Origin: an uncultured Fibrobacter sp.
GTDB taxonomy: Bacteria; Fibrobacterota; Fibrobacteria; Fibrobacterales; Fibrobacteraceae
Length of the DNA: 64,000 nt
NCBI GenBank assembly: GCA_946408125.1
Contig: CAMJQW010000006.1
Span: 1 to 64,000, forward strand
Direction of reading: 5' to 3'
The stretch's first letter is position 1. The number at the start of each line of letters is the position of its first letter. Under the pieces are notes generated by a model, which was not told where the DNA came from, made no database searches, and saw nothing but the letters and a program-made list of their open reading frames with translations. This document shows positions 1-64,000 of the stretch, piece after piece. Made by a program: the position numbers and the translations under genes.

Positions 1-88
1 TGAGGCGCGAGGCAATCTCGACGGTTTCGAGGATTTTTTCTTCGCTCCAGTCCATGAGGCGGAGGAAATGATTGTTGCGATCGATCAT
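1..88 (-). CDS. argF: Ornithine carbamoyltransferase, N-terminal fragment
   Basis: The minus strand from an ATG at 88 to the window edge encodes 29 residues reading MIDRNNHFLRLMDWSEEKIL and onward. The pattern 'NHFLRLMDWSEEKILETVE' is typical of the extreme N-terminus of ornithine carbamoyltransferase, which condenses ornithine and carbamoyl phosphate to citrulline in arginine synthesis. The gene continues outside the window, so no catalytic motif (STRT, HPxQ) can be seen. A related carbamoyltransferase cannot be fully excluded from such a short stretch. Confidence 0.7.
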   Translation of the reverse strand, partial: MIDRNNHFLRLMDWSEEKILETVEIASRL

Positions 89-125
89 CTTCAGTCCTTT
101 GGGCAAGCCCTAAAAACAAAAAAGT

Positions 126-152
126 AAAAAACGGAGCTTTTACACTCCGTCT
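126..152 (-). terminator. Rho-independent terminator downstream of the bL38 gene
   Basis: ACGGAG (145-150 read on minus) pairs with CTCCGT (131-136 read on minus) around an 8-base loop, followed on the minus strand by a run of T. It lies just 3' of the small ribosomal protein gene and before argF, separating the two transcripts. Confidence 0.75.
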
Positions 153-186
153 TTAACAGGAAATCACAATAGGATGCTAACGGATA

Positions 187-282
187 TTAGCGAAGTTTCT
201 TCTTGTGACGGTCACGACGGCGGCGCTTCTTACGCTTGTGAGTCGCAATCTTCCTGCGCTTTCTTTTCTTTCCGCAAGGCAT
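187..282 (-). CDS. Small ribosomal protein bL38 (AURKAIP1/COX24-domain)
   Basis: A 31-codon gene beginning MPCGKKRKRRKIATHKRKKR and ending in KKKLR. Roughly two thirds of the residues are Lys or Arg. The MPxGKKRKR..KIATHKRKKR pattern matches the AURKAIP1/COX24 mini-protein family, described as ribosomal protein bL38 in Bacteroidota ribosomes; presence here fits the FCB superphylum. A GGAGA Shine-Dalgarno lies about 7 bases before the ATG and a terminator follows the stop. A TTGACA hexamer lies upstream on the minus strand (348-353), but its spacing to a -10 is imperfect. It is easily missed by gene callers because of its size. Confidence 0.85.
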   Translation of the reverse strand: MPCGKKRKRRKIATHKRKKRRRRDRHKKKLR

Positions 283-322
283 GTTGTTTCTCCGTTAGGG
301 GTTAAACTTAAAAATGTGCCCC

Positions 323-353
323 CAAATAGAGCAAATTTCCCCCCCTTTGTCAA
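323..353 (-). promoter_or_regulatory. Possible promoter of the bL38 gene
   Basis: On the minus strand a perfect TTGACA (348-353) precedes TCTATT (325-330) with a 17-base spacer, or TATTTG (323-328) with 19. The -35 is consensus but the -10 is weak. The start codon is about 40 bases further on. Confidence 0.4.
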
Positions 354-395
354 GGGGTGGAAGCAAAATGTGCGCTTTTTTGACGTTTTTAGGCG

Positions 396-1424
396 TTATT
401 CGCGGACTTGGGCCATTGCCTGGCGGATGAGGGCGACGGCTTCTCCCTGGCCCCTCGCCTTGGGCGATTCGTTGCTGAGCATCTGGCGGAACTTGCGGGC
501 ACCGGGAAGTCCGGCGAACAGCCCGTAGAGGTGCTTTACGAGAATCGTGGCCGGACATCCGGCGGCGGTCTGCTTCTCCACGTAGGGGAGGTACGCCTCG
601 AGCAGGGCTTTCCGGGTGGCGGGGCGCGCCTTTCCCGCTACGATATCAGCGGGATTGTCGCTTTCGGGGCGGGCATCCCCGAAAATCCGCTCGTCGGCAT
701 CGTGCAGGAACCAAGGGTTCTCGTACGCCTCGCGCCCGACCATCACGCCGTCCAGGTCCTGCAGTTGCTCTTCCACCTGGTCGAGCGTCTTGATGCCGCC
801 GTTGATGCTGATGTTCAGGTCCGGCATCTCCGCTTTCAGGCGATGCACGAAATCGTAGTGCAGCGGCGGGACCTCGCGGTTCTCCTTGGGGCTGAGCCCT
901 TGGAGCCAAGCCTTGCGTGCGTGGATGATGAAAACCTTGCAACCCGCATTGCGGATAGTTTGTACAAAATCGGTGAAGAACTCCCAGCTGTCGAACTCGT
1001 CGACCCCGATGCGGCACTTGATGGACACGGGAATGCTCACGGCATCTTGCATGGCCTTGAAACAGTCGGCTACGAGGTTCTTGTCCTTCATGAGGCATGC
1101 GCCGAAGTTTCCGTTCTGCACGCGGTCCGAAGGACATCCGCAGTTCAGGTTCACTTCCTGGAAACCCGCAGCTTCCACGAGCTTGGATGCCCGCGCGAGG
1201 TCTGCGGGGTTGCTGCCCCCGAGCTGCAATACCGCGGGCTGCTCGAACGGTTCATGCCCGAGGAACATGTCGGTATTTTCACAATGCAAGAGCCCGCTGG
1301 CTACCACCATCTCGCTGTAGAGCAATATGTTCCGCGAAAGCAGGCGCAGAAAGTAGCGCTCGTGACGGTCGGTGCAGTCGAGCATCGGCGCAATGGATAG
1401 GCGGCGACAGTGGTCCAGGTTCAT
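396..1424 (-). CDS. dusA: tRNA-dihydrouridine synthase, DusA-type
   Basis: A 342-residue FMN-dependent TIM-barrel enzyme that reduces uridines in tRNA D-loops. Visible family features in order: SIAPMLDCTDRHERYFLRLL at the N-terminus, YSEMVVASGLL, QLGGSNPADLA, the catalytic-Cys motif NLNCGCPS, SIKCRIGVDE, and GGIKTLDQ followed by GVMVGREAYENPW in the FMN-binding region. GLSPKENREVPPL is characteristic of the DusA subfamily rather than DusB or DusC. The start is the ATG at 1424: no Shine-Dalgarno precedes it, but TACATT (1432-1437, minus) lies 7 bases upstream, consistent with a leaderless message. It is divergent from the aspartoacylase gene with only 34 bases between start codons. Confidence 0.92.
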   Translation of the reverse strand: MNLDHCRRLSIAPMLDCTDRHERYFLRLLSRNILLYSEMVVASGLLHCENTDMFLGHEPFEQPAVLQLGGSNPADLARASKLVEAAGFQEVNLNCGCPSDRVQNGNFGACLMKDKNLVADCFKAMQDAVSIPVSIKCRIGVDEFDSWEFFTDFVQTIRNAGCKVFIIHARKAWLQGLSPKENREVPPLHYDFVHRLKAEMPDLNISINGGIKTLDQVEEQLQDLDGVMVGREAYENPWFLHDADERIFGDARPESDNPADIVAGKARPATRKALLEAYLPYVEKQTAAGCPATILVKHLYGLFAGLPGARKFRQMLSNESPKARGQGEAVALIRQAMAQVRE

Positions 1425-1431
1425 GCAAGCA

Positions 1432-1451
1432 AATGTAGAAATTGCTATAAT
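1432..1451. promoter_or_regulatory. Divergent -10 boxes of dusA and the aspartoacylase gene
   Basis: TACATT on the minus strand (1432-1437) sits 7 bases before the dusA ATG. TATAAT on the plus strand (1446-1451) sits 7 bases before the aspartoacylase ATG. Neither start has a Shine-Dalgarno, so both transcripts may begin at or within a base or two of the start codon. No convincing -35 hexamers are seen. Confidence 0.55.
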
Positions 1452-1458
1452 ATATTAC

Positions 1459-2370
1459 ATGAGCTTAATTCGTAAAATAGTCGTTGCTGGCGGGACGCAC
1501 GGGAATGAGCGGACAGGGGTTCGCTTGGTCGAGAAGTGGATGGCGTGCCCCGAATGCTACGGCGCGTGCTGCCCCAGCGCCGAGGTTTCGCTGGTGCTTG
1601 CGAACCCGGAGGCCATGCGGCTCAACCGGCGTTACCGCGACTTTGATTTGAACCGATCCTTTTCGCAGGTTTGTCTTGACGCGTCCTCTGAACCGCAACA
1701 GTACGAGTTTAGGCGTGCGCGCGAACTGAACCGCATTTACGGCCCGAAGGGTGCGAATACCAAGACCGACCTCCTGCTCGATGTGCACAATACGGGCTCG
1801 AACATGGGGCTTTGCCTGATTCTTTCGGCGCGCGATCCGTTCACGATGAAGGCCTCCGCAGTCCTTACGCAGGAATTCGATGCCGCCCGCATCTACTACC
1901 AGCCGGAAGAGCGCAGTGCGTCGCCTTACTTTGGCACGGTCGCGAAGGCGGACGTGTGCATAGAGATTGGCCCGCAGCAGCATGGCACGCTGGATGCCCG
2001 CCTGTTCGAACAGGCTGAAAAGCTGGTGATGCGCTACCTGGAACTTGCGGACGAATGGAACCGCGGGGAATTGCAGAAGCGTGCCCCCGTCCAGGTGGAA
2101 GTCTACACGCAGTTGCGCGACCTCGGTTACCCGAAGGCGTGGGCGGGAGCTCCCATCGAGGCGATGATCCATCCGGATTTGCTGGGGCGCGACTATTGCG
2201 AACTTAAGAAGGGCGACAGGCTGTTCCGCACCTTCGACGGCAAGGACATTTTGTACGAAGGCGAGGCTGACGGGCGCGAGAGCGTTTGGCCCATCTTCAT
2301 TAACGAACCCGCGTACTACGAGAAGGACATCGCGATGAGCCTGACCGTAAAGAGCGTGGAGGAATGGTAG
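1459..2370 (+). CDS. Aspartoacylase / AstE-like zinc carboxypeptidase
   Basis: A 303-residue cytoplasmic enzyme of the aspartoacylase (succinylglutamate desuccinylase/AspA) family, predicted to hydrolyse N-acyl-aspartate or a similar N-acyl amino acid. Zinc ligands appear as GGTHGNE (H14, E17) and LDVHNT (H110). DFDLNRSF supplies the substrate-binding Asn-Arg, and CIEIGPQQHG carries the probable catalytic Glu. The start at 1459 gives the expected N-terminus (MSLIRKIVVAGGTHGNE); an in-frame extension to 1372 runs back over dusA and was rejected. The next gene starts 2 bases after this stop. The physiological substrate is not evident from context. Confidence 0.85.
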   Translation: MSLIRKIVVAGGTHGNERTGVRLVEKWMACPECYGACCPSAEVSLVLANPEAMRLNRRYRDFDLNRSFSQVCLDASSEPQQYEFRRARELNRIYGPKGANTKTDLLLDVHNTGSNMGLCLILSARDPFTMKASAVLTQEFDAARIYYQPEERSASPYFGTVAKADVCIEIGPQQHGTLDARLFEQAEKLVMRYLELADEWNRGELQKRAPVQVEVYTQLRDLGYPKAWAGAPIEAMIHPDLLGRDYCELKKGDRLFRTFDGKDILYEGEADGRESVWPIFINEPAYYEKDIAMSLTVKSVEEW

Positions 2371-2371
2371 T

Positions 2372-3034
2372 ATGCAGGATTTTGACATGAGCGGCGTGCC
2401 GGGCGAGGAACTTACCTCCATCCCGGGAGAAGAACGCCTGAAAAACTTTATGGAACTGATCCAGGCCCAGAAGGGCGAAGAATGGCAGTCCCGCCTTTCG
2501 GATATCCTCGATTCTTTCGAGGATTTCTTGACGATGCGCCCCGAACCGCCGCAGTCCTGGCAGGACACGTATGCGGCCAGCGGAAAGCAGTTCGACTATT
2601 ACCAGATTGTGTTGCCGAAGGATTTCGAAGATCCGTATGAAGATGACCTCGGCAACATCCGCCGGCTCCGTAACGAGTTCGAACGTACCTCGAGCACCAT
2701 GGCGCTCGAACATGAACTCATCAGCCGTAATTACTTTATTTACGAAAATGGCCATGCCGATCCGATTCCTGCCCCGCGCCCGCTCCTGATGCTCGAAAGC
2801 CAGGATCGCGACGACGACCAGGAAGTTGAGGAAGGCGATATCACGTGGGACTGCTGCATCTCGATTTTTGCAGACGGCAGCTACATCTCGTACAACCTGG
2901 ACCACGACGAAGAAGAAGTGCTGGGCGAAGATTTCAAGGCCGTATTCGAGAAGCACATCAAGACGCTTTCCAAGCTGCAGCTGGTAATCCCCATCGAAGG
3001 TCGCGATTACGGCATCCTGAGCAGCGAAGCCTAG
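2372..3034 (+). CDS. Acidic protein of unknown function
   Basis: A 220-residue, strongly acidic cytoplasmic protein (stretches such as DRDDDQEVEEGD and DHDEEEVLGED), without signal peptide or membrane segment. I do not recognise the family. A GGAGG seven bases upstream lies inside the end of the aspartoacylase gene, so the two are probably co-transcribed and translationally linked. It has two well-structured-looking halves: residues 25-75 with alternating hydrophobic positions, and residues 135-215 with likely beta strands (WDCCISIFADGSYISYNL). It is a real gene by start signal, operon position and codon use, but no function is proposed. Confidence 0.75.
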   Translation: MQDFDMSGVPGEELTSIPGEERLKNFMELIQAQKGEEWQSRLSDILDSFEDFLTMRPEPPQSWQDTYAASGKQFDYYQIVLPKDFEDPYEDDLGNIRRLRNEFERTSSTMALEHELISRNYFIYENGHADPIPAPRPLLMLESQDRDDDQEVEEGDITWDCCISIFADGSYISYNLDHDEEEVLGEDFKAVFEKHIKTLSKLQLVIPIEGRDYGILSSEA

Positions 3035-3050
3035 CGGATTTCGCCTGCCG

Positions 3051-3956
3051 ATGGAATCTCTCGAACTCGAAATTTACGGGCGGTACCGAGCGCTTGTCGA
3101 AAAATCGGGCGCGTTTTCGGGACGTACATGCCCCGACGGTGAGCCTGCCCGGGTGCATCTCTCTGACATTATCGACCGCTACGACGCGTTCTGTTTCGAC
3201 GGTTACGGCACGCTCTATAACCGCGGGAGCTTCGTGTACCCAGGCGCGAAGGAGTGGTTCGCCGAACTGCGGCGCAGGGGCAAGGCGATCCGTCTGGTCA
3301 CGAACGCGGCATCGAATCTGGACCAGGCTCTCGCCGACGAGGCGGATGCCCGCGGGTTCGATTTCACCGTCGCGGAAACCGTTTCTTCCGGTAGTCTGCT
3401 AAAGGGCTGGCTGTCGCGCCTGCCTGCGGGAGCGTCTCCCTTTGAGTCCGGCAGGGAAGTCTTTTATATTGGCCGTTCAACGGGTGTGAATGTCCTCTCC
3501 GAATGCGGGATTGCAGCCGTGGAGAATCCGACGTCGCCGGTGGTGGCGGTATCGTCTTCGACGGCGACGGACGAGATGTATGCGCAGGCCGTTTCCATCT
3601 TGAAACGCCCCGGGGCGCTACTGCTGGTGCTCAATCCCGATGCCTGGGCCCCGCGTATCGACGGGACTCGCGCCCCGGTTTCGGGAGAGCTGTGCGAGCG
3701 CCTGCGTCGGGAATCCGGCTGCGCGGCGGAATATTTCGGGAAGCCTTTCCCCGGCATCTGGCGGAAGGTCCGCGCGACTTTGCCCGCGGGTGCGAAGGTA
3801 ATCATGATTGGCGACACGCTCGGGACCGACGTGTACGGGGCGTATGTCGCCGGATTTGACAGTGCGCTTGTCGTGGGGCGCAACGAGCCGGCAGAGGATC
3901 TGATTGCCGACGAGAAATCCCTGGGTATAAGGCCTACTTATTACCTGGAACCGTAG
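3051..3956 (+). CDS. HAD-family hydrolase (NagD-like)
   Basis: A 301-residue haloacid-dehalogenase-fold phosphatase. Motif I is DAFCFDGYGTLYN, motif II is LVTNAASN, motif III lies around GKPFPGIWRKV, and motif IV is MIGDTLGTDVYGAYVAGFDSALV. The order with a large cap between motifs II and III matches the NagD/class IIA group. The residue two after the nucleophilic Asp is Tyr (D-G-Y) instead of the Asp usual for phosphatases; D-x-Y is typical of haloacid dehalogenases, so the chemistry is uncertain. It follows the acidic protein by 16 bases and its 3' end overlaps the convergent gene on the other strand by 23 bases. Confidence 0.8.
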   Translation: MESLELEIYGRYRALVEKSGAFSGRTCPDGEPARVHLSDIIDRYDAFCFDGYGTLYNRGSFVYPGAKEWFAELRRRGKAIRLVTNAASNLDQALADEADARGFDFTVAETVSSGSLLKGWLSRLPAGASPFESGREVFYIGRSTGVNVLSECGIAAVENPTSPVVAVSSSTATDEMYAQAVSILKRPGALLLVLNPDAWAPRIDGTRAPVSGELCERLRRESGCAAEYFGKPFPGIWRKVRATLPAGAKVIMIGDTLGTDVYGAYVAGFDSALVVGRNEPAEDLIADEKSLGIRPTYYLEP

Positions 3957-4482
3957 CGGAATCTGCAGCGGGCTTGGCTGCGGAATCAGCGGGTGCGGCG
4001 GGTGCTTGCTGCTCGCCGGGTTTGCCAGAGACAATCACGTATAGCGTGTCGTGGACTGTAACCGTATCGTGAACGAAAACGGTGTCGTGGGCGCATGCCG
4101 GTTTTGTGGATGCGTCGGCTGTCTTGGAGCTCGACGAGACGGTCGCGGAAGACTTGGGTGCGTTCTTGGCGGCCTTCTCTTTCTCTTCGATTTGCTTGGC
4201 GAGCTTTTCGCGTTGCAGTTTCAGCTTGTCGATTTCTTCGCGGATGTACTTCTTGTTGTTGGCACGGCGTTCGCGGGAATACTTGCCTTCGAGGGTGCCG
4301 ATTTTCTTGTCCAGTTCGCGCAGTTCATCGTACTCCGGACCATCGCCGACGACGGTGGGCGAGGGGGAGAAAAAGTCCTTGAATTTTTGCCACATGGACC
4401 TGTCGTCTGCGTACAGCGAAGTTGCCGTGCAGAGCGTGATGGCGGCAAGGAGGGATGCGGAAACGAGATTGCGAAAATGCAT
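3934..4482 (-). CDS. Small exported coiled-coil protein, unknown function
   Basis: A 182-residue protein with an N-terminal signal peptide (MHFRNLVSASLLAAITLCTA, cleavage near TSLYA-DD). A charged heptad-like coiled coil spans about residues 55-110 (REEIDKLKLQREKLAKQIEE), followed by a Ser/Thr/Ala-rich tail with a repeated 'VHDTV/VHDTL' stretch and a Pro-Ala-rich end. It probably resides in the periplasm or is attached to the envelope. No lipobox and no recognised domain. TATCAT lies 6 bases before the ATG and there is no Shine-Dalgarno. Its stop lies inside the end of the HAD gene (convergent overlap of 23 bases). Confidence 0.75.
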   Translation of the reverse strand: MHFRNLVSASLLAAITLCTATSLYADDRSMWQKFKDFFSPSPTVVGDGPEYDELRELDKKIGTLEGKYSRERRANNKKYIREEIDKLKLQREKLAKQIEEKEKAAKNAPKSSATVSSSSKTADASTKPACAHDTVFVHDTVTVHDTLYVIVSGKPGEQQAPAAPADSAAKPAADSATVPGNK

Positions 4483-4580
4483 GCGACAATGATAGAAAAA
4501 TTTTTCGGTTCATTTTGGCCCCTTTCTCCGTTTTAAGGGTAGAGACGCCTTCAAAGTCTCCTTGAAAAAAAACTACCCGC

Positions 4581-4629
4581 TTGACATATACACGTGAAAT
4601 AGGTATAATATAAAACTACTAGGAGTTTT
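4581..4629 (+). promoter_or_regulatory. Consensus sigma-70 promoter and inverted repeat upstream of higA-like gene
   Basis: TTGACA (4581-4586) and TATAAT (4604-4609) are both perfect consensus with a 17-base spacer. Immediately downstream, AAAACT (4612-4617) and AGTTTT (4624-4629) form an inverted repeat that covers the transcription start and the AGGAG Shine-Dalgarno (4621-4625). That arrangement would suit autorepression by the encoded DNA-binding protein. Confidence 0.8.
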
Positions 4630-4630
4630 T

Positions 4631-4927
4631 ATGAAAAAACACATCAAGACACCGACAATCGGAGAGATTCTGAACGAAGAGTTTTTTACGCCTTTGGGAC
4701 TGTCTGCCTACAAGGTCGCCCAGGCAATTAACGTTCCCGTTTCCAGGATACAGGACATTCTCCACGACCGCAGGCGAATTACCGTTGACACCTCCCTGAG
4801 ACTCGCCAAGTTCCTTGGCGTATCCGACGACTATTTTATCTCCCTACAAGATGACATCGATATCCGAAATCTCAAGATAGAACTATCGGAAGAACTTGAC
4901 GGAATAAAGCCTTTTGCGGTCGCCTGA
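4631..4927 (+). CDS. higA: HigA-family antitoxin / XRE regulator (orphan)
   Basis: A 98-residue helix-turn-helix protein. TPTIGEILNEEFFTPLGLS and YKVAQAINVPVSRIQDILHDRR followed by ITVDTSLRLAKFLGVSDDYF are hallmarks of the HigA/VapI addiction-module antidote family, which normally neutralises a HigB mRNA-interferase encoded just upstream. No HigB-like reading frame exists in the 148 bases upstream or downstream: the gene is solitary with its own consensus promoter. It may be a decayed toxin-antitoxin module, an antitoxin acting on a distant toxin, or a domesticated regulator. Start chosen from AGGAG five bases before ATG 4631. Confidence 0.85.
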   Translation: MKKHIKTPTIGEILNEEFFTPLGLSAYKVAQAINVPVSRIQDILHDRRRITVDTSLRLAKFLGVSDDYFISLQDDIDIRNLKIELSEELDGIKPFAVA

Positions 4928-4970
4928 TTTTTTACTACATTAAAAATGGTGAAATAGGAGGAATATCTGC

Positions 4971-5972
4971 ATGAAGCGTTTTTTACTGGGTTTTGCACTT
5001 GCACTTTTTGTCGCGTGTGGCGATGACGAGAGCAGTTTCGCCCCGCGAGACGATGAACCCACCTCGTCATCCTCGGCTCCGGTCGAGGATCTATCCAGCA
5101 GCAGCGTGCGCTCGTCATCCAGCGTCGCTTCGAGCAGCTCTGTGCGTTCGTCATCCTCGGTTCCGGTCGAGGATCTGTCGAGTAGCAGCTCGGTGAAATC
5201 AAGTAGCAGCATTGCTTCGAGTAGTTCAGCGAAATCCAGCAGCAGTTCTGCAAAGTCGAGTTCGAGTTCCTTGGAATCATCAAGTAGTGAAGCGTATCAA
5301 CATTGGTTTCCATTGAATGGAGATTTAAAGGATAAGTACGCAACGTTTGTAGATTCCAGAAATGGGCGTGAGTACTATTACATCCTAATGGAATCGAACG
5401 GCAAGTCGCTAAAAGTTATGGCCGAGAACCTTAACATCGGTGAAATGGTTTGGGGCTTTAAAGACCAGAAAGATGACTCTAAGATCGAGCGTTATTGTTA
5501 TGATGACGATACCACGAAGTGCGACCGCTATGGAGCCCTGTATCAGTGGGCCGAGATGATGCAACTGCCTAGCGAATGCAATACCAAAAGTTGTGCCGAC
5601 CAGATCAAGCCGAACCATCAGGGAATCTGCCCGGATGGCTGGCGCTTGCTGACTTACGACGATTTCAAATTTATCATAAACAGCAATGGAAATACGCATG
5701 GTGTAGAAGGAACCCGCTCGACATTCGGTTTCGGCGGGTACAATACAACTGGTTTCAGCCTAGTCGGTGCTGGGAGTAATTGGGATTATAATTTTACATC
5801 TTTGAATAGTGCTACCTATTGGCATTATCCTGAAGAATCTTCTCAATATACGAACGAGGGTTCTTTCTATTCGTCTCAAGGAACAAATTCAACAAAGAAT
5901 CCTAGACTAGAAACTATGAAAACACATGGCTTTTCTGTCCGTTGCGTGATGGTTGAAAATCAAGCCGAATAA
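4971..5972 (+). CDS. FISUMP-domain lipoprotein with Ser-rich linker
   Basis: A 333-residue lipoprotein. The signal peptide ends in a lipobox (ALFVAC, Cys16). Residues 25-105 are a low-complexity Ser-rich linker, and residues about 110-330 form a Fibrobacter succinogenes major paralogous domain (TIGR02145): 'LKVMAENLNIG', 'RYCYDDDTTKCDRYGALYQW', 'GICPDGWRLLTYDDF' and the terminal 'GFSVRCV'. The family is numerous in Fibrobacter, surface-located and without assigned biochemical function. AGGAGG lies upstream of the ATG. The linker contains an in-frame 84-base duplication. Base composition becomes more AT-rich in the second half than in flanking genes. Confidence 0.9.
   Translation: MKRFLLGFALALFVACGDDESSFAPRDDEPTSSSSAPVEDLSSSSVRSSSSVASSSSVRSSSSVPVEDLSSSSSVKSSSSIASSSSAKSSSSSAKSSSSSLESSSSEAYQHWFPLNGDLKDKYATFVDSRNGREYYYILMESNGKSLKVMAENLNIGEMVWGFKDQKDDSKIERYCYDDDTTKCDRYGALYQWAEMMQLPSECNTKSCADQIKPNHQGICPDGWRLLTYDDFKFIINSNGNTHGVEGTRSTFGFGGYNTTGFSLVGAGSNWDYNFTSLNSATYWHYPEESSQYTNEGSFYSSQGTNSTKNPRLETMKTHGFSVRCVMVENQAE
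5065..5176 (+). repeat. 84-base in-frame tandem duplication in the Ser-rich linker
   Basis: The 28 bases at 5065-5092 recur at 5149-5176 with a single mismatch, a period of 84 bases (28 codons). Both copies encode a PVEDL motif between Ser runs, so the linker has grown by whole-codon duplication. The following Ser codons (AGC/AGT/TCG mixture) carry further, more degenerate copies. Confidence 0.8.
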
Positions 5973-6160
5973 AGCATGCCTAGTGGCCCCTATCGGGCTT
6001 GCAGCCCTCCAGGGTGACATTCGGGTCTGGATCCTTCGACTCCACTGCGTTCCGCTCAGGATGACGCATGGGCGGGGGTTTTAGGGGGTGTCCCCCTAGG
6101 CGTGGGGGTGGAGAGCAACGAAGTGCGAGCCAGGGGGATTCTTCCCCCGTCAAAACAAAA
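5973..6160. repeat. Non-coding hairpin-rich element, probably dispersed
   Basis: There is no gene here. The stretch contains GGGCTTGCAGCCC-type hairpins, a block at about 6031-6065 reading like an intergenic repeat (GGATCCTTCGACTCCACTGC and onward to GCTCAGGATGAC), then G-runs: AGGGGG (6083-6088) paired with CCCCCT (6092-6097), and GGGGGA (6133-6138) paired with TTCCCCC (6142-6148). Coding potential is absent in all frames. A similar ATTCCGG/CCGGAATGAC element occurs at 39994-40018. Confidence 0.5.
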
Positions 6161-6192
6161 AAAGAAACCGCCTTGGTTGGCGGTTTTGTTTA
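6161..6192. terminator. Bidirectional rho-independent terminator
   Basis: AACCGCC (6166-6172) pairs with GGCGGTT (6179-6185) around TTGGTT. T-rich tails follow on the plus strand (TTTTGTTT) and the minus strand (an A-run precedes the stem). Confidence 0.8.
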
Positions 6193-6206
6193 GAGCGGGA
6201 AAAGGG
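6189..6206 (-). repeat. Duplicate of the tRNA-Gly 3' end
   Basis: The 18 bases here are identical to 6415-6432, the 3' end and immediate downstream flank of tRNA-Gly on the minus strand. Like the functional tRNA, this copy is flanked on its low-coordinate side by a terminator hairpin. It is either the stump of a second tRNA-Gly whose body was lost or a short attachment-like duplication. Confidence 0.7.
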
Positions 6207-6214
6207 GTTGTTGC

Positions 6215-6351
6215 CAATCAGTCACCGCTACGCGGCTGATTGTCAACCCTACGGGCTCGATGCTCGCAGGCTCGCATCAAGCTCAAAAAGTGCCTATTTC
6301 ATGGACACTTCGTGTCCACGGCACTTTATGCCGAACCCTCTTCGAGGGTTC
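6215..6351. repeat. Array of five short hairpins between the tRNA stump and tRNA-Gly
   Basis: Successive perfect or near-perfect stems are seen: CAATCAG/CTGATTG enclosing CCGC-TAC-GCGG (6215-6242); CCC-TAC-GGG (6247-6255); GATGC/GCATC (6259-6278); AAAGTGCC/GGCACTTT enclosing TGGACAC/GTGTCCA (6287-6327); and GAACCCTC-TTC-GAGGGTTC (6333-6351). Loops are mostly 3 bases (TAC, TTC). No open reading frame is credible. Confidence 0.6.
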
Positions 6352-6386
6352 TCGTCACCTTTTTCTCCCGAACCATAAAAACAAAA

Positions 6387-6406
6387 AAGACGCCTTTGGG
6401 CGTCTT
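6387..6406. terminator. Bidirectional terminator downstream of tRNA-Gly
   Basis: AAGACGCC (6387-6394) pairs with GGCGTCTT (6399-6406) around TTTG. On the minus strand, in the direction of tRNA transcription, it is followed by a T-run; the plus side is also T-rich. Confidence 0.8.
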
Positions 6407-6419
6407 CTTTTGTTTTTAG

Positions 6420-6492
6420 AGCGGGAAAAGGGTCTCGAACCCTCGACATCGACCTTGGGAAGGTCGCGCTCTACCAACTGAGCTACTCCCGC
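6420..6492 (-). tRNA. tRNA-Gly (anticodon CCC)
   Basis: The minus strand folds as a complete cloverleaf. The acceptor GCGGGAG pairs with TTCCCGC, the D arm is GCTC-AGTTGGTA-GAGC, the anticodon stem is CGACC/GGTCG with loop TTCCCAA (anticodon CCC, reading GGG), and the T arm is GAGGG-TTCGAGA-CCCTT. The terminal CCA is not encoded (the bases after the discriminator are CTA). A terminator follows at 6387-6406. A partial copy of its 3' end lies at 6189-6206. Confidence 0.95.
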
Positions 6493-6669
6493 GAGTGTTC
6501 CAAATTTAACAAAAAATGCTGTTTTGTAAAGGCTTTGCCCCTTTTTACCCCCTTTTTAGCCTTGTTGTGTTTACATAAACGCTTTTGACAGGCGCAACCC
6601 GCATTTCGGGGCTTTCCCGCAAGCATTAATATATCTTCTTGGTGGTGCATGAGACTATTGGAGTCAACT

Positions 6670-9219
6670 ATGTTTGGAAAATTCTTGATGGGTGCCGCAA
6701 CGGTCGCGGCCCTTGCGGCTTCTGCCCAGGCCGAGGATTACAACTGGGGCAACGTCCGCTTCGACGGTGGCGGATTCGTGTCGGCGGTGATTTTTCACCC
6801 CAAGGCCGAAAACTTGCTCTACGCCCGCACCGACGTGGGCGGTATCTACCGTTTTGATTTTGCGAATAAAATCTGGATCCCGTTGATGGACTGGATTTCG
6901 GAAAACGACAAGGGCCTCTACGGTACCGAGGCGTTCGCGCTCGACCCGACGGACCCGAAGCGCATCTATGTGCTCGCGGGTACGGGATACTTTAGCCAGG
7001 GCCGTACCGCTGTGCTCCGCAGTGAGGACTACGGTGCCACCTGGGACACGAGTTACGTGGAAATGCTTGCGCACGGTAACGGCATGGGACGCCAGACCGG
7101 CGAAAAGCTCGCTGTGGACCCGAATAAGCCGAACATCATCTTTTGCGGTAGCCGCACCAAGGGCCTCTACAAGAGTACCGACTACGGCAAGACATGGACG
7201 AGCGCCTACAAGGTCGCGCTTTCCGATGCGAAGGAATCGAGCCTCAATAACGTGAACGGCATCAGCTTCGTGATGTTCGACGAATCGCAGGGCAAGAACT
7301 CCGACGGCTCGACCAAGACCATCTACATCGGTATTTCCGATACGAAGGACAACCTTCAGGTGAGTAATGACGGCGGTGCCACGTGGAAGACCGTTTCGGG
7401 AGTGCCTACTGGCCTGATGCCCCACCGCGCGAAGATTGTCGATGGCGACATGTTCGTCACTTTCGCCGATGGCCCGGGCCCGCACAATATCTCGAGAGGC
7501 GGTTTTTACAAGTATAACATCGCGGGCGGCACCTGGACCGACCTCACCCCGAGCGACTCGGTGACGCACGAACAGAGTCCCACCACCTACGAGAAGGATG
7601 AGAGTTCCTACGGCGGTGTCGCGATTGACCCGAAGGACAAGAACCATATCGTGATTTCGACGCTCGGCAAGTATACCGGCCGCCACCTCGCGAAGGATGC
7701 GGAAGGCAACGAGCGCGACAATTACGGCGACCGCATCTACACGACGATGGATGGCGGCAAGACGTGGATTCACGGCCAGCATTACGGTGACGGCGTCAAC
7801 ATCGATGCGAACGGCACGGACTGGATTCCGGGCAACGCCATCCACTGGGCGGGCTCGCTCGAAATCAACCCGTTCAACAACAAGCAGGCATGGGTCACGA
7901 GCGGTAACGGCATCTTCATGACGGACGACATTACTGCAAAGGTCCCCGTGTGGAAGTTCCAGTCCAAGGGTATCGAGGAGACTGTCCCGCTCGATATCGT
8001 GAGCATTCCGGGTGGCCCGCTGGTGACGGCGATTGGCGACTACGATGGCGCGACTTACACGAATATCAACGAGAGCGCAAAGCGCCATAAGCCTACGGTC
8101 GGCACTACCGAGAGCATGGGATATGCACCGCTCTCCGGCTCCCTGGTGCGCACTGGCATGATTACCGTGTATGGCCAGTACGACTCGCAGAACTTCAACG
8201 TGATGTACCGCTCCGAGGACATGGGCAAGACATGGGATAGCGTGAAGACGACGCTCAAGGGTGGCAAGGGCTGGATCGTGCTTTCTGCCGATGGCAAGGT
8301 GATGCTCCACAGGCCCGAGAATGCGACTTACCGCTCCGATGACAACGGCGCGACCTGGACTGCTGTTGAGACGGGAGAACAGACAAACTATTCGCATATC
8401 GTTGCCGACCCGGTGAACCCCGACGTGTTCTACGTGATGAACTCCATGGGCACGCTCTACAAGTCGACGGATGCGGGCAAGAATTTCGTGAAGCAGGAAG
8501 CCCGCCTGCAGAACGAGAGCGCGGGCGAATACTACAACGGAAGCAACTACATCCGCACGGTGCCGGGTAGGGAAGGCCACGTGTGGGTCCCGATGGACCA
8601 GGCGCAGGTCTGGCTCCAGAAGGGCTTCAGCGAGAACGGGCTTGCCTATACGGAAGATGGTGGCAAGACCTGGAACCGCTGCGAGGGCGCTTCGACGGCA
8701 ATTGCCGTGGGTATTGGCAAGGCCAAGGAAGGTGCCGACTACGAGACTATCTTTATCTGGGGTGCCGCGAAGGAAGGTGACCCGATCGGCATCTACCGCA
8801 GTACCGACAAGTGCAAGACTTTTGAACGCGTGAACGATGACATGCACCAGTTCGGCGGTCCGGGCAACGGAAACTTTGTCCAGGGTGACATGAATACCTT
8901 TGGCGTGGTGTACATGAGTACGGTGGGCCGCGGGCTTATCGTGGGCGCTCCCGAAGGGACCGAAATTGTCATGGGTAACAAGCGGGTTGCCTTGCCTGTA
9001 TCGCCCCGCCTGCAACAGGAAAAGCGCACGCTCCACGTGACGGCTCCGATGGGCGGAACGCTTGCTCTCTTTGCCGTGAATGGCAAGACGCTTCTTACGC
9101 AACCTGTTTCTGGCAACGCCTCCGTTTCGCTCGGGAAGCTTCCTGCGGGCCGCTATGTGGCGAAGTTGCTCGATGCGCACGGCAAGGTCCTTGCGAACAA
9201 GGCCCTGATGCTTCGATAG
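6670..9219 (+). CDS. Secreted GH74 xyloglucanase
   Basis: An 849-residue secreted glycoside hydrolase family 74 enzyme, predicted to cleave the beta-1,4-glucan backbone of xyloglucan. The signal peptide is MFGKFLMGAATVAALAASAQA. The double seven-bladed propeller is visible as repeated 'S.D.G.TW' blade motifs (DYGATWD, DYGKTWTS, DGGATWKT, DGGKTWIH, DMGKTWDS, DNGATWTA, DGGKTWNR). Catalytic Asp candidates are D55 (RTDVGG) and D457 (IGDYDG), at spacing expected for GH74. The last ~70 residues (GTLALFAVNGKTLL, LPAGRYVAKLLDAHGKV) resemble a type IX secretion C-terminal sorting domain. The start at 6670 is chosen from GGAG six bases upstream and the signal peptide; an earlier ATG at 6649 has no such signal. 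Confidence 0.92.
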   Translation: MFGKFLMGAATVAALAASAQAEDYNWGNVRFDGGGFVSAVIFHPKAENLLYARTDVGGIYRFDFANKIWIPLMDWISENDKGLYGTEAFALDPTDPKRIYVLAGTGYFSQGRTAVLRSEDYGATWDTSYVEMLAHGNGMGRQTGEKLAVDPNKPNIIFCGSRTKGLYKSTDYGKTWTSAYKVALSDAKESSLNNVNGISFVMFDESQGKNSDGSTKTIYIGISDTKDNLQVSNDGGATWKTVSGVPTGLMPHRAKIVDGDMFVTFADGPGPHNISRGGFYKYNIAGGTWTDLTPSDSVTHEQSPTTYEKDESSYGGVAIDPKDKNHIVISTLGKYTGRHLAKDAEGNERDNYGDRIYTTMDGGKTWIHGQHYGDGVNIDANGTDWIPGNAIHWAGSLEINPFNNKQAWVTSGNGIFMTDDITAKVPVWKFQSKGIEETVPLDIVSIPGGPLVTAIGDYDGATYTNINESAKRHKPTVGTTESMGYAPLSGSLVRTGMITVYGQYDSQNFNVMYRSEDMGKTWDSVKTTLKGGKGWIVLSADGKVMLHRPENATYRSDDNGATWTAVETGEQTNYSHIVADPVNPDVFYVMNSMGTLYKSTDAGKNFVKQEARLQNESAGEYYNGSNYIRTVPGREGHVWVPMDQAQVWLQKGFSENGLAYTEDGGKTWNRCEGASTAIAVGIGKAKEGADYETIFIWGAAKEGDPIGIYRSTDKCKTFERVNDDMHQFGGPGNGNFVQGDMNTFGVVYMSTVGRGLIVGAPEGTEIVMGNKRVALPVSPRLQQEKRTLHVTAPMGGTLALFAVNGKTLLTQPVSGNASVSLGKLPAGRYVAKLLDAHGKVLANKALMLR

Positions 9220-9242
9220 AATTCTTTACCTCAATGTAAAAT

Positions 9243-9271
9243 AAAACGCCTCGCATTTGCGGGGCGTTTTT
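9243..9271 (+). terminator. Rho-independent terminator after GH74
   Basis: AAAACGCCTCGC (9243-9254) pairs with GCGGGGCGTTTT (9259-9270) with one G-T wobble around ATTT, ending in five T. It lies 23 bases after the GH74 stop. Confidence 0.9.
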
Positions 9272-9300
9272 CTGTCTTCGATTTTAGGGACTGATTAGTC

Positions 9301-9427
9301 CAGCTTGAGCGTGCTCAGGCGGGTGTGTTCGACTTGGTCAAATTGTACTTTCGCTGCGCTCAAGTACCAAATGCTAGGCTCGGTCATATCCATGCAAGCA
9401 TGGCTGCGACTCTCGCCTTACGCATTT
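9301..9427. repeat. Intergenic hairpin cluster between GH74 and putP
   Basis: No gene is present. Stems seen: GAGC-GT-GCTC (9307-9316); GTACTT/AAGTAC (9345-9367); AAATGC (9369-9374) with GCATTT (9422-9427) enclosing CCATGC-AA-GCATGG (9390-9403). This sits downstream of two convergent genes, so it may protect 3' ends or be a mobile repeat; there is no clear T-run. Confidence 0.5.
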
Positions 9428-9439
9428 GTCGTCCTGAAT

Positions 9440-10981
9440 TTATAACTTTATATCACTTAATCTTGTTTTATCTACTTGTTCAAATTCTTCAATGATTTCT
9501 TTGCTGGGGGCTTTGGTGCAGAGGCTCACGATCACGATGGTCGCAAAGCTAAGCACGAAGCCGGGAACGAGCTCGTAAATCTGGAAGATTTCGGCGGAGA
9601 ATCCGGAGAGGTAGAACTTCCACACGAACGTCGTGATACCGCCCACGAGCATACCTGCGATGGCTGCCGGGAGGGTGGTGCGCTTCCAGAACAGGGCGAG
9701 GAGCATGATCGGTCCGAAGGTGGCGCCGAAGCCGCCCCAGGCGAAGCTCACGAGGCTCATCACCACGTCGAGGAAGCTCTTGCCCTGCTTGACGCCGTCG
9801 GCGCTGGGGGCTCCCTGCATGGCGACAATGACTGCGATAATCGTGATGACCACGACCACGCCGCGGCTCACCCACATGACTTCCTTGTTGGATGCGTTCT
9901 TGCGGAACAGGTGCTTGTAGAGGTCGTTACTGAAAGCAGAAGCGGAAACGAGCAGCTGCGAGTCGGCGGTACTCATGATGGCGGCGAGGATGGCTGCCAT
10001 GAGGATAGCGGCAACGGCCGGATGGCAGAGGGCCTGGCACAGGATCATGAAGATGCGTTCCGGGTCGGCGACGATAATGCCGTTTGCTTCCACGTAGTAG
10101 CGGCCGAGCAGGGCAATCATCACGACGGCGCCGAGGCAGATAGTCACCCAAGTCATGGCGATGCGGCGGGAGTGCTTGATTTCTTCGGCGTTCTTGATGC
10201 TCATGAAGCGCACGAGGATGTGCGGCATGCCGAAGTAGCCGAGACCCCAGGCGAGGCTGGAAATCAATGCGATAAGGCCGATGGACTTGCCCGTGGTGGC
10301 GTTCGTGAAGAGGCTCATCAGGTAGGGATTCTGCGCGTTCACGGCATCCATGGTGGCAGCAAATCCGCCCGAGCCGGCCATGATAATCGAGGGAATGGCG
10401 ACGACGGCAATAAGCATCATGATGGCCTGGATAAAGTCGGTCCAGCAGACGGCGAAGAAGCCTCCCATGAACGTGTAGCTCACCACGACGACGGCGCCGA
10501 GGATAAGGCCTGTGGTGTAGTTCATGCCGAAGATGGTGCCGAACAGCTTGGCGCTAGCGACAAAGCCCGAGACCGTGTAGAACAGGAAGAATGCGAGGAT
10601 GAAAATCGAGGCGATGACGCGGATGATTCCCTTCTTGTCGCGGAAGCGGTTCGAGAAAAAGTCGGGGAGGGTGATGGAGTCACCGCAGAAATGGCTGTAC
10701 TTGCGCAGGCGCTTGCCCACGATTTTCCAGTTGAGGTACGTGCCGATGACGAGACCGATGCCGATCCACGCTTCGGAGAAACCGCTCACGAACACGGCGC
10801 CCGGAAGGCCCATCAAAAGCCAGCCGCTCATGTCGGAGGCCTGGGCGGACATCGCGACCACCCACTTGTTCATACCGCGGTTGCCGAGGTAGTAGGCGTT
10901 CAGGCTGTTCGCCTTCTTGGAAAAGTAGAATCCGATGCCGAGCATCATCAGCAGGTACAGGATAAATACCGTCATTACCAT
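9440..10981 (-). CDS. putP: Sodium/proline symporter
   Basis: A 513-residue inner-membrane protein of the sodium:solute symporter family with about 13 transmembrane segments. The N-terminal part (ANSLNAYYLGNRGMNKWVVA, then SAQASDMSGWLLMGLPGA) matches PutP, the Na+-coupled proline importer, as does GLGYFGMPHILVRFMSI. Later, AAILAAIMSTADSQLLVSAS is the family's conserved Na+-site helix. AAGGAG lies 8 bases before the chosen ATG. It stands alone, convergent with GH74 and followed downstream by cysK on its upstream side. Proline is the likely substrate by family; another solute is possible. Confidence 0.9.
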   Translation of the reverse strand: MVMTVFILYLLMMLGIGFYFSKKANSLNAYYLGNRGMNKWVVAMSAQASDMSGWLLMGLPGAVFVSGFSEAWIGIGLVIGTYLNWKIVGKRLRKYSHFCGDSITLPDFFSNRFRDKKGIIRVIASIFILAFFLFYTVSGFVASAKLFGTIFGMNYTTGLILGAVVVVSYTFMGGFFAVCWTDFIQAIMMLIAVVAIPSIIMAGSGGFAATMDAVNAQNPYLMSLFTNATTGKSIGLIALISSLAWGLGYFGMPHILVRFMSIKNAEEIKHSRRIAMTWVTICLGAVVMIALLGRYYVEANGIIVADPERIFMILCQALCHPAVAAILMAAILAAIMSTADSQLLVSASAFSNDLYKHLFRKNASNKEVMWVSRGVVVVITIIAVIVAMQGAPSADGVKQGKSFLDVVMSLVSFAWGGFGATFGPIMLLALFWKRTTLPAAIAGMLVGGITTFVWKFYLSGFSAEIFQIYELVPGFVLSFATIVIVSLCTKAPSKEIIEEFEQVDKTRLSDIKL

Positions 10982-11018
10982 GGGGAGTCTCCTTTGTTTG
11001 GTTTATAGAAATATAAGC

Positions 11019-11942
11019 TTATTTTTCGGTCCAGAGCCAGGTGCTCAGGTAACGCTCGCCGGTGTCGGGGAGGAGCGCGACGATCCTCTTGCCCTTGAAT
11101 TCGGGGCGTTTTGCCACTGTGAGGGCGCATTCGAGAGCCGCTCCGGACGAAATCCCGACAAAGATGCCTTCTTCGCTTGCTGCCGCGCGGGCCGCACTTC
11201 CGGCCTTCTCGGTGCTGGTGAGGTACACTTCGTCGACCACCTTCGGGTCGTAGATTTTCGGGATGAAGTTCGCGCCGATTCCCTGGATTTTGTGCGGGCC
11301 CGCAACTCCCTTCGATATCATCGGGGAGTCATCGGGCTCGATGGCGATTACATAAACGTTCGGATTCTTTTCCTTGAGGAATTTCGCAGTTCCGCTCACC
11401 GTTCCGCCGGTACCCGCCGTCGCGATGAATACATCCACCTTGCCGTCGGTATCGCGCCAGATTTCGGGGCCCGTGGTGAGGTAGTGCGCTTCCGGGTTCG
11501 CCGGATTCTCGAACTGCTGCGGGATAAAACTCCCAGGGTTCTGCGCCGCAATCTCGTTCGCCTTCTCGATACAGCCCGCCATGCCCTTTGCGCCTTCGGT
11601 CAGCACGACCTCGGCACCGAGCGCTTTCAATAGCAGCCTGCGTTCCATGCTCATGGAATCGGGCATCGTAAGCACCACCTTGTAGCCCTTTACGGCCCCC
11701 ACGTAGGCGAGCCCGACGCCCGTGTTGCCGCTGGTCGGCTCGATAATGAGGGCGCCCGGCTTGAGTTTGCCCTCCTTTTCGGCGCGTTCAATCATGTTGA
11801 ACGCCACGCGGTCCTTCGCGCTTCCGAGCGGGTTGAAACTTTCGAGTTTTACGTAGACTTCGGCCCCGCCCTTGTTCAACTTGTTGATGCGTACGAGTGG
11901 TGTGTTGCCGATAGTTTCGAGAATGCTATTGAAAATTGCCAT
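11019..11942 (-). CDS. cysK: Cysteine synthase A (O-acetylserine sulfhydrylase)
   Basis: A 307-residue PLP enzyme making cysteine from O-acetylserine and sulfide. IGNTPLVRINKL, the PLP-lysine motif SFNPLGSAKDR (K43), EPTSGNTGVGLA, the glycine-rich phosphate loop GTGGTVSG, and the C-terminal ISSGAALECAL are all in their expected places. The start is set at ATG 11942 (MAIFNS) because GGAG lies 8 bases upstream; an upstream in-frame ATG at 11981 would add 13 atypical residues. Downstream, the putP start is 37 bases away on the same strand. Confidence 0.95.
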   Translation of the reverse strand: MAIFNSILETIGNTPLVRINKLNKGGAEVYVKLESFNPLGSAKDRVAFNMIERAEKEGKLKPGALIIEPTSGNTGVGLAYVGAVKGYKVVLTMPDSMSMERRLLLKALGAEVVLTEGAKGMAGCIEKANEIAAQNPGSFIPQQFENPANPEAHYLTTGPEIWRDTDGKVDVFIATAGTGGTVSGTAKFLKEKNPNVYVIAIEPDDSPMISKGVAGPHKIQGIGANFIPKIYDPKVVDEVYLTSTEKAGSAARAAASEEGIFVGISSGAALECALTVAKRPEFKGKRIVALLPDTGERYLSTWLWTEK

Positions 11943-12004
11943 AAAAAACTCCGTCGCGACACGTGCCGCAACGGATAACAATCTAGTATAATTTTTAGTG
12001 CGTT

Positions 12005-13225
12005 CTAGTTTCGCGGAGTGAATTCCGGAAGAATATTGAAATTGTTCCTACTCATAGTTTCCTGTTCGCTAACGATGGTTTCGAACGGGATTCCCGTGAA
12101 ATTCTTTACGGCACATCCAAATGCCTTCTCGATATATTCGTAATAAGAACCGTTTGTCGCTTCGCATTCCGCCTGGAAAACTTCCTTGGCCGAACCGGTA
12201 CCGTCATTGACTAGGTATACAATGCCGATGTCGGGTACTAGGAGGGTAGTCGTATTGGTTGAACGCCAGTCTCCGTATTTTGCGATATGACGCGTTACGC
12301 CGAATTCTTCCTGATAGATGCTTCCGGTACAGGTGTTGTCATCTTCGTTAAGGATGAATTTTTTACCTTCCGTCGTGAAGTGGTATTCTGCATCGTAGTT
12401 GATAAAAATGGTCATACCGTCGATTTCGTCTATTCGCGTTTTTTGCGGGAATGCCGATGCAAGACTGTCCAAAACCACGCGCTCTTCATCCGTAACATCC
12501 AGCGAATCCGTGTTGGGTTCAAGGATGAACATCCTGCTGGAATTCGCCTTGATACTGCTGTCGGGTTCCGATTTAGGAATGTCGTATTCCGTCGTATCTA
12601 CACCGTCTGCGATGGTGCCGCAGATATCGTTGGATTCCTTGGTGAAACTCTCGAGAAGCGTATCGAAGTTGATTGTGGAATCCGGCCCTGCCGTGACGCA
12701 TTCGCCTCTTGCATTGCATGTTCTAACGGAATCAGTTTTGGAAGCGTAGCAGAAAGCCTTTAAGTCTCCGTTCCCGCTACATACCGCATCCGGTGCGACA
12801 TCCACCAAGCCGGAATTACACGATTCCTGGAAAGCCTTGTAGATATCGTCGCAGGCGCTTCCGAAGTTGCGTAACCAGATTGTCCGTTCCATGGTTTCCC
12901 CGTCGGCAATGCTGATTCTCGCGAGGTATTCCCTCGTGTTGGCGTACTTGCCTGCTGAACAGGTCGCCTCCGCTCCGTTTTCCTTGCCGTAGACGGTGAG
13001 TTCGCCCATAGGAAGCGGAGCTCTCGCGGTAGCTTCTGTGGAGAATTCGATGTCCTGTTTTGTGGATTGATTTTTAGACGAGGAACTGCCACCCGAAGAA
13101 CTGCTGATCTCGGCGATGGCGTTCGGATCGATGGTCGCCCCTGCGGTCGAGGATTCGTCCGAGGAACAGGCTGCGAATGCGATTAGGGCAAAGCCCCCTG
13201 CTATGAAAAGATTCTTCTTAAGCAT
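12005..13225 (-). CDS. Large lipoprotein paired with a TIGR02147 regulator
   Basis: A 406-residue lipoprotein. The signal peptide ends at IAFAAC (Cys20), followed by a Ser-rich tether (SSSSGGSSSS) and a globular part with nine or more cysteines that could form disulfides. I do not recognise the domain. It starts one base after the stop of the TIGR02147-family gene, with GGAG in that gene's last codons as ribosome site, so the pair is one operon and probably translationally coupled. The arrangement, a regulator directly followed by a Ser-tethered lipoprotein, suggests the regulator controls a surface protein, but no function can be assigned. Confidence 0.85.
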   Translation of the reverse strand: MLKKNLFIAGGFALIAFAACSSDESSTAGATIDPNAIAEISSSSGGSSSSKNQSTKQDIEFSTEATARAPLPMGELTVYGKENGAEATCSAGKYANTREYLARISIADGETMERTIWLRNFGSACDDIYKAFQESCNSGLVDVAPDAVCSGNGDLKAFCYASKTDSVRTCNARGECVTAGPDSTINFDTLLESFTKESNDICGTIADGVDTTEYDIPKSEPDSSIKANSSRMFILEPNTDSLDVTDEERVVLDSLASAFPQKTRIDEIDGMTIFINYDAEYHFTTEGKKFILNEDDNTCTGSIYQEEFGVTRHIAKYGDWRSTNTTTLLVPDIGIVYLVNDGTGSAKEVFQAECEATNGSYYEYIEKAFGCAVKNFTGIPFETIVSEQETMSRNNFNILPEFTPRN

Positions 13226-13226
13226 A

Positions 13227-14051
13227 TTATTTCTCCTTCACTTTGCCTGTGCAAGGGAATAGTTGAAAATTGATTCGGTAGACCTGGTCCAAGTCCTTGT
13301 ACTCGTTCGCTATATCGACGACCTTCTTGCAGCAGGCGTTCACCTCTTCGACGATGCGGCTATACGCTTCTTCGCATACGCCGAGTGTCGCCCCGGTGAT
13401 GAACCTTTCGCTTGCATTGTAGCGGTCTACCGCACGTACGGCCATGTTGCCCATCTCCTTGTGCATTGCGCGGATGGCGATGGGGATTGCTTCCGGCGAA
13501 CCGATGACGGTCTGTTCGGTCTGCGAATAAACCTTGTCTCCGTTCTTCTCCAAAAATCCAGCCTTCACCAGGAAGGCGAGGATGTCGCGGACTTCTTCGG
13601 CAGAAACGTATTCCTTGCATTCTTCGGCGATGTCGCGCGGGCGAGCCCCCGGCATCATCGGCGCGAGCTCGCGGATCACGGGATACTTCCAGGATTCATA
13701 ATACTGGAAGGCGTCGCTGTCGACGACGCGGACCTTGTGTTCCCGCGCGATGCGTTCCATTTCGAGGAGCTCTGCTTTCTTGACGGAATCCTTCGTGGCA
13801 TTTCCGAAGGCGACGAGGTGGGCGAAATATTCGCTTTCATACCCGCTTAACCCCATGGCTCTGGAAACTTGGGGAATCTTGACCTTGGAAAGTTTGCTTT
13901 GGCCGATGCAGACGAGCTTCAGAAAATTCGGCGATGAAAACCCGGCGAGCTTGCAGAATTCGCGCCACGAGAATGCACCGTGTGTTTTACGGTAATCGTA
14001 AAAATCCTGCATGAAGAGGCGGTAATCCCTGTATTCGGTAATGGGTTTCAT
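13227..14051 (-). CDS. TIGR02147-family protein, probable regulator
   Basis: A 274-residue cytoplasmic protein of the TIGR02147 family, abundant in Fibrobacter. The opening MKPITEYRDYRLFMQDFYDY and 'FSWREFCKLAGFSSPNFLKL' (a helix-turn-helix-like segment, residues 26-45) are diagnostic, with a C-terminal DUF4423-like half. The family is presumed to be transcriptional regulators. The ATG at 14051 has no Shine-Dalgarno, but TTGACT-N17-TAATTT ends six bases before it, so the message may be leaderless. The -35 is one arm of a 6+6 inverted repeat (14071-14086), a plausible autoregulatory operator. It is followed one base later by its partner lipoprotein. Confidence 0.85.
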   Translation of the reverse strand: MKPITEYRDYRLFMQDFYDYRKTHGAFSWREFCKLAGFSSPNFLKLVCIGQSKLSKVKIPQVSRAMGLSGYESEYFAHLVAFGNATKDSVKKAELLEMERIAREHKVRVVDSDAFQYYESWKYPVIRELAPMMPGARPRDIAEECKEYVSAEEVRDILAFLVKAGFLEKNGDKVYSQTEQTVIGSPEAIPIAIRAMHKEMGNMAVRAVDRYNASERFITGATLGVCEEAYSRIVEEVNACCKKVVDIANEYKDLDQVYRINFQLFPCTGKVKEK

Positions 14052-14057
14052 ATCTAT

Positions 14058-14086
14058 AAATTAGGTTGTTTTGACTCGAAAGTCAA
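14058..14086 (-). promoter_or_regulatory. Promoter with palindromic -35 for the TIGR02147 operon
   Basis: On the minus strand TTGACT (14081-14086) and TAATTT (14058-14063) are spaced by 17 bases. The -35 is the first arm of the inverted repeat TTGACT-N4-AGTCAA (14071-14086). The -10 ends 6 bases before the start codon. Confidence 0.55.
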
Positions 14087-14283
14087 TAATTCTACTATAC
14101 AAAAATTAAGAATTCTGTTAAAAATTAACGGATTTCAGTTATAAAATCAAGAAATTTTCTCTAAATTATACAAAGCGTATTATTTGGGGGAGGGCGTTGT
14201 CTTTTGAAGTCAAAAAAATCTACATTGACGGGACAAAGACACAAGACAGGGTTTCTCGGAACCCGCAACCCAAAGAGGAAACT

Positions 14284-14823
14284 ATGGCAAACAAGTACGC
14301 CGGAACACAGACCGAAAAGAACCTCCAGGCCGCCTTCGCAGGTGAATCCCAGGCTCGCAACAAGTACACCTACTTCGCCAGCTGCGCGAAGAAGGAAGGC
14401 TTCGAACAGATCGCGGAAATCTTCCTGAAGACTGCCGACAACGAGAAGGAACACGCCAAGCTGTGGTTCAAGGAACTCGACGGTATCGGCGACACCGCTG
14501 CCAACCTGAAGGCTGCCGCCGACGGCGAGAACTACGAATGGACCGACATGTACGAAGACTTCGCGAAGACCGCCGAAGCCGAAGGCTTTGCGGCCCTCGC
14601 CAAGAAGTTCCGTGCCGTCGCCGCTATCGAGAAGCGCCACGAAGAACGCTACCGCGCTTTGCTCAAGAACGTGGAAACTGCCGCCGTGTTCGAGAAGAGC
14701 GAAGTCAAGGTATGGGAATGCCGCAACTGCGGTCATATCGTCGTAGGCACCAAGGCCCCGGCCGCCTGCCCCGTCTGCGCCCACCCACAGTCTTTCTTCG
14801 AAGTGACTGCTGAGAATTACTAA
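14284..14823 (+). CDS. rbr: Rubrerythrin
   Basis: A 179-residue cytoplasmic non-haem iron protein that reduces hydrogen peroxide in anaerobes. The N-terminal four-helix domain carries the diiron ligands ([37 protein letters not shown]), and the C-terminal rubredoxin-like domain has CRNCG and CPVCA knuckles. Length and order match classical rubrerythrin. Start chosen at ATG 14284 after AGAGGAA; a longer frame from 14197 gives non-homologous residues. Codon use is strongly biased to C-ending codons, suggesting high expression. Fits an anaerobic organism. Confidence 0.95.
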
Positions 14824-14837
14824 GAGCCGAATGCCGC

Positions 14838-14969
14838 AAAGACATGCTGGCATGTCTTTATGGCTGAGGCGAAAAGTAATGCGCTTTGCGCAATTACTAG
14901 ACTACTAATTTACTAGACTACTAATAGCACCGAAGGTGCCCACGCAGAAACTAGTTGAAAACTAGTTTC
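14838..14969. repeat. Hairpin array with a 15-base direct repeat
   Basis: Non-coding. Stems: AAAGACATGC-TG-GCATGTCTTT (14838-14859); AGTAAT-GCGC/GCGC-ATTACT (14875-14898); GCACC-GAA-GGTGC (14927-14939); GAAACTAGTT-GAA-AACTAGTTTC (14947-14969). Between them a 15-base unit at 14895-14909 is repeated exactly at 14911-14925. Confidence 0.65.
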
Positions 14970-14988
14970 AAGTGTTGGGAGAGTCTTA

Positions 14989-15007
14989 GGGAGGGTGGAA
15001 CCCTCCC
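14989..15007 (+). terminator. Strong hairpin, probable terminator between convergent genes
   Basis: GGGAGGG (14989-14995) pairs with CCCTCCC (15001-15007) around TGGAA, then TTGTCT. It lies just before the 3' end of the convergent FISUMP gene. The T-run is weak. Confidence 0.55.
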
Positions 15008-15014
15008 TTGTCTA

Positions 15015-15707
15015 TTAATCCTTCACGCAGCGGACGGACAGTCCGCTGTCTTTCATTACGGAACCGCCTCCGAACCCGAAGGTGTCCGTATACGTCCAGA
15101 TGATCGCATTTCCCGGACCGCCAATCGGTTCGGGATTTGTGTCTTCGCTGGCAGTCCAGAAGAAGGCCTTTCTTCCCAAGTCGGAGTAGCCCGCGAATGA
15201 CTTCTCTCCGCTGTACTGGAAGTTGAATGCGGTCGCATCGCCTCCGTTTCCATCGATAAAGTCAAAGAGCATTTGCCATTCTGCATCGGACGGAACGTGG
15301 TAACCGCTGGGGCAGATTCCACTGGTCGGGGCTGTCGCATTCGCGTAGTTCTTCTGGTATTTTTTTTCGAGCCCCATTACGGCAGTCCAGGTGTAAAGGC
15401 GGCCGTATTGCTCGCAGTTGGCTCCGTTGCCATCGTAGCACCAGGTTTGGCCCTTGAGATGGCATGAATTGTAGCTCAGGTTCTCGATCATCCATGTCTG
15501 TGTGCCGAATTCTGCGACCTTGTACCAGTGGCAGTCGCGGCTGTCGTGGACGGCATTTTCAACAAATATGGAAGGGCAATCTACCGGTTCGTCGGTGCAG
15601 GCGACGTTTGAATCGTCGTCGCCATTTTCGCTGGCCGCGGTGGAATCGTCGCAGGCCGCAAAGGCGAGTGCGAACGAAATGACTGCCATTTTATAGATCT
15701 TTTTCAT
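15015..15707 (-). CDS. FISUMP-domain lipoprotein
   Basis: A 230-residue lipoprotein with lipobox ALAFAAC (Cys19), a short acidic tether (ENGDDDSN), and one FISUMP domain from about residue 50: 'GTQTWMIENLSYNS', 'TWCYDGNGANCEQYGRLYTW', 'GICPSGYHVPSDAEWQ', 'AFFWTASE', and terminal 'SGLSVRCVKD'. It shares the domain plan of the lipoprotein at 4971-5972 but lacks the long Ser linker. Paired Cys in the same places suggest conserved disulfides. Role unknown; located at the cell surface or periplasm. Preceded by AGGAG. Confidence 0.9.
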   Translation of the reverse strand: MKKIYKMAVISFALAFAACDDSTAASENGDDDSNVACTDEPVDCPSIFVENAVHDSRDCHWYKVAEFGTQTWMIENLSYNSCHLKGQTWCYDGNGANCEQYGRLYTWTAVMGLEKKYQKNYANATAPTSGICPSGYHVPSDAEWQMLFDFIDGNGGDATAFNFQYSGEKSFAGYSDLGRKAFFWTASEDTNPEPIGGPGNAIIWTYTDTFGFGGGSVMKDSGLSVRCVKD

Positions 15708-15792
15708 CCTAACTCCTTTTCAATGATGATTGAATAATAGCTTTTTTTTAAATTTATGGGGCTAACAATTCCATAATGAGGATAAACACAAA

Positions 15793-17067
15793 ATGGCAAG
15801 AGCTTTGATTATCGGTTGTGGCGCTGTCGCCACGGTTGCTATCAAGAAATGCTGCACGGCAAGCGAAGTGTTCAGCGAAATCTGCATCGCTAGCCGTCAC
15901 CGCGAAAACTGCGAAAAGCTGGCACAGGAACTGCGCCCGAATACGAAGACGGTCATTACGACTGCCGCGGTTGATGCCGACAAGGCTGAAAATGTCGTGA
16001 AACTCATCAAGGAATACAAGCCCGACCTCGTGATGAACATCGCGCTCCCGTACCAGGACCTCGCCATCATGGATGCTTGCCTCGAATGTAGAGTGAACTA
16101 CATGGACACGGCGAACTACGAGCCCGAAAACATTGATGATCCGGAATGGCGCAAGGTCTACGACAAGCGCTGCAAGGAACAGGGCTTCAGCGCCTACTTC
16201 GACTACAGCTGGCAGTGGGCATACAAGGAAAAATTTGAAAAGGCCGGCCTCACGGCTCTGCTCGGTTCCGGCTTTGACCCGGGTGTTTCGCAGGCCTACT
16301 GCGCCTACGCCCTCAAGCACCAGTTCGACACTATCGAAGAAATCGATATCCTCGACTGCAACGGCGGCGATCACGGCTACAAGTTCGCCACGAACTTCAA
16401 CCCCGAAATCAACCTGCGCGAAGTTTCCGCTCCGGGCAGCTACTGGGACACCGACGAGAACGGCAAGGGCCACTGGGTCGAAATCCCGGCCATGAGCATC
16501 AAGCGCGTGTATGACTTCGACCAGGTTGGCCAGAAGGACATGTACCTGCTGCACCACGAAGAAATCGAATCGCTCGCCCAGAACATCCCGGGCGTAAAGC
16601 GCATCCGCTTCTTCATGACGTTCGGCCAGAGCTATCTCGACCACATGCGCTGCCTCGAAGACGTGGGCATGCTCTCTACGCAGCCCATCAAGTTCCAGGG
16701 CCAGGAAATCGTGCCTATCCAGTTCCTCAAGGCGCTCCTCCCGGATCCGGCAAGCCTCGGTCCCCGCACGGTGGGCAAGACGAACATCGGTTGCATCTTC
16801 AAGGGCACCAAGGACGGCAAGCCGAAGACCTATTACCTCTACAACGTGTGCGACCACCAGGAATGCTACAAGGAACTTGGCAGCCAGGCTATCGCCTACA
16901 CGACCGGCGTGCCGGCCATGTGCGGCGCCATGATGGTGCTCACCGGCAAGTGGAACAAGCCGGGCGTGCACACCGTCGAAGAATTTGATCCGGATCCGTT
17001 CATGGAAGCCCTCACCAAGTACGGCCTCCCGTGGAAGGAAAACTTCAACCCTGTTCTCGTTGACTAG
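15793..17067 (+). CDS. Carboxynorspermidine synthase (saccharopine dehydrogenase-like)
   Basis: A 424-residue NAD(P)H-dependent reductase. The Rossmann motif is IIGCGAVATVAIKKC; 'YMDTANYEPEN', 'SGFDPGVSQAYCAYALKH' and 'DILDCNGGDHG' match the carboxy(nor)spermidine dehydrogenase branch of the saccharopine dehydrogenase fold. The enzyme joins aspartate semialdehyde to putrescine (or diaminopropane), giving carboxyspermidine. speA starts 14 bases downstream, supporting a polyamine role over lysine metabolism. The decarboxylase NspC that completes the route is not in the window. GAGGAT lies 9 bases before the start. Confidence 0.88.
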   Translation: MARALIIGCGAVATVAIKKCCTASEVFSEICIASRHRENCEKLAQELRPNTKTVITTAAVDADKAENVVKLIKEYKPDLVMNIALPYQDLAIMDACLECRVNYMDTANYEPENIDDPEWRKVYDKRCKEQGFSAYFDYSWQWAYKEKFEKAGLTALLGSGFDPGVSQAYCAYALKHQFDTIEEIDILDCNGGDHGYKFATNFNPEINLREVSAPGSYWDTDENGKGHWVEIPAMSIKRVYDFDQVGQKDMYLLHHEEIESLAQNIPGVKRIRFFMTFGQSYLDHMRCLEDVGMLSTQPIKFQGQEIVPIQFLKALLPDPASLGPRTVGKTNIGCIFKGTKDGKPKTYYLYNVCDHQECYKELGSQAIAYTTGVPAMCGAMMVLTGKWNKPGVHTVEEFDPDPFMEALTKYGLPWKENFNPVLVD

Positions 17068-17081
17068 AGAGACTCAGAGCA

Positions 17082-18980
17082 ATGAAAAAATGGCGCATTG
17101 ACGATTCCCGTGACTTGTACAATGTCAAGGGTTGGGGCGTGAACTTCTTCGACATCAACGAGAAGGGCCACGCAACTGTTCATCCGCTCAAGGAAGGCGG
17201 TCCGGACATCGACCTGTACGAACTCGTGCAGGAACTTTCGCTCCGTGACGTCTCCACTCCGATGCTGCTTCGCTTCCCGGACATCCTGGACAGCCGCATC
17301 GAGAAGATCAATGAGTGCTTCAACAAGTCCCGTCAGGAATACGGTTTCAACGGGAGTTACTACAGCATCTTCCCGATCAAGGTGAACCAGCAACGCGCCG
17401 TGCTCGAAGAAATCGTCAGCCACGGCAAGAAGTACAACATCGGTCTTGAAGCCGGTTCCAAGCCGGAACTGCATGCGGTACTCGCGAACATGGACAATCC
17501 GGATTCGCTGATCATCTGCAACGGTTACAAGGACGAGGACTTCATCGAACTTGCACTCCTTGCACAGAAGATGGGCAAGAAGATTTTCATCGTCGTCGAG
17601 AAGATGAACGAACTCCACCTGGTGGTGGAACTTTCCCGCCGTATCGGCGTGCGCCCGAATATCGGCATCCGCATCAAGCTTGCAAGCTCCGGCAGCGGCA
17701 AGTGGGAAGAATCCGGCGGATACCACAGCAAGTTCGGCCTGAACAGTTCCGAACTGTTGGAAGCTCTCGACTACATCAAGCAAGAGAAGATGGAAGACTG
17801 CATGAAGCTCATCCACTTCCACCTGGGTAGCCAGATTACGAACATCCGTCACATCAAGAGCGGCCTTCGCGAAGTCTCGCAGTTCTATGTGCAGATTCGC
17901 AAGATGGGCATGAGTCTCGAATTCGTGGACGTGGGCGGCGGCCTCGGAGTCGATTACGATGGCACCCGCAGCTCTAACGCGAGCTCGGTGAACTACTCCA
18001 TCCAGGAATACGCGAACGACGTGGTGTACGCCATGTTCGAAGCCTGCGAGAACGGCGACGTGCCGCACCCGAACATCATCGCGGAATCGGGCCGTGCGCT
18101 TGCGGCACACCATTCCATCTTGGTATTCAACGTTCTGGAAACCGCCGGCCAGGCGTTCTTCGACGAGAATGCACACGAGATTGACGATGATGCTCCCGAT
18201 GCATTGAAGGATTTGTTCGGCATCTACAAGGGACTCACCCCGAAGAACCTGCTCGAAAGCTGGCACGATGCCATCCAGCTGAACGACGACGTCTTGAACG
18301 GCTTCAAGGTGGGCGATTACGACCTGCCGACGCGCGCCATGTGCGAACGCCTGTTCTGGAGCATCGTGCGCAAGGTGGACCAGTTGGCGAAAGACTTGCG
18401 CCATCCGCCTTACGAACTCAGCGAACTCCCGCGCCTCTTGGCGCAGAAGTACTTCTGCAACTTCAGCTTGTTCCAGAGCCTGCCGGATAGCTGGGGCGTG
18501 GACCAGGTTTTCCCGCTCATGCCTATCCAGCGCTTGAACGAGGAACCGACGGTCGAGACGACCATCCAGGATGTCACCTGCGACTCCGACGGAAAGATCG
18601 ACATGTTCGTTCGCGGTGGCGACGTGAGCCGCACGCTCCCGCTGCATGAACTGAAGAACGGCGAACCGTACTACATCGCGGTCTACCTCGTGGGCGCCTA
18701 CCAGGAAATCCTCGGCGACCTGCACAACCTCTTCGGCGATACGAACGCGGTCCACATCGTGTGCAACGACAAGGGCGGCTATGAAATCGATAAGGTCATC
18801 GACGGCGAATCCGTGGAAGACGTACTCGACTACGTGAACTTCAGCGACAAGGCCCTCGTGCGCACCATGGAAAACTGGGTGTCGCGCTCCGTGAAGGAAG
18901 GGAAGATCAGCCTGCAAGAAGGCAAGGAATTCCTGAACATCTACCGCGGCGGCCTGTACGGGTACACGTACTTGGAGTAA
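17082..18980 (+). CDS. speA: Biosynthetic arginine decarboxylase
   Basis: A 632-residue PLP-dependent fold-III enzyme converting arginine to agmatine. The PLP lysine is K100 in FPIKVNQQ; GLEAGSKPEL, FHLGSQITNI and VDVGGGLGVDYDGTR form the barrel active site; the C-terminal beta domain contains 'VTCDSDGKID' and 'YLVGAYQEILGDLHNLFGD', with an intersubunit acidic pocket. Length agrees with SpeA. It forms an operon with the carboxynorspermidine synthase upstream; together they feed spermidine synthesis by the carboxyspermidine route. No agmatinase or agmatine deiminase is nearby. Confidence 0.95.
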   Translation: MKKWRIDDSRDLYNVKGWGVNFFDINEKGHATVHPLKEGGPDIDLYELVQELSLRDVSTPMLLRFPDILDSRIEKINECFNKSRQEYGFNGSYYSIFPIKVNQQRAVLEEIVSHGKKYNIGLEAGSKPELHAVLANMDNPDSLIICNGYKDEDFIELALLAQKMGKKIFIVVEKMNELHLVVELSRRIGVRPNIGIRIKLASSGSGKWEESGGYHSKFGLNSSELLEALDYIKQEKMEDCMKLIHFHLGSQITNIRHIKSGLREVSQFYVQIRKMGMSLEFVDVGGGLGVDYDGTRSSNASSVNYSIQEYANDVVYAMFEACENGDVPHPNIIAESGRALAAHHSILVFNVLETAGQAFFDENAHEIDDDAPDALKDLFGIYKGLTPKNLLESWHDAIQLNDDVLNGFKVGDYDLPTRAMCERLFWSIVRKVDQLAKDLRHPPYELSELPRLLAQKYFCNFSLFQSLPDSWGVDQVFPLMPIQRLNEEPTVETTIQDVTCDSDGKIDMFVRGGDVSRTLPLHELKNGEPYYIAVYLVGAYQEILGDLHNLFGDTNAVHIVCNDKGGYEIDKVIDGESVEDVLDYVNFSDKALVRTMENWVSRSVKEGKISLQEGKEFLNIYRGGLYGYTYLE

Positions 18981-19010
18981 TTGACGGTTGGTGGTTCGTT
19001 TGGAGAGACT

Positions 19011-19853
19011 ATGGAACAGAATAGTCGACAGATTGCCGTATTGCTTGCGACCTACAACGGCGCAAGGTTCCTGAGGGAACAGCTCGAATCGCTGTTCCGG
19101 CAGTCTTGCGATGATTTCCACCTGTTTGTCCGCGACGACGGTTCTACCGATAGTACGCTCAAGATCCTCGCCGATTTTATGCAATTGCATCCTGGCCGGA
19201 TTACCCTAGTCAGTGATGGGCAGCCGCATTGCGGTGCGGCGCAGTCCTTCATGCGCCTGCTGGAATCCGTGGAATCCGACTACTACATGTTCTGCGACCA
19301 GGACGATTTTTGGCATGCGACCAAGATCGAGAAGACCGTTGCCCATATGCGGGATGTCGAGTCCCGGGCTTGTCGCGACACGGTTTGCACGACTCCTGTA
19401 GTCGTCTCGACGGACCTCCGCGTTGTGGACGAGAACCGCGACCTCATCCGGGAATCCTTCAATGAAGACCTCCGGATAGACGTGTTTCGGAAGCACCCGC
19501 AGATGCTGTGCGTGAGACACGTGGTCACGGGATGTGCGATGATGCTCAACCGCGCGGCCCGAGATGTATCTCTCCCGATGTCGCCCCTTGCGACGATGCA
19601 CGATGAGTGGGTGGCCCTTTGCACGCAGTTCCACGACGGCTGGGTCTCGGTGGTGGACGATGTGACGATCGACTACCGCCAGCACGGTTCCAATACGCTC
19701 GGTGCGGACTCTGCCGCGAAGGGATTTTTCCGGCGTGCGTTCTCGGTTAAAGGTTGGCGTGCTTTTTGCGCGGCGGCAAAACTGCTCCATAAGGAGTTTG
19801 GGCTTTCATACCCGCGGTACCTCATCTATAAAATTTTGTATAGTTGGTTGTAG
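19011..19853 (+). CDS. Family 2 glycosyltransferase
   Basis: A 280-residue GT-A enzyme. IAVLLATYNGARFLREQLES begins the nucleotide-binding fold, VRDDGSTDST carries the first Asp, and YYMFCDQDDFW is the DxD-type metal site with the QDD variant common in rhamnosyl- and galactosyltransferases of surface polysaccharides. GGAGAG four bases before ATG 19011 decides the start (the frame remains open from 18981). It is followed 2 bases later by a second GT2 gene, and the two share QDD motifs. Acceptor and donor sugar are not predictable. Confidence 0.88.
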   Translation: MEQNSRQIAVLLATYNGARFLREQLESLFRQSCDDFHLFVRDDGSTDSTLKILADFMQLHPGRITLVSDGQPHCGAAQSFMRLLESVESDYYMFCDQDDFWHATKIEKTVAHMRDVESRACRDTVCTTPVVVSTDLRVVDENRDLIRESFNEDLRIDVFRKHPQMLCVRHVVTGCAMMLNRAARDVSLPMSPLATMHDEWVALCTQFHDGWVSVVDDVTIDYRQHGSNTLGADSAAKGFFRRAFSVKGWRAFCAAAKLLHKEFGLSYPRYLIYKILYSWL

Positions 19854-19855
19854 AT

Positions 19856-20569
19856 ATGCGTAGCGTCTGCATGGCCACTTACAATGGCGAGAAGTACATC
19901 AGGGAGCAATTGGACAGCATTCTTCCGCAGTTGCGGGACGATGACGAATTGATTGTTTCCGACGACGCTTCTACGGACGCAACCCTGGATATCGTGAAAT
20001 CCTATGGGGATCCCCGCATCAAGATTTTCAACAATGCCGACCACGGGGTGGCGCATAATTTCGAGAATGCGCTGCGCCAGTCCTCGGGCGATATCATCTT
20101 CTTTGCCGACCAGGACGACGTATGGCTCCCCGGCAAGCTCGACAAGATGGAAAAGTTCCTGAAGGATGGCGGCTACGATACGATTTTATGCAATTGTTCC
20201 CGGACCGATGCCGACTTGAATGTCGTCAAGGAACGCCATTTCGACAAGGATTGGCCGATGAAGAAGGCGCTTTGGCGAAACCTCCTGAACAATTGCTGGC
20301 TCGGGAGCTGCATGGCTTTTACCCGCGAGGTGAAGGAAGCCTGCCTGCCGTTCCCGCCCAAGGCGGTGGCTCACGACCTGTGGATTTCGTACTATTCGCA
20401 GGTGCATTTCCGCTGTGGGTATCAGGATGAAGTCCTTCAGCTGTACCGTCGTCACGAGGGAACCGTTTCCTTTACGGGCGGCAAGAGCAAAAACAGCCTT
20501 TATTACCGCATTTCGTACAGATTATACCTTGCTTGGCATCTATTTTGTTCTATATTCTGTAAGAGATGA
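19856..20569 (+). CDS. Family 2 glycosyltransferase
   Basis: A 237-residue GT-A glycosyltransferase: 'VCMATYNGEKYIREQLDSIL', 'VSDDASTDAT', and 'IIFFADQDDVWLPGKL' with the same QDD signature as the preceding gene, then 'NNCWLGSCMAFTREV' near the acceptor site. It ends with a short basic, aromatic segment. The start at 19856 follows the upstream stop by two bases; no strong Shine-Dalgarno, suggesting coupled translation. Its stop overlaps the next start by 4 bases (ATGA). The pair probably adds adjacent sugars of one surface glycan. Confidence 0.85.
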   Translation: MRSVCMATYNGEKYIREQLDSILPQLRDDDELIVSDDASTDATLDIVKSYGDPRIKIFNNADHGVAHNFENALRQSSGDIIFFADQDDVWLPGKLDKMEKFLKDGGYDTILCNCSRTDADLNVVKERHFDKDWPMKKALWRNLLNNCWLGSCMAFTREVKEACLPFPPKAVAHDLWISYYSQVHFRCGYQDEVLQLYRRHEGTVSFTGGKSKNSLYYRISYRLYLAWHLFCSIFCKR

Positions 20570-21648
20570 TTACGGATAGGGTGAGACAACTGATTGTCAG
20601 TGGCAAGACTTTGGAAGAAAAAGCCTTCTGGGGAGTCCTTTTTTTTGCGGTCTTTGCGACCGGCGCATCCACTATTGTTAATTTGTACTTAGGCCTCGGT
20701 GGCCATTCCGGAATCATGAGCGTCGGCGCGCTCCTGATGTTCGTTGTGGTCGGCGTTATCGCCAAGAAGACCGGGCGTGTTTCGATCTGCTATTTTATCG
20801 CGTGCATCCTCCTGAACGTATTCATCTTGCCGCCGATATTTTTTTGGACAGGCGGGTTTGAAAGCGGAATCATTTTCAACTGCTTTATGGGCATTTTCCT
20901 CTGCTCGCTCTATAACCACAAGAAGCGCCGTTTCCTGTTGGTCTTGATAGCGATATGCTCCTACGAGATGACCTTTTTCTTGGCGCGGCAGCATCCCGAG
21001 CTCATAAACATGATTGATCCGGAATTGGCCCACTTGGACTATTCCGTTTCGTTCTTCTTGATGGCGGTTGCCCTTTACGCGGGAGTCGCCTTCCTGGTTT
21101 ACGTTTTCGATCATGAGCGCCGACAGAGGGACGCCCTGATCAAGAAGCTTGATTTTTATTCGAAGCGTGACCCGCTGACGCGGCTTTTCAACCGCAACCA
21201 CTTCATCAATTACCTGGAGAAGATGATCTGGCCGGAACGTAGCGGGTTCTATATGATGAAATACGGTGTCGATGAATTCAGGGACATCGTGGACAAGTAT
21301 GGGAATGATTTTGGGGACAAGGTCCTTTGCGGTATCGCGAATGTGGCTGCGTCGACCCGGATAGTCGGCTTCGGTGAATGCGCCGCCAGATTCGGCGATA
21401 CGGATTTTATCCAGCTTTTCTATGCAAAGTCCTCCGGCGAGGCTTTCCAACGTGCAGAACAGGTGCGCAAGGATATTTCCGAGCTGGAATTCGAAGACCA
21501 TCCGGAAGTCCGCGTGACGGTGAGCGGCGGGTTTGTCGATTGCTCGAATGAAGGGTTCTACCACCAGAATAAGATGCTCCGCGTCTTGGATTTGCTGCTT
21601 GAATTGGCAAAATCCCGTGGCAGAAACCAGATTTGCATAAGGGAATAA
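20566..21648 (+). CDS. Membrane protein with degenerate GGDEF domain
   Basis: A 360-residue protein: about six transmembrane helices (residues 20-185), a short coiled linker, then a GGDEF-fold domain (residues 195-355) beginning KRDPLTRLFNRNHF. The signature loop reads RFGDTDF where active enzymes have RYGGDEF, and the helix with FKxxND..GH..GD reads 'FRDIVDKYGNDFGD'. Loss of the second Gly and of the metal/catalytic Asp-Glu pair argues against diguanylate cyclase activity; it may bind a nucleotide or act as a scaffold. It overlaps the GT2 gene by ATGA, with a TATATT 9 bases upstream that could start an internal transcript. Confidence 0.82.
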   Translation: MITDRVRQLIVSGKTLEEKAFWGVLFFAVFATGASTIVNLYLGLGGHSGIMSVGALLMFVVVGVIAKKTGRVSICYFIACILLNVFILPPIFFWTGGFESGIIFNCFMGIFLCSLYNHKKRRFLLVLIAICSYEMTFFLARQHPELINMIDPELAHLDYSVSFFLMAVALYAGVAFLVYVFDHERRQRDALIKKLDFYSKRDPLTRLFNRNHFINYLEKMIWPERSGFYMMKYGVDEFRDIVDKYGNDFGDKVLCGIANVAASTRIVGFGECAARFGDTDFIQLFYAKSSGEAFQRAEQVRKDISELEFEDHPEVRVTVSGGFVDCSNEGFYHQNKMLRVLDLLLELAKSRGRNQICIRE

Positions 21649-21663
21649 ATCTATATTTCGCGC

Positions 21664-22503
21664 ATGCTGCACGAGATAGAACCTCATAAGCTTTACAACG
21701 AGTTCCGTAAACAGTCCCCGCGACCGACGGATTTTCTTGTTGTTTATTTTGGCGATAAGAGCCTGCTTAAAAAGAACGGCGATTCTTTTGAAATTCCCAA
21801 GGTGGCTGATTTCAATCGAGAAGATATCCCGTGCCATTACCTTTTCAGCATAGACGATGCGGCATATTTCCTGGCGGATCTCAGCATTTCGAAAGAGCTG
21901 GTGGAATCTGCATCGGACGATTACGTCCTTTGCCCGGCGCGCACTTACCGCTATATGGGCGACCCGCTTTTGCGCTTGGGCGGGGCGACCGCGGCGCATA
22001 TCGCCCATTGGGAATCGCAGAACCGCTTTTGCGGGCGCTGCGGAAGCGAGACTTCCCGTAGCGACAAGGAACGTGCAATAGTTTGTCCTAAATGCGGGAA
22101 CGTGGTTTACCCGCGCATCTCTCCGGTCGTGATTGTGGCGGTTCATAACGGCGACAAGCTCCTGATGGCCCACAACATCGACAATCCGAACCCGAGGCTT
22201 TTCTTGATTTCGGGATTCGTGGAAGTGGGGGAGAGCTTGGAGCAGGCGGTGCATCGCGAAGTGCTCGAGGAAGCGGGAGTCTATGTCAAGAACGTCCGTT
22301 ATTTCGGCTCGCAGCCCTGGCCCTTCAGCGATTCGATGATTGCGGGCTTTACGGCTGAACTCGATGGCGACGATACCATCCACATGCAGGCATCCGAGCT
22401 TTCCGAAGCCCTCTGGGTCAAGCGGGAGGACATTCCCGAGTACGAAACCGACGTGAGCATCAGCTGCTGCCTCATCGAAGACTTCCGCCGCGCGCGTTCC
22501 TAG
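21664..22503 (+). CDS. nudC: NADH pyrophosphatase, NudC-type Nudix hydrolase
   Basis: A 279-residue Nudix hydrolase that cleaves NAD(H) to NMN(H) and AMP, and in some bacteria removes NAD caps from RNA. A four-Cys zinc knuckle (C123, C126, C141, C144) precedes the Nudix box at residues 184-206 (G..E..., REVLEEAG), and SQPWPF at 216-221 is the NudC-specific motif. The domain order is complete. TATATT (21652-21657) lies 6 bases before the ATG and no Shine-Dalgarno is present, suggesting a leaderless transcript. It stands just upstream of der. Confidence 0.93.
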   Translation: MLHEIEPHKLYNEFRKQSPRPTDFLVVYFGDKSLLKKNGDSFEIPKVADFNREDIPCHYLFSIDDAAYFLADLSISKELVESASDDYVLCPARTYRYMGDPLLRLGGATAAHIAHWESQNRFCGRCGSETSRSDKERAIVCPKCGNVVYPRISPVVIVAVHNGDKLLMAHNIDNPNPRLFLISGFVEVGESLEQAVHREVLEEAGVYVKNVRYFGSQPWPFSDSMIAGFTAELDGDDTIHMQASELSEALWVKREDIPEYETDVSISCCLIEDFRRARS

Positions 22504-22528
22504 CCTTTAATTTCTATATTTACATACG

Positions 22529-23971
22529 ATGAAATTACCTGTCGTATGTATTATTGGACGCCCGAATGTGGGTAAGTCCTCGCTTTTCAATAGAATTCTG
22601 GGGCGCCGAGCCGCAGTCGTTTCGGACCGTGACGGCGTTACCCGCGATAGGCATTACCAGACTGCGAATTACAAGGGCCATGAATTCACGGTAGTTGATA
22701 CCGGCGGTTTCTTGCCGGACGATTCCATCGACGTCCTGGCCGATAGCGTCCGTACGCAGATTTTTAATGCGGTCGAGGAATCCGACCTCGTGCTGTTCAT
22801 GGTGGATATCCGCGTCGGCATTACCAAGCTCGACCAGCAGTTTGCTCGTCTGGTGCGCAAGCTCGACAAGAAGGTGATTCTTGTGGCGAACAAGAGCGAG
22901 AACCTCGGCGACCGCCAGGAAAGCTACGAGTTCTTGAAACTCGGGTTCGGCCAGCCGCGCACGGTCAGCGCGCTTACGGGTTATGCATGCCTTTCGTTGA
23001 TGGACGAAGTCATTTCGATCCTCCCGACGCCCGTGCGCGGGGAACGTCGCGAAGAACGCCCCATCCGGTTTGCGATTCTCGGCCGCCCGAATGCGGGCAA
23101 GAGCACGCTCTTGAACCGCCTGTTACGTCAAGAACGCGCCGTGGTTTCGGATATTCCGGGTACGACCCGCGATTCCATCGACTGCGATTTCGTGGTTGAT
23201 GGTCAGAAGTTCGTGGTGACCGATACCGCGGGCCTCCGCAAGAAGGCGAAGGTCGAAGACGAAGTTGAAGTTTTCAGCAACATGCGCACGCTTGAAAGCA
23301 TCCGCCGTTCGGACCTGTCCGTTCTGATGGTGGACTGCACCCGTGGCATGGAAGTCCAGGACTACCGCATCATTACGGAAATCCGCAAGGCGGGGAAGGG
23401 TCTTGTCGTCGTGTTGAACAAGTGGGATATTCTCCCGAACAAGAGCGACAAGTCTTTCGATCATATGGTCAAGGATTTCCTGGAACGCGAGCCGATGCTC
23501 GAGTATGTGCCGATTATTTCGGCGAGCGCAAAAGAAGGCCAGCGTATCAACCGTATCGTGCAGGCCATCCAGACGGTGTACGCGAACTGCCGCCGTGTGC
23601 TTGGTCGTGACCGCGTGGCGGAATCCTTCGCGAATTTCTTGCAGGAGAAGGCGCCTCCGAGCCATAACTCCCGCGTGGTGGCGCTTACCCGCGCCTGCCA
23701 GATTATGGTGGAGCCTCCCGTAATCGCTATCGAGACGCGTACGCCCGAGCTGGTGGACGAATCGTACAAGCGTTACCTGCTCAAAAAGTTTTATGAGGAA
23801 TTCCAGTTGCAGGGTGCGCCCCTGCGCCTGAATTTCGACCAGAAGTTAACCCTCAGAAAGGATGAAGAACTTGAACAGTTTACTGAGTCTTCCAATAGCG
23901 TACTTGCTGGGGTCGATCCCCAGCGCGATCTGGATAGCAAAACTCGCAAAGGGCCGCGCGTTCGACATTAG
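22529..23971 (+). CDS. der: Ribosome-assembly GTPase Der (EngA)
   Basis: A 480-residue double GTPase needed for 50S assembly. Two G domains are visible: GRPNVGKSSLFNRI (residues 9 on) with DTGGF and NKSE, and GRPNAGKSTLLNRL with DTAGLRKK and NKWD; a C-terminal KH-like domain ends near 'GAPLRLNFDQ'. The last ~35 residues are low-complexity-like and are read over the start of plsY in another frame, so they are probably not conserved. TATATT (22515-22520) is 8 bases upstream of the ATG, with no Shine-Dalgarno. Confidence 0.95.
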   Translation: MKLPVVCIIGRPNVGKSSLFNRILGRRAAVVSDRDGVTRDRHYQTANYKGHEFTVVDTGGFLPDDSIDVLADSVRTQIFNAVEESDLVLFMVDIRVGITKLDQQFARLVRKLDKKVILVANKSENLGDRQESYEFLKLGFGQPRTVSALTGYACLSLMDEVISILPTPVRGERREERPIRFAILGRPNAGKSTLLNRLLRQERAVVSDIPGTTRDSIDCDFVVDGQKFVVTDTAGLRKKAKVEDEVEVFSNMRTLESIRRSDLSVLMVDCTRGMEVQDYRIITEIRKAGKGLVVVLNKWDILPNKSDKSFDHMVKDFLEREPMLEYVPIISASAKEGQRINRIVQAIQTVYANCRRVLGRDRVAESFANFLQEKAPPSHNSRVVALTRACQIMVEPPVIAIETRTPELVDESYKRYLLKKFYEEFQLQGAPLRLNFDQKLTLRKDEELEQFTESSNSVLAGVDPQRDLDSKTRKGPRVRH

Positions 23972-24539
23972 GGACTACGGCTCCAAGAATGCGGGGCTCA
24001 CCAACACGTTCCGCGTTCTGGGCTGGAAGCCTGCTCTTCCCGTGGTGTTCCTGGACCTGCTCAAGGGCTTCTTCGGTCCGTGGATTGCCATAAAGTTGTG
24101 CGAAATGCAGGTGGCTGCCGGCGGTGCGGACTATTCGCACTGGGTTCCGCTTGTCGCGGGTATCCTCGTGATTCTAGGCCACAGCTTCACCTGCTTTGCG
24201 GGTTTCCGCGGTGGCAAGGGCGTGCTTGCTGCGCTCGGCGTGTTCCTCGCGCTCTGCCCGATTACCGCACTTTCTGCATTTGGCGTGTGGATTGTCCTCA
24301 CGGCTTCAACCAAGTACGTTTCGGTGGGTAGCATCGGTGCGTGCGTCGCGCTCGGCGTTTTTGCCGTGATGGGGTACCTCAAGTTGCCCTTCCCGCCCGA
24401 CGATATCAACCTCGGGCTCATGATTACCTGCCTGTTGGTGGCTGTTTTCGTGATTGTGAAGCACAAGTCGAACATCAAGCGCCTTTTGAACGGCACCGAG
24501 AACGGTTTTGGCAGCAAGCGCAAAACCCCGAAGGCGTAA
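23862..24539 (+). CDS. plsY: Glycerol-3-phosphate acyltransferase PlsY
   Basis: A 225-residue inner-membrane enzyme that transfers an acyl group from acyl phosphate to glycerol-3-phosphate. Motifs: LLGSIPSAIW, GSKNAGLTNTFRVLG, and FRGGKGVLAALGV, with about five membrane helices and a basic cytoplasmic tail. It overlaps der by 110 bases in a different frame. The ATG at 23862 sits immediately after AGAAAGG; a TTG at 23871 would have AAGGA at good spacing and give a more typical PlsY N-terminus, so the exact start is uncertain. gpsA follows, so substrate and enzyme are co-expressed. Confidence 0.93.
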   Translation: MKNLNSLLSLPIAYLLGSIPSAIWIAKLAKGRAFDIRDYGSKNAGLTNTFRVLGWKPALPVVFLDLLKGFFGPWIAIKLCEMQVAAGGADYSHWVPLVAGILVILGHSFTCFAGFRGGKGVLAALGVFLALCPITALSAFGVWIVLTASTKYVSVGSIGACVALGVFAVMGYLKLPFPPDDINLGLMITCLLVAVFVIVKHKSNIKRLLNGTENGFGSKRKTPKA

Positions 24540-24572
24540 ATATTGTAGATTGTTGAAAAAAGGAATTGAATC

Positions 24573-25601
24573 ATGAAAGTTACTGTACTTGGAACTGGCG
24601 GATGGGGCCTGACTCTTGGTCAGGTGGTTTATGAAAACAAGTGTGACGTGTCCTTCTGGACGAACTCGCAGGCCGAAGTCGATTTGCTCTCGACGGAACA
24701 CCAGTACAAGGACAAGCTCCCCGGCGTAATTTTTCCGGCGGATTTCAAGTACACGACCGACATGAATGCGGCCCTCGAAGGCTGTGACATGGTGCTCATC
24801 GTGGTGCCTTCGCAGTTCATGGGCGGTGTCGCGAAGAATCTGGGCAAGTGGACTCCGGCGAAGGGCAAGGAACCCATCGTCGTCTGCGCCACCAAGGGTA
24901 TTCTCGAAGGTACGAACCAGCTGATGAGCGAAGTGCTGCTCTCGAACGTGCCGTGGCTCACCGACGACAAGATGGTTGCCTTCAGCGGGCCTTCGCATGC
25001 CGAAGAGGTTAGCCGCCATATCCTTACTGCGATTGTGGCCGCCTGCGTGAACGAGGAATCCGCGAAGTTCGTGCAGAAGGTGATGAGCTGCTCTTACCTG
25101 CGCGTTTACAGTTCTACCGACATCGTGGGCATCGAACTCTGCGGTTCCGTGAAGAACGTGATTGCGATTGCCTCCGGTGTGCTTTACGGGCTCGAGGCGA
25201 GCGGCAAGTACAAGATTGGCGACAATACGCGTGCAGCCCTCCTTACCCGTGGCCAGGCCGAAATGTGCCGCTTGGGCAAGGCTCTCGGTGCAAAGTCCGA
25301 AACGTTTGCGGGCCTTGCCGGCATGGGCGACCTTATCGTGACTTGCCTCTCGCAGCATAGCCGCAACCGCTATGTGGGCGAACACATCGGTAAAGGCGAA
25401 ACCATCGATCAGGTGCTTGCCGGCATGAAGATGGTGGCCGAAGGCGTGCCCACCTGCAAGAGCACCAAGGCGCTCGCCGACAAGCTCGGAATCGAGATGC
25501 CCATCGTGAATGCCGTCCACGCGCTCCTCTTCGAAGGCAAGAAGGTCGACGATGTCATCAAGGACATGTGGGACCGTGAGCTCAAGGAAGAAGTCTGGTA
25601 A
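24573..25601 (+). CDS. gpsA: Glycerol-3-phosphate dehydrogenase [NAD(P)+]
   Basis: A 342-residue cytoplasmic enzyme reducing dihydroxyacetone phosphate to sn-glycerol-3-phosphate for phospholipid synthesis. The NAD-binding motif is VLGTGGWGLTLG; CATKGI, FSGPSHAEEV, 'GSVKNVIAIASG' with the catalytic Lys, and 'GLAGMGDLIVTCLSQHSRNR' are all present. AAGGA precedes the start by 7 bases. It directly follows plsY (34 bases), whose substrate it makes. Confidence 0.96.
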   Translation: MKVTVLGTGGWGLTLGQVVYENKCDVSFWTNSQAEVDLLSTEHQYKDKLPGVIFPADFKYTTDMNAALEGCDMVLIVVPSQFMGGVAKNLGKWTPAKGKEPIVVCATKGILEGTNQLMSEVLLSNVPWLTDDKMVAFSGPSHAEEVSRHILTAIVAACVNEESAKFVQKVMSCSYLRVYSSTDIVGIELCGSVKNVIAIASGVLYGLEASGKYKIGDNTRAALLTRGQAEMCRLGKALGAKSETFAGLAGMGDLIVTCLSQHSRNRYVGEHIGKGETIDQVLAGMKMVAEGVPTCKSTKALADKLGIEMPIVNAVHALLFEGKKVDDVIKDMWDRELKEEVW

Positions 25602-25619
25602 TAGGCAATTCGCCTAGAA

Positions 25620-26573
25620 CTATTTGTTTTTTCCTAAACAGGCAAACACCAAGGCTCCCTGCGCAGCCTGGAAAAGCAGGGGCAGGTAACTCAATAGCGT
25701 CGATGCGAGCACGATGTCGGCAGGAATGCCGAGTAATCCGGTGTACAGGCTGACCTGCACGTTTTCACGGATGCCGATGCCATTGATGGAAATGGGAAGC
25801 ATCGTAAATACGACCATGATGGTCGTGAATACCGTTATGATGGCGATGTCCACGTCGATTCCGACGGCCCTGAAGTAGGCGTAGTGGATAAGGATGGTGA
25901 CAATCTGCAGCCAGACGGAATCCAAGCCGGAAAGCCAGAAGGCTTTGGGGTGGCTCCTGTAAATAGAGAATGCGTTTTGCAGTTTCAGCAGGAAGGGGAC
26001 CTTCAGTGCTAGTTTGTCCGGAATTTTTAGTTTATCCGAGAAAAGCCCACCTACGACAACCAGGATGGCGACCAGGGCAAAAACGCTCACCGTGATGGTG
26101 TAGCTGAGGGGAACCTGGTATTTTGCCACGACAAAGGGAAGCGCGATGAAGAAACTCAGAATCATGGCGAGTATCCCCATGATACGCGAAATGGCGATGG
26201 CGGCAACCGAATTGGCGGTATTCCCGAACCGCTTTCCGAATGCGATGGTCTTTACGGCATCGCCTCCGAACCCGCTGGGGAGCAGGTTGTTGAAAAAGTA
26301 CCCGAGGGCGATATAGGCGTAAAAAGTGCGAAATTTTACTTTTTTTCCATCATCAAGCAGAAGTCCGCGCCAGCGGTTGGCCTGGATGGCCATGAGGATC
26401 ACGGTTAAGAATAAAATAACGGCAAGCCAGGGAAGCGCCGACTTGTTCCAGTTCGAAATTGCGTCAAAAAAGGGAATTTTATGGAATATGTAGACTATGC
26501 CCCCGACGGTCACCAGTACCTTTATCGTGTTCAGGATGATTTTCGTCATCGTTTTTTGCATAGCCGCTTGCAT
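25620..26573 (-). CDS. Flippase-like membrane protein (LPG synthase TM / UPF0104 family)
   Basis: A 317-residue polytopic inner-membrane protein with about eight transmembrane helices. 'GYFFNNLLPSGFGGDAVKTI' and 'LPISINGIGIRENV' are conserved in the lysylphosphatidylglycerol synthase TM-domain/UPF0104 family, which includes AglD- and MprF-type putative lipid or lipid-linked-sugar flippases. Substrate is unknown; the region holds several glycosyltransferase genes. ATG 26573 is chosen because TATATT (26580-26585, minus) is 6 bases upstream, as in other leaderless genes here; ATGs at codons 5 and 9 are possible. Confidence 0.82.
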   Translation of the reverse strand: MQAAMQKTMTKIILNTIKVLVTVGGIVYIFHKIPFFDAISNWNKSALPWLAVILFLTVILMAIQANRWRGLLLDDGKKVKFRTFYAYIALGYFFNNLLPSGFGGDAVKTIAFGKRFGNTANSVAAIAISRIMGILAMILSFFIALPFVVAKYQVPLSYTITVSVFALVAILVVVGGLFSDKLKIPDKLALKVPFLLKLQNAFSIYRSHPKAFWLSGLDSVWLQIVTILIHYAYFRAVGIDVDIAIITVFTTIMVVFTMLPISINGIGIRENVQVSLYTGLLGIPADIVLASTLLSYLPLLFQAAQGALVFACLGKNK

Positions 26574-26635
26574 ACGTACAATATAATATATATATTACTC
26601 TCATAATGTTTTAACATTAAGGGAAAGGAGATATA
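26574..26635. promoter_or_regulatory. Divergent promoter region, flippase and LamG lipoprotein
   Basis: The AT-rich 62 bases contain TATATT on minus (26580-26585) for the flippase gene and TATAAT on plus (26582-26587) for the lipoprotein, an inverted repeat AATGTT-TT-AACATT (26605-26618), and a strong AAAGGAG (26624-26630) five bases before the lipoprotein ATG. Confidence 0.5.
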
Positions 26636-28579
26636 ATGAAAAAAGGTTTAATTCTTCCTGCAGCTGCGTTTGTGGCGATGGGTGCCCTGTTCGGGTGCTC
26701 GAGCCAGACGTTGGAAGCTGACTCTGTTGCTTCGATTGATTCGAACAGCGATGTCGGAGTCGTGCTTCGCGTGAGCACCGCGGATGCGCAGGCTCATCTT
26801 GCTGGATACAGGCGCTCCGTCGTGGGGACCTGGTGGCTTTCCGACGAGACGTCCGATACCGCTCAGACGGTCTCGGTCGATGTTGATTCTACCCTGCAGA
26901 ACGGTGATTTTGCCGTTGAAGCGGAAGTCCAAGTCGAAGATGACTCTGCCTTCACGGTCGCATCTGCCGGTGTCGATGGTGATGGCGCTGCCTGGATGAT
27001 CCAGGTAGAAGACGGAGCCGTCGTGTTCTCTTGGCGTGACAATGCCGAAGACGAATGGCATACTTTCAAGACCGAAAAGAGCATCGAAAAGAACAAGCTT
27101 ACCAACGTCCGTATGGAACATGCGGGTAAGATCGTTGCCTTCATGGTCGACGGTAAGATCCTGGCCGCCTTCGAAGACGATGGCAGCAAGAAGGTCAAGG
27201 TGAGCGGCAAGTTCACGATCGGTTTTGATTCGAAGGAACACGGAAAGTGCCACTGCAAGAATGGTCATGTGGAACAGGCCGGTGTCGAAACGGTCGAAGA
27301 AATCGAAGAAGTCGAAGTTGATACGACGGCGGTCCTCGATACGATCGAAATTCCTATGGATACGGCCGAGCTCAATACGGACACCCCGGTTACGGAATGG
27401 ATCGCTGAATGGGACTTCAACGATGCCGAGAATGTCGGTCTCGACGTGACCGGTAACGGACACGATGCGACCATCGGCGAAGGTGATGTGTCCTCCGCGG
27501 ACGGAATCGCAAGCTTCGATGGCCATTCGGGCTTTACTGTGAAGCTTGACGAAGATATCAATATCAACGAGTTCGTTGTCGAGGCCCGTGTAAAGCCGAC
27601 GCAATTCGGAACCATGCAGAACATTATCGTGGCCGAGCCTCCTGGACGTGGCGTGGACGGCTGGCAGCTTCGCATTGACGAAGGTGTCTTGACGGTCCAC
27701 CTGCGCGATGACTCCGTGGATGGCGATGACTGGAATATCTTCCCGGGCAAGAAGATGGAACTCGACACTTGGAGCGAAATCCGCCTCGAACGCAATGCCG
27801 ACAGCGTCAAGCTGTTCCAGAATGGCGAACTCACGGTTGCCGTTGCCTATACGGGTGACGTGACCCAGATGCGCTACGACTGGAGCATCGGTTTCGACGG
27901 TATGCAGCAGTCTTTCCATAACCGCTACTTCATCGGCGAAATGGACTACGTCCGCTTCGGCAAGTTCAGCGGCTTTAGCGCTGGCGCCCTGCCCGTCAAG
28001 GTTGAAAGACTCCTGGCCGCTTGGGAATTCAACGAACCGACCTTCATCGGTCTCGACCGCATGGCGAACAACTCCACTCGTTACGTGGTTGGCTCTGCCA
28101 AGGTTGCCGATACGACTGTGGCTCTCGATGGCCAGTCCGGCTTGCAGATCGGCCTTTCGAAGATCTTCAAGCGCAACACCTTTGCAGTTGAAGCTCGCGT
28201 GAAGCCGACCTCGTTTGCTGAAATGCAGAACATCATTGTCGCGGAACCTCCCGGACGCTATGGCGACGGCTGGCAGCTCCGCGTCGACGATGGCGTTCTC
28301 ACGGTTCATTTCCGTGACGAAGAAGTTGACGGTACGCAGTGGAACGTCCTCACGGGCGCCGCTCTCGCTCTTGACGAATGGACCACGATCCGCGTCGAAC
28401 GCACCGCCGATTCTGTCAAGGTGCTCCAGAATGGCGAACTGACGGTGAGCGCCGAAGCTGTGGGCGATGTTTCCCAGCTGGGCTACAACATCGGCATCGG
28501 TTATGACGCCATGATGCAGGCGAAGCACGACCGCTTCTTTGCTGGCGAAATCGACTACATCCGTTACTACGGACTGTAA
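26636..28579 (+). CDS. LamG/concanavalin-fold repeat lipoprotein
   Basis: A 647-residue lipoprotein (lipobox ALFGC, Cys21). Three jelly-roll (LamG/laminin G-3-like) repeats follow: a divergent one at about 75-215, and two closely similar ones at about 255-450 and 460-647. The latter share 'EARVKPT.F..MQNIIVAE', then 'PPGR', 'DGWQLR.D.GVLTVH.RD' and 'D.VK..QNGELTV'. A Glu/Thr/Asp-rich linker with 'VEEIEEVEV' separates the first from the second. Such folds bind sugars or proteins at the cell surface; no catalytic residues can be assigned. Start and ribosome site are unambiguous. A terminator follows. Confidence 0.88.
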   Translation: MKKGLILPAAAFVAMGALFGCSSQTLEADSVASIDSNSDVGVVLRVSTADAQAHLAGYRRSVVGTWWLSDETSDTAQTVSVDVDSTLQNGDFAVEAEVQVEDDSAFTVASAGVDGDGAAWMIQVEDGAVVFSWRDNAEDEWHTFKTEKSIEKNKLTNVRMEHAGKIVAFMVDGKILAAFEDDGSKKVKVSGKFTIGFDSKEHGKCHCKNGHVEQAGVETVEEIEEVEVDTTAVLDTIEIPMDTAELNTDTPVTEWIAEWDFNDAENVGLDVTGNGHDATIGEGDVSSADGIASFDGHSGFTVKLDEDININEFVVEARVKPTQFGTMQNIIVAEPPGRGVDGWQLRIDEGVLTVHLRDDSVDGDDWNIFPGKKMELDTWSEIRLERNADSVKLFQNGELTVAVAYTGDVTQMRYDWSIGFDGMQQSFHNRYFIGEMDYVRFGKFSGFSAGALPVKVERLLAAWEFNEPTFIGLDRMANNSTRYVVGSAKVADTTVALDGQSGLQIGLSKIFKRNTFAVEARVKPTSFAEMQNIIVAEPPGRYGDGWQLRVDDGVLTVHFRDEEVDGTQWNVLTGAALALDEWTTIRVERTADSVKVLQNGELTVSAEAVGDVSQLGYNIGIGYDAMMQAKHDRFFAGEIDYIRYYGL

Positions 28580-28600
28580 TTCTTCGCTGGATGTTTAATC

Positions 28601-28637
28601 TATATTTGAAGGGACCTGCGGGCCCCTTCTTTTTTTA
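28601..28637 (+). terminator. Terminator after the LamG gene, overlapping a -10-like box
   Basis: GAAGGG (28608-28613) pairs with CCCTTC (28624-28629), with an inner CC/GG stem, followed by eight T. A TATATTT lies just before it at 28601-28607 and could be the -10 of the following glycosyltransferase gene. Confidence 0.8.
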
Positions 28638-28644
28638 GGTGAAT

Positions 28645-29622
28645 ATGAAAATCGATGTCGGCATAATCAATTACAATGGCGGTGATGAACTGACGGCGTG
28701 CGTCAAGAGTCTTCTTGCGCAGACCGAACCCGTGCGCGTCTTTGTTTATGACAACGCTTCTGCCGATGATTCCATCCGGAATCTGAAAGCGCAGGGACTC
28801 GATTGCACGATTATCGAGAGCAAGAAGAACCTGGGTTATGCAGGCGCATGCAACGGCCTCCTGGACAATATGGATTCCGATATTCAGGTGCTTTGCAATA
28901 TGGATTTGGAATTCGATCCGGCCTGGGCGTCGAACCTGCTCGCATGCTTTGAACGCCACCCGGAAGCGGGCTCGGTCGCGAGCCTCGTGATGGAAAAGAG
29001 CGGCGTCGTGAATGCGGTCGGCGTGCAGTTCGGCGCGGACCTCTTCGCGAAAAACGAGGCGAGCGGATTGGATATCGCCGAGGCGGACGCGCGCGAAAAG
29101 GAAGTGTTCGGCTGCTATGGCGCGGTGATGAGTTTTCGCAAGGCGGCTGCCGAGGCGGCGGGCCGGATGGATGCGAGTTTCTTCTTGTTCTTCGAAGAAA
29201 CGGAATGGTATTTCCGCCATAACCTTGCCGGATTCAAGACGGTGTTCTGCCCCGATGCGAAAGTCTATCACGAACGCTCGATGACGACGGTGCGTTATTC
29301 CCCGCGCAAGCTGTTCTACTCCGAAAGGAACCGCCTGCGTACCGCGATTCGCCTGTTGCCTTTCTCGGATGTCGTGAAGCTGCCGTTCCGCGGGTTCGTG
29401 CGTTACCTGAACATGGCGAAGGGCGGTGTTCCCGGGCAGTCCGGCGACGGGAAAAAACTCTCGAAGGCCGCTATTTGTGGGGCTCTTCTCAAAGCCTGGT
29501 TGCAGGCGCTGGCAATGCTCCCTGCGGAACTTGGCGTCCGTAGGAATTACCGGAAAAAGTTTGGTGACGTGGGTGCGAAAGCCCGCTCTATCCTCGAAAT
29601 GTACCCGATACCTCGGGCCTGA
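28645..29622 (+). CDS. Family 2 glycosyltransferase (rhamnosyltransferase-like)
   Basis: A 325-residue GT-A enzyme: 'VGIINYNGGDELTACVKSLL', 'VYDNASADDS', 'NLGYAGACNGLL' and 'VLCNMDLEFDPAW' (N-x-D metal motif), then 'FFLFFEETEWYFRHNLAGFK' with the conserved acidic ED/EE catalytic site. These features match the WbbL/rhamnosyltransferase-like GT2 group. It sits tail-to-tail with rmd-gmd, which make GDP-deoxyhexoses, so a GDP-sugar may be the donor, though WbbL-type enzymes normally use dTDP-rhamnose. ATG 28645 is taken as start; an in-frame GTG at 28639 is possible. Confidence 0.88.
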   Translation: MKIDVGIINYNGGDELTACVKSLLAQTEPVRVFVYDNASADDSIRNLKAQGLDCTIIESKKNLGYAGACNGLLDNMDSDIQVLCNMDLEFDPAWASNLLACFERHPEAGSVASLVMEKSGVVNAVGVQFGADLFAKNEASGLDIAEADAREKEVFGCYGAVMSFRKAAAEAAGRMDASFFLFFEETEWYFRHNLAGFKTVFCPDAKVYHERSMTTVRYSPRKLFYSERNRLRTAIRLLPFSDVVKLPFRGFVRYLNMAKGGVPGQSGDGKKLSKAAICGALLKAWLQALAMLPAELGVRRNYRKKFGDVGAKARSILEMYPIPRA

Positions 29623-29629
29623 TCGATAA

Positions 29630-30519
29630 CTACGCTTCGGCCCTGAAGTGGTCGAACATCTTCTTGAGCGTCACGCGGATGTCGGTGCCGTTCCAGTATT
29701 TTTTCACGCGGGAATTGTCTGCGCAGAGGTACGGCGTTTCGACCGGGCGCACCTTCTCGGGATCCACGACGATTTCGATCTGCACCGGCGAGAGTTTCAA
29801 TATCACGTTCTTGAGCAGGTCCTCGATCTTGTTCGAGACTCCGGAGCCTACGTTGTAGGTGTCGAATTCGTTTTCGTTCTCGAGCAGCATGCGGTAGACA
29901 TGCACGACGTCTTCCACGTCCGAGAAATCGCGGTAGGCGCTCAGGTTCCCGACGAAAATCTTGCCGGGCTTGCCCGACTTGTCGATTTCAGCGACCTGCT
30001 TCACGAAACTCGGGAGTGCGAATGTGGTTGTCTGCCCGACTCCCGTGTGGTTGAACGAGCGCGTACACACAATCTTCATCCCGTATTTTTTGCGGTAGAG
30101 CTGCGCGAAATTTTCCTGCGCAATTTTCGAGATGCCGTAAGGATTGCTCGCTTCGAGCGGGTCCGTTTCCTTGAGTGCCTTTTGGCCTTCGGGAACGGCG
30201 TATTCTTCGGCGCTCCCGATGAGAAGCGTCTTTGCCTGCGGGGCGTGCTTGCGGATCGCTTCCAGCAGGTTGAGCGTGCCATTCACGTTTACGCTGATGG
30301 TGTCGGAGGGGCTTTTCCAGGAGGCGCCTACCGAACTGATGGCGGCGAGATTCACGACAGCGTCGGGCTTTGCGCCTTCAATGAGCGCGTCCACCTGCTC
30401 TGCGTTCAGCAGGTTCACTTCGGGAATGTCCGCCTTTACGGTGGAATGCCCTGCGGATTCAAGCTCGCGGGCAAGGTACTTGCCAACGAATCCCGATGCT
30501 CCGACGATGACGACTTTCA

Positions 30520-30520
<1 letters not shown>
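29630..30520 (-). CDS. rmd: GDP-6-deoxy-D-lyxo-4-hexulose reductase
   Basis: A 296-residue extended short-chain dehydrogenase. The nucleotide motif is VGASGFVGKYLA; catalytic residues are Ser in LIGSAEEYA and YxxxK in YGISKIAQEN; 'RSFNHTGVGQ' and 'YNVGSGVSN' are seen in GDP-4-keto-6-deoxymannose reductases. Its gene begins inside the stop of gmd (TGATG, one-base overlap), which supplies its substrate, so the pair should make GDP-D-rhamnose or a close deoxyhexose for surface glycans. GDP-6-deoxytalose synthase is the main alternative. Confidence 0.85.
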
Positions 30521-35465
<4,945 letters not shown>

Positions 35466-35466
<1 letters not shown>

Positions 35467-36587
35467 TGAAATACGTCCTGTTCTGTGCCGGAGAGGATTC
35501 CGGCGATGTCCTTGGCGAAGCTTTTGTTTCGGCGGTTATGGCCGCGGGCTACGTCGCCCGGGGTACTGGCGGCGTGCGGATGCAGTCGGCGGGCCTAGAG
35601 CCTGTAGCCGATTACGAGGATCTGCCGGTGTCCGGCTTTGGCGACGTGCTCCCGCATTATTTTGGACTTCGCCGGGTGTTTTCTACTTTGTGCGAAATGC
35701 TTAAGTCTCCGGATTGTGTCGGCCTTGTCGCCATCGATTATCCCGGATTCAACTTGCGGCTTTGCGACCTGGCTAAGCGTGTGGGCAAGCGGGTCCTTTA
35801 TATCGCACCGCCGCAAGTCTGGGCATGGAAAAAATCGCGTGCCCGCAAGCTTTCTGGAATCTCGCTCGCCGTGCTCTTCGCCTTCGAACGGGAATGTTAC
35901 GAATCCCTCGGATGCCACGCCGAATTGCTGGAGCATCCCTTTCTTGCAGGGCAACCTTTGACCCGCATTTCGGAATCCGCGGGCGACGAAATCCTAGTGC
36001 TTCCGGGAAGCCGCAAGTCGCAGGCGGTTCGCAACCTGAAGGTTTTCTTGCGGGTGGTTTCCGGGATGCGGCTCGATTCCGGAAAGCCGCGTCCCGTCAA
36101 GATTCTCGCTTCGCGCGAATCGCTCGTACCTGCATTCGAAAATACCATCCGGAAAGTATGCGGAGGCATTCCCGAGACGATAGCGGTGGAGACCTCTCCC
36201 AGGGATTCTGCCGCCCGGAGGGAAATGTATGCGAATGCATCCTGCGCGCTAGCATCTCCCGGTACGGCGACGCTTGAACTTGCGCTTTCGGGTTGCCCGC
36301 TGGTCGTGTCGACCGTTCCCGATGCGCTCACGTATGTGTTGGGGAGCCTGTTTGTGAAGGCGAAGCATTTCGCCATGCCGAACGTGTTGCTCGGCCGCGC
36401 CGCCGTGGAGGAATTCATTTTTGCGCCCTGGTCGGCGAGACGCCGCATAAGCGAACTTTCGCAGGCGCTCTCCCGCACGGACCGCGGGCATGCATCATCC
36501 ATCGCGTGTGAGCTGGAAAAGATTGTTGCCGGCGGAAAATCAGCGGCGGAACTTCTTTGCGAGTTCCTCGAGAGTGATCCGCATTAG
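35466..36587 (+). CDS. lpxB: Lipid-A-disaccharide synthase
   Basis: A 373-residue peripheral membrane GT19 enzyme that condenses UDP-diacylglucosamine with lipid X. FCAGEDSGDVLGEAFV at the N-terminus, 'SGFGDVLPHYF', 'AIDYPGFNLRLC', 'YIAPPQVWAWKKSRARKL' and 'LPGSRKSQAV' are the canonical LpxB blocks, and 'SPGTATLELALSGCPLVV' lies in the donor site. The ATG overlaps the dnaE stop by one base (TGATG). It shows that the organism makes lipid A. Its 3' end overlaps the convergent mutL by 48 bases. Confidence 0.94.
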
Positions 36588-38330
36588 CGTCGGTGCCCCG
36601 AAGGGGGACTTCAGCGGATCCTGCGTAGTCATCAGGCGCCCCATCAGCTTTGCCATCTCTTCGGGCTTGAGCTTGTCGCCCGCCTGGAACGCGTTCGTGC
36701 GTGCCCAGGCCTTGGCAATCGAGGACTGGATGGCGACCATGTCGGATTCTCCATCCATGAGGCACGATTCGAAAAATTCGTGAACGGCCTTCGAAATGCG
36801 CGAAAGCGGGAGGCTGCTCGGGATGGCCCTCACCTGGAAGGTGTCGCCGCCGAAGGGTTCAATATGGAACCCGAGTTTTTTCAGCTGGTCTTCGACGCTC
36901 GGGAAGATTTCTTTTTCCGCCTTCGAGAATTCGATGAGTTCCGGGAAAAGGAGTTCCTGGCTGTCGATGGCGTTCCCGTTCACCAGGCTTTCCATCGCCT
37001 GCTCGTAGAGGATGCGCGTATGGGCGGCATGCTGGTCGATGATTAGGAGGCCGTCCGCATCTTCACCCGCGATGTAGGTGTTCGCAATCTGGAACAGCGT
37101 CGGGGGAGTCCAGGGGGCGCTTTCCTTTACCGGCGGGGGAACGTTTCCCTGGTCCGGTTCGAGAGAAATAATCTTGCCCGCTTCGGGTTGCGAGAAAAGG
37201 TCCTGGACTTCGTCGCGTTCGGGGGTGCGGGGCTTCGCCGTCGAAAAATGAGCTGGGGCTTCGCGTACGCATGCAGTGACGGGGGGCGGCAATTTGTCGG
37301 CGAGCCCCGCGTCGCTCAAGTCAATGATCGGGGAATTGGATTCGAATTCCTGCCGGAGCGTTTCGCGGATGGCGTGCGTCACCACGAGAAAGACGAGGCT
37401 CTGGTTTGCAAAGCGCACCTCGCGCTTGGCGGGGTGGACGTTCACGTCGAAATCCATGTCGGGCATATCCAGGAATAGCACGGTGACGGGCTTGCACTGG
37501 GCGCCGTACGGCTCGTAGGATTGCGAAATCGCCTTCGCGATAGTCTTGCTTTCGATGGGACGGTTGCGCATGAACAGGTACTGGTGGTAGCGCTTCCCGT
37601 TTGTCTCGGTCGTGGGGGAGATGAATCCGGTTACATGGACGCCCGCTTCCGTATAGTCGACGGCGAGGAGCTTCTTCGCGATTCCCGAACCGATGGTTTC
37701 GGCAAGTCGGGTGCGCAGTTCCCCGGGAACTCCGATAAAGACGCTCTTGTCGCCCACCTTGTAGTCAAAACGGATTTCGGGGTGGGCGATGGCAATCTTG
37801 ATGATGATGTCCAGAATCTTGGAACATTCCGAAGTTTCGCTGCCGAGGAACGTCCTGCGGACGGGCGTATTGAAGAATAGGTCTTCTATCAGGAATGTCG
37901 TTCCGCGACTGGCGGCACAAGGTTCCTTTGAAACAACGTTGCCACCGTTCAGGACGATTTTGTTGCTTTCCCCATCATCGGTTGCGCTGGTGATGGTCAT
38001 CTTGGATACGGCGGCGATAGATGCGACTGCCTCCCCGCGGAACCCATTGGTCTGAAGGTGGAAGAGGTCTTCGGCTGAAGTTAGTTTGGATGTAGTATGC
38101 CTCAGGTAGCAAAGGTCGAGGTCTGCGGCTCCCATGCCTTTTCCGTTGTCTGCAACGAGAATCTTTTTCTTGCCTCCCTGCTCGATTTGAACCTGGATTC
38201 GGTTGGCTCCGGCATCAATGGAGTTTTCGATAAGTTCCTTGACGGCTGATGCAGGACGCTCAATGACCTCTCCTGCAGCAATTTTGTTGATGATTTCATC
38301 TGTTAAAATGTGTATTTCAGCCGATTTCAT
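36540..38330 (-). CDS. mutL: DNA mismatch repair protein MutL, lacking endonuclease motifs
   Basis: A 596-residue GHKL ATPase. N-terminal motifs ELIENSIDAGA, DNGKGM, TNGFRGEAVASI and 'GTTFLIEDLFFNTPVR' are intact. In the C-terminal dimerisation domain the endonuclease motif DQHAxxExxxxE reads DQHAAHTRILYE (residues 432-443; first Glu replaced by Thr), and the CPHGRPT motif reads SPFGAPT (575-581). The protein is thus probably not a nicking endonuclease, as in MutH-dependent E. coli MutL. TATATT (38338-38343, minus) is 7 bases before the start, with no Shine-Dalgarno. Confidence 0.95.
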   Translation of the reverse strand: MKSAEIHILTDEIINKIAAGEVIERPASAVKELIENSIDAGANRIQVQIEQGGKKKILVADNGKGMGAADLDLCYLRHTTSKLTSAEDLFHLQTNGFRGEAVASIAAVSKMTITSATDDGESNKIVLNGGNVVSKEPCAASRGTTFLIEDLFFNTPVRRTFLGSETSECSKILDIIIKIAIAHPEIRFDYKVGDKSVFIGVPGELRTRLAETIGSGIAKKLLAVDYTEAGVHVTGFISPTTETNGKRYHQYLFMRNRPIESKTIAKAISQSYEPYGAQCKPVTVLFLDMPDMDFDVNVHPAKREVRFANQSLVFLVVTHAIRETLRQEFESNSPIIDLSDAGLADKLPPPVTACVREAPAHFSTAKPRTPERDEVQDLFSQPEAGKIISLEPDQGNVPPPVKESAPWTPPTLFQIANTYIAGEDADGLLIIDQHAAHTRILYEQAMESLVNGNAIDSQELLFPELIEFSKAEKEIFPSVEDQLKKLGFHIEPFGGDTFQVRAIPSSLPLSRISKAVHEFFESCLMDGESDMVAIQSSIAKAWARTNAFQAGDKLKPEEMAKLMGRLMTTQDPLKSPFGAPTLMRITLEELAKKFRR

Positions 38331-38409
38331 TGCAGAAAATATAATAAAAAGCTTTTTTTTGAAAAGAAAAAGCTATATTTTGCCACGAAATAAATATGAG
38401 AGGTTGGAA

Positions 38410-39708
38410 GTGCTTTCGAACTTATTTTTACAGTTGACCCACATCGAGTTGCTCATCAGTTATCCTGTCAAAGAGATCGCGTCTCTGGCGAAACGTGATT
38501 CCCGGTTCAACGTAAAATTACTCAACGACATCTACTTTGAAGATTCGTTCGTGGACGAAGGCCTTCACCGCCTGATGATGAACCATGTCGTGAACTGGCT
38601 CTATGAACGCGGCGAAAATCCGGACGCTTTTGTTCAGCGCATTATCGACCGCTGTGCCGCCTTCGAAGCCGTGCCGGCGCGTAGCGTTCTGCGTTCCTAC
38701 CTCCCGTACATTTCGCAGTTTTATTCTACCAAGGATGTGCGCCAGCTTTGCTTGGACATCATCCCGAAGCGTTACCCCCTGCTGAGCGATTGGAGATTCC
38801 TCCGTCGTGACGTCGTGGACGGTATCCGCAAGGAATTTGTTTCTTTCCGTTTCGATACGCCGGGGATGCTCGTGACGAACCCCATGCGCTGGTTCAACGG
38901 GATGGTGCAGTTGGGCCCGATATTCCTGAATACGCCGCCTTACGAGCACATGAATTTCAAGGCTTCTCAGACGTCCTTCGTCGAGGCTCTCGAAAACCGC
39001 GTGGCTGCGGAAATGAAAGATGACGGCTATGTATATGTCAATGGGCAGAAGGTGGGCAAGAACGAATCCTTCGCCGACTGCATCGCCGAAAACGGTCTGG
39101 AATGGCCCGAAGAAGCCGAAAAGAAGATGACTTGCGTCAAGGCCCTCGAAAACGTGGTGGACGAAAAGACCGGCGCGGTCCTGATTCACAAGGATTGCTA
39201 CTACGGCGCACCTGTTTCGGTGGTACTTTTTGAATATAAGGCCGATGTGGTCGCTCCCGAACCGTTCAACAAGCTCATGAGCGCGGTCGTGAAGCAGGAA
39301 TTCGATTCCTGGAAGCCCATCCAGAAGGCTCAGGAACAGCTCCTGGAAGCCATGAACGATTCCGTGACGGTGATTTACTACAAGACCGACGATTCTATCT
39401 CGGTGAACAGCAAGCATTTGATGCGTAACGTTCCCGCAAGGATCCTCCGCAACCTGCTCCGCGAATATACGGCTACGGGCCGCGAAGAATACGAGAACCG
39501 CGAATTCAAGCGCGATCCGGCTATCTGCATGGACCCGCTCCGCCCGAATTTCGAAAGCCGCCTGAACCGCGTCATCGCGCATATCAATGGCTGCGACGAT
39601 CCGAACAAGCCGAGCGAAGGTGTCAAGCGCTATTTCGAAATCGAACGCCACCGCCGTGGCGGCTTCCGATTCGTGCCGAAGTGCAAGATTATCTTCCGCG
39701 AAGAATAA
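38410..39708 (+). CDS. Conserved-looking protein of unknown function
   Basis: A 432-residue cytoplasmic protein; I recognise no family. The start is a GTG at 38410 (LSNLFLQLTHIELLIS follows), six bases after GAGAGG; the frame runs open back to 38203 into mutL, without support. The N-terminal 150 residues look all-helical with many aromatic residues ('MMNHVVNWLYERGENPDAFV'), the middle is mixed alpha/beta, and the C-terminus is basic (RHRRGGFRFVPKCKIIF). No signal peptide or membrane segment. Followed by the structured RNA candidate. Confidence 0.75.
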   Translation: MLSNLFLQLTHIELLISYPVKEIASLAKRDSRFNVKLLNDIYFEDSFVDEGLHRLMMNHVVNWLYERGENPDAFVQRIIDRCAAFEAVPARSVLRSYLPYISQFYSTKDVRQLCLDIIPKRYPLLSDWRFLRRDVVDGIRKEFVSFRFDTPGMLVTNPMRWFNGMVQLGPIFLNTPPYEHMNFKASQTSFVEALENRVAAEMKDDGYVYVNGQKVGKNESFADCIAENGLEWPEEAEKKMTCVKALENVVDEKTGAVLIHKDCYYGAPVSVVLFEYKADVVAPEPFNKLMSAVVKQEFDSWKPIQKAQEQLLEAMNDSVTVIYYKTDDSISVNSKHLMRNVPARILRNLLREYTATGREEYENREFKRDPAICMDPLRPNFESRLNRVIAHINGCDDPNKPSEGVKRYFEIERHRRGGFRFVPKCKIIFREE

Positions 39709-39801
39709 TCTTTTTGAATGCCTCTTTTTGTAAGTTCTTTTGCCAAGAAAAATAAGCAAATCAAAAGATTCGGAAGGCAAAAAGTAGGATATATTTCGGA
39801 C

Positions 39802-39927
39802 GTTGAGAATTGAATGGGTCATCGAGGATTTGTACCATTTCCCTCAAGGTAAGAATCCGACCCTGTAGATGTCTCAATATTTTCTCCTTCTTAGGAACGG
39901 TCTCCCTTACGGGAGGCCGTTCTTTTT
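39802..39927 (+). ncRNA. Structured small RNA candidate of unknown class
   Basis: TATATTT (39790-39796), the same -10-like box used by nearby genes, predicts a start near 39802. From there four nested helices form: TTGAGA/TCTCAA (39803-39808 with 39872-39877), GGGTC/GACCC (39816-39820 with 39859-39863), GGATT/AATCC (39826-39830 with 39854-39858) and TACC/GGTA (39833-39836 with 39848-39851); helices two and three are contiguous on the 3' side with a 5-base bulge on the 5' side. A T-rich single-stranded stretch then leads to a 12-bp terminator. I cannot place it as 6S, SRP or tmRNA. A 12-codon reading frame (39814-39852) overlaps helix two and may be chance. Confidence 0.6.
39895..39927 (+). 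terminator. Strong rho-independent terminator of the small RNA candidate
   Basis: GAACGGTCTCCC (39895-39906) pairs with GGGAGGCCGTTC (39911-39922) around TTAC, with one G-T wobble, then five T. It is 186 bases past the upstream coding stop, too distant to serve that gene alone. Confidence 0.9.
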
Positions 39928-39960
39928 GAGACCGTTCGCTCGTTTGTTATTTCGGGTAAC

Positions 39961-39984
39961 AAAAAAACTCCGCGGGTTGCGGAG
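39961..39984 (-). terminator. Rho-independent terminator of thrC
   Basis: CTCCGC (39968-39973) pairs with GCGGAG (39979-39984) around GGGTT. On the minus strand the stem is followed by seven T, 43 bases after the thrC stop. The plus side also has TTTT. Confidence 0.85.
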
Positions 39985-40026
39985 CTTTTCTAGATTCCGG
40001 CTCTAGGCCGGAATGACGTTTTTGGA

Positions 40027-41367
40027 TTAGCGCCTTCTCTCAGCCATCTCTTTCTTCAAGATGTCCATGACGGCGCCGAGGTCTGCCGGAGCCTTGAACA
40101 CGGGGTTCGCGAACTTGGAGCAGATGTTTTCGAGCTTCTTTTCGTGATAGCCGACCTTGAATTCGGTGAACTTGAGGCCGTGTGCCGTGCTGATGACGAC
40201 CACGTTCTCTTCCTTGTCGATCTTGCCTGCGGCTACGAGCTTTTCGAGGGCGCCGAGAGCCACGCCGGTGTGCGGGCAGCAGTAGAGACCGATGCGGTCG
40301 CCGCGGTGGGCTGCGTTGGCGAGTTCTTCTTCGGTGACGCTCACGACCATGCCGTTCGTCTTCTGGATGGCGCGTACGGCCTTCGGATAGCTGACCGGGT
40401 TACCGATCTGGATGGCGCTGGCGAGAGTCTTCTTGGCCTGCATGGGAACGAGCTTGTCGAAGCCGCGTTCGTAAGCCTGGAAGAACGGGTTGGCGTTCTC
40501 GGCCTGGGCGACGATGATGCGCGGGATGCGGTCGATGAGGCCCATGGCCTTGCAGTCTTCGAAACCCTTGGCGAGTGCGCTCACGTTGCCGAGGTTGCCG
40601 CCCGGGATAATCACGGTGTCGGGCACCTTCCAGCCCATTTCCTGGCAGATTTCCGGAGAAATCGTCTTCTGGCCTTCTACGCGGAGGCTGTTCATGGAAT
40701 TCGCGAGGTAGATGCGATTATCGGCAGTGACCTGCTGCACAATCTTCATGCAGCCGTCAAAGTCAGTGTCGAGGGCGAGCACGATGCTGCCGTTAGAAAT
40801 CGGCTGGATCAGCTGGGCAACGCTCGTCTTGCCGGCGGGCAGGAACACGATGCTCGGAATGCCGGCCTTGGCGCAGTAGGCGCTCAATGCGGCAGAGGTG
40901 TCGCCGGTAGAAGCGCAAGCCACGGCGTCGATTTCGTGAATCTTCTTCTTGATGATGTGGTTCACCTGGCTCACGAGAACCGTCATGCCGAGGTCCTTGA
41001 AGCTACCGGTGTGGGAGTTGCCACAAAGCTTCACCTTGAGGCTCTTGATGCCCAGTTCCTTGGCGAGCGGGGCCGCGTCAAACAGCGGGCTCCAGCCTTC
41101 GCGCATCGTCACGATGTCTTCGAGGGGCATGTCGGGGAGCACCATCTCGCGCTTGCTCCAGATGCCGCTCATGTCGGCGGGTTCGAAGCTCATGCGGCGT
41201 TCGGCGAAGAGCTTCTTCCATTCGTCGGGGCTCTTGCTGGCGAGGGCGGCTCTGTCGTGTTCGACTTCGAGCAGGCTTCCGTCCACCTTGCTGCGGTAAA
41301 TGACGTCGGTCAGCGGGTAGGTGTCGTCGCCGTTGATGTTCCTAAAATGCGCGTTAAACTGAGACAT
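40027..41367 (-). CDS. thrC: Threonine synthase
   Basis: A 446-residue PLP enzyme converting O-phosphohomoserine to threonine. The PLP lysine is K124 in GNSHTGSFKDLGMT; 'ACASTGDTSAALSAYC' and 'VIIPGGNLGNVSALAKG' bind the cofactor and phosphate. The ~120-residue N-terminal region preceding the lysine is in keeping with the longer threonine synthase class. AGAGGA lies 6 bases before the ATG. Monocistronic, ending at a clear terminator. Confidence 0.94.
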   Translation of the reverse strand: MSQFNAHFRNINGDDTYPLTDVIYRSKVDGSLLEVEHDRAALASKSPDEWKKLFAERRMSFEPADMSGIWSKREMVLPDMPLEDIVTMREGWSPLFDAAPLAKELGIKSLKVKLCGNSHTGSFKDLGMTVLVSQVNHIIKKKIHEIDAVACASTGDTSAALSAYCAKAGIPSIVFLPAGKTSVAQLIQPISNGSIVLALDTDFDGCMKIVQQVTADNRIYLANSMNSLRVEGQKTISPEICQEMGWKVPDTVIIPGGNLGNVSALAKGFEDCKAMGLIDRIPRIIVAQAENANPFFQAYERGFDKLVPMQAKKTLASAIQIGNPVSYPKAVRAIQKTNGMVVSVTEEELANAAHRGDRIGLYCCPHTGVALGALEKLVAAGKIDKEENVVVISTAHGLKFTEFKVGYHEKKLENICSKFANPVFKAPADLGAVMDILKKEMAERRR

Positions 41368-41435
41368 AATATCCTCTTGTATTTTCGGGCGTAAATATAG
41401 AAATTATGGGGATTTTTTTCTATTCTTTTATTACC

Positions 41436-42845
41436 ATGGAACGCGAAAACTTTAAATCTAGACTTGGCTTTATCCTTATCGCCGCCGGTTGCGCCATCGG
41501 GCTCGGCAACGTGTGGCGTTTTCCCTACATTGCGGGCCAGTACGGCGGCGCGGCATTCGTGCTCCCGTATCTCGGGTTCCTGCTGTTCCTCGGGCTCCCG
41601 ATCCTCATGGCGGAACTTGCGCTGGGTCGTGGCGGCCGTAGCGGTATCGCCCGCGCCTTCGACAACCTGGAAAAGCCGGGCACCAAGTGGCACTGGGCCA
41701 AGTTCCCGCTGATTTCGGCGAACTACATATTGATGGCATTCTACTCGGTGGTCACGGGCTGGATGCTCTACTACTTCTACAAGATGGTCACTGACGTGAA
41801 TTTCCTCAAGGGGACTCCCGACCAGATTGCCGCAGGCTTCGGTGAAATGCTTTCGAACCCCGCGCTCATGATTTTCTGGATGACCGTCGCCATTGCGCTT
41901 GGCCTCGGCATCGTCTCTCTCGGCCTCCAGAAAGGTGTCGAAGGTGTTACCAAGAAGATGATGATTTGCCTGCTTGTCATCATGGTGCTTCTCGCCATCC
42001 GCTCCGTAACGCTTCCGGGCTCTACCGAGGGTCTTCAATTCTACCTGCTTCCTTCTTTCGAGCGCTTGACGCAGTCGGGCAAGGGTGTGGGCGAGGCCAT
42101 CTTTGCGGCATTCGCGCATGCGTTCTTCACGCTCAGTATCGGTATCGGCAGCATGACGATTTTCGGTAGCTATATCGGCAAGAAACATTCCCTCGTCAAG
42201 GAAGCGGCGAGCGTCTGCATTCTTGATACCGTCGTTGCGCTTGTTGCGGGTATCATTATCATCCCGAGTTGCTTCGCTTTTGGCCAGTCTCCCGGACAGG
42301 GCCCGGGCCTCATCTTCGTCACGCTTTCCAACGTGTTTTCCATGATGCCGGCGGGCCGCTTCTGCGGTGCGGCGTTCTTCCTGTTCATGTCTTTCGCGGC
42401 GCTGTCCACCTTGATTGCCGTGTTCGAGAACCTCGTCTCGTTCTGGATGGACCTCAAGGGTTACGAACGTAAAAAAGTCGCCTTCTGGAACATCATCGTC
42501 GTGTTCCTGCTGTCGCTCCCGTGTGCCCTCGGCTTCAACGTACTTTCGGGCTTTGAACCATTCGGTCCCGGCAGTTGCGTGCTGGACCTCGAAGACTTTA
42601 TCGTGAGCAACACCATGCTCCCGGCGGGTGGCATGTTCATGGCGATATTCTGCTCTAGCCGTTACGGCTGGGGACAGGAAAAGTTCTTCGCCGAAGTCAA
42701 CTCCGGCAGCGGTTATAAAATTCCGAACAACGCCTTCTTCAGGATCTACTTCAAGTGGGTGTTGCCGCTGCTCGTTTCCATCCTGCTCATCCAGGGATAC
42801 CTCTCCAAGTTCGCCCCCGAACTCTGTGCTAAGATATTCGGCTAG
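41436..42845 (+). CDS. Sodium-dependent transporter, NSS/SNF family
   Basis: A 469-residue membrane protein with about 11-12 transmembrane helices of the LeuT fold. 'SRLGFILIAAGCAIGLGNVWRFPYIAG' holds the Na+ and substrate sites of helix 1, and 'SFAALSTLIAVFENLV' is the conserved helix 8. Bacterial members import amino acids or related solutes with Na+; the substrate is not predictable. ATG 41436 (MERENFKSRLGF) matches the family N-terminus; an ATG at 41406 adds 10 hydrophobic residues. Neither has a Shine-Dalgarno. It is divergent from thrC. Confidence 0.92.
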   Translation: MERENFKSRLGFILIAAGCAIGLGNVWRFPYIAGQYGGAAFVLPYLGFLLFLGLPILMAELALGRGGRSGIARAFDNLEKPGTKWHWAKFPLISANYILMAFYSVVTGWMLYYFYKMVTDVNFLKGTPDQIAAGFGEMLSNPALMIFWMTVAIALGLGIVSLGLQKGVEGVTKKMMICLLVIMVLLAIRSVTLPGSTEGLQFYLLPSFERLTQSGKGVGEAIFAAFAHAFFTLSIGIGSMTIFGSYIGKKHSLVKEAASVCILDTVVALVAGIIIIPSCFAFGQSPGQGPGLIFVTLSNVFSMMPAGRFCGAAFFLFMSFAALSTLIAVFENLVSFWMDLKGYERKKVAFWNIIVVFLLSLPCALGFNVLSGFEPFGPGSCVLDLEDFIVSNTMLPAGGMFMAIFCSSRYGWGQEKFFAEVNSGSGYKIPNNAFFRIYFKWVLPLLVSILLIQGYLSKFAPELCAKIFG

Positions 42846-42870
42846 ATTAGTCTCGTTCCCTTGATTTTTC

Positions 42871-42899
42871 TATATTCTCATCTGGAAAATACAGATGAG
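42871..42899 (+). promoter_or_regulatory. -10 box followed by an 8-bp inverted repeat
   Basis: TATATT (42871-42876) is followed at once by CTCATCTG (42877-42884), a 7-base loop and CAGATGAG (42892-42899). The repeat would span the predicted transcription start and lies just before the GGAG (42904-42907) of the lipoprotein gene; it may be an operator or a 5' hairpin. Confidence 0.5.
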
Positions 42900-42913
42900 A
42901 ATTGGAGATTTTA

Positions 42914-44320
42914 GTGAATAAGAGATATTTGGTTTTTCTTGCGGTGCTGGCTAGCCTCGCGCTGACGATGTCGTCATGCTTATTTGATTCCGAAGATTCT
43001 GCCCTCAGCAGTTGGCTTTCGGATCAGGGCATGCCCGATACCTATAAGGTGCAGACCCTCAGTATCGGTGACCTGACGCCCCTTTCGGCAGAAGTTTTCC
43101 TGGATTCGACTCCGCGTGGTGCGAACGATCGTGCCCTGTTTGGGCAGTCCGCGAACATCCAGCACGACATGGTCCTGGATTTCGGTTTCGATTCCCTTTT
43201 GCTTTCTACCCTCAAGAATGCGGATTCGGCGGCCTCGTTCCTGTTCTTCCGCCTGCTCCCGTCGCTCTACAAGTCCCAATACTTCCCCAAGGATTCCTTC
43301 CCGTTGGAAGAAGACCTTGCTGTTACCGTGAGCTGGAAGCTGGACCGTAGCAAGAAATCCTCGTTCCTGGAAGACATCATGGAGATTACCGACAAGGACT
43401 GGTACAAGAGCCTCTCCAAGTGGAAGCCGGATGCATCTGTCGACACGACTTACTCGATTTCTATCGGCAAGAAGGATTCCACCCTTACGCTTGTGATGCC
43501 GCATGCCCTGATTGACAGCATCCGCAAGGATGTGAGCCTCTGCCGTTTGCAGCTGCGTCTCTCGGCGCCCGACGCCAAGCGCGTGTACCGCTTTTACGGG
43601 CCGAACTACGTCTACAAGCCGCAGTTCCGCATCACGACGCTTTCGGATACGCTGTTTATGTACAGGAACTTGGCTCCGTTCCGCGTAGCGGATGCCATCA
43701 AGAGCAATGAAGAATGCTCCGACTGCCAGGTGCTGCACGGTGGCGTTTTTGATTCGATGGTGGTGGAATTCCCCTCGGAACCGATCATGAAGGGTCTTGC
43801 CGATTTCTATGGCGACGAATTCCCCTACACGGTCGGCGATGGCGACGATGTGCGTCAGGCGGTTGTCCTTGCGCAGATGACCTTCCCGCGTGATGATTCC
43901 AAGGGCTTCTCTGAACTGGGCCACCCGATTCAGGTTGTGGTCGGCTCCTTCGTGGATAGCCTGGACAAGGAAATCCGCCGGATGGAGGAATACAAGGTGA
44001 ACCGCAAGGGCGTCGTTGAGAATGGCCATCCGAACATGGTGTTCTACGAAGGCGATTCCCTCACGTTGCAAGTGACTTTCGGTATGAGGAACTTCATCAA
44101 CAAGGCGAGCGATGGCCGTACCTTCAAGATGATGATGCGTCTCGGTTACCCGGTGCTGCAGGACAAGGATTCCTCTTACACCAACTACATCACTTCGAAG
44201 GGCGATACGAGCTACGTGTTCTTCTCGCAATTCGACTATGCGCGCTACGACTTTACGGAAATTATGAAGAAACCGGCAACGCTCAAGCTCTGGCTTGCCT
44301 CCAAGAGGGGGGATGAATAA
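42914..44320 (+). CDS. Lipoprotein of unknown function, partner of an outer-membrane barrel
   Basis: A 468-residue lipoprotein starting at GTG 42914 with GGAG six bases upstream. The signal peptide (NKRYLVFLAVLASLALTMSS) ends with a lipobox before Cys (TMSSC). The mature part is beta-rich with no recognised domain; a CSDCQVLHGG stretch at about 270 contains two nearby Cys. The stop overlaps the next start by one base (TAATG), so it is translationally coupled to the outer-membrane protein gene and probably acts with it. Confidence 0.85.
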   Translation: MNKRYLVFLAVLASLALTMSSCLFDSEDSALSSWLSDQGMPDTYKVQTLSIGDLTPLSAEVFLDSTPRGANDRALFGQSANIQHDMVLDFGFDSLLLSTLKNADSAASFLFFRLLPSLYKSQYFPKDSFPLEEDLAVTVSWKLDRSKKSSFLEDIMEITDKDWYKSLSKWKPDASVDTTYSISIGKKDSTLTLVMPHALIDSIRKDVSLCRLQLRLSAPDAKRVYRFYGPNYVYKPQFRITTLSDTLFMYRNLAPFRVADAIKSNEECSDCQVLHGGVFDSMVVEFPSEPIMKGLADFYGDEFPYTVGDGDDVRQAVVLAQMTFPRDDSKGFSELGHPIQVVVGSFVDSLDKEIRRMEEYKVNRKGVVENGHPNMVFYEGDSLTLQVTFGMRNFINKASDGRTFKMMMRLGYPVLQDKDSSYTNYITSKGDTSYVFFSQFDYARYDFTEIMKKPATLKLWLASKRGDE

Positions 44321-45561
44321 TGAAAAAGCTATTTGGAATTATTCTTTGCTTTGTTGCTTTCTCTTCGGCATCCATGATTGGTCTGGATGCGCTCGGCGAA
44401 GAACAGACCCTGGGCGGAATGGCGTCCATGGCCGGCCGCGGCTATGCGGGTAGCGCCAAGACGGGCGAGGCTGAAGGTATTTCCCTGATGAACCCGGCCC
44501 GTATCGCGTTTGACACGAAGGTCGTGTTCAACGTCAACTTCCTGATGGAATTCCTTTCCATCGAGCACAGCAACACCTATTATTCCACGAACTCGATCAC
44601 CATCCCGTCGTTCAACCTGTCGTTCCCGATGGGCAATTACGGCGCCCTTGGCCTTTCGCTCTGGCAGCGCTATTCCTCTACGCTGGATGTCGAAGCGGAT
44701 GATTCCTCGAGCGTGATTAACGCGAAGATGAAATACCAGAGCAGCGTGTACGAGGTGGTTCCGAGCTATGCGGTTCGCGTCCCGTATCTCCGTAACTTCT
44801 CGCTGGGCGGTTCTGCGCACTTCGTGATGGGCAATACCGAAAGGAGCCTCTCTCTCGGTCCCGACAACAGCGGCGTTTCTAAGAAGGATTACTGGGCGAC
44901 GAACAACTCGAAGATTACGGACTATGTCGACGGTACTTGGGAAGTCAAGAACCATCCGGCCTACTATTCCTTTGCGCTGCAGTACCGTGGCCGTCAGTCG
45001 TCGTACTACTTCTCTTACACGACCCCGCACACGCTTGAAAATAAGCTGAACTACAACTTCCGCTTCAGCGAAATCGATACGCTTGCCCCGACGAAGTACA
45101 CCCGCGAAATTGACGTGCCCATGACTCTTGCGACCGGTATGAACTTTCGCTTCAAGAAGCGCAACAACGTGATGCTCGACTTGCAGTGGCGTTCCTGGGA
45201 CGACGATGTGGAAAACATCGGCAGGAGCTTCGACATGGATCAGTTTACCGATACCCAGAACGACATTCTCCTCGCCGCGGGTTTCCAGCGCGACGGCAGC
45301 CCGCTGTTCTACGACAAATACTGGGACCGCATCACCTACCGCTGCGGCGGCTGGTACAAGGGCTGGTATGTGGAGAACGCTCACGAGCTGGGCGGTTCCA
45401 TCGGCGCGGGATTCCCGCTTGGCCACAAGGGGACCACGGTTGATTTGGCTATTCAGGGCGGAAAGCGATTTGTGGATGATGGCCATAGCTGGGAAGAGAC
45501 GTTTATCGGTCTCAGGCTCGGCCTGATGGGCATCGGCAACTGGGGCTCGACGGCCCGATAA
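44320..45561 (+). CDS. Outer-membrane beta-barrel protein (FadL/PorV-like)
   Basis: A 413-residue exported protein (signal peptide MKKLFGIILCFVAFSSAS). The mature start has 'GRGYAGSAKTGEAEGISLMNPARIAF', the 'NPA' hatch-like motif found near the N-terminus of FadL/OmpP1 and PorV/PorQ-type proteins. The remainder alternates aromatic and polar residues as in barrel strands. It could import hydrophobic compounds or serve as an anchor for secreted proteins; sequence alone does not decide. Coupled to the upstream lipoprotein gene and 21 bases before the DUF4912 gene. Confidence 0.82.
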   Translation: MKKLFGIILCFVAFSSASMIGLDALGEEQTLGGMASMAGRGYAGSAKTGEAEGISLMNPARIAFDTKVVFNVNFLMEFLSIEHSNTYYSTNSITIPSFNLSFPMGNYGALGLSLWQRYSSTLDVEADDSSSVINAKMKYQSSVYEVVPSYAVRVPYLRNFSLGGSAHFVMGNTERSLSLGPDNSGVSKKDYWATNNSKITDYVDGTWEVKNHPAYYSFALQYRGRQSSYYFSYTTPHTLENKLNYNFRFSEIDTLAPTKYTREIDVPMTLATGMNFRFKKRNNVMLDLQWRSWDDDVENIGRSFDMDQFTDTQNDILLAAGFQRDGSPLFYDKYWDRITYRCGGWYKGWYVENAHELGGSIGAGFPLGHKGTTVDLAIQGGKRFVDDGHSWEETFIGLRLGLMGIGNWGSTAR

Positions 45562-45582
45562 GTTTTTTTGAAGGAGGCTATG

Positions 45583-46725
45583 ATGGCTACTACCAAGAAG
45601 AAATCTGCTCCGGCGGCAAAGACTGCGACCGCCAAGGCGAAATCCGCAGTGAAGGCGACGACGGCCAAGGTCAAAACGGCCGTGAAGAAAGTGGAGAAGA
45701 AGGTCGAGAAGACCGTCTCCAAGATTGTGGCGAAGAAGTCCGCTGCGACGGCAAAGAAAGCCGTGGCACCGAAGAAGGCTCCGGTAGCGAAAGCCGCGCC
45801 GAAGGCCGCTCCGAGGGCGAAGTCTGCCCCGAAGGCATCCGAACAGACCGATGTGACTGTAAAGTCCACGGCGAAGAGGCCCGCGAAGGTCGTGTCCAAG
45901 GCTTCGTCGGTCAAGGCGGCCGCAAAGCCCGTGACCAAGAGCTCTTCTCTGGCCCAGTCCTTTGATCCGGAATACCTGGTGCTCATGCAGAAGGATCCGA
46001 ACTGGATGCAGGCTTTCTGGGAAGTTTCCGAAAAGAGAATCAAGAATGCCAAGAAGGGCAAGGGCAAGCTCGTGCTTCGCCTGTTCGACGTTTCGGGTGA
46101 CCTTACCGTGAAGCGCGCCAAGAAGAGAAAGTTCCGCGATATCGTGGTGCCTGCCGATGCTCGCAGCTGGTATGTGGAAAACAAGGCTTCCGACTCTACG
46201 GTTGCCGTGCTCGGCTTTGCGCAGGGCAAGAACTTTATGCCGCTCGTCGAATCCGTTCCGGTGCAGCCGTACTCTCCGGAAGGCTCCGACGTGAATGTCG
46301 ATGACGTGTTCGTACGCGCCTCCCTCGGCGGCGCCGCCATGGGCGGCTTCGGCAGCTCGGGCCTTTCCAGCATGTCAGCCAAGAACTGGCTTGAATCGCT
46401 TTCCAGCTCGTCGGGTTCCATGTTCTCCGGCGCGCTCTCTAGCGCTGCCCTCAAGAGCAACAAGCTTGAACTCCCGAAGGATTCCGTGAACTACGGCAAG
46501 GATTTCTTCCTGTGGGTCAAGACCCGCCTGATCGTTTACGGCGGCACGCGTCCCGACGCTCACCTCCAGGTGCGTGGCGAACCGTTCCCGCTGAACCCGG
46601 ATGGCACCTTCAGCTTCGAAGAAGACCTGCCGGATTCCACGAAGATCATCCCGGTGTTCGCGACCGACAAGGATGGCGATTTCCCGACGACGATTGTTCC
46701 GATTGTCGTGAAGCGCACCGAGTAA
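45583..46725 (+). CDS. DUF4912 protein with histone-H1-like Lys/Ala-rich N-terminus
   Basis: A 380-residue protein. Residues 1-115 are Lys/Ala/Pro/Val-rich (KKSAPAAKTATAKAKSAVKA and onward), resembling histone H1 tails and bacterial AlgP-like tails. Residues about 125-230 form a DUF4912 domain ('DPNWMQAFWEVSEKRI', 'LVLRLFDV', 'ARSWYVEN', 'FMPLVESVPV'). The C-terminal part has 'VYGGTRPDAHLQVRGEPFPL', a beta-sandwich-like carbohydrate-associated pattern. AAGGAGG five bases before ATG 45583 sets the start. It is followed 28 bases later by GH57, suggesting a role in glycogen handling. Confidence 0.82.
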   Translation: MATTKKKSAPAAKTATAKAKSAVKATTAKVKTAVKKVEKKVEKTVSKIVAKKSAATAKKAVAPKKAPVAKAAPKAAPRAKSAPKASEQTDVTVKSTAKRPAKVVSKASSVKAAAKPVTKSSSLAQSFDPEYLVLMQKDPNWMQAFWEVSEKRIKNAKKGKGKLVLRLFDVSGDLTVKRAKKRKFRDIVVPADARSWYVENKASDSTVAVLGFAQGKNFMPLVESVPVQPYSPEGSDVNVDDVFVRASLGGAAMGGFGSSGLSSMSAKNWLESLSSSSGSMFSGALSSAALKSNKLELPKDSVNYGKDFFLWVKTRLIVYGGTRPDAHLQVRGEPFPLNPDGTFSFEEDLPDSTKIIPVFATDKDGDFPTTIVPIVVKRTE

Positions 46726-46753
46726 TCCCGCTTTAATTGGCCCCGAGGACGAG

Positions 46754-48388
46754 ATGTCTGCGCCCGGCAAGATACACCTGCTGTTGCATGCGCACCTGCC
46801 GTTTGTGCGCGAGCCCTCATACGACCGGTTCCTTGAAGAGAACTGGTTCTTCGAGGCTATGGCGGAAACGTACCTGCCGATTGTACAGATGCTGTGGCGC
46901 TTGCATGAGCGTGGCGTTCCCGGAACGCTCAACCTGAGCGTGTCCTCGTCGCTTTTGGCGATGCTTACGGACGGACTCCTGCTCCAGAAATTTACCCGCC
47001 ACCTTCACAAGCAGGCGGAGCTTTTGCAGAAAGAGAAGAAACTCAACCGCGGAAACGATGAAGTCATGACGGTCGTGGAATTTTATGCCCGTCGCCAGGA
47101 TGCCCTGATAGATTTTTGGGAAAGCGTGTGTGCATGCGAAATTGTCCCGGCCTTCAAGCGCCTTGAAGAAGTCGGCAAGCTCTCGCTTCTCACTTGCGTG
47201 GGCACGCACCCGTTCTTGCCCGCGTACCAGTCCGATCCCGAGGCCGTGCGCCTGCAGCTCGGCGTCACGGTGCGTGCATTCGAAGAAGCGTTCGGACGTA
47301 GGCCCCGCGGGCTTTGGCTGCCGGAATGCGGTTTCTACGAAGGTCTTGACTCCATTCTCGCCGAATTCGGTTTCGAGTATTTCTTCGTCGAGACCCATGG
47401 CGTGCTTTTGGCAAAGCCCGCGCCCAAATACGGAGTATTTGCGCCAATAAAGACCCCTGCGGGGCTTTATTGCATGGGCCGCGAGCAGAGCAGTTCCATG
47501 GAAGTCTGGAGCCGCCGTACAGGCTACCCGGGCCATCCCGAATACCGCGAATTCTTCAAGGACATCGCCTACGAGCGCGACCGCAACTATCTGGGTGAAT
47601 ACTTCATGGCCGGTGAAACGGCTATCGAGACGGGCCTCAAGTACTGCCGTATCACCGGCAGCGAGGACAAGCAGATTTACCGCCCGTGGAACGCGATGCG
47701 CCTCGCCGAAGACCACGCGCGACTCTTTGTCGCGAACCGCGAGGCGACCGTCACGGATCTCTTGCCCAAGATGGAAGGCAACAAGGTCTCCATCCTGTGC
47801 CCCTACGATGCGGAACTCTTTGGACACTGGTGGTTCGAAGGTCCCGAATTCATCGAGCGCATGTTCGAACGCGCCGCCAGCTCCGGCACGGTCGAAATGG
47901 CCTCGGTGGAACAGACGATTGATGAACAGAAGTCTCGCGAAGCGGCCGAGCCTGCGCTGGCTCAAACACGCCGCCCCGCATTCTCGTCGTGGGGTGAAGG
48001 CGGCTTTGGCGAAGTCTGGATGAACGACGAAGTCAGCTGGGAATACCCGCTGTTCTTCCGCATGCGTGCCATGCAAAAGAGCCTCAAGACCGCCCTCGCG
48101 AAATCCCGCAAGAACGCAAAGCTTTATGCGCTCGGCCGCCGCTATCTGGCGCAGGTCGCGCGCGAAGTCCTCTTGTTCCAGGCTTCGGACTGGGCATTCA
48201 TGATCCACAACAAGTCCGCTGCGGACTACGCGCGCTCCCGCTTGAACGAGCACTCCCGCAATGTGGAATCGCTGTATGCATCCGCCACGGCGGCACTCTC
48301 GGGCATCGTGAAGCGCCCCGACACGTCCCTGCTCCAGGAACTCGAAAATAAGGACAATCTTTTCCCCTGGATCGGGGAGATGCTTTAA
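46754..48388 (+). CDS. GH57 1,4-alpha-glucan branching enzyme
   Basis: A 544-residue glycoside hydrolase family 57 enzyme, predicted to introduce alpha-1,6 branches in glycogen. 'HLLLHAHLPFVR' opens the barrel, the nucleophile is E191 in GLWLPECGFY, and the acid/base is D352 in CPYDAELFGHWWFEGP. The C-terminal helical domain with 'LLFQASDWAFMI' and 'YARSRLNEH' is characteristic of the DUF1957-containing branching enzymes rather than GH57 amylases. It follows the DUF4912 gene. Confidence 0.9.
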   Translation: MSAPGKIHLLLHAHLPFVREPSYDRFLEENWFFEAMAETYLPIVQMLWRLHERGVPGTLNLSVSSSLLAMLTDGLLLQKFTRHLHKQAELLQKEKKLNRGNDEVMTVVEFYARRQDALIDFWESVCACEIVPAFKRLEEVGKLSLLTCVGTHPFLPAYQSDPEAVRLQLGVTVRAFEEAFGRRPRGLWLPECGFYEGLDSILAEFGFEYFFVETHGVLLAKPAPKYGVFAPIKTPAGLYCMGREQSSSMEVWSRRTGYPGHPEYREFFKDIAYERDRNYLGEYFMAGETAIETGLKYCRITGSEDKQIYRPWNAMRLAEDHARLFVANREATVTDLLPKMEGNKVSILCPYDAELFGHWWFEGPEFIERMFERAASSGTVEMASVEQTIDEQKSREAAEPALAQTRRPAFSSWGEGGFGEVWMNDEVSWEYPLFFRMRAMQKSLKTALAKSRKNAKLYALGRRYLAQVAREVLLFQASDWAFMIHNKSAADYARSRLNEHSRNVESLYASATAALSGIVKRPDTSLLQELENKDNLFPWIGEML

Positions 48389-48396
48389 GACACGAC

Positions 48397-51300
48397 CTAG
48401 TACACAATCAGGAATTTTTCGGTCTTGCCGCTTGCGCCTGCGCGGAAGCGGTACACGCCCGGCTTCATCTTGTCCATGACGGTAGCTTCGTCAATGCAGT
48501 GAGTGGTGTGCGTGTATTTTTCGCGCATCACGAGGTCGCCGCGCGCATTCCTGATTTCAATAAACTTCTTGCTGAGCGGGAGCGGCGTAAAGCACAGGTT
48601 CCCTTTTCGCCACGGCGTCGGGAAGGCGCGTAGCGTGGAATCCTTCACGACCTCGGGAATGTGCTGGGTCTGCTCGAAACGGCTTAAAATCCAGAGGGTG
48701 GAATCGTATTGATTCGCCTTGACGCGGATGGAATCGAGCGATGCCGTGGTCGCGATGGGGTAGAAGGTCGCCTTCCCGTTCTTGTACTGGGCGACGCTTG
48801 CCTTCCCGATGAAATCGCTCAAATCGAGGTCCGCCTCGTTATAGAACTTGTAGGCGAAATTGTCCAGTTCCGGCTTTGTGCTTTTGGCCGGGAATACGGA
48901 AATATCGGGCCAGAGCGATTCGTCGGCTCCGATCCAGCGGCTCGTATCGGCAAACGCGCTGCGTGCGCCCGCAAGCGACAGGCGCTCCGCGAAATCGTGG
49001 AAGATGCTGTCCGGCGATGCCTTTTGCGCCGTGATGACATCGGAGAGCTGCGCGGTGAACGTCTTGGACGGCTTCTTTTCGAAACCTTCCCAGATTTTCT
49101 TGTCGAAATCGTGCCTGAAATGATTGTACAGGTGGATGTAGAGGATTCCCGCGCCGTAGGAAGTCCGCATCTTGTCGATGGCCACGCCCGAGTTGCTCAG
49201 CAGCGGTGAAATGTAGGCGATGTAGTCGTTGACATCGGGAGCCGTAACTTCTTCGACGCCCGAAGCGGAAGCCTCGAGCCAGAAGGAATAGAAATTACTG
49301 TAGTTGATGTAGCGCAGCTGCACGGCATGGTAAAGCTCGTGAAACGCCGTCACGCGGATTCCCTTGGCCCATTCCTTCGAATAGTCAACAGCCCTCGTCG
49401 TGTAGGTAGTCACGGGCGAATCGGCGACCTTGTATTCGCAGGCCTTGCCGTCCACGTCGATGGAAGCGGTGGAGGCGCTCTTCGACGAGTACTTGAAATC
49501 GTTGTCGTAAAGGATCTGCGTCTTGTACACATCGGCGCCCGTCGCGGGCAGCGTAATCCCGAAACATCCATCCTGGCAGCTTCCGGCCAGGACATATCCG
49601 GGATTGCGGACCTTCAAAAGGTCAATCACCTCGACGGCGTAGAGCCCCTTGTCCACGGGCTTCTGGTAATGGTGCGTGATGTTGTCGGATTCCGGAGCGC
49701 GCATGCCCATCTTGGTCACGTGGAAATTCCACGCCTTCTCGAGATCCTCCGCGATGCTGTCGACGAACTGCCTGGTCGTCGCGTGCACGCCATCCAGCGT
49801 GTAGAAAATCTCGAAGTGGTCCGTCTTTTTCGTGTACACGGAATCGTAGAAAGCTTCGGGCTCGCAGGCGTCCCTGCTTGTCTGTGCCGCGACCTTCATG
49901 GCAGAAGCGTTGCGCAGGTTGTTTAAGACCTGCATGGTCCCGCAGTGGCGATCAGCTTCCATATGGGGCGCGCCGGCGTCGGCTCCCGCGAGCGACGGGA
50001 TTGCCAGTATGCAAGCAACGCACAGGCGGGCGAGCAGGTTCTTGGCCGCGTGCGCGACGCCATCGCTGACCGAGAGTGGTTTCTGGTGGTGCGCCTTGAT
50101 GCGCGCATCCACGATGAGCGGCGCGTCGACCGCCCAATGCTTGTTGATAAAGCGTTCGCCGACGCCGTGCAGGTCCTGCGCCGGGTCCGAGCGCGTGAAA
50201 GTCATCCACAAGAAGTCCGCGAGTCCCCGCTTGTCCCCGGCGCAGATGCTTTGCGTATCGTCCACGACGCTTACCCACGGGTAGTTTTCGCGGTATTCCC
50301 AGCGGGCGAAAGATTCCCGCAGGGAATCGAAGTCTGCTGGGGAATGTTCTGCGCCGCCGCTCCACTGCACCGCAAGCACGCCCTTCATGGCGATTTTCGG
50401 GTTTGCAAATTTCTCGGGCAGCTTAAGCGTAGTCAAATCGGAGTCATCGCGGCGCAGTTCCCGACGGGGCTTGCCCGCGGCCACCATCACCAGTTTGGAG
50501 CCGTGGTTGAGCGAGGTTCCGGAATAGTCGAGCGTGTCGATGGTGGTCGCGGTCTGCAGGTGCAGATCGCGCGCGAAGTCGACCCTTTCAAGCATGTGAG
50601 CGAAGAATCCCGGCACGTCGTTCACGTCGAGCGAGGGGTCGTCTTCGCGTGCGGCAAGCATCAGGTACTTGGTGAGGCTCACCTGGTTGAATCCGAGCAG
50701 CGCGTTCGCGGTCTTCAAGAGCTCCATCGGCTCGCGCTCCGCATCGCTTGCGAAAGGCCTGAAACGCTCGCTCCCGATGGCGAGGCACAGCGGGTGCACT
50801 CCCGCTTCGTCCACGGCATGCACCGCATGCACTCCCGGAAGCGACGTGGGAACCATCGGCCGCGTAATCTCGTGGATGAAATCCCCGAATACCGTATCTT
50901 CTTTCGGGGGCCTCCCGACGGCGGTGAAGGGGTAGATGGCGTTCTTCTTGCAGAGCACCTTCTTGACTTTCAGGTAAGGAAAATCGTGCTTTCCGGAGTA
51001 ATAGCCGATGTGGTCGCCGAACGGGCCTTCGGGCTTTAAATCCGGAGCCACTTCGCCCAAGATGCAGAATTCCGCATCGCTCGAGACGAGGTAGCCGTCA
51101 TGTTCGAAATAGCGGAAACGCTTTCCGGAAAGCATCCCGGCGAGCGTGAGTTCCGAAAGGCTCGCCGGCATGGGCGTCACCGCTGCGACGGTATCGGCGG
51201 GGGAGCCGCCGATGAAGATGCTCACCTTGAGCGGCCTGCCTTCTTCGATGGCCTTCTGGTGGTGAGCCGCGATATCGCGGTTGATCTGGTAATGCAGCCC

Positions 51301-51846
51301 GCATTCGTCGGGTGCGTACTCGTTTCCGGATATCTGGATGCGGTACATCCCCAGGTTTGTCTTCAGGATACCACCCTTCCCGCAGGGGCGCGTGGCCACC
51401 TGCGGAAGCGTGATGAATGCCCCGCCGTCCTCGGGCCAGCTCACGATCTGCGGGAGGTCCGCAAGCGTGCATTCCTCGAAATCCTTGATGCTTCCGGAGC
51501 GCTTGGGGAGCGCTTTCAAGCCTGTCAATCCCGCACGGATGAGCTTTGCGGGGCTTGCGCACCGGAAAAACCGTATGGGGTTGGATTTAAAGTCTACCGC
51601 GACCTTGGTGGATTCCAGTGTGTCGCGGAACAGAAATTCCATGCGTTCCTTTGTACCAAATAGGTTCGCTACCGCCTGGAACCTGCATCCCTTCACTTTC
51701 TCGAACAGGATGGCGGGCCCGCCGCATTCGTAGGCCTGCCTTGCGATTTCGGCCATCTCGAGGTACGGGTCGACCTCGTCGCGGATGCGCTTGAGCATGC
51801 CTGCGCGTTCCAAATCCTGCAGAGCCTGTCTGAGATTGCGGTTCAT
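48397..51846 (-). CDS. UbiD-family decarboxylase fused to a secreted metalloprotease
   Basis: One uninterrupted 1149-codon frame. Residues 1-600 are a full UbiD-type prenylated-FMN decarboxylase (LERAGMLKRIRDEVDPYLEM, 'ILFEKVKG', 'HEITRPMVPTSLPGVHAV', 'PLIVDARIKAHHQKPL'), as used in menaquinone synthesis. Residues 602-622 (KNLLARLCVACILAIPSLAG) look like a signal peptide. Residues 623-1149 resemble the MXAN_6640 group of putative zinc metalloproteases: HELYHAVQ at 836-843 (HExxH), then FWLEASASGVEE. The end (LVMREKY, MKPGVYRFRAGASGKTEK) resembles a type IX secretion sorting tail. No in-frame ATG, GTG or TTG is placed to start the second part. It is either a real fusion or a lost stop or assembly error. 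Confidence 0.8.
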   Translation of the reverse strand: MNRNLRQALQDLERAGMLKRIRDEVDPYLEMAEIARQAYECGGPAILFEKVKGCRFQAVANLFGTKERMEFLFRDTLESTKVAVDFKSNPIRFFRCASPAKLIRAGLTGLKALPKRSGSIKDFEECTLADLPQIVSWPEDGGAFITLPQVATRPCGKGGILKTNLGMYRIQISGNEYAPDECGLHYQINRDIAAHHQKAIEEGRPLKVSIFIGGSPADTVAAVTPMPASLSELTLAGMLSGKRFRYFEHDGYLVSSDAEFCILGEVAPDLKPEGPFGDHIGYYSGKHDFPYLKVKKVLCKKNAIYPFTAVGRPPKEDTVFGDFIHEITRPMVPTSLPGVHAVHAVDEAGVHPLCLAIGSERFRPFASDAEREPMELLKTANALLGFNQVSLTKYLMLAAREDDPSLDVNDVPGFFAHMLERVDFARDLHLQTATTIDTLDYSGTSLNHGSKLVMVAAGKPRRELRRDDSDLTTLKLPEKFANPKIAMKGVLAVQWSGGAEHSPADFDSLRESFARWEYRENYPWVSVVDDTQSICAGDKRGLADFLWMTFTRSDPAQDLHGVGERFINKHWAVDAPLIVDARIKAHHQKPLSVSDGVAHAAKNLLARLCVACILAIPSLAGADAGAPHMEADRHCGTMQVLNNLRNASAMKVAAQTSRDACEPEAFYDSVYTKKTDHFEIFYTLDGVHATTRQFVDSIAEDLEKAWNFHVTKMGMRAPESDNITHHYQKPVDKGLYAVEVIDLLKVRNPGYVLAGSCQDGCFGITLPATGADVYKTQILYDNDFKYSSKSASTASIDVDGKACEYKVADSPVTTYTTRAVDYSKEWAKGIRVTAFHELYHAVQLRYINYSNFYSFWLEASASGVEEVTAPDVNDYIAYISPLLSNSGVAIDKMRTSYGAGILYIHLYNHFRHDFDKKIWEGFEKKPSKTFTAQLSDVITAQKASPDSIFHDFAERLSLAGARSAFADTSRWIGADESLWPDISVFPAKSTKPELDNFAYKFYNEADLDLSDFIGKASVAQYKNGKATFYPIATTASLDSIRVKANQYDSTLWILSRFEQTQHIPEVVKDSTLRAFPTPWRKGNLCFTPLPLSKKFIEIRNARGDLVMREKYTHTTHCIDEATVMDKMKPGVYRFRAGASGKTEKFLIVY

Positions 51847-51867
51847 AGAAACCCGGAGTCTGTCTGT

Positions 51868-52362
51868 TTAGCCTGCCGTGGCGCTCTGGTCCAGCGTTTC
51901 GAAAACCTGGGTCTTCTTCTGGGCTTCGACGGCGAGCACGATGTCGCGGGTGTCCTTGCGGGAATAGATCCCGTAAACGAGGTTCGCCTTCGCGATGATG
52001 TCGGCGAAGACTTCCTCGGGAATGGTCGTGAACCCCTGGAACGAGAATTCGTCGTAGCAGGCGGTCATGGTCCCTTCGGAAACGAACTGGTGGCTCGCGG
52101 TAAAGCCGCGGAACGGCCCTTCACCGAGGCGCACCGTCACCTTGTTGTCGGTGAAGGAACTGATGACGCCCGTCCACTTGATTGCCTTGAATCCGCACTG
52201 GATATGGTAGTTCACGCTTGCTCCCGGAGCAAGTTCGCTTGGCAGCGTGTAGTGGAAGAGGGGCGTCTTGGAAATGGCCAGGTTCATCGGCGCGTAACGG
52301 AGAGTTTCCAGCACGTTGGGGAGGGAAAACTCTTGCCACGATGTTTGACTAAACTGTACCAT
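51868..52362 (-). CDS. SRPBCC/START-like small protein
   Basis: A 164-residue cytoplasmic protein. The alternation of strands ending in 'DEFSFQGFTTIPEEVFADII' and the long C-terminal helix suggest an SRPBCC (polyketide cyclase/START-like) ligand-binding fold, but similarity is judged only by eye. TACATT (52371-52376, minus) is 8 bases before the ATG and no Shine-Dalgarno is present. It is followed 21 bases later by the UbiD fusion gene. Function unknown. Confidence 0.6.
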   Translation of the reverse strand: MVQFSQTSWQEFSLPNVLETLRYAPMNLAISKTPLFHYTLPSELAPGASVNYHIQCGFKAIKWTGVISSFTDNKVTVRLGEGPFRGFTASHQFVSEGTMTACYDEFSFQGFTTIPEEVFADIIAKANLVYGIYSRKDTRDIVLAVEAQKKTQVFETLDQSATAG

Positions 52363-52399
52363 ACGTTATAAATGTAGTAAAAAAGTAGGCGGTTAGACA

Positions 52400-53341
52400 C
52401 TATTTTTTCGGGGGCCCGACAACTTCCCTCGCGAGCGCGCTGAAGGCGGTCGTCGGGTGCTGTTCGACCCACTGCGCGGACACCTTCGTCTTGAGGAAAC
52501 GCCCCTCGACGGAGTTGTACCAGTGCACGATTCGGGTGTCTCCCAAAATGAGCTTGTCTAACTTGTTGCAGGTCTTCGGTTTAAACCAGTGCGCACTGAT
52601 TTCGGGCCCGAGCGGGTAGAAGAAACTCGCCGGGAACACCGTCATGGACTCTGAACTCCTGTTGTGCGTGACGTTCTGCATCAGGCGCGTTCCCAGGCGG
52701 AAGCGCTTGAGCCGCTCCTTTTCGGGCATCGTCTTGATGTACTGGAAGGCGTCGTGGATGGTCGCGTTCCCGGGCTCGGCGCCGATGACCGCGTTGTTCA
52801 CCGATGCGGAGAACCCGCGCTCGGCGATTCGGAACAGCTTGTAGCCGCCGGGCATGCGCGCGCAGAATTCACGGAAGGCGAACTGCAGACCGCAATAGAT
52901 CCAGCGGAACGGGTTCACGCTTTTGAAGAGCCCCGCGGGCAGCGCCACGGGCTCCACGCCGATGAAGCCTTCCAGCTCGAGCATGTCGTCGAACGGCTTC
53001 ACCACGATCACGTCGGTATCGAGGTACACGCCGCCGTACTTGTACAGGAGCGCGAGCCTAAGCAGGTTCGCACGGCTAGCGGGAGCCTTGAGCGTATGGA
53101 ACAGCTTGAGGCAGAGCCCGTCGTCGTTGAGCCCCTCGAAATGCGAATCCTTCACGGGAATCACCTCGAGCCCCTCGATGTCCTTGATGAGTTCCCAGCC
53201 TTCGCCCTGCTGCTCCATGCCCTCGTGCACGAGCCAGATGGATTGCGGCTTCTGCACCTGGTATGCGGAACGGATGGCGACACCCCCGCTCCAGGGGAAC
53301 TTGGGACCGAGCCAGATGAATATGAGGCGGTTGGGAATCAT
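52400..53341 (-). CDS. GT32-like glycosyltransferase with DxD motif
   Basis: A 313-residue glycosyltransferase of the 'sugar-binding region containing DxD' family (GT32/capsular synthesis type). 'IPNRLIFIWLGPKFPWSG' is the typical N-terminus ('IPK.iH..W'), and 'LLRLALLYKYGGVYLDTDVIVVKP' is the diagnostic core with the DTD metal site. No signal peptide. The start overlaps the upstream GT4 stop by 4 bases (ATGA). Donor sugar unknown. Confidence 0.88.
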   Translation of the reverse strand: MIPNRLIFIWLGPKFPWSGGVAIRSAYQVQKPQSIWLVHEGMEQQGEGWELIKDIEGLEVIPVKDSHFEGLNDDGLCLKLFHTLKAPASRANLLRLALLYKYGGVYLDTDVIVVKPFDDMLELEGFIGVEPVALPAGLFKSVNPFRWIYCGLQFAFREFCARMPGGYKLFRIAERGFSASVNNAVIGAEPGNATIHDAFQYIKTMPEKERLKRFRLGTRLMQNVTHNRSSESMTVFPASFFYPLGPEISAHWFKPKTCNKLDKLILGDTRIVHWYNSVEGRFLKTKVSAQWVEQHPTTAFSALAREVVGPPKK

Positions 53342-54561
53342 TGACGGTGAATCTCCCGGTAAAGATCGAGTTGGCGCACGAAGCAGTCGTTCCAGCTGAA
53401 TTTTTCGGCGTAGTTGCGTGCCTTGCGCTTCATTGCGGCAAGGTCGCCGTGGTAGAGTTCCACGATGGCGTCGGCGAGTGCTGCCGGCGTGCGTTCCTTG
53501 AGGATGGTGCCTGCACCGGATTCGGTGACGTGTTCGAAGGCGGCTCCTGCCGCGGCCCCGACAATCGCGTTACCGCTGGCCATGCTCTCGAGGATGGAAA
53601 GCCCGAAGGTCTCCCAGCCCGAAAGGGCGAGCCCGATGTCGACGCTTGCGTAGTAACGGGCCATCTCTTCGATGGAATTCACGAAACCCACGTACTGCAC
53701 GTGCTTGTATTTCTCCGCGGCGGCCTGCACCAGCGGGAGGCTCGGTCCCGTACCCGCGAATACGATGGCGGGTTCGTGCCCGAGCTTTTGCGTAAGCAAG
53801 TCGTAGGCGCCGAGCAGAAGGTCGATGCCCTTCTCGTTGCAGTGCCTGTGCGGGAAAAATATCGTCAGGCGATCGGGATTGCCGTCCTTGAGCCTGTACA
53901 CGAGATTCTCGTCGCGCTTGGTGGGCGAGAACATCTTGATGTCACAGCCGAGCGGAATCCAGCGCGGGTCAGGAAGCCCGTTCTTCTTGAGCCTCGCCAT
54001 CGCTTCTTTTGATGACGCCTGTATGCAAGCAAAATTCTTGAATTCCCTACGCGCGTACCAGAACGCCCTCTTGCGGCAGAACGTGCCTATGCCTGCGCCG
54101 AGCTTCTTTGCGACGGGGCGGCCAACGTAGGTGACCGGGAAGTCGGCATGCCAGAATCCGACGAGCGTCGATTCGGGCGAGACCTTCTTGGCGGCGCGCC
54201 GCACGACGGTGGGGAGGATGTAGGGCGAGCCCACCTCGATGATGTCGGGACGGTACTTGGCGAGCACGGGTTCAACTTGCGAGGCCTTCCAGATGAATCG
54301 GTATTCCCAGTTGCCTGGGAACCTGAAGGCTTCGACATGCTCGATGATGAGCGATTCGCTCTTTTTTTCGGTAAATGTCTTGCTGTCGGGCATCACGAAT
54401 ACGGAGAGCACGTCGTCGGAATAGACGTCGCGCTGGTCAGTTTTCGCGAACCCTTCGTAGAAGGCCATCTTCTGCAGGTGGTAGCGCCTGACGCCACCGC
54501 CGGAAGGACTCCAGAAGTTGTTGAAGTCGACGATTGTGAAAGGCCTTGACCCGCTCGGCAT
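53338..54561 (-). CDS. Family 4 glycosyltransferase
   Basis: A 407-residue GT-B enzyme. The N-terminal domain has 'FNNFWSPSGGGVRRYHLQKM' (glycine-rich acceptor loop), and the C-terminal domain 'IFFPHRHCNEKGIDLLLGAY' and 'GWETFGLSILESMASGNAIV' with the ExxxxxxxE retaining-GT4 signature. Retaining transferase for a surface polysaccharide or glycolipid. Its start codon overlaps the stop of the primase-helicase gene by one base (TAATG) and its end overlaps the GT32 gene by 4, making a tightly coupled three-gene unit. Confidence 0.9.
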   Translation of the reverse strand: MPSGSRPFTIVDFNNFWSPSGGGVRRYHLQKMAFYEGFAKTDQRDVYSDDVLSVFVMPDSKTFTEKKSESLIIEHVEAFRFPGNWEYRFIWKASQVEPVLAKYRPDIIEVGSPYILPTVVRRAAKKVSPESTLVGFWHADFPVTYVGRPVAKKLGAGIGTFCRKRAFWYARREFKNFACIQASSKEAMARLKKNGLPDPRWIPLGCDIKMFSPTKRDENLVYRLKDGNPDRLTIFFPHRHCNEKGIDLLLGAYDLLTQKLGHEPAIVFAGTGPSLPLVQAAAEKYKHVQYVGFVNSIEEMARYYASVDIGLALSGWETFGLSILESMASGNAIVGAAAGAAFEHVTESGAGTILKERTPAALADAIVELYHGDLAAMKRKARNYAEKFSWNDCFVRQLDLYREIHRQ

Positions 54562-56444
54562 TAGGCTTCTTGCATCCTGTTGGAATCCGGATCGATGGAC
54601 AGCGTTCCGCGGTAGAGGTTGTTGGACCCGAGCCGCTTGGAATTCACGGAGAGGAATAGATTCCCGCCCTTGGATTCGAGCCAGTAGATGGCGTCGGAAT
54701 CGCGCAGGTAGGCGCGCGGGCCCACGAGACCGCTTTCGGAATCGATGAGTTCGCCGCCGAGGAACAGCGGGATGTCGAGTGCCTTGTAGAGGTCGAGCAT
54801 CACGGAAGAACGCCTTTCGTGAATGTCCACGAGGTCGGGCCTGTCCGAAATCTTCAGGTGGTCGATACCGTCGATGATCACGACCAGGTCGGGGTGCTCC
54901 TTCTGTTCTTCCTTCAAGATGCTGAGCATCTCGGTGTTGTCGAACGCGGGTTGGTCTTCCCAGATTTCGAGGCGGTTATTGCGCACGTAGGCCATGAGTT
55001 CGCGGGTCGCGTCGAGCACCTGCTGGTTCACTTCGTCGGATTCGTTCTGCTTGCGTACCGTCAGAACCGACTTACCAATCATCATGGCGACCATGCGGTC
55101 AAAGATCTGCCTGCGCGGGGTCTCGAGCGCCAAGTAGATGAGCTTGAGCTTGGGGTTGCTCTGCAAGAGGTCGAGCGCGAAGCTTGAAAGCAACGTTGTC
55201 TTGAGTCCGAACGGGTTGGCGGACACGTAGAAGCATCCGGACTGGATGCCGTCGATTTCCTTGGTGAGCTTGGGGAACGAATTCATGGCGTATCCGACGC
55301 TCACGTCGGGAGGGCAGCCCATGGCCGTGTCGAAGTTCTCCTTGATGTCCTGCAACAGCATGGAGCGGCGGTGCGTATGCACCGTATCTTCTTCGGTCTG
55401 GTCGATGAGCGAAATCAGCTGGTCGGCACCGTTCTTGCGCACCACGAGGTCGATGGTCTCGTCCTTCGGGAGCACAATGGACTTGAATTTCAGGTCGAGT
55501 TCCTCGGCCATCTTCAGGTAGCGCTGGATGCGGTATTCCTGTTCCCTGCGGTTCTGCTCGCGACGCAAGATGACCGTCACGGATTCGGCGCCGCATGCCT
55601 TGAGCTTGAACAGGTGGCTCTGCGTGAGTTCCTGGTACATCGTGGAAACGACGCCCGGGATGCCGGCGAGGTCCGCGGTCAGCGCGTCAAAGAATCCTTC
55701 GACGATAATCGGCTTGTCGTTTTCGGGCTGGATGTTGAACGGAATGTCGCTCGGGCCCGAAGCAAAGGAAACGTAAGGATGGCTCCTGCTGTCGTCTTCC
55801 ATGAGCCTTCCGTAAACGGAATGGATGAGGCCCTTGGAGTTGCGGGCAGGAATGGTAATGCGCGGTTCGTGGTAGGCCTCGAGGTTGTCGAGGTAGAAAC
55901 TGATCTGGTGGCGTTCGATGCCGGAGAGCATGCAGTAGCTCACGAACGGTTCGGGGTCGCCGCTGTAGTAGCCGAGGCCGTAGAGCTGCGCCTGGCCGAT
56001 GCTCCAGCCGCGGCTGGAAAGGTACTCCGCCGAAGACGGGCTCTTGCAGGCCGCCCAGTGGCAGTAGCGTACGAAGCTTTCGAGGACTTTAGATTTTTCG
56101 CCGCCGATTTCCTTGATCCATGGATGTTCATCCTGCAGCGGATCGGAAGTGTCGGGTTCGAGCGCACCCAGGAATTCGAGCGCCTCGGCGCGTGCCTGGG
56201 GTTCTTCCATGCCGTTGAAGCGGCTGCGCATCACGAACTCGATCAAGTCGCCTTCGCTGCCGCATTGCAGACAGCGGTAGCGCCAGTAACCAAGCGCGTC
56301 GTAGAAGAACAGCGAAGTCTCTTCGGGCGAGTGGAATGGACAGCAAGCGATAAGGTTACGACCCCAGCGGCTCAGCGGAATGCCGAGCTGCCTCGGATGG
56401 GTCTTGGTACGCATGATCCCTGCACGTTCTTGATCTAAAAGCAT
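54561..56444 (-). CDS. Degenerate primase-helicase (CHC2 zinc finger, Toprim, DnaB-like)
   Basis: A 627-residue protein with the domain order of T7 gp4-like primase-helicases. The CHC2 zinc finger is CPFH (C35, H38) and CLQCGSEGDLIEF (C58, C61). A Toprim domain has the Glu (VEGFFDAL, E249), but the DxD strand reads VILRRE (residues 291-296) with no Asp. The RecA-like domain has 'SANPFGLKTT' in place of GxxxxGK[ST], and Walker B VVIIDGIDHL (D525). Primer synthesis, and perhaps ATP hydrolysis, are doubtful. GGAGG five bases before ATG 56444 sets the start. It is the first gene of an operon with GT4 and GT32. Confidence 0.82.
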   Translation of the reverse strand: MLLDQERAGIMRTKTHPRQLGIPLSRWGRNLIACCPFHSPEETSLFFYDALGYWRYRCLQCGSEGDLIEFVMRSRFNGMEEPQARAEALEFLGALEPDTSDPLQDEHPWIKEIGGEKSKVLESFVRYCHWAACKSPSSAEYLSSRGWSIGQAQLYGLGYYSGDPEPFVSYCMLSGIERHQISFYLDNLEAYHEPRITIPARNSKGLIHSVYGRLMEDDSRSHPYVSFASGPSDIPFNIQPENDKPIIVEGFFDALTADLAGIPGVVSTMYQELTQSHLFKLKACGAESVTVILRREQNRREQEYRIQRYLKMAEELDLKFKSIVLPKDETIDLVVRKNGADQLISLIDQTEEDTVHTHRRSMLLQDIKENFDTAMGCPPDVSVGYAMNSFPKLTKEIDGIQSGCFYVSANPFGLKTTLLSSFALDLLQSNPKLKLIYLALETPRRQIFDRMVAMMIGKSVLTVRKQNESDEVNQQVLDATRELMAYVRNNRLEIWEDQPAFDNTEMLSILKEEQKEHPDLVVIIDGIDHLKISDRPDLVDIHERRSSVMLDLYKALDIPLFLGGELIDSESGLVGPRAYLRDSDAIYWLESKGGNLFLSVNSKRLGSNNLYRGTLSIDPDSNRMQEA

Positions 56445-56543
56445 GGCGTCCTCCATTACGAAATCTAATAAAGAAAGCGGGAAAAAACCAATTTTTTTGG
56501 TGAATTTCGGTGCTTATGGGGCAATGAATTGTAAATTTGACGT

Positions 56544-57119
56544 ATGGTGATTCTTGGCATAGATCCGGGCTCCATTACAACGGGCTACGCGTTCCTGGAT
56601 GTGGACGGAACGGACTTCCGCGTATTGCAGTACGGGGTAGTCCACGCGGGTGCCTCGGATGCCCTCGAGAACCGCCTCTTGAAAATCGTTACCGAGCTCG
56701 AAACGCTCATCGACAAGTTCCACCCGCAGGCGCTCGCCATGGAAGGAGTGTTCTTCGCGAAGAACGCGAAGAGCGCGCTCGTGCTCGGGCATATCCGCGG
56801 GGCCATCCTGGTGGCCTGCCGCAGGCGCGGCATGACCTTCGACGAATACCCGCCGCGCCTCGTGAAGCAGGCCGTCACGGGCGATGGCGCCGCGTCCAAG
56901 GAACAGGTGGCGAATATGGTGTTCGCGCGGCTCGGCATCGAGCCGGGCGATCTCCCTCTCGATGCTTCCGATGCACTTGCTATCGCGCTTACGCATGCGA
57001 CGCCTTCGCCCATCGCGGTTGCGCTCGGCGGCAAGCGTTCGGCCACGCGCAAAAAGAAGAAGGCCTCGGTACAGCAATGGAAAGCCCTGATTGAAAAGAT
57101 GGGCGGGACAGTTCAATAG
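56544..57119 (+). CDS. ruvC: Holliday junction endonuclease RuvC
   Basis: A 191-residue resolvase. Catalytic acids D7 (ILGIDPGS), E67 (AMEGVFF), D140 and D143 (LDASDALAIALTH) are all present, as is the 'NAKSALVLGHIRGAI' helix. The C-terminal 20 residues are Lys-rich. TAAATT (56532-56537) lies 6 bases before the ATG and there is no Shine-Dalgarno. It is followed by two peptidoglycan peptidase genes in an apparent operon; ruvA and ruvB are not in this window. Confidence 0.95.
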   Translation: MVILGIDPGSITTGYAFLDVDGTDFRVLQYGVVHAGASDALENRLLKIVTELETLIDKFHPQALAMEGVFFAKNAKSALVLGHIRGAILVACRRRGMTFDEYPPRLVKQAVTGDGAASKEQVANMVFARLGIEPGDLPLDASDALAIALTHATPSPIAVALGGKRSATRKKKKASVQQWKALIEKMGGTVQ

Positions 57120-57129
57120 GGACGGTAAT

Positions 57130-57804
57130 ATGAACGCGAAAGACTTGTTGCCCTACGGCCTCGGAAATCCGGACCTCGTCGAAATCCAGAAAGGCTATTT
57201 TGTGGATGCCGAGATTGTTGACGATTTGAACAAACTAACGGAAGATTGCCGCAAGGCGGGATTCGAACTGCGTATCGAATCGGCATACCGCCCCTTCGAA
57301 AAGCAGCTCTCGATATGGAACCGCAAGGCCCGCGGGGAACTCCCGCTGCTCGACGGGCAGGGCGTCCCGATGCCGCTCCCCACAGACGAAGAAGAACTGA
57401 TGTACGCCATCCTCACATGGTCCGCCCTGCCCGGCGCGAGCCGTCACCACCTCGGTACGGACATCGACGTCGTGGACGGCTCGTCCTGCCCGCCAGGGTA
57501 CGAGGTGCAGCTCACTCCTGCGGAGTGTACGGGCATGTTCGCGAAGTTCCACGAGTACCTGACGGGCAGGTTCAGCGGGAACGCTGCGTTCGGGTTCGAC
57601 CGCGTGTTCGTGCCGGGCCGCGGGAAAATACGCCCCGAGGGTTGGCACATCGCGCACCTCCCGACATCGCGCAGGCGGCTCGAGAATTTCTCCATCGATG
57701 CCCTCCGGAGCATCTACGAGAATACGGACATCGCCTGCAAGAATGTGCTGCTCGCGCGTCTTGATAGCCTCGCCGAGGATTACATCTATCCCTATTTCGT
57801 GTAG
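57130..57804 (+). CDS. M15-family D-Ala-D-Ala carboxypeptidase (VanY-like)
   Basis: A 224-residue zinc peptidase. SAYRPFEKQ (R54), the zinc motif SRHHLGTDID (H106, D113), and EGWHIAH (E170 catalytic, H173 zinc) are complete. No signal peptide is present, so it may act in the cytoplasm, as L,D- or D,D-carboxypeptidase on recycled muropeptides, or be exported by an unseen route. ATG 57130, 10 bases after the ruvC stop, is chosen over the frame open to 57091. The next gene starts 5 bases after its stop. Confidence 0.87.
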   Translation: MNAKDLLPYGLGNPDLVEIQKGYFVDAEIVDDLNKLTEDCRKAGFELRIESAYRPFEKQLSIWNRKARGELPLLDGQGVPMPLPTDEEELMYAILTWSALPGASRHHLGTDIDVVDGSSCPPGYEVQLTPAECTGMFAKFHEYLTGRFSGNAAFGFDRVFVPGRGKIRPEGWHIAHLPTSRRRLENFSIDALRSIYENTDIACKNVLLARLDSLAEDYIYPYFV

Positions 57805-57809
57805 GCGCC

Positions 57810-58508
57810 ATGAACTTCGAACCTGAAACACGCGGAATCCTGCGCCTTGAATCGCAAATCTACGGTACGTCCGTGCTGGGCGCGCCCCTGCGCTACATTC
57901 CTTGCACGGGGCGCTGCCGCCTGCTGGTGGTCGCCGCCGTACACGGCGAGGAGCCCGAGACGACGTTCCTCCTGAGCCGCGCCCTCCGCGCCTTCGACAA
58001 GAATTTCGCTTCGGCCGCGTTCGTGCTCTGCGCGAATCCCGACGGAGTCACGCTCGGCACCCGCGGGAACGCGAACGGCGTCGACCTGAACCGCAATTTC
58101 GCAACCGCTAACTGGAGCGCGGGGACAGTCCCGTCGCGTTCCGTGCTCGAGGCCCCGCGCGACACGCTGCTCTCTTCGGGAACGGCCCCCGGCAGCGAGC
58201 CGGAGACCCGCGCGCTTGTTTCGCTTATTGAAAATCTCGATCCCGAGACTATCCTCTCGATGCACGCTCCTATCGGGTGCGTCGACGCTCCCGCGCCCAC
58301 GGAAATCGTCCGCGAACTTTCGCAGGTGTTCGGCGTCCCGCACGTGCCGGACATCGGTTACGCGACGCCCGGAAGCCTCGGCACCTGGTGCGCCGAACGC
58401 AAAAAGGAATGCGTGACGCTCGAGCTGCCACGCATGCCCCTGGAACTGCTATTCGAGCGGTTCGGGCGGGCTTTCGCAGAATTCCTTTCTGCGCGAGACC
58501 TTACTTAG
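57810..58508 (+). CDS. mpaA: Murein tripeptide amidase-like M14 carboxypeptidase
   Basis: A 232-residue zinc carboxypeptidase. AAVHGEEPE (H45, E48) supplies two zinc ligands, GVDLNRNF the substrate Asn-Arg, ILSMHAPIG the third zinc His, and VTLELPRMPLE the catalytic Glu. Short length and motif spacing resemble MpaA, which releases diaminopimelate from L-Ala-D-Glu-mDAP in murein recycling. With the M15 gene 5 bases upstream, it suggests a cytoplasmic muropeptide-recycling pair. Its end overlaps pssA (convergent) by 8 bases. Confidence 0.82.
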   Translation: MNFEPETRGILRLESQIYGTSVLGAPLRYIPCTGRCRLLVVAAVHGEEPETTFLLSRALRAFDKNFASAAFVLCANPDGVTLGTRGNANGVDLNRNFATANWSAGTVPSRSVLEAPRDTLLSSGTAPGSEPETRALVSLIENLDPETILSMHAPIGCVDAPAPTEIVRELSQVFGVPHVPDIGYATPGSLGTWCAERKKECVTLELPRMPLELLFERFGRAFAEFLSARDLT

Positions 58509-59292
58509 ATTTCGCGGCCTTCGCCTCTTCGATGATGCTCTTGCGCTGGATAAGTCCGACGGCAAGGCCGATGCTCATGTAGCATCCGACGAGCACGAGC
58601 AGGAACGCGAGCACGATGGGCTTTTCGGTAATGAAGGAGAAGCCCGCCACGTAGGTGATCACGATGATCACTGCCTGGAAAATGTTGAAAGCCTTGTTCT
58701 TGCGCGGCTGGAGCTTGGGCAGGAACAGCGGGGAAACCATCAGGAGACCGGTCACCAGGAGCACGATTACCGGGAGGTAGATGCTTGCGCTGGAAGTGTC
58801 GGCGAAGAAGCCTTCGCGGTTCTTGAGGAACACGATCAGGATGGCGTTGATGGCGCCGACGAAGGTCGTGGGTACGCCGGAAAAGTGGTGGTGGTAGCTG
58901 TCGGAGTCGCAGGCGTTGTACTTGGCGAGGCGCATGGCGGCACAGAGCGCGTACACGGAGAATGCGATCGCGAAGAGCGCGGTGTGGCTGCTGAAGAATT
59001 CAGGCGCGAGGTACTTGTAGGCGAAAACGACGCAGAAAGCGGGGGCGAGGCCGAAGGCGATGAGGTCGGCGAGGCTGTCGAACTGGGCTCCGAATTCCGA
59101 ACTCGCGTTCACGAGGCGCGCGGCGAACCCGTCAAGCTTGTCGAGGAGCACGCAGAGGATGATGAAGTAGGCGCCCATGAGCACGGGGTCGCTCGATGCG
59201 AATGCTCCCGTCACCCAGCAGATGGAAAATGCGCCGAGCAAAAAGTTCAAACTGGTAAAAATATTCGGCAGGATATAGCGAGCTTTACCCAC
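58501..59292 (-). CDS. pssA: CDP-diacylglycerol--serine O-phosphatidyltransferase
   Basis: A 263-residue inner-membrane enzyme for phosphatidylserine synthesis. The CDP-alcohol phosphotransferase motif is intact (LDKLDGFAAR, then GAQFDSLADLIAFG: D..DG..AR...G...D...D), preceded by 'LPNIFTSLNFLLGAFSI', typical of PssA. About eight transmembrane helices. It complements plsY and gpsA for phospholipid synthesis. GGAG-like sequence (AAGGAGTACC) is just upstream of the ATG. Confidence 0.94.
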   Translation of the reverse strand: MGKARYILPNIFTSLNFLLGAFSICWVTGAFASSDPVLMGAYFIILCVLLDKLDGFAARLVNASSEFGAQFDSLADLIAFGLAPAFCVVFAYKYLAPEFFSSHTALFAIAFSVYALCAAMRLAKYNACDSDSYHHHFSGVPTTFVGAINAILIVFLKNREGFFADTSSASIYLPVIVLLVTGLLMVSPLFLPKLQPRKNKAFNIFQAVIIVITYVAGFSFITEKPIVLAFLLVLVGCYMSIGLAVGLIQRKSIIEEAKAAKSK

Positions 59293-59331
59293 GACGGTAC
59301 TCCTTGTATTTTTTTTTCATTTCAAAAATAA

Positions 59332-59355
59332 ATAAAAAAGCGCCCGAAGGCGCTT
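59332..59355 (-). terminator. Terminator between the solute-binding protein gene and pssA
   Basis: AAGCGCC (59338-59344) pairs with GGCGCTT (59349-59355) around CGAA. On the minus strand a run of six T follows. It lies 20 bases after the stop of the binding-protein gene. Confidence 0.85.
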
Positions 59356-59374
59356 CAAAAAGACCGAAAAAAAG

Positions 59375-61150
59375 CTATTTGACCGGCTGTATCTGCCACA
59401 GCGCCTTCACCGCGGCGGCGACAATCAGGTGCTGCGGCGGAGCGTACGGGTTCTCTTCGGTGGGGAAGTTGGTCCAGTGCTTGGTGGAGAACTGGTAGTA
59501 CTGCGTGGGGCGGTACATCACCGGGAGCACCGGAACCTTTTCCATGAAAATCTTGTTCAGGTCGCGGTAGGCCTGCGTGAGCTCGTTCTCGTCGCTGATG
59601 GTCGGGATCTTGTCGAGCAGCTTGTTCGCCGCATCGTCCTTGAAGCGGCCCTGGTTCGAGAAGGCGTCTTCGCCGAAGGGCTTCACACCGCCGTTGGAAC
59701 CCATGATCTGGTCGAAGCGGGCCCACGGGGTGGCTGCGGAGAGTTCCGCGGTCTGCGTCTTCATGGCGAGGTCGAACGTGCCGAGGCGGAGGTCCTTGTC
59801 CCACACGCTGTAGTCCACGAAGTGTTCCTTGGCCGGAATGCCGATTTCGTTGAAGGATTCCACGACCACCTTGATCACGTCTTCCCAGTCGGTCCAGCCG
59901 GAGGGGCATTCGATCGTGATGTCGCGGACGGGGGCGCCCTTCGGGTCGAGGAGCTTGCCTTCGCTATCCCAGCTGTAGCCGGCGTCGGTGAGAATCTTCT
60001 TCGCGAGGTCCACGTCGTAGCCGAACCCGTTGTCGTCGGAGTCCTGCTTGTTGAAAAACTTGCTTTCGGCACCGAAGGGGAGGATGAATCCGCCCATGAT
60101 GGCCGGGGTGTAGTTAGATACGGCGCGGGTCTTGATCTTGTCGAAGTTAATCGCGTGGATCATGGCCTGGCGGAAGGCTACGTCGGTGAGCGGGGCGCTC
60201 TTGAACGAAACGATGAGGGTCGTGATGGAACCCGGAAGGTGGTAGGGTTCCTCGCGGCTCCAGGCGCGGATGCTGTCCTTCGCCTTGTCCCAGATGCGCG
60301 GCAGGAAGATGGACGAGATGTCCAGGTTGCCCTTGGTCATCGCGCTGTTGAAGTGGTTGTTGCCGTTGTACAGGGAGTGAATGATGAACTTGGGCGCCGG
60401 CAGCTTGCCGTCATACTTCGCAAGGCCCCAGTAGTTCTGGTCGCGTTCCAGCACGATCTTGTCGGGAGAGAACGCCTTCAGGTTGTACGGGCCGGAAACG
60501 ACCGGCATGGAATCGTTCTTGAATTCGGTGATCTTCGCGAAGTCGTATGCGCGGCCCTTCTTGGCGGCATTGACGAGCGGTTCGAACACGGCCTTCGGCA
60601 GAATGGAGGTCTCGGCGATCGCGTTCAAAATGATCAGCGGGTTCTTGTTGTTCTTGGTGAAGTTGAACGAAATGTTGTTGTTGCCTGCATCGGTGACGGA
60701 CTGGATGTAGAGCCAGTTGCCGTGGCGCGGCGTCGGGAGGATGGAATCGATGAAGAATGTGTAGAGCACGTCGTCCACGGTCACCGGGGTTCCGTTGTTC
60801 CACTTGGCTCTCGGGTCGAGGTGCACCACGATGGAGGAATCCGTCTGGGTGAATCCGTCGGCGAGCATCGGTTCAAGCTTGCCGTCGAGCTGGTTATAGG
60901 TAACCAGGGTCTCGTACATCAGGCGCACGTTGCCGTCGATGGGGAAGTTCGGGTCGTAGTCGAGGGGGTTGAAGGTGGTGGGGGGTGCCCAGTCGAAGCC
61001 GCCGATGTACAGCGTCTCTTCACGGGGATACTCCGAAGGTTCGGCGACGGACTCTTCCGCTTTTTTGTCGTTGCAGGCGACCAAACTGACTGCCGACATG
61101 ACCAATGCGGCATTCGCGAACAGAGCGGCTATTTTCTTTAGAGTTCTCAT
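59375..61150 (-). CDS. Peptide/oligosaccharide-type ABC solute-binding lipoprotein
   Basis: A 591-residue family 5 solute-binding protein (DppA/OppA type). The lipobox is VSLVAC. Family blocks: 'MYETLVTYNQLDGKLEPMLADGF', 'VHLDPRAKWNNGTPVTVDDVLYTF', 'FRQAMIHAINFDKI', 'DAGYSWDSEGKLLDP'. No transporter permease or ATPase is adjacent, so partner genes are elsewhere. In cellulolytic bacteria such proteins may bind cello-oligosaccharides as well as peptides. ATG 61150 chosen, with GGTGA five bases upstream. Confidence 0.9.
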   Translation of the reverse strand: MRTLKKIAALFANAALVMSAVSLVACNDKKAEESVAEPSEYPREETLYIGGFDWAPPTTFNPLDYDPNFPIDGNVRLMYETLVTYNQLDGKLEPMLADGFTQTDSSIVVHLDPRAKWNNGTPVTVDDVLYTFFIDSILPTPRHGNWLYIQSVTDAGNNNISFNFTKNNKNPLIILNAIAETSILPKAVFEPLVNAAKKGRAYDFAKITEFKNDSMPVVSGPYNLKAFSPDKIVLERDQNYWGLAKYDGKLPAPKFIIHSLYNGNNHFNSAMTKGNLDISSIFLPRIWDKAKDSIRAWSREEPYHLPGSITTLIVSFKSAPLTDVAFRQAMIHAINFDKIKTRAVSNYTPAIMGGFILPFGAESKFFNKQDSDDNGFGYDVDLAKKILTDAGYSWDSEGKLLDPKGAPVRDITIECPSGWTDWEDVIKVVVESFNEIGIPAKEHFVDYSVWDKDLRLGTFDLAMKTQTAELSAATPWARFDQIMGSNGGVKPFGEDAFSNQGRFKDDAANKLLDKIPTISDENELTQAYRDLNKIFMEKVPVLPVMYRPTQYYQFSTKHWTNFPTEENPYAPPQHLIVAAAVKALWQIQPVK

Positions 61151-61302
61151 ATCCCTCACCCGTAGTAAAGTTACGACAGAAAATAAACAATACTTTATAA
61201 CGAAAATTTAGTGAGATTTCGCAAAAATTGCTACTAAAAAAACTTTACAGATTATAATAATATGGAATAATTTAGGTTGTTTTGGGGGTGGTGTCTAATT
61301 TT

Positions 61303-63825
61303 TTACAGGGAAAATCCGTAAAGAAGGCGCTTCGAGGAGGCGCTGTAGAGCGTCCGATTAAGGACAAACGGCGTTCCGGCACCGCCCGGGGTGCTGAATT
61401 TCTGCTGCACCTTGCCGTCCTTGAGCGAAATGCCGACCACTTCGTTGCCCTGGTCCAGCCAGGCGATGTCGTTATGCACGAAGGGCGTGTTGAACACGGT
61501 ATTCTTGCCCTGGAACTTCCAGAGGGGCGCTCCTTTTTCCGTATAGAATAGGACGGTCTGGTCGGCAAGCCCGATAAGGATATGCTGCTTGCCCTGGTAG
61601 CTTACCGCCTGCAGCGAGGACACGGAAGATTCCAGGAGAACCTGGACGGGCTCCTTCGTGGAATCGGCGGTATTGTAGAGGTAGAGCTTGTTGTTGTTCG
61701 TCGCGATGGCAAGCGTGTTGTCAAGCTGCGCGAGCATGGAGATGCCGCTGTGGATCTTGAATCCGGAGCCTTTGATTTGGCCCGAGCCATCCCAAAGGTG
61801 TTGCACGTCGCCGTCGAGGCTTGCGAGGTGAAGTTCGGCGTTGTCTTTGGCTAGCAGGAACGGCACGGAGAATATCTTGCGCGACCATGCGAGCTTGTTT
61901 TCGGGACGGAGCACCTTCAGCAGGAATCCGTTCCAGGTCGAAATGTACAGCGCGTTGTCCACGATCTGGATGTTGAACGCCTTGCCCGGGAGCTGCAGGG
62001 TAGAGGCCCCGCCGTCCTTGCTCAGTTCGTAGATGTTGAGGGTATAGCCTGAAACTATGGCAAGGATGTTGTCGTCCTTCGCCATCACGGGACTGTTGTC
62101 CATTTTCGCGAGGGCGCGGCTCCACCGGAATTCACCCGTCTCGGCATTCACGCATATCAGGCGTTCTGCAGCGGGGTCGATGGTAAACAGGTTCTTCTTG
62201 CTCCCGAAAAGCTGCGGGTACTTTGTCTTGGGAGAGATATTCAGGAGGCTTACGAACTTGGCGCCGATGGCTTTGCCGTAGCGGCTCAATATGAGCGGGG
62301 TCGCGTAGGGATTGCTTACGGAATGGCGCACGGCTTCGGCCCATGCCTTTTGCTTGTCCTTGTCGCTGCCGCGGTTGTTTTCGAGGTAGAGCGCCTTGAA
62401 GAGCCACGCCTCGGCATTGCCCGGCTCGAGCTTGAAAATGGAATCGAGGAGCGAGGGGAGCGTTTCCCAATCGCTGCCTTCCACGAGGCCTGCCGCCTGT
62501 CTGGCAAGCGATTCCGAGAGGAGCGAGCGCTTGCCGTAGAAATGCGGCGCGATGCTCTGCAGGTGCGTGTTGTCAAACGTCAGGAATATGTTGCCCTTGG
62601 TGCGGATGACATCGGAGGAGATGGGCTTTCCGAAGTTGAAATGCCACAGCGGGCGGAGCAGCGTGTCGACGACGGTGAGGGCGCCTTCGTTCGTGAACAG
62701 CCCGAGCGTTCCCTTCGCGAGTTCCTGGATATCGGCGGCGTCGCTGCGCAGGTAAGATTCCGTAATGCCCGTTTCGCGGTTCAGGAGCGAGATCCTGCCC
62801 GATGCCTCGAGCGCTACGATCCTGCCTTCGAATTCCTGGATTTTCTCGACATTCTTGAAGCCGACTTTCCAGCGCGGCATCAGGCTGTTCTTGGGCCTGT
62901 AGCTGAACAGCGTGTTGCCCGAAATCAGGAAGATGTCCTTCTTGACGACGAGCACGCTCTTGATGGGTTCGAAAAGCGTGATGGAATACGTCTCGTTCGC
63001 ATCTTCGGCGGAAACGAAATGCAGCGAGTTGTCGGGACAGTTCAGAATGTAATGTCCCGTAACGGGGTAGAACCCTTCGATGGAGCATCCGCTGTACTTT
63101 TCGCTGACGGTGAACTTCACCGTCTTCTTGTTCAACAGCGTGAGCGCATGCTGGCTCTGGGCGAGAACGTTGTCACCCCGCGTGAACAGGCTCGTGGTGG
63201 CCGCGACGGGGAATGATTTCTGGACGTTGCTCACGATGGAATGGAAATACAGGCTGTCCTTGCCGCTGTTCTGGTACCAGATTCCCTGATCGTCGATTTT
63301 CAGGATGTCGGCGTCGCGGGAGGCCGGAAAACGTACCGGCGCAATCGTGTCGCCGACGACCTTCACGATTTTCCCGTTCATGAGCAGGATGTACGTGGAC
63401 TGCCCGCGGAAAATCTTCTTGATGCTCGAATTGAGCGCGATGCTCTTCCGGAGCAACTTTTCGTCGAGTCTCGTCGTAGCAGCTTCGCGCTCGGCGAGCC
63501 AGTATGCTTTTGCGGTCTCGTTCGTATTGTCGAGGCTCTGGTTGTAATAGAAGTTCGCGGAGCTCTTGTTGCCGGCGAGGTCCTGGATCTTGCCGAGGTA
63601 GAAGAAGGCGTTCTCCTTGTCCTCGGCGTCGCCCTTGCTCACCACCTTTTCGAGGATGCGCACCGCCTCGTCGACGTCGCCCTTCATTTCGAACAGGTAG
63701 ATGGCCTGCTGCAACGAGTACGCCATCTTGCTTGCGATTGCCTGCCCGCATAACACGCAGAGGAAGGCAAGCAGCGCCATCGCTGTTCGCCCAGTCAATC
63801 CTATTTTGCGTGTCATTTGGAACAT
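61303..63825 (-). CDS. Exported TPR plus beta-propeller protein
   Basis: An 840-residue protein with an N-terminal signal peptide (TAMALLAFLCVLCGQAIA). Residues 35-110 hold TPR-like helices (EAVRILEKVVSKGDAEDKEN, 'AFFYLGKIQDLAGN'); the rest resembles PQQ/WD40-type propeller blades ('ADILKIDDQGIWYQ', 'VNAETGEFRWSRAL', 'YTEKGAPLWKFQ'), with a second TPR-like stretch around 475-520. No enzymatic motif. It starts 16 bases after the OmpR-type regulator's stop, so the two are probably co-transcribed; the protein may be a periplasmic sensor partner or a regulated envelope protein. Confidence 0.8.
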   Translation of the reverse strand: MFQMTRKIGLTGRTAMALLAFLCVLCGQAIASKMAYSLQQAIYLFEMKGDVDEAVRILEKVVSKGDAEDKENAFFYLGKIQDLAGNKSSANFYYNQSLDNTNETAKAYWLAEREAATTRLDEKLLRKSIALNSSIKKIFRGQSTYILLMNGKIVKVVGDTIAPVRFPASRDADILKIDDQGIWYQNSGKDSLYFHSIVSNVQKSFPVAATTSLFTRGDNVLAQSQHALTLLNKKTVKFTVSEKYSGCSIEGFYPVTGHYILNCPDNSLHFVSAEDANETYSITLFEPIKSVLVVKKDIFLISGNTLFSYRPKNSLMPRWKVGFKNVEKIQEFEGRIVALEASGRISLLNRETGITESYLRSDAADIQELAKGTLGLFTNEGALTVVDTLLRPLWHFNFGKPISSDVIRTKGNIFLTFDNTHLQSIAPHFYGKRSLLSESLARQAAGLVEGSDWETLPSLLDSIFKLEPGNAEAWLFKALYLENNRGSDKDKQKAWAEAVRHSVSNPYATPLILSRYGKAIGAKFVSLLNISPKTKYPQLFGSKKNLFTIDPAAERLICVNAETGEFRWSRALAKMDNSPVMAKDDNILAIVSGYTLNIYELSKDGGASTLQLPGKAFNIQIVDNALYISTWNGFLLKVLRPENKLAWSRKIFSVPFLLAKDNAELHLASLDGDVQHLWDGSGQIKGSGFKIHSGISMLAQLDNTLAIATNNNKLYLYNTADSTKEPVQVLLESSVSSLQAVSYQGKQHILIGLADQTVLFYTEKGAPLWKFQGKNTVFNTPFVHNDIAWLDQGNEVVGISLKDGKVQQKFSTPGGAGTPFVLNRTLYSASSKRLLYGFSL

Positions 63826-63841
63826 GGTCTTTTGCCGTTAT

Positions 63842-64000
63842 TTATGCGTCGAACTTGTAGCCCGCCCCGCGGATGGAAAGGATGATTTTCGGGTTCGCCT
63901 GGTCGTCTTCGAGCTTTTTGCGCAGGTTCACGATGTGGTTGTCGATGGTGCGGGTGGAGGGCATGTTGTCGGGGGTGTAGCCCCAGATGTCCTGGAGCAG
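63842..64000 (-). CDS. OmpR-family response regulator, C-terminal part
   Basis: The last 52 codons of a gene entering from the window edge. 'LLQDIWGYTPDN', 'STRTIDNHIVNLRKKLEDD' and 'ILSIRGAGYKFDA' are the recognition helix and C-terminal wing of an OmpR/PhoB-type winged-helix domain. The receiver domain and partner kinase lie outside the window. It is upstream of, and probably in operon with, the propeller protein. Confidence 0.9.
   Translation of the reverse strand: MLQDIWGYTPDNMPSTRTIDNHIVNLRKKLEDDQANPKIILSIRGAGYKFDA

Follow-up and report, generated by a model that had tools for sequence, protein, structure and literature searches.

A UbiD-family decarboxylase gene joined in frame to a secreted metalloprotease gene in four Fibrobacter species, most likely encoding a self-processed secretory polyprotein

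Described counterparts and layout of the fused gene

FbcH of Bradyrhizobium japonicum is a cytochrome b/c1 polyprotein that is cut in two at an internal signal sequence. The Fibrobacter gene described here resembles it in that one gene joins an N-terminal part to an exported C-terminal part through an internal signal. Both parts of FbcH belong to one membrane complex, the N-terminal one being a membrane protein in its own right, whereas the Fibrobacter gene combines a soluble cytoplasmic enzyme with an apparently unrelated secreted protease. Cleavage has been demonstrated for FbcH, while for the present gene we infer it. A literature search for a UbiD fusion found nothing usable.

The individual parts also have described counterparts. 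Like UbiD/MqnL decarboxylases (TIGR00148, TIGR03701), the N-terminal half has three UbiD Pfam domains and a length of ~600 amino acids; unlike them, it bears a C-terminal protease and scores below the TIGR03701 equivalog cut-off (327 vs 496 bits). MqnL is the proposed decarboxylase of the futalosine menaquinone route (PMC4746308). The protease half shares with the MXAN_6640 family and lugdulysin an HExxH motif, a sequence match and, in the structure model, the lugdulysin fold, and differs from them in its T9SS-like C-terminal domain and in being fused to UbiD in four species. T9SS export has been proposed for F. succinogenes (PMC6851124). Like the C-terminal domains (CTDs) of Fibrobacter T9SS cargo, the protein is modelled as ending in a beta domain with Foldseek matches to T9SS proteins, in a genome with 45 matches to the T9SS-tail model TIGR04183; unlike them, its tail had no match to the TIGR04183 or Pfam Por_Secre_tail models in sequence profile searches.

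The window, a stretch of 64,000 nucleotides from an uncultured Fibrobacter (genome G000), holds a minus-strand frame that runs from an ATG at 51846 to a stop at 48397-48399 and encodes 1149 amino acids. The + strand across 48397-51846 is interrupted by stops. The first-pass annotation had claimed an in-frame UbiD-protease fusion here; the open frame is real and also exists in the genomes of three other species, though, as a correction, it lies on the minus strand. The three are G015 (rumen MAG RUG14062) and G090 (rumen MAG RUG11357), both deposited as Fibrobacter succinogenes, and G007 (Fibrobacter sp. Horse_feces20). The features of the gene are as follows.

48397..51846, minus strand: fused ORF comprising UbiD, internal signal peptide, metalloprotease and C-terminal sorting-like domain, with unbroken homologues in G015, G090 and G007
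50047..51846, minus strand: UbiD-family decarboxylase, residues 1-600, from Pfam domains in 9-456 plus a conserved extension
50110..50112, minus strand: GTG of V579, the sole in-frame ATG/GTG/TTG in the ~25 codons before the hydrophobic core, without a ribosome-binding site
49975..50064, minus strand: fusion junction and putative internal signal peptide, residues 595-624, from hydropathy, motifs and a low-confidence model
48685..49965, minus strand: metalloprotease domain, ~residues 628-1054, with a predicted lugdulysin-like gluzincin fold, from profile, conservation and structure model
49327..49341, minus strand: HELYH zinc motif, residues 836-840, from conservation in 35 species
48400..48645, minus strand: C-terminal beta domain, ~residues 1068-1149, T9SS CTD-like by Foldseek and a weak profile match

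The UbiD assignment of residues 1-600 was borne out by UbiD_N, UbiD and UbiD_C matches of 82, 189 and 98 bits within residues 9-456, all above the gathering score. E. coli UbiD 2idb and 5m1c were the nearest PDB sequences to residues 1-602 (E 5e-46). A conserved extension that ends PLIVDARIKxHHQKPL follows the Pfam domains, and the half is full length, as stand-alone UbiDs are ~600 aa, including relatives in other phyla. The motifs GMYR169 and PEG273..D278 occurred in all four fused proteins. The fused UbiD was the only one found in G000, which is 81% complete and could lack a second copy from its assembly, and therefore it presumably has to work. Two loci of the MqnA/MqnD family (PF02621) were present in each of six genomes tested, which makes the futalosine route to menaquinone likely in these genomes. 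Given these genes and the sole UbiD found, the fused enzyme probably serves menaquinone synthesis. Because it fell short of the TIGR03701 cut-off, we identify it with MqnL only tentatively.

The whole metalloprotease half occupies residues 628-1149. It matched the NCBIfam MXAN_6640 HExxH metalloprotease family (NF045524) at 682-966 with an E-value of about 1e-21 to 4e-21, at 77.4 bits against a curated cut-off of 140 that it did not reach, and all 35 species scanned had a match to the same family. The HELYH previously read at 836-840 is present, and H836, E837 and H840 were invariant in 35 species, fused and unfused. The same was true of several cysteines and of E858, which is the probable third zinc ligand. 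An AF2 model of this half (pLDDT 88) aligned best to lugdulysin 7bb9 (Z 17.4, rmsd 5.4, 302 aligned), which places the protease, as modelled, with the lugdulysin-like gluzincins.

The last 80 residues formed a beta domain in the model. Foldseek matched it to 8glk_D of the T9SS NucA substrate complex (prob 1.00, TMt 0.63, E only 0.025) and to the T9SS protein PorZ 5m11 (E 8.5e-4). An hhalign comparison of the tail with 20 T9SS tails from G000 was weak (prob 16%, E 0.0016) and still beat five control stretches. The predicted domain thus probably resembles T9SS sorting domains, and the match to a T9SS substrate domain gives structural support to the sorting-like tail proposed at first reading. 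Together with the abundant T9SS tails of the genome, this predicted fold would require release of the protease from the inner membrane.

Distribution and origin of the fused state

All of the 80 Fibrobacter genomes carried this sequence family, and both genes were readable at 78 loci. UbiD and the secreted metalloprotease lay side by side in 78/78 of these (e.g. L045-L111), usually with overlapping or abutting ends. The first-pass annotation had proposed aligning the locus in other Fibrobacter to see whether one or two genes are present, and the alignment returned both answers: two adjacent genes in 74/78, one unbroken frame in 4/78 (G000, G015, G090 and G007). The two-gene majority cannot refute a fusion that four independent assemblies share; on sequence comparison, it marks the fusion as derived. 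The four fused genomes are all incomplete MAGs from separate assemblies. Over the whole length of the protein, identity to the window was 76% for G015, 73% for G090 and 61% for G007.

Two apparent further fusions, G038 (1041 aa) and G048 (909 aa), were rejected since their extra length is upstream and spurious and their UbiDs end at ~600 aa; in these two more distant genomes, UbiD had no adjoining protease. A second UbiD fragment at G034:C15:125-448, 65% identical to the window, contains an internal TGA and reaches a contig end.

In most two-gene genomes the protease ATG was near the UbiD stop, usually at -11 to +3, and the protease start often overlapped the stop by 4 to 11 bases. Pairing with the anti-SD of 16S rRNA upstream of the protease start had a median of -6.9 kcal/mol vs -2.8 at random coding positions, the former being approximate as the automatic start choice was wrong around the G061 group (ATG 101 bases downstream). 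The protease of most two-gene genomes begins with an ordinary N-terminal signal peptide. The four fused loci lacked a UbiD stop, an SD and any suitably placed ATG/GTG/TTG, and their junctions are shortened. The distance from the HQK of UbiD to the first conserved protease cysteine was 135 nt in G000, 120 in G015, 111 in G090 and 123 in G007, all multiples of 3. Across 71 two-gene loci this distance ranged over 128-188 nt, with a median of 151. The simplest reading of this comparison is that a deletion across the ancestral UbiD/protease overlap made the fusion. A short deletion there would have removed the UbiD stop together with the ribosome-binding site and start of the protease and left the two frames in register.

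Trees grouped G000, G015 and G090 in one clade with full support. G007 neighbours that clade. The free trees require two changes and so do not support its joining the clade, but a one-clade tree was not rejected in two AU tests (p 0.39 and 0.068). The fusion may have arisen once or twice. rpoB and rpoC were unusable as species markers, being missing from two fused genomes. In comparisons between the three closely related fused genomes, NG86 dN/dS was 0.09-0.12 for UbiD and 0.20-0.30 for the protease, and both halves are under purifying selection.

The junction and its possible readings

The internal signal-peptide-like segment reported at residues 608-622, LCVACILAIPSLAGA, is where it had been placed and is the most hydrophobic stretch of the protein. 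The 13-residue Kyte-Doolittle mean from residue 604 was 2.64, and the next best elsewhere in the protein was 1.36. The signal-peptide segment as we delimit it spans residues 604-624. The basic stretch of the junction is the last UbiD helix, the core is L608-I616, and two AxA sites, A620-G-A622 and A622-D-A624, come after it. In a whole-chain AlphaFold model (pLDDT 67 overall, with a poor UbiD half, and used for the junction helix only), a helix at 595-614 crossed the fusion and confidence was low after it. Because the UbiD half was poorly modelled, this helix is only suggestive.

The four fused junctions read ...AKNLLARLCVACILAIPSLAGADAGA in G000, ...AKKFLGNLGLALAVAVVGGFATGANA in G015, ...AKKVLSHLCLAGALLLTPFANA in G090 and ...SEILKKSTAVFCLCFILSALMAPSASA in G007. 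The other fused proteins shared 28-40% of their junction residues with the window, and all four kept K/R before the core, a core hydropathy of 2.2-2.7 and a small-x-small site. By hydropathy and motif, rather than by a trained predictor, the fused proteins thus have an internal signal made up of an n-region, an h-region and an AxA site.

The statement that no in-frame ATG, GTG or TTG near the junction would start a separate protease proved nearly exact. There is no usable start, although one GTG, that of V579, precedes the hydrophobic core by about 25 codons and lacks a ribosome-binding site. The in-frame ATGs at M629 and M638 are both downstream of the core, and no start codon in another frame led to a signal peptide at the junction.

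We consider it most likely that this is a genuine derived fusion in four species and that its product is a self-processed secretory polyprotein. The route that we regard as probable is co-translation of both parts, insertion through the internal signal and cutting by signal peptidase I, which would release the protease for the T9SS and leave UbiD inside. The ribosome would translate UbiD first, and the last basic UbiD helix would supply the n-region for the signal peptide kept from the protease. Sec would then translocate the C-terminal part and signal peptidase I would cut after A622 or A624. The protease would be freed into the periplasm, from which its C-terminal domain could pass it to the T9SS, as suggested by the fold and by the T9SS tails of the genome. 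UbiD would remain in the cytoplasm, where what is left of the signal segment may keep it at the inner membrane. It would then be close to the lipid on which it probably acts, a prenylated precursor of menaquinone in the futalosine pathway. A more doubtful extension is that the leftover segment turns the soluble UbiD into a protein tail-anchored at the inner membrane and makes protease synthesis strictly one-to-one, so that the fusion would be an adaptive placement at the lipid substrate, possibly evolved twice.

The first-pass annotation had named two topologies, a membrane-anchored decarboxylase and cleavage at the internal signal. We judge these to be the right options and favour the latter. 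An intact bitopic inner-membrane protein, with a cytoplasmic decarboxylase, one span and a periplasmic protease, would fit the one continuous frame and a junction that is the only strongly hydrophobic segment, with K/R ahead of it and, in the window, a core that could act as an uncleaved anchor. Large N-terminal cytoplasmic domains before one span are known, for example in PknB-type kinases. We nonetheless think it unlikely that the chain stays whole: the core is short, P/G/S residues and AxA-type sites persist right after it in all four fused species, and a T9SS-like C-terminal domain needs a released protein and would be useless tethered to the inner membrane. Internal initiation, at the GTG of V579 or a non-AUG codon, would instead produce the protease separately, with a long n-region, and reduce the fused chain to a by-product. 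The in-frame GTG falls at the same conserved LIV-DAR valine in 4/4 fused genomes, ~25 codons before the core, and separate genes are the ancestral state; however, SD pairing at this GTG was absent, with background values of -2.4 to +0.5 kcal/mol where most two-gene starts pair strongly, and every UbiD chain would be fused regardless, as there is no UbiD stop. We give this reading a low probability, below that of the uncleaved protein.

A tolerated accident heading for decay, with UbiD functional and the protease half no longer exported, we hold to be very improbable. The protease does evolve faster (dN/dS 0.2-0.3 vs ~0.1 for UbiD) and the fusion occurs in only 4/78 species, but unfused proteases also show this faster rate, their family being more divergent than UbiD. 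HExxH, E858, the cysteines and the C-terminal domain are invariant across fused and split species, and the frames are intact at 54-67% protease identity. The least credible account is an assembly or sequencing error, a base missing at a stop/start junction, which could be raised since the window belongs to a draft MAG and the genes are separate in other species. We rejected it because three further, independent genomes share the open frame with three different junction sequences, and no start with a signal peptide is hidden in another frame.

If the polyprotein reading is right, the locus offers a natural example in which a cytoplasmic enzyme and a secreted protease are translated as a single chain with a signal peptide between them, while close relatives preserve the unfused genes. 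Whether a bacterial signal peptidase is able to cleave at a signal that lies 600 residues into a protein could be tested directly here, and the locus also bears on how overlapping genes turn into polyproteins. Annotators should note that in some Fibrobacter a single gene accounts for both the 'UbiD' and the 'secreted protease'.

Neighbourhood of the locus

In the window, as in many relatives, the UbiD/protease pair is convergent with the gene of a GH57 branching enzyme. The GH57 neighbour (window 46754-48388) was 96% identical to G012:C74 (L278), but the G012 UbiD and protease were only 75% and 56% identical to those of the window, a pattern suggestive of patchy recombination among Fibrobacter lineages around the locus. 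Beside the fused locus of G015, the GH57 gene (G015:C6:4672-6086, L301-L303) matched in three pieces and is therefore probably broken or mis-assembled. Elsewhere in the window's genome, the rpoB contig (G000:C87, L231) was 92% identical to G015 over its first 901 bases and 83% after, suggesting recombination or a chimeric contig. Another minus-strand gene of the window, at 54561-56456, encodes a protein of 631 aa that carries a CHC2 primase zinc finger and, at its C-terminal end, a weak DnaB-like match, and it lies directly upstream of two glycosyltransferase genes.
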